10,880 bases of DNA. Origin: Candidatus Helarchaeota archaeon. Its GTDB lineage: Archaea; Asgardarchaeota; Lokiarchaeia; Helarchaeales; HEL-GB-A. The DNA lies in assembly GCA_016840125.1 (NCBI GenBank), contig JAEOSY010000209.1, forward strand, positions 1-10,880, given 5' to 3'. The position numbers and the translations under genes are program-made. Of the stretch, positions 1 through 10,880 are shown in pieces. The notes below the pieces were generated by a model. It searched no databases. It saw only the letters and a list, made by a program, of their open reading frames with translations, and was not told the origin of the DNA. How positions within the stretch are numbered: position 1 is the stretch's first letter; each line of letters opens with the position of its first letter.

Positions 1-662
1 ATAAGCTCTGATGGTTTCTTAACACCTTTTGGTGGTTTCTCTTCCTCTTTTTTCGCGCCAGTTTTTGTAACAGTCGGTTTTTCGATTTTTACTTTAGGTG
101 GTTGGACCGCTGCCGCTTTCCTCTGTTCCTTCGATTTGAAAACATTTTTGATGTCGGCCTCGAAATACCCCTCGTAACTGAGCCAGACAAACACCACGCT
201 GATCACTGCCGCCGCGATAAGCATCCAGATGAAGAGGCCGGACACCCCTGACCAAAGCGCAGCACCCCAATCGCCACCCGTAAGGGCGGCTATTAGAATG
301 CTAATGGGGGTGAGAATCGCGACAAGTAGCCCTATCGCAAGCCCTGCATACCTTAGAACCTTTAAATACATGGGGAACAGCTCTTCAGTAATATAGAATT
401 TCGGAGTGCCCCGTCTTTTATATTCCCGTGTAATCTCTGAAGGGCTCCCCATTTGCGCGATTGCCATTTGTACCGCCTTCAAGGCGGAATCCGCCTCACC
501 TGACTCCTCAAGTGCCGTTGCCTTATCCTCTATGTGCTCTCTTAACTCATTTAACACATCTTTTGCCTCTTCCTCTTCAACTTTCAGCCAAAAAGGAAGT
601 TTCTCCTCTACTTCATCCAAAAATTCTTTGATTATTTTTTCTCTGTATCTTTCATCACTCAT
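1..662 (-). CDS. HAAS-domain membrane protein, 3' end missing
   Basis: At least 220 residues are visible; the C-terminus lies beyond base 1. The start is ATG at 662-660, behind a GGGGGT Shine-Dalgarno about 6 bases upstream. Residues 1-85 form an acidic helical region with the features of HAAS (PadR-associated) domains: a FLDEVEEKLP stretch, a helix with LREHIEDKA, and a small-residue helix ending AQMGSPSEITREY. Two hydrophobic segments follow at about 102-128 and 138-162, then a Lys/Glu/Pro-rich, probably cytosolic tail. The gene starts 2 bases after the padR-like stop codon, so the two are almost certainly cotranscribed and translationally coupled. In characterised and predicted families, HAAS proteins pair with PadR regulators and membrane proteins; the role here is probably membrane-linked control of the adjacent PadR protein. 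What it senses cannot be read from the sequence. Confidence 0.8.
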   Translation of the reverse strand, partial: MSDERYREKIIKEFLDEVEEKLPFWLKVEEEEAKDVLNELREHIEDKATALEESGEADSALKAVQMAIAQMGSPSEITREYKRRGTPKFYITEELFPMYLKVLRYAGLAIGLLVAILTPISILIAALTGGDWGAALWSGVSGLFIWMLIAAAVISVVFVWLSYEGYFEADIKNVFKSKEQRKAAAVQPPKVKIEKPTVTKTGAKKEEEKPPKGVKKPSEL

Positions 663-664
663 TT

Positions 665-1183
665 TTATACCCCCTTAATATCTCTACCAAGCGGTACTCC
701 ACAGGATTCACAGTAGTTGGGTTCCTCATAAAGATCTATTTTGTTGGCACAATTTTCACAATATATAAAACGATCACTTTCAAGCCCTACTTTGATATCC
801 ATTAATGGCGCAATAGATTCTACCAATTTATTGAAAAATCCTTGCATATGATTAAAAACTTTTCGCCCTTCGTTGGTTAGGGTATAATACGTTCTTTTTC
901 GCCCACCCACTTCCTTTTTCTCTGCTTCTACTACCCCTTCGCGTTGTAATTTCTTTAAAATCGGGTAGAGGGTTCCATCCTCAATCACTAACACTTTAGT
1001 TTTTTCCTTTAACTCCTGTAAAATTTCATATCCGTACGTTCCTTCCTCTGTATGTTCGTTGATTACCGATAAAATCGTTAATGTTGATATCCCACGCAAA
1101 ATTTCTGACTCAAAGTTCTCTAGAAACACTCGCTTCAATGTAATAAACGCCGCGTCACCAAATTCTCTAACTCGTTTTATCAT
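665..1183 (-). CDS. PadR-family transcriptional regulator with C-terminal zinc ribbon
   Basis: 172 residues from ATG at 1183-1181. This start is chosen because GGTG lies 7 bases upstream and because the open frame further upstream overlaps a better-looking small gene. The frame itself is open to 1321. Residues about 28-106 are a PadR winged helix: GTYGYEILQEL, then GTLYPILKKLQREG as the recognition region, and a wing with GGRKRTYYTLTNEG. A helical stretch (about 107-135) would dimerise. The tail is a predicted zinc ribbon with four cysteines at 142, 145, 158 and 161 (CxxC-12-CxxC), which is not part of a standard PadR protein. PadR proteins usually repress their own operon and neighbouring membrane or transport genes; here the HAAS partner is directly downstream. 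The zinc ribbon could bind metal or another protein. The PadR assignment is firm; its target genes are inferred. Confidence 0.9.
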   Translation of the reverse strand: MIKRVREFGDAAFITLKRVFLENFESEILRGISTLTILSVINEHTEEGTYGYEILQELKEKTKVLVIEDGTLYPILKKLQREGVVEAEKKEVGGRKRTYYTLTNEGRKVFNHMQGFFNKLVESIAPLMDIKVGLESDRFIYCENCANKIDLYEEPNYCESCGVPLGRDIKGV

Positions 1184-1187
1184 TTTT

Positions 1188-1376
1188 TTACACCAGTAAC
1201 TGTGGATGATATGGCAATTTTCCAAGTTCACCATACATTTCCAGTAAAAACCGAGCAACATTAAACCGATATTCCCTAAAATCTTTCTGATCTTCTTCAA
1301 TTGTCTTGTCAAAGATATCATGGAACTCTTCTATTAACAGGGGAATGACCGATTTCTCCATTGCCATACAATCCAT
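1188..1376 (-). CDS. Small protein of unknown function, first gene of the padR-HAAS operon
   Basis: Up to 62 residues. Three in-frame ATGs lie at 1376, 1367 and 1361 (5' base of each). The one at 1367 has the best-placed purine-rich site (GGATGG, 5 bases upstream), while the first ATG has AAAAAAGG touching it. The protein is acidic and helical with aromatic residues (for example EEFHDIFDKTIEED and NVARFLLEMYGEL), and has no signal peptide or membrane helix. Its stop lies 4 bases before the padR start; GGTG of its last coding codons is also the padR ribosome site, so translation is probably coupled. It reads more like a real protein than the overlapping upstream extension of padR. I do not recognise a family. 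It could modulate the PadR/HAAS pair, but this is only position-based. Confidence 0.5.
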   Translation of the reverse strand: MDCMAMEKSVIPLLIEEFHDIFDKTIEEDQKDFREYRFNVARFLLEMYGELGKLPYHPQLLV

Positions 1377-1418
1377 CCTTTTTTCATTGTTTTATTCGAT
1401 ATAATTTTTACAATTTTT

Positions 1419-1435
1419 AGTATTCTATGAATACT
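1419..1435. promoter_or_regulatory. 17-bp palindrome, candidate PadR operator
   Basis: AGTATTC and GAATACT are perfect inverted 7-base arms around a 3-base centre. The palindrome lies about 25 bp downstream (minus strand) of a good TATA box, so it covers the predicted transcription start of the small-ORF/padR/HAAS operon. A repressor bound there would block initiation. Autorepression is common for PadR proteins. The site is directly visible; its role is inferred. Confidence 0.4.
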
Positions 1436-1448
1436 CTACGTCACAAAG

Positions 1449-1456
1449 TATATAAA
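1449..1456 (-). promoter_or_regulatory. TATA box of the padR operon
   Basis: The minus strand reads TTTATATA, close to the archaeal box A consensus. The predicted start is near 1426, giving a leader of about 50-60 bases. The plus strand reads TATATAAA at the same place and could also fire toward the CHAT gene, but that would leave a leader of about 180 bases, and a nearer plus-strand candidate exists at 1573. Confidence 0.45.
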
Positions 1457-1572
1457 GATTACTATTCCGACGAAAATCAAAAATCAAAATTTTGTATACT
1501 AGATCTGTCAAATACAACAACATTACTTCTCTACTATCCACAATAGAGCTCCCTCAAAATTGAGTAAAACTA

Positions 1573-1580
1573 TTTTTATA
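1573..1580 (+). promoter_or_regulatory. Candidate TATA box of the CHAT receptor gene
   Basis: TTTTTATA lies about 80 bases before the start codon, predicting transcription from about 1602 and a leader of about 60 bases. A small inverted repeat (CTCAA-AA-TTGAG, 1553-1564) sits just upstream, where an archaeal activator could bind. The gene's own Shine-Dalgarno is GGGTGG at 1646-1651. Confidence 0.35.
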
Positions 1581-1660
1581 GAAAGGTGAGAATTGCAATT
1601 TACTTTAGTTAAAATTACAAGAAACCTTTATTCTGTTGAATTTAAGGGTGGGACTGAAAA

Positions 1661-4600
1661 ATGGTACTATTTCAGAAAAATAGATATATCAAGTATATAA
1701 TATTATTTACTTTCATTCTAAACTTATTATTTATATCCTCTTCTTTTCATCCGTTATATGATAATAATAGATCTTCTATAATGTTAGACCAGCAACTCCC
1801 TATTCAGACACTCAACTTCGCCGATACAACCTCAATGTGGAATTTCACCACCAACGCGACTATAACGGCAATCGACATGTCGGCAGATGGAAATTACATA
1901 GTCATTGGTTGTGCTACACCGGATCCAAATATTTACCTCTTTGAAACCTCTAATTCTACTCCTCTTTGGAACTTTTCCACAGGCTCTGAAGTTAATTCGG
2001 TGGCAATTTCACAGAATGGGTCTTATTTTATTGCGGGTACAGTTTCTCACATCTTTTTTTTCCACAAATCTAACTCTACTCCCCTATGGAACTACACCCC
2101 TGGTGGTGACTACTATTGGGGTACCTCTCCTATTGTGGATATTTGTGACGATGGATTCTATGCGGTTACTACTGATTACCAAGGTGAAATAATGCTTTTT
2201 AATAGAACGAGCCCAGATCCGATGTTAAGATACCATGAGGGGGGTATGACTCCCATTGGGTTTTGGTATGGAGTGGCGATCTCAGGAGATGGAACACAAT
2301 TCGTTGGAGGAGGTCAAAAGAGTTTTACCCAAGGATATGACGTACTACTGAACAGAAGCACTGAAGAATGGCAGGTTTACAGAGTTGATAATGGTGTCCC
2401 CCTGTATTTCGATATGTCTACAGATGGGCAGTATTTCGTGTCTGCAGCCACACATTTTAGTAGCATAGGTAGCTTGAGACTCTATAATAAAACTTCTAGC
2501 TCTCCGGAATGGGAATTTCCTCTCCATATCTATGGAGATTATGCATTCGATTTATCTGCCTCAGATGACTGTAGTTACATCGCGCTAATCCATGATTATA
2601 ATATAAGCCTGTTTCATCGAACAAATTCTAGTCCGTTATGGAATCATACTTTTGGTGATAGAATTCTAGACGGTAATTCTGTTGATATTTCTTCTGATGG
2701 GTCATACATTCTTTGTAGTAACTCAGGCGGTATATATTCTCTCATTCATCGAGATAATTCAACTCCCTTTTGGGAACTTAATGTAACAGGCGGATTATCT
2801 ACCAACCGCCTAGTCAGAATCTCAGGTGATGGAACCTATTTTGGGGTGACCAATGACACCCAACTTATGGTCTTCTCAAACGAGGATAAACTACCCCCTA
2901 CAATAGGTCCTCCGATAGAAGGTGTGATTAAATTAAACCAACCTGTTGTCGTTGATTTTGGAATAAGCGATTATTTCGGCATTGATAATATTATTTTTAG
3001 CTGGTCCAATAATAGCGGATTGAATTGGTATAACAATACAATAGATGGGGGCGGCAACACTGTCTGGACTGGAAATGCAACTATTCCAGGACACGTGGAA
3101 GGAACCAAAATTCTCTATCACATTTCTGCGAACGACACTTCAAATCATTGGGGGTATAATAATAATAGTGGTCTATATTTCTCATTTAACTTTTCAGATC
3201 TCGTCGCCCCCAACATTACTGGTGTTATAGGAGGCGCCAATTTACCCGATAGCCCTATTCTAATTACTACGAACGTCACAGATCTGAACAATGTCACAGA
3301 AGTCATCTTGAGTTATACTAATAATAGTGGAGTCGATTGGCATAATATCACCATGAGCGGAGTTGGAACGAGTACTTGGTCAGGCAACGGTTCAATTCCA
3401 GGGCAACCCGATGGAACAATTATCACTTACCAGCTATTTGCTCGGGATCAATCAAATAACTGGGCATTCAACAATAATAGCGGGATTGGATATACTTATA
3501 TCATTGATGTCACAGCACCGGTTATTCAAACACCGAGTACGGGGGCGACTACTCCCGATTTGCCTGTAATTCTGCATTTAGGATTAACCGATCTTATTTC
3601 AGTGGATAAGGTAATAGTGAGTTGGTCAAATGATAGTGGCATTACATGGCATAATATTACCGCCACTGGAACGGGTACATCCTCTTGGAATGGCACCGCA
3701 GTGATCCCCGCGCATCCTGAGGGAACAACTATCCTATACCAGATTTATGCTAATGATACCATGGGGCACTGGGAAAATGATGATAATGGGGGTTCATTCT
3801 TCTCATTTACATTCGAATATCCCCCACCACCCTTTCCTTTCGAAATCATCATCATCATCCTAATTGCAGCCGTTGGTGCAGCTTCCGCATACATCGTTTA
3901 TGTTAAAAGGCAACCGAAGATTCGACGCCCTGATGCCATAGGGAAATTTAGGGTGATTCCTGAAGGCGTCAAAAGTAGATTAACTATTTTAATGGAAAGT
4001 AAAGATAATTATGATATCATTTTAGAACCGCCCACAGTTGTGCGAAAGCCAATCAGCCAGCGACTTAATGTATCTGACAGCGTTTTTAAAACCATCGAGA
4101 AGGAAATCAGCTATCTCACGCATGAACTTAACAACATGCGTAAAATGGGTCCTAAACAGGAAGTGGAAGTTAAACTGAAGAAATATTCAGTAAAAGAATT
4201 ATTGAAGGAAATAGGAACTCAAATCTATTCTAATTTTATTCCAGAATCAATTAATGATAAAATAAAAGATTATAATGTTAAGACAATGGAAGTGGGAATT
4301 GATGATGATTTACTCTCCTATCCGTGGGAATTAACGTTTGACGGCGAGAACTATCTTGGAATCAAATACAGCATTGGACGTTATGTCGTTGCTGAGCGGC
4401 AATTACAACAAGCCATACCCTACGACCGAGGTATTCGGAATGGGGCGAAATTTTTAATTATAGGTGACCCGACTTCTGATAAAAAGGGATGGAAGCTCCC
4501 CGAAGCCGAAAAAGAAGCCCAATTCATTAACGACGAATTGTCAAAGATAAAGGGGGTTACTACAAAGCTCTTACTCGGAAAAGAGGCAACGATTGAGAAT

Positions 4601-5074
4601 GTTACCCGCGAATTACAAGCCGATTATGATTTTATTCACTATTCAGGTCATGCAGCCTTTGATGTTGAGGACCCTGATAATAGTGCGATTTATCTCAACG
4701 ATGGGAAATTAATGGCGAAAAAAATAAGAAAACTTCTCGGAACGACGCCCCCTATCATGGCATTTATCAACGCATGCGAATCAAGTATGATGGGCGATGC
4801 AACAGAAATTGAATTCGAGGCTAAAATTAGTGGTTTAGCTGCGTCTTTTCTCTTGAATGGTATCAACTACGTCGGGTCCATGTGGCCTATCCGTGATGAC
4901 GTTGCCTTATCAACTGCATTGAATTTCTACTTTGAGGTTCTCAGCGGTACTCCAATTGGCGAAGCTTTACGACGGGCAAAGCAATTTATTTATGAGCAGT
5001 TTGAAGGACGTGAAATGGGATGGGCATCCTATGTATTGTATGGCGACCCAACTCTGACCTTGGAACACCAATAA
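1661..5074 (+). CDS. Single-pass membrane receptor with beta-propeller, Ig-like repeats and cytoplasmic CHAT protease domain
   Basis: 1137 residues; the ATG follows GGGTGG by 8-9 bases. In order: a signal peptide or anchor (about 9-28); an eight-unit WD40/PQQ-like propeller (about 45-410), seen as eight repeats of an I-S-x-D-G-x-Y type motif alternating with STPLW-type motifs; three Ig/FN3-like repeats (412-515, 516-618, 619-723); one membrane helix (729-748) followed by KR; a helical linker with charged residues (about 770-860); and a CHAT domain (about 850-1137). The CHAT core shows PWELTFDG, FLIIGDP (931 on), HYSGH with likely catalytic His997, INACES with Cys1039, and the C-terminal YGDPTL motif. 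CHAT domains are caspase-like cysteine proteases, so extracellular recognition may trigger intracellular proteolysis. About thirty N-X-S/T sequons lie before the helix and two after, fitting an extracellular N-terminus. The ligand and substrate are unknown. It appears monocistronic, with a T12 tract after it. Confidence 0.9.
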   Translation: MVLFQKNRYIKYIILFTFILNLLFISSSFHPLYDNNRSSIMLDQQLPIQTLNFADTTSMWNFTTNATITAIDMSADGNYIVIGCATPDPNIYLFETSNSTPLWNFSTGSEVNSVAISQNGSYFIAGTVSHIFFFHKSNSTPLWNYTPGGDYYWGTSPIVDICDDGFYAVTTDYQGEIMLFNRTSPDPMLRYHEGGMTPIGFWYGVAISGDGTQFVGGGQKSFTQGYDVLLNRSTEEWQVYRVDNGVPLYFDMSTDGQYFVSAATHFSSIGSLRLYNKTSSSPEWEFPLHIYGDYAFDLSASDDCSYIALIHDYNISLFHRTNSSPLWNHTFGDRILDGNSVDISSDGSYILCSNSGGIYSLIHRDNSTPFWELNVTGGLSTNRLVRISGDGTYFGVTNDTQLMVFSNEDKLPPTIGPPIEGVIKLNQPVVVDFGISDYFGIDNIIFSWSNNSGLNWYNNTIDGGGNTVWTGNATIPGHVEGTKILYHISANDTSNHWGYNNNSGLYFSFNFSDLVAPNITGVIGGANLPDSPILITTNVTDLNNVTEVILSYTNNSGVDWHNITMSGVGTSTWSGNGSIPGQPDGTIITYQLFARDQSNNWAFNNNSGIGYTYIIDVTAPVIQTPSTGATTPDLPVILHLGLTDLISVDKVIVSWSNDSGITWHNITATGTGTSSWNGTAVIPAHPEGTTILYQIYANDTMGHWENDDNGGSFFSFTFEYPPPPFPFEIIIIILIAAVGAASAYIVYVKRQPKIRRPDAIGKFRVIPEGVKSRLTILMESKDNYDIILEPPTVVRKPISQRLNVSDSVFKTIEKEISYLTHELNNMRKMGPKQEVEVKLKKYSVKELLKEIGTQIYSNFIPESINDKIKDYNVKTMEVGIDDDLLSYPWELTFDGENYLGIKYSIGRYVVAERQLQQAIPYDRGIRNGAKFLIIGDPTSDKKGWKLPEAEKEAQFINDELSKIKGVTTKLLLGKEATIENVTRELQADYDFIHYSGHAAFDVEDPDNSAIYLNDGKLMAKKIRKLLGTTPPIMAFINACESSMMGDATEIEFEAKISGLAASFLLNGINYVGSMWPIRDDVALSTALNFYFEVLSGTPIGEALRRAKQFIYEQFEGREMGWASYVLYGDPTLTLEHQ
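2894..3829 (+). repeat. Three tandem Ig-like repeats within the CHAT receptor
   Basis: Three protein-level repeats of 103-104 residues. Each opens with a Pro-rich turn (PPTI, APNI, APVI) and shares SWSNNSG-like, W-x-N-I-T, a W-x-G/N-N/G turn, IPGH-like, and a Y-x-I/L-x-A-x-D motif near the end. The final copy runs into a proline-rich junction (PPPPFPF) and the membrane helix. They look like beta-sandwich stalk domains that lift the propeller off the cell surface. The repeats are diverged at DNA level, so the duplication is not recent. Confidence 0.75.
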
Positions 5075-5100
5075 AAATTAAATGTCAAGGAAAATAGCGA

Positions 5101-5112
5101 TTTTTTTTTTTT
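5101..5112 (+). terminator. Oligo-T terminator after the CHAT gene
   Basis: An unbroken run of twelve T lies 27 bases after the stop codon, with further T-rich stretches behind it (5121-5132). Oligo-T tracts on the coding strand are the standard intrinsic termination signal in archaea. It separates the CHAT gene from the following seven-helix pair. Confidence 0.7.
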
Positions 5113-5247
5113 AAAAAACCTTCTTTATTTTTCTCACGATTTTACACAACAATCTACTATAAACCAAGAAGATCTCCAAACTACCTTTTTTCTAAGCAAA
5201 AAAATTCCAAAGTGATAAAAAGAATCGACCAATTTTTATCAGTATTC

Positions 5248-5255
5248 TTTAATAT
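5248..5255 (+). promoter_or_regulatory. Candidate TATA box of the seven-helix gene pair
   Basis: TTTAATAT matches the archaeal box A pattern. The expected start, near 5278, leaves a short leader that contains the AGGTGATC ribosome site, so the pair probably has its own promoter. Confidence 0.4.
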
Positions 5256-5285
5256 CTCAGTTTTCATTTTTCGAGAAGGAATGGT

Positions 5286-5293
5286 AGGTGATC
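5286..5293 (+). promoter_or_regulatory. Perfect Shine-Dalgarno that decides a CTG start
   Basis: AGGTGATC is an 8-base match to the complement of the conserved archaeal 16S 3' end. Its GGTG core is 7 bases before the in-frame CTG at 5298, the usual spacing. The next accepted start, TTG at 5316, is about 25 bases from the core, which is too far. A TGA at 5289 closes the frame upstream. Confidence 0.6.
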
Positions 5294-5297
5294 TTCT

Positions 5298-6428
5298 CTG
5301 GAACTTATTGTAATTTTGGCGGTTATTTCGGTAATAGCAAGTGCCCTTTTAACGCTGCGAGTTTGGCGTCTTTATACGCAGAAGATCACAGAAATAAATA
5401 AAATTCTAGTATTCTCCATAACCGCCTTCACCTTTACTATATTATTTGAAAGTTATAGACTGCTAGCTTTTAACTATATTGGTCCAATAGATGATTTTTC
5501 TTACCAATTATATTTTATCATAAGCGTTTTTCTGATTCTTTTCGCAGTATCAATTGGTCTCCGAGCGGTTTTCATCTTAAACCGACAGAGTGGACATCCT
5601 ATCAAACATGAGGTGACTATAAGGGCAATAATAACTGTTTTATTTATTTCCATTTCTCTAATCAATGTATTCACCTCCGATCCAACGTCCCCCAATGAGC
5701 TCGGACTCATCTCTTACCAGATGGATCCAATCTTGGCGTACATCATGATTCTTCTCTACTTGCCCGTTCTCTTTTACGTAATTACTAAAACTCGAGTTTT
5801 TTCGAAAAAAATACAAGATAAGAAGCTATCGAAACTACTCACTCTATTTTTCACCTTTTTTCTAGGTCTATCTCTCGATAGAGGTTTTTCCATCTGCCGA
5901 TTCTCAGCATTTCCAAACACCGTGAATTCTCTTATCAGTGGCTTAGTTATACTCAATATAGTTTTATGTAGTCTCCTTGCAATCTTCTATTCAAATCCTG
6001 ATTTTTTAAATAGGATTAGTTCCTACTTTTGTGTAAAGTCGTTGTATCTCATAAAGCGAAAGGGTGGGCAAGTGATTTATCATAATCACTTTTCTGAAGA
6101 TGTGCTGGTAAAAACTTTAACCCCCAATACTTTGTTATTAGGGGGATTTATCCATGCGGTTTCTCATGGACTTAAGCAAACCCTCCGAAACGGGGGGGAA
6201 ATGGAGACCATAAAAGTTGGGGATCTAACATTAATTTTTAAAAGTGGAAAGCACATTCTTGGGTTAATTTTCGCGAACGAACCAAGCCCTATCTTACCCC
6301 TTAATCTGTTTCTTTTCATGCAACGATTTGAAACTACTTATGAATTGGAACTCGAACGCTGGAAAGGTAATCTGCGGGTTTTTGATTCACAATTGATAAA
6401 TAATTGGACTATAGAGATTTTTAGGTAA
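5298..6428 (+). CDS. Seven-helix membrane protein with C-terminal longin-like domain (first of a pair)
   Basis: 376 residues if it starts at CTG 5298, or 370 from TTG 5316. CTG is preferred: it sits 7 bases after a perfect Shine-Dalgarno, makes the first helix complete (MELIVILAVISVIA), and brings the length close to that of the following paralogue. Seven hydrophobic segments fill about residues 1-240, with a conserved SGHPIKH loop after helix 3 and NPDF after helix 7. From about 246 a soluble domain begins (KSLYLIKRKGG, VIYHNHF, LLGGFIHAVSHGLKQ, then beta strands and a long C-terminal helix), a pattern like longin/profilin-fold domains of Asgard and methanogenic archaea. Longin-like domains bind small GTPases or partner proteins, so this is probably a membrane receptor or scaffold with a docking domain. 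The fold is inferred from pattern, not proven. It overlaps the next gene by one base (TAATG), or ends 5 bases before the preferred ATG. Confidence 0.75.
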   Translation: MELIVILAVISVIASALLTLRVWRLYTQKITEINKILVFSITAFTFTILFESYRLLAFNYIGPIDDFSYQLYFIISVFLILFAVSIGLRAVFILNRQSGHPIKHEVTIRAIITVLFISISLINVFTSDPTSPNELGLISYQMDPILAYIMILLYLPVLFYVITKTRVFSKKIQDKKLSKLLTLFFTFFLGLSLDRGFSICRFSAFPNTVNSLISGLVILNIVLCSLLAIFYSNPDFLNRISSYFCVKSLYLIKRKGGQVIYHNHFSEDVLVKTLTPNTLLLGGFIHAVSHGLKQTLRNGGEMETIKVGDLTLIFKSGKHILGLIFANEPSPILPLNLFLFMQRFETTYELELERWKGNLRVFDSQLINNWTIEIFR

Positions 6429-6433
6429 TGTGG

Positions 6434-7558
6434 ATGTTTGATAATACCATAATTATATTAGCGATTTTAGCTTCTATCTTCATTCCGCTATTACTCCTAC
6501 GTTACCTCCTGTACCATCTAAAATATGGCTCGAAACTAACCCGCTACATGTTAATGGCTCTTGGAGGGTTTGGTTTAGGTATCATATATACCTCGTTCAG
6601 AATTATACATTTCCAATTTTTCGGCCCTGTAGATGTACTAATTGATGTATTTGGATTTCAAATCTCTGTCTTTCTTTCTCTGCTCAGCATGTATGCGATC
6701 TTACGAATATTCCTAGTCATAAGTAAACGAAGTGGTCATCCAATAAAAAGAGCGAATTACATTAGGCTCCTCTACATGCTCTTTGTGATAATTTTCAGCA
6801 CCTTGAATTTAATAAAATACAGTAGATCAGACACAACAATTTCTGAATATTATATTTACCACGTTGATCCAGTGTTGAATTTGCTCGTACTCGCAGCTTA
6901 TATTCCAATTATGCTCTTCCTGATCATCACTGCCAAAAATGTCCTCACACAAATTAACAACCGAAAATTGATAGTGCAAACTTTACTCTTAGGTTTTATG
7001 TTGTTTGTTCTAGTAATAGAACGCGCTTATAACTTAGGATACAATTATTCAAAACTATTCTTTACTGTCACCGCCGACGTCCTTCTTTTGGACTTCATAG
7101 CAATAACTTTTCTCTGGATTTTCGGATTAACCGTTGTCCTCGTTGATCCCGGGTTTGTAGAGACTTTCAACGCCCATTTCGCTCTCCAATCTCTCTATTT
7201 AATGCGAAAGGAAGGGGGTGAGATTCTTTACCATCATGAATTTGGAGAATCTTCAGTAGAAGCGGACCGCTTCTTACTGGGTGGGTTCGTTTATGCAATG
7301 TCTAGTGGATTAAAACAACTCTTAGCAGCAAAGCCCTCAGTTGAAACTATAGAGCTTGGCTCTCTTACGATCCTCTTCACCCATGGTAATCATGTATTAG
7401 GAGTTTTATTTGTAATAGAAAACATTCCTCTCCTAAAAACACGCTTGAACACGTTTTTAGAACAGGTTGAACATCTTTACGAACGTTCTGGGGATGAGAC
7501 CGCGGAACCATTAATTAATCAGGAACTGTTTAATGATTTGATTCAAGAAAATTTTTGA
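6434..7558 (+). CDS. Seven-helix membrane protein with C-terminal longin-like domain (second of a pair)
   Basis: 374 residues from ATG 6434. An in-frame ATG at 6428 (376 residues) overlaps the previous stop, but the AGGT Shine-Dalgarno at 6423-6426 is only 1 base from it and 7 from the ATG at 6434. The latter also aligns better with the paralogue's N-terminus. Shared with the first protein: seven hydrophobic segments, an SGHPIKR loop after helix 3, a DP-x-L motif before helix 5, DPGF after helix 7, then QSLYLMRKEGG, ILYHHEF and LLGGFVYAMSSGLKQ of a longin-like soluble domain (about 248-360). Coupling and similar size suggest the two products form a heterodimer or a two-subunit receptor. Helix 7 lacks a retinal-binding lysine, so it is not a rhodopsin. 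The ligand and partner are unknown. It converges on the oxidoreductase gene with a 12-base gap and no clear terminator between. Confidence 0.8.
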   Translation: MFDNTIIILAILASIFIPLLLLRYLLYHLKYGSKLTRYMLMALGGFGLGIIYTSFRIIHFQFFGPVDVLIDVFGFQISVFLSLLSMYAILRIFLVISKRSGHPIKRANYIRLLYMLFVIIFSTLNLIKYSRSDTTISEYYIYHVDPVLNLLVLAAYIPIMLFLIITAKNVLTQINNRKLIVQTLLLGFMLFVLVIERAYNLGYNYSKLFFTVTADVLLLDFIAITFLWIFGLTVVLVDPGFVETFNAHFALQSLYLMRKEGGEILYHHEFGESSVEADRFLLGGFVYAMSSGLKQLLAAKPSVETIELGSLTILFTHGNHVLGVLFVIENIPLLKTRLNTFLEQVEHLYERSGDETAEPLINQELFNDLIQENF

Positions 7559-7570
7559 TAATTCTGGGGA

Positions 7571-8809
7571 TCAGATTTTCATCCTCTTAACAACCCCATC
7601 CGCATCAATTGATTCAATAATAAGGGGCGATTTCTTCTCCTCGACTTGGTCATCGATATCGAGCGCTTTTTTCATTAGATCGAGGAACGAATAGACATTA
7701 ACACATGCCTCTGGCGGTACCACACCTCTTTCCTTCACCTTTCCCTGTTGAATTAATACCGCTCCAAGAGCTGCAGGAAAGCCTGTACCCATTCCTAACC
7801 CCTGTCCCTTTCCTACCCCTTCCGAAACGAGTGAAAAGATGTAGGATTGTTCTTTTCCTTTTCTGGTTTTTCCCTTACAAACGATTTTTACGCAGCCGCG
7901 TGGTTCCTGGTCACTTTCTTGACTGATAAATTCGTCACGCTTCTTGATCAAATAGGCAATCGCGAAATTGTAGGGCGTGACTTTTTGCCCCTCCACTTCT
8001 ACTGGGTCCGTAGAATCCAAACCGAGCGAATGGATGGTACGGGTGAGGTCGTAATATTGTTCTGGGAGGACTGTCCCTTTGTTAGTTACTCGTTTCAACC
8101 CCTTTGCCTTCAGAAACATTGGTAATGTGATCGGTTCGGGGTGTGGATAGGGATATACTCGATATTTCCCTTTTAAATTGATAAATTCCACTTCTTCTTC
8201 ATACGTCGCGCTATCTTTCTGCGCTACTAACTTTGCCTCTCCATTGATAAAGATCGGAATGGGATTACTCATGCAATAAAAGCGATGCCCGATGACTCCG
8301 GGGCCCTCCGATGGTTCAAATCCATGAGCATGAAACATATCAATCGATTCACACTCATACAATAATTCTTTCGCTGCAAAAGCCGCAAGCAGGTTAGTAA
8401 CACCCGGAGAGGATCCCATGCCGATTAAAGCGGTAATTCCCGCCTCTTTCGCCTTTTGATCCATCTCGAGTGCATCATAGGTTGCGCCTGTATCATCATT
8501 AACATCAACATAGTTCATCCCTAATTCGATAACTGAGGAGAGGATCGGTTTCTCATATTGATAATATGGGCCCACAGTATTCAAAACTACATCGCTACCC
8601 TTGATTGCGGCCTTAATACTCGAAATATCGTTTGCATCAAACTTAATCACAGTCACATGTGCTCCGAATTTCTTCGCTAATTCTTCTGCAGCAGCCAAAT
8701 TATAATCCGCAACTACAACTTCTGAAAAAACCTCTTTTTGACTAGCAAGTAGTTGTACGGCGGCTGATCCAACAACGCCCGCACCACCTAATACTATTAT
8801 TTTCGCCAT
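7571..8809 (-). CDS. Saccharopine dehydrogenase-like NAD(P)-dependent oxidoreductase
   Basis: 412 residues; ATG at 8809-8807 with AAGGT ending 7 bases upstream. The N-terminal Rossmann fold shows GGAGVVG (8-14) and an acidic residue after the second strand (Asp35, in VVVADYN), which favours NAD over NADP. Family motifs follow: NTVGPYYQYEKP, NYVDVNDD, and GMGSSPGVTN, then an alpha/beta catalytic lobe and a late glycine-rich segment (GKGQGLGMGTGFPAA). The length fits bacterial and archaeal saccharopine dehydrogenase family proteins, which act on amino-acid-derived imines (for example in lysine or polyamine metabolism). Many members have no assigned substrate, so no gene symbol is given. It has 46 bases to the toxin gene upstream and could be read through from it, though AT-rich sequence there may hold its own promoter. 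No functional tie to the receptor genes is evident. Confidence 0.85.
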   Translation of the reverse strand: MAKIIVLGGAGVVGSAAVQLLASQKEVFSEVVVADYNLAAAEELAKKFGAHVTVIKFDANDISSIKAAIKGSDVVLNTVGPYYQYEKPILSSVIELGMNYVDVNDDTGATYDALEMDQKAKEAGITALIGMGSSPGVTNLLAAFAAKELLYECESIDMFHAHGFEPSEGPGVIGHRFYCMSNPIPIFINGEAKLVAQKDSATYEEEVEFINLKGKYRVYPYPHPEPITLPMFLKAKGLKRVTNKGTVLPEQYYDLTRTIHSLGLDSTDPVEVEGQKVTPYNFAIAYLIKKRDEFISQESDQEPRGCVKIVCKGKTRKGKEQSYIFSLVSEGVGKGQGLGMGTGFPAALGAVLIQQGKVKERGVVPPEACVNVYSFLDLMKKALDIDDQVEEKKSPLIIESIDADGVVKRMKI

Positions 8810-8855
8810 AACAATTACCTTACATTTTTTAATTTAAAATATCCCTGATAAATTA

Positions 8856-9197
8856 TTATTTTAATAATTTTTTCTCAATCAATTTCATAATATCACTGAT
8901 ATTAGTTTCATAGGATTCCTCAATGTCAGGAGTGTGTTTATGATGGGGAAAAGTCTTCAATTTTTTATAATGAGGTGAATTATCCCATCTAATAATCATT
9001 TTTCCCTTAGGATCTTGCCAATGATATGAATAAGCATGTTCCGTAGAGGAAACATATTCTCTAATGAAAAGGATGGTTGAATTAATTAAAATTAATTTCG
9101 CTTTGTAATAATAAAAATTCGATCCAGAATTAAAATCAGTAAATTCAAAATTCTTGATTATTTCGCTCTCTTTAAACAACCTGGATATCTTTTGCAT
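8856..9197 (-). CDS. TumE/DUF6516-family toxin
   Basis: 113 residues from ATG 9197-9195; a longer 117-residue form from 9209 is possible. The sequence carries the marks of the TumE (DUF6516) family: YYYKAKLIL near 29-37, FIREYVS, YSYHWQD (56-62), IIRWDNSPHY (68-77), FPHHKH (83-88) and a C-terminal helix starting after E-S-x-x-T. The family holds small toxins of type II toxin-antitoxin systems found in archaea and bacteria; TumE is reported to act on RNA/translation, but the mechanism is not readable here. The start lies inside the upstream gene, a 26-base overlap in a different frame, as expected for a coupled toxin-antitoxin operon. The clustered conserved His/Tyr/Trp/Asp residues are likely catalytic or RNA-binding. 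No membrane helix or signal is present. Confidence 0.75.
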   Translation of the reverse strand: MQKISRLFKESEIIKNFEFTDFNSGSNFYYYKAKLILINSTILFIREYVSSTEHAYSYHWQDPKGKMIIRWDNSPHYKKLKTFPHHKHTPDIEESYETNISDIMKLIEKKLLK

Positions 9198-9441
9198 TTT
9201 CAATTTCATCTAATTTGGTTTTTAGATCTTTTATCGCCTCGACAGTAGCCTTCCATTCAATATAATCATCCCACTCCTCAAAATTCTCTTGTTTATTCTT
9301 CATAGATTCATTAAAATCTTCTATAGAGGCGCCATACTTGTTCTCAAAAAGGATATTCTTTTCGTTTAGTAATGTTATTTGTGATTTTATTTTCATTTTT
9401 TCATATTCCTTTATCTCATCTTTCGAAATTTTAATGCTCAT
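9172..9441 (-). CDS. Small antitoxin-like partner of the TumE toxin
   Basis: 89 residues from ATG 9441-9439, charged and mostly helical. Two features recall proteins usually encoded next to DUF6516/TumE toxins in archaea: a KYG-x-S-x-E-D-F stretch (35-43) and a WDDYIEW segment (57-63) followed by a coiled-coil-like tail (64-82). No DNA-binding helix-turn-helix is clear, though the N-terminal 30 residues could form one helix of a dimer. It is the first gene of the pair and overlaps the toxin by 26 bases, the usual antitoxin-first order. Its Shine-Dalgarno is weak. The antitoxin role rests on context and a remembered family pattern, not on a database search. Confidence 0.65.
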   Translation of the reverse strand: MSIKISKDEIKEYEKMKIKSQITLLNEKNILFENKYGASIEDFNESMKNKQENFEEWDDYIEWKATVEAIKDLKTKLDEIENAKDIQVV

Positions 9442-9493
9442 TTAAATTCCCACATAACTTTAAATTTGAAATAGTTACAGTAATCGGATATTC

Positions 9494-9502
9494 AATTTAA
9501 AA
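9494..9502 (-). promoter_or_regulatory. Candidate TATA box of the toxin-antitoxin operon
   Basis: The minus strand reads TTTTAAATT. A start near 9472 would give a leader of about 30 bases. The 147 bases between the divergent genes (9442-9588) hold this site and the plus-strand box at 9530; I see no other structure in them. Confidence 0.3.
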
Positions 9503-9529
9503 TCCTTAATGCAAATAAAACCATAACAA

Positions 9530-9537
9530 TTTAATTA
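9530..9537 (+). promoter_or_regulatory. Candidate TATA box of the duplicated-domain gene
   Basis: TTTAATTA lies about 55 bases before the start codon, predicting transcription from about 9558. The Shine-Dalgarno GGGTGA (9577-9582) follows with 6 bases to the ATG. Confidence 0.35.
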
Positions 9538-9588
9538 CTTTCCTACAAAGCTCTTCCGATAATAAACTTGGAAAAAGGGTGAATTAAC

Positions 9589-10473
9589 ATGTCAAATAAT
9601 AAAACACCGACAGCCAATACGGAGCCAGATGCGATTTTGGAATATCTCTTTGTCGAGAAGGATTATAATCAAGAAGCACCAGTCAAATATAACGTAGGCA
9701 CATTTTATGATTCAATCGATTTATACTTTACAGGATCCCGGAAAAATACTGACTTTGCTACGTTTAGCAAATTACTACCTCTCATAATTCGGGCTAGGGC
9801 TGATGAACTGATCTATTTTGAAGACAGGGAAATTAATTTACACGATTATAAATATGGTGTGCTTGAGGAAGATAAAATAATCACTGAGTTTGATACTGTG
9901 GATGAAACATTCTTCACCGCCCTTAAAAAAACCCTGAAATTAATCATCTTTGGAAAGGAGTTCGACTTAGAGCAATTTAAAACTCATAAGGTCTTTGACG
10001 ATTTTTACAATTTTGTTCATGGAATCTTTGACGAAGAAAAGGTAATGGATAATTTCGTGGAACCGGATGCAACGGTCGAGTATTTGTTTGTCGAGAAAGC
10101 CGAGCGGCAACTTAAAGCCATTAACGACGATCAAGGGTATATCATGGCTTACATGAATATTTTCTTCAGTGGAGAATTTACAAATAACACCCTCAAAGCT
10201 TTCAAAACCCTCTTAGTGGACGAATTAAATTTCTCACTCCATGATTCTAATTATTTCAAGAATAAATCTGTGGATTTGGATGATTATAAGCTCTATCTTA
10301 TCGATAACGATAAGGATACAACCGAGTTTGCCGTGATAGACGAGCAGTTCTATGAAGCGCTCATGAACTCACTGCGGAACTTAGTCATTGTGGGAAAAAA
10401 TTTTGATTTGGAGAAATTCAAGCACCACGAGATATTTCTGGAATGGTTTGAGAAATATTCTAATAGAATTTAA
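9589..10473 (+). CDS. Acidic cytosolic protein made of two tandem copies of an unknown domain
   Basis: 294 residues; the ATG is 6 bases after a strong GGGTGA. No signal peptide or membrane helix is visible. The protein is an internal duplication: residues 12-157 and 158-293 align at a period of 146. Each half begins EPDA-x-x-EYLFVEK, has a middle strand pattern (DLYFTG / NIFFSG), then a DL/LHDYK-x-Y segment, TEF-x-x-ID/VDE-x-F, and ends GK-x-FDLE-x-FK-x-H-x-(V/I)F. Asp and Glu outnumber Lys and Arg. I do not recognise the family. The conserved acidic, aromatic motifs could be a protein-binding surface, and the two halves may form an intramolecular pseudo-dimer. It stands between a toxin-antitoxin pair and an unidentified downstream gene on the same strand, with no clear operon link. 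Confidence 0.8.
   Translation: MSNNKTPTANTEPDAILEYLFVEKDYNQEAPVKYNVGTFYDSIDLYFTGSRKNTDFATFSKLLPLIIRARADELIYFEDREINLHDYKYGVLEEDKIITEFDTVDETFFTALKKTLKLIIFGKEFDLEQFKTHKVFDDFYNFVHGIFDEEKVMDNFVEPDATVEYLFVEKAERQLKAINDDQGYIMAYMNIFFSGEFTNNTLKAFKTLLVDELNFSLHDSNYFKNKSVDLDDYKLYLIDNDKDTTEFAVIDEQFYEALMNSLRNLVIVGKNFDLEKFKHHEIFLEWFEKYSNRI
9622..10470 (+). repeat. Tandem domain duplication (two copies)
   Basis: Copy 1 begins at the codon for Glu12 (9622), copy 2 at Glu158 (10060). The copies share the EPDA/EYLFVEK opening and the FDLE-x-FK closing motif, but are diverged at DNA level outside these motifs, pointing to an old duplication. Confidence 0.75.
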
Positions 10474-10476
10474 TAT

Positions 10477-10520
10477 GCTCATTTATAGGAAAGAGACCCC
10501 TTAAAAGTTATGAGCCTTTT
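10477..10520 (+). terminator. Weak terminator candidate after the duplicated-domain gene
   Basis: GCTCAT (10477) and ATGAGC (10510) form a 6-bp stem with a 27-base loop, followed at once by a T-rich run (CTTTTTATT). The stem is weak; the T run is the more credible archaeal signal. It suggests the next gene has its own promoter; an AT-rich TTATTAAATA-like box lies near 10538-10547. Confidence 0.35.
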
Positions 10521-10600
10521 TATTATATCACCTGATAATTATTAAATAGAAAATTACGCCTAATATTCAATGTCACACAAGAAATCGAGAAGAAAAGGGA

Positions 10601-10880
10601 ATGTCTGTCACCGACTATCAAACTTTCGTTAGGTTTATTAAAACTACCGACTTGAAATGCGCCTATTTACTGGTCACTTTATTTTCTGCTATCAAATTGA
10701 GAGACGCCGAGGGAGTATTCCCAAAGGAGCGTTTAGTAGATTTCTTTATTCAATTTTACAAGCTTAGAGAAAAATACAAGCTGGCATTGGATGAAGAATG
10801 CAATCCTCTTAAGGCTGAAGACCATAATCAAACTATTGCATTAATTAATGAGAAGCCCATCAACACGCTACTCAAAAATA
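10601..10880 (+). CDS. Unidentified protein, N-terminal 93 residues, possibly restriction/defence-related
   Basis: The frame is open from ATG 10601 to the right edge without a stop. AAAAGGGA directly precedes the ATG, so the Shine-Dalgarno is poorly spaced, and the transcript may have a short leader. The visible part is soluble and helical. Its pattern (DLKCAYLLVTLFSAI, then EGVFPKERLVDFFIQFY, and INEKPINTLL near the end) resembles the helical N-terminal region that precedes nuclease or helicase domains in some restriction-type proteins, where a YK-x-x-LLxALL motif is followed by a conserved FxxFY and a late NP-x-x-x-L. The match is from memory and loose; the function stays open without the rest of the gene. 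Confidence 0.6.
   Translation, partial: MSVTDYQTFVRFIKTTDLKCAYLLVTLFSAIKLRDAEGVFPKERLVDFFIQFYKLREKYKLALDEECNPLKAEDHNQTIALINEKPINTLLKN

Follow-up and report, generated by a model that had tools for sequence, protein, structure and literature searches.

The window (the whole stretch of DNA that was analysed, 10,880 nucleotides) carries an intact open reading frame for a receptor-like CHAT protein of 1137 aa, P0001, whose features are collected in Table 1. Its start at 1661 is the first possible one, because a stop codon in the same frame ends at 1657. P0002, the public gene call for the contig, begins at Met41 and thereby leaves out the signal peptide. On inspection of the sequence, Met41 has no GGGTGGG-like motif upstream, unlike Met1.

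Table 1. Positions of the features in the window.
Feature	Position	Strand	Basis
Whole gene, receptor-like CHAT protein, 1137 aa	1661..5074	+	ATG start, intact ORF
GGGTGGG, possible ribosome-binding site for Met1	1646..1652	+	Sequence; 8 bases upstream of Met1
Putative signal peptide, about residues 1-30	1661..1750	+	Hydrophobic segment 10-28 after basic residues
Eight WD40-like units, beta-propeller, residues 57-410	1829..2890	+	Unit alignment, model m31de2d619777, Foldseek
Repeat 1, residues 409-512	2885..3196	+	Repeat alignment; Ig-like fold a guess
Repeat 2, residues 513-613	3197..3499	+	Repeat alignment
Repeat 3, residues 614-718	3500..3814	+	Repeat alignment
Membrane helix, residues 729-747	3845..3901	+	Hydropathy 2.57; helix in model m42f96c2cfd4a; basic residues after
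Juxtamembrane strand/helix subdomain, residues 758-849	3932..4207	+	Alignment, secondary structure of model
CHAT domain, residues 850-1129	4208..5047	+	Pfam PF12770, E 1.7e-31, 110.2 bits vs cut-off 24; fold
His997, predicted catalytic	4649..4651	+	H in 42/44 rows of alignment A2; after strand 991-996
Cys1039, predicted catalytic	4775..4777	+	C in 42/44 rows of alignment A2; after strand 1033-1038
Run of 12 T 3' of the gene, possible archaeal terminator	5101..5112	+	Sequence
Two overlapping multi-helix ORFs, downstream	5316-6428, 6428-7558		No Pfam match; 5316 is the first possible start only

The signal peptide proposed in the first-pass annotation is supported by the hydrophobic segment and by the candidate ribosome-binding site of Met1, with two caveats. 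One is the public start at Met41. The other is that an equally hydrophobic run arose in 508 of 20000 shuffles of residues 1-40, so the order of these residues is only mildly unusual for their composition. The same rule flagged signal-peptide-like N-termini in the relatives P0003, P0009 and P0012; the N-terminal hydrophobic stretch of P0008 is shorter and similar by eye, and was left unflagged.

Neighboring genes

Upstream and divergent lie genes for a PadR-type regulator and a HAAS/permease-prefix protein, and further away a saccharopine-dehydrogenase-like gene and a TumE-type toxin. The saccharopine-dehydrogenase-like protein shares 76% identity over residues 1-381 with a protein of genome G003, the source of the Helarchaeota locus L003, and has matches at E 1e-40 in 72 of 227 genomes. 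CHAT relatives are named from Hermodarchaeota (P0004), Lokiarchaeia (P0180, L001) and Helarchaeota (L002, L003). We read the contig as archaeal and most likely from the Asgard group.

We took the two multi-helix ORFs as a separate unit and set aside co-transcription with them, because the T-run and 241 bases lie between. P0187, cited alongside these genes, has matches in 84 of the 227 Asgard genomes; matches starting in its first 10 residues were confined to G083 (five) and G084 (one). No substrate candidate stood out among the neighbors of the CHAT gene in the window. Neither a gasdermin nor a CRISPR-type family was matched by Pfam among the ten window ORFs, and the window held no RNA element at the gathering threshold and no tRNA. 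PADLOC was run on six of these ten and on four proteins from outside the window; in the window the CHAT protein weakly matched BovA (22.7 bits) and the SAVED_TM effector model (14.2 bits), and the other five gave no match. The idea of a defense island was dropped, since the only PADLOC matches were weak BovA and SAVED_TM ones, all to CHAT proteins.

Ectodomain and membrane topology

Eight WD40-like units could be aligned, in agreement with the earlier reading of an eight-unit propeller. A model of residues 1-750, built from 14 sequences, had a mean pLDDT of 59.3 and was confident only over most of about 60-410, where it supports the propeller; Foldseek matched the propeller model to WD40 propellers (5yzv, E 1.9e-15), and matches of the ectodomain to Pfam propeller families stayed below cut-off. 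The following region, 409-718, had been described as three Ig-like repeats. Three mutually similar repeats were indeed found, with pairwise identities of 38, 43 and 46%, but "Ig-like" remains a guess, because the structure model is worthless there (pLDDT about 30) and no Pfam Ig family matched the repeat region.

We called the helix and the topology with a simple hydropathy and charge rule rather than a dedicated predictor. Residues 729-747 form the only strong internal hydrophobic segment, a second one at 636-654 reaching just 1.51, which fits the single membrane helix originally described. The 15 residues before the helix contain 0 K/R and 2 D/E, while the 15 after it contain 6 K/R and 1 D/E; P0003, P0008, P0009 and P0012 likewise have 5-6 K/R and zero D/E after the helix. 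There are 34 N-X-S/T sites in the 698 residues of the ectodomain versus a shuffled mean of 11.6, with none of 5000 shuffles reaching 34, and 2 in the 387 residues of the cytosolic part versus 1.8 when shuffled. This enrichment is not general, as the ectodomains of P0003 and P0009 have 9 sites in 1078 and 4 in 1075 residues. Both biases point the same way as the initial placement of CHAT in the cytoplasm, and a single-pass topology with the CHAT domain inside the cell is very probable.

The CHAT domain

The profile check proposed for residues 850-1137 returned the Pfam CHAT family well above its cut-off (Table 1). The motifs HYSGH and INACES occupy 993-997 and 1036-1041, which makes the numbering of His997 and Cys1039 correct. 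In the predicted structure, the caspase-type fold was found together with the half that precedes the active half, and each residue of the intact dyad directly follows a strand. The loop after Cys1039 (1041-1047) is the least certain part of the model (pLDDT < 50). Between helix and CHAT, the subdomain 758-849 opens with P-D-A-I-G-K-F, and a P-K-S-[IV]-G-K-[FY]-like start occurs in the four one-helix relatives.

The best Foldseek matches of the CHAT model were to Csx29/TPR-CHAT. Ranked by Z, the closest fold was that of eukaryotic separase (5fby, 25.3), with TPR-CHAT next (23.8); the listed structural alignments with separase had 13-17% identity. This likeness is at the level of fold, with no separase among the sequence-profile matches of alignments A2 and A4 in the PDB set, where A2 was swamped by TPRs and the sole match of A4 was a ciliary propeller protein (E 0.071). 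A separase ancestry by sequence was dropped on these grounds. A viral library gave six matches at E <= 0.001, the best to an unnamed protein (E 1.2e-6) and the rest to caspases or metacaspases of large viruses, all six weaker than the PDB matches; absence of a fold from the VIA fold list is no evidence.

Relatives and their layouts

Three protein searches, in each of which the 7988-7996 candidates with most shared words were scored, yielded P0002-P0185, P0002 being the window's own entry; CHAT is not in all of the other 183. A search for the same architecture in relatives had been proposed. Among the matches listed, which are mostly unnamed metagenome proteins, four (P0003, P0008, P0009 and P0012) carry CHAT behind a long ectodomain and a single helix. 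P0093 and P0184 were left out of this count because each has one weak hydrophobic segment (1.87 and 1.91) far before CHAT. In P0138, P0140, P0141 and P0142, propeller-type repeats come first, then one or more internal hydrophobic segments (two in three of these proteins), then CHAT; Theionarchaea archaeon DG-70 is the named source of P0141. In many other relatives CHAT precedes a hydrophobic segment; several of these are named as bacterial, and some have a cyclase in front. P0004, P0006 and P0180, the nearest CHAT relatives without the ectodomain, have no hydrophobic segment, and one Helarchaeota CHAT relative is fused to a Ras-type GTPase. Conversely, P0005, P0007 and P0015 combine a related propeller ectodomain and a C-terminal helix without CHAT.

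Scanning genome contigs with the single sequence P0001 returned no relative, and with alignment A1 three Asgard loci (L001 to L003). When Asgard genomes were searched with the whole alignment, ectodomain repeats dominated the matches, at most three candidates being scored per genome, and a CHAT family search was used instead. At E 1e-6 it found CHAT in 35 of the 227 genomes that belong to the same phylum as a Lokiarchaeota MAG, at 55 places, and in 1 of 14 control genomes. The order signal stretch, ectodomain, helix, CHAT was present in none of these 55 Asgard ORFs, 7 of which are open at the contig 5' end; start and pre-CHAT stretches were inspected in 11, including all 7 open ones. Five have hydrophobic segments (>= 1.7) before CHAT. 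In L097 and L104 the segment lies where the open frame is truncated at its start, and the full protein may be longer and of the receptor type; in L089 and L121 it is deep in a frame with no N-terminal hydrophobic stretch; L122 has an N-terminal hydrophobic stretch with CHAT directly after it.

Discordant halves at the membrane

The ectodomains of the five one-helix proteins are of three types, between which full-length BLAST gave no match at E 1e-3. P0001 stands alone (WD40-like propeller and repeats), P0003 pairs with P0009 (78% identity over 1075 columns, LVIVD repeats), and P0008 pairs with P0012 (46% over 463; no Pfam family matched their repeats). Between P0008 and P0009, the last 330 ectodomain residues gave a single weak match (E 4e-4). 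Among the cytosolic halves, identity is 39-55% for every one of the ten pairs. Compared in 50-column windows, P0003 and P0009 share 52-92% identity, about 80% in most windows, between residue 42 and the membrane, and 34-55% beyond it, except for the last two windows at 70 and 63%.

In a tree of 45 CHAT modules, which includes rows of uneven composition and long branches and is midpoint-rooted, P0009 groups with P0012 (100/99) and not with P0003. Forcing P0003 with P0009 cost 61 log units (AU p 5.4e-4), and forcing P0008 with P0012 cost 40 (p 1.2e-5); these pairs are defined by their ectodomains but were named after the tree was seen. The ectodomain and CHAT halves have discordant histories. 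Since P0009 and P0012 are represented by one member sequence each, misassembly is possible, but it is unlikely to have produced an in-frame join at the membrane boundary.

One branch (94/93) unites the five one-helix proteins with P0004, P0099 and P0100. We did not retain a single origin of the one-helix layout, because the best tree nests these three helix-less proteins among the five; a constraint keeping the five together was not rejected (p 0.228). P0138 and P0140-P0142 group elsewhere on a long branch under the midpoint root, so their layout probably arose separately.

A proposed membrane receptor-protease and its alternatives

Computation gives the domain order, the intact dyad, the predicted fold, the charge and sequon bias, the recurrence in relatives and the discordance of the halves. 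On balance we think that the protein is a type I membrane receptor-protease, in which an outside propeller and repeat stalk are joined by one helix to a cytosolic CHAT domain. Outside the Asgard archaeal cell, propeller and stalk would bind a ligand or make a cell contact, and binding at the propeller would cluster or strain the protein. The helix and juxtamembrane subdomain may pass this change on by moving the loop behind Cys1039. In this view the CHAT domain would be a cysteine protease of the caspase/separase type that uses His997/Cys1039 as its dyad, is switched on when a ligand clusters or rearranges the receptor, and then cuts one or a few cytosolic proteins; a stress response, death or surface remodeling may follow. 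We infer that the protease is active, gated by outside binding and directed at a substrate.

If the N-terminal stretch were not a signal peptide, or translation began at Met41, CHAT could face outward as a gingipain-like (C25) surface protease. We consider this very unlikely, given the plausible ribosome-binding site that Met1 has and Met41 lacks, the charge bias that each of the five one-helix proteins shows behind its helix, the crowding of sequons on the opposite side of the helix, the ectodomain-less nearest relatives (P0004, P0006, P0180) that have no hydrophobic segment, and the fusion of a Helarchaeota relative to a Ras-type GTPase. With CHAT inside, the fold might, even with its dyad, serve a regulatory or structural role, for instance as a scaffold or pseudoprotease relaying binding by conformation only. 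P0004, P0099 and P0100, inside the same tree branch, did lose the dyad in their second CHAT copy, yet it is intact in 5/5 one-helix proteins and in 42/44 aligned rows, with His and Cys directly after strands in the model, and we judge this reading improbable.

The protein might also be a constitutive, housekeeping processing protease tethered to the membrane, its ectodomain only an anchor to the surface layer or to neighbors and carrying no signal. Because propeller proteins without CHAT exist (P0005, P0007 and P0015), the ectodomain could be a surface module of general use. Against this, the CHAT relative Csx29 is switched by partner binding, as described in excerpts of PMC10028731, and the presence of three ectodomain types on a single kind of output fits varying inputs better than an anchor that stays the same; a housekeeping role seems unlikely. 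Beyond the receptor-protease itself, we tentatively propose that Asgard archaea and their relatives have a modular receptor family, in which recombination at the membrane joins interchangeable ectodomains (the WD40-like propeller with repeats, LVIVD repeats, and a third repeat type) to a separase-like protease in the cytosol, and that a distant archaeal group arrived independently at a similar propeller-helix-CHAT layout.

Significance and comparison with known systems

Were the protease active and gated from outside, archaea would have receptor-caspase signaling in one protein, and animals would not be alone in triggering caspase-type proteolysis from the cell surface. A modular family would parallel, in prokaryotes, the coupling of caspase signaling to receptors, its inputs and outputs being shuffled much as those of immune receptors are, and the apparent ectodomain exchange at the membrane makes the receptor-caspase idea testable. 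Among known archaea, the Asgard group is the one most closely related to eukaryotes; a separase-like protease behind receptors and, in Helarchaeota, behind a Ras-type GTPase would therefore bear on the origin of eukaryotic separase, a connection for which this analysis found no sequence link. Animal death receptors recruit caspases through death-fold adaptors. What the protein shares with them is only a logic of ectodomain, one helix and caspase-type output; unlike them, it carries the protease on the polypeptide of the ectodomain itself, and none of its 12 Pfam matches (E <= 0.1) is a death-fold domain. The death pathway suggested by this comparison gained no support, there being neither such a domain in the protein nor a gasdermin among the ten window ORFs.

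Csx29/TPR-CHAT of type III-E CRISPR systems shares the pseudo-caspase and active-caspase halves and a His-Cys dyad 42-43 residues apart, and its dyad-bearing loops are remodeled upon activation (excerpts of PMC10028731 and PMC9729208). For TPR-CHAT, PMC9729208 gives a His-Cys distance of about 7 A in the inactive and 3 A in the active state. As presented in these papers, Csx29 carries TPRs and forms part of the soluble Cas7-11 complex, target RNA being its switch, whereas the protein here has a membrane helix and an ectodomain and no TPR family among its 12 Pfam matches at E <= 0.1. Eukaryotic separase is regulated by securin, according to an excerpt of PMC9729208.

The statement that CHAT domains are usually cytosolic needs qualifying. 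HetF of filamentous cyanobacteria is a putative CHAT membrane protease with one predicted membrane segment, and mutation of its active site abolishes function (excerpts of PMC8406250, the latter from its introduction). Its CHAT domain lies at aa 1-555, before the membrane segment and TPR (same excerpts), and the protein here scored 23.2 bits with the NCBIfam HetF model NF045509 against an equivalog cut-off of 1200. PDB entries 8rot/8rw5 (cryo-EM) are titled "transmembrane anti-sigma factor DdvA", with a CHAT domain-containing protein as the chain; we know them from these titles, and a literature search found no paper naming DdvA. The many relatives with CHAT followed by a hydrophobic segment add to these cases. 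An outside receptor with a cytoplasmic caspase homologue was inferred in 2012 for the metacaspase-CHASE2 protein of T. erythraeum IMS101 (excerpt of PMC3501461). That cyanobacterial protein, as the excerpt describes it, differs in having a peptidase C14 domain rather than CHAT, an N-terminal protease and a CHASE2 domain flanked by four helices. HetF, DdvA (by title) and metacaspase-CHASE2 thus anticipate the receptor-protease idea. A propeller ectodomain, an archaeal host and an exchange of halves at the membrane are the aspects that were not found described in the open-access literature searched, which returned nothing for CHAT domain, Asgard and caspase together. For a CHAT domain both transmembrane and extracellular in archaea, that literature yielded work on cyanobacterial expression, and a paper joining a CHAT domain with a propeller concerned DGR sensors.

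Other CHAT domain combinations

Among the Helarchaeota relatives, the protein encoded at L002:4077-5738 (+) is predicted to carry a Ras-type GTPase and a CHAT protease domain in one chain, with domain-scan matches at E values of 5.6e-32 for Ras and 1.2e-30 for CHAT. According to a precomputed Pfam list, the relative P0181 likewise combines a Ras-type GTPase with CHAT. In the tree of 45 CHAT modules, a further Asgard CHAT ORF (L080, genome G003) grouped in the branch of the L002 protein, a placement that concerns the CHAT module only.

Other chains combined CHAT with different partners. In the domain scan, one Helarchaeota protein (L003:326-3223, +) had CHAT together with an IFT52 GIFT-like domain and a PCMT methyltransferase. 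P0021, which was the example examined by domain scan, and P0102, P0104 and similar proteins each have, in one chain, a cyclase domain alongside CHAT, a hydrophobic segment and TPRs.

We also observed three proteins with two CHAT copies each and no membrane helix (P0004, P0099 and P0100). In all three the second copy has lost both His and Cys (HYCGN; NARE or NAEE), and, judged by these residues, it is likely a pseudoprotease.

Two Asgard ORFs are candidates for an extracellular location. The 325-aa ORF L122 (genome G184) begins with a hydrophobic stretch, after which comes a weak match to CHAT that shows the motifs HVAAH and LSAC; it may encode a CHAT protein that is secreted or faces outward. 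A Lokiarchaeota MAG has, near its CHAT gene, an ORF (L001:4261-6285, -) whose translation, which includes masked stretches and was judged by eye, resembles a caspase-type domain that would be secreted, accompanied by calcium-type repeats and a helix at the C-terminus.

Other genes in the window

Additional features of the window and their family matches
Feature	Positions	Strand	Match or appearance
Two overlapping multi-helix ORFs	5316-7558	+	no Pfam match
TumE-type toxin gene	8856-9441	-	family match, E 1.7e-23
294-aa protein	9589-10473	+	two copies of one domain by eye; no match in Pfam scan

A small ORF overlaps the TumE-type toxin gene; a family search with it gave no match at the gathering cut-off, and it could be the antitoxin. 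For P0187, searched in connection with the multi-helix pair, matches occurred in 84 of the 227 Asgard genomes and lay mostly within its C-terminal ~100 residues.
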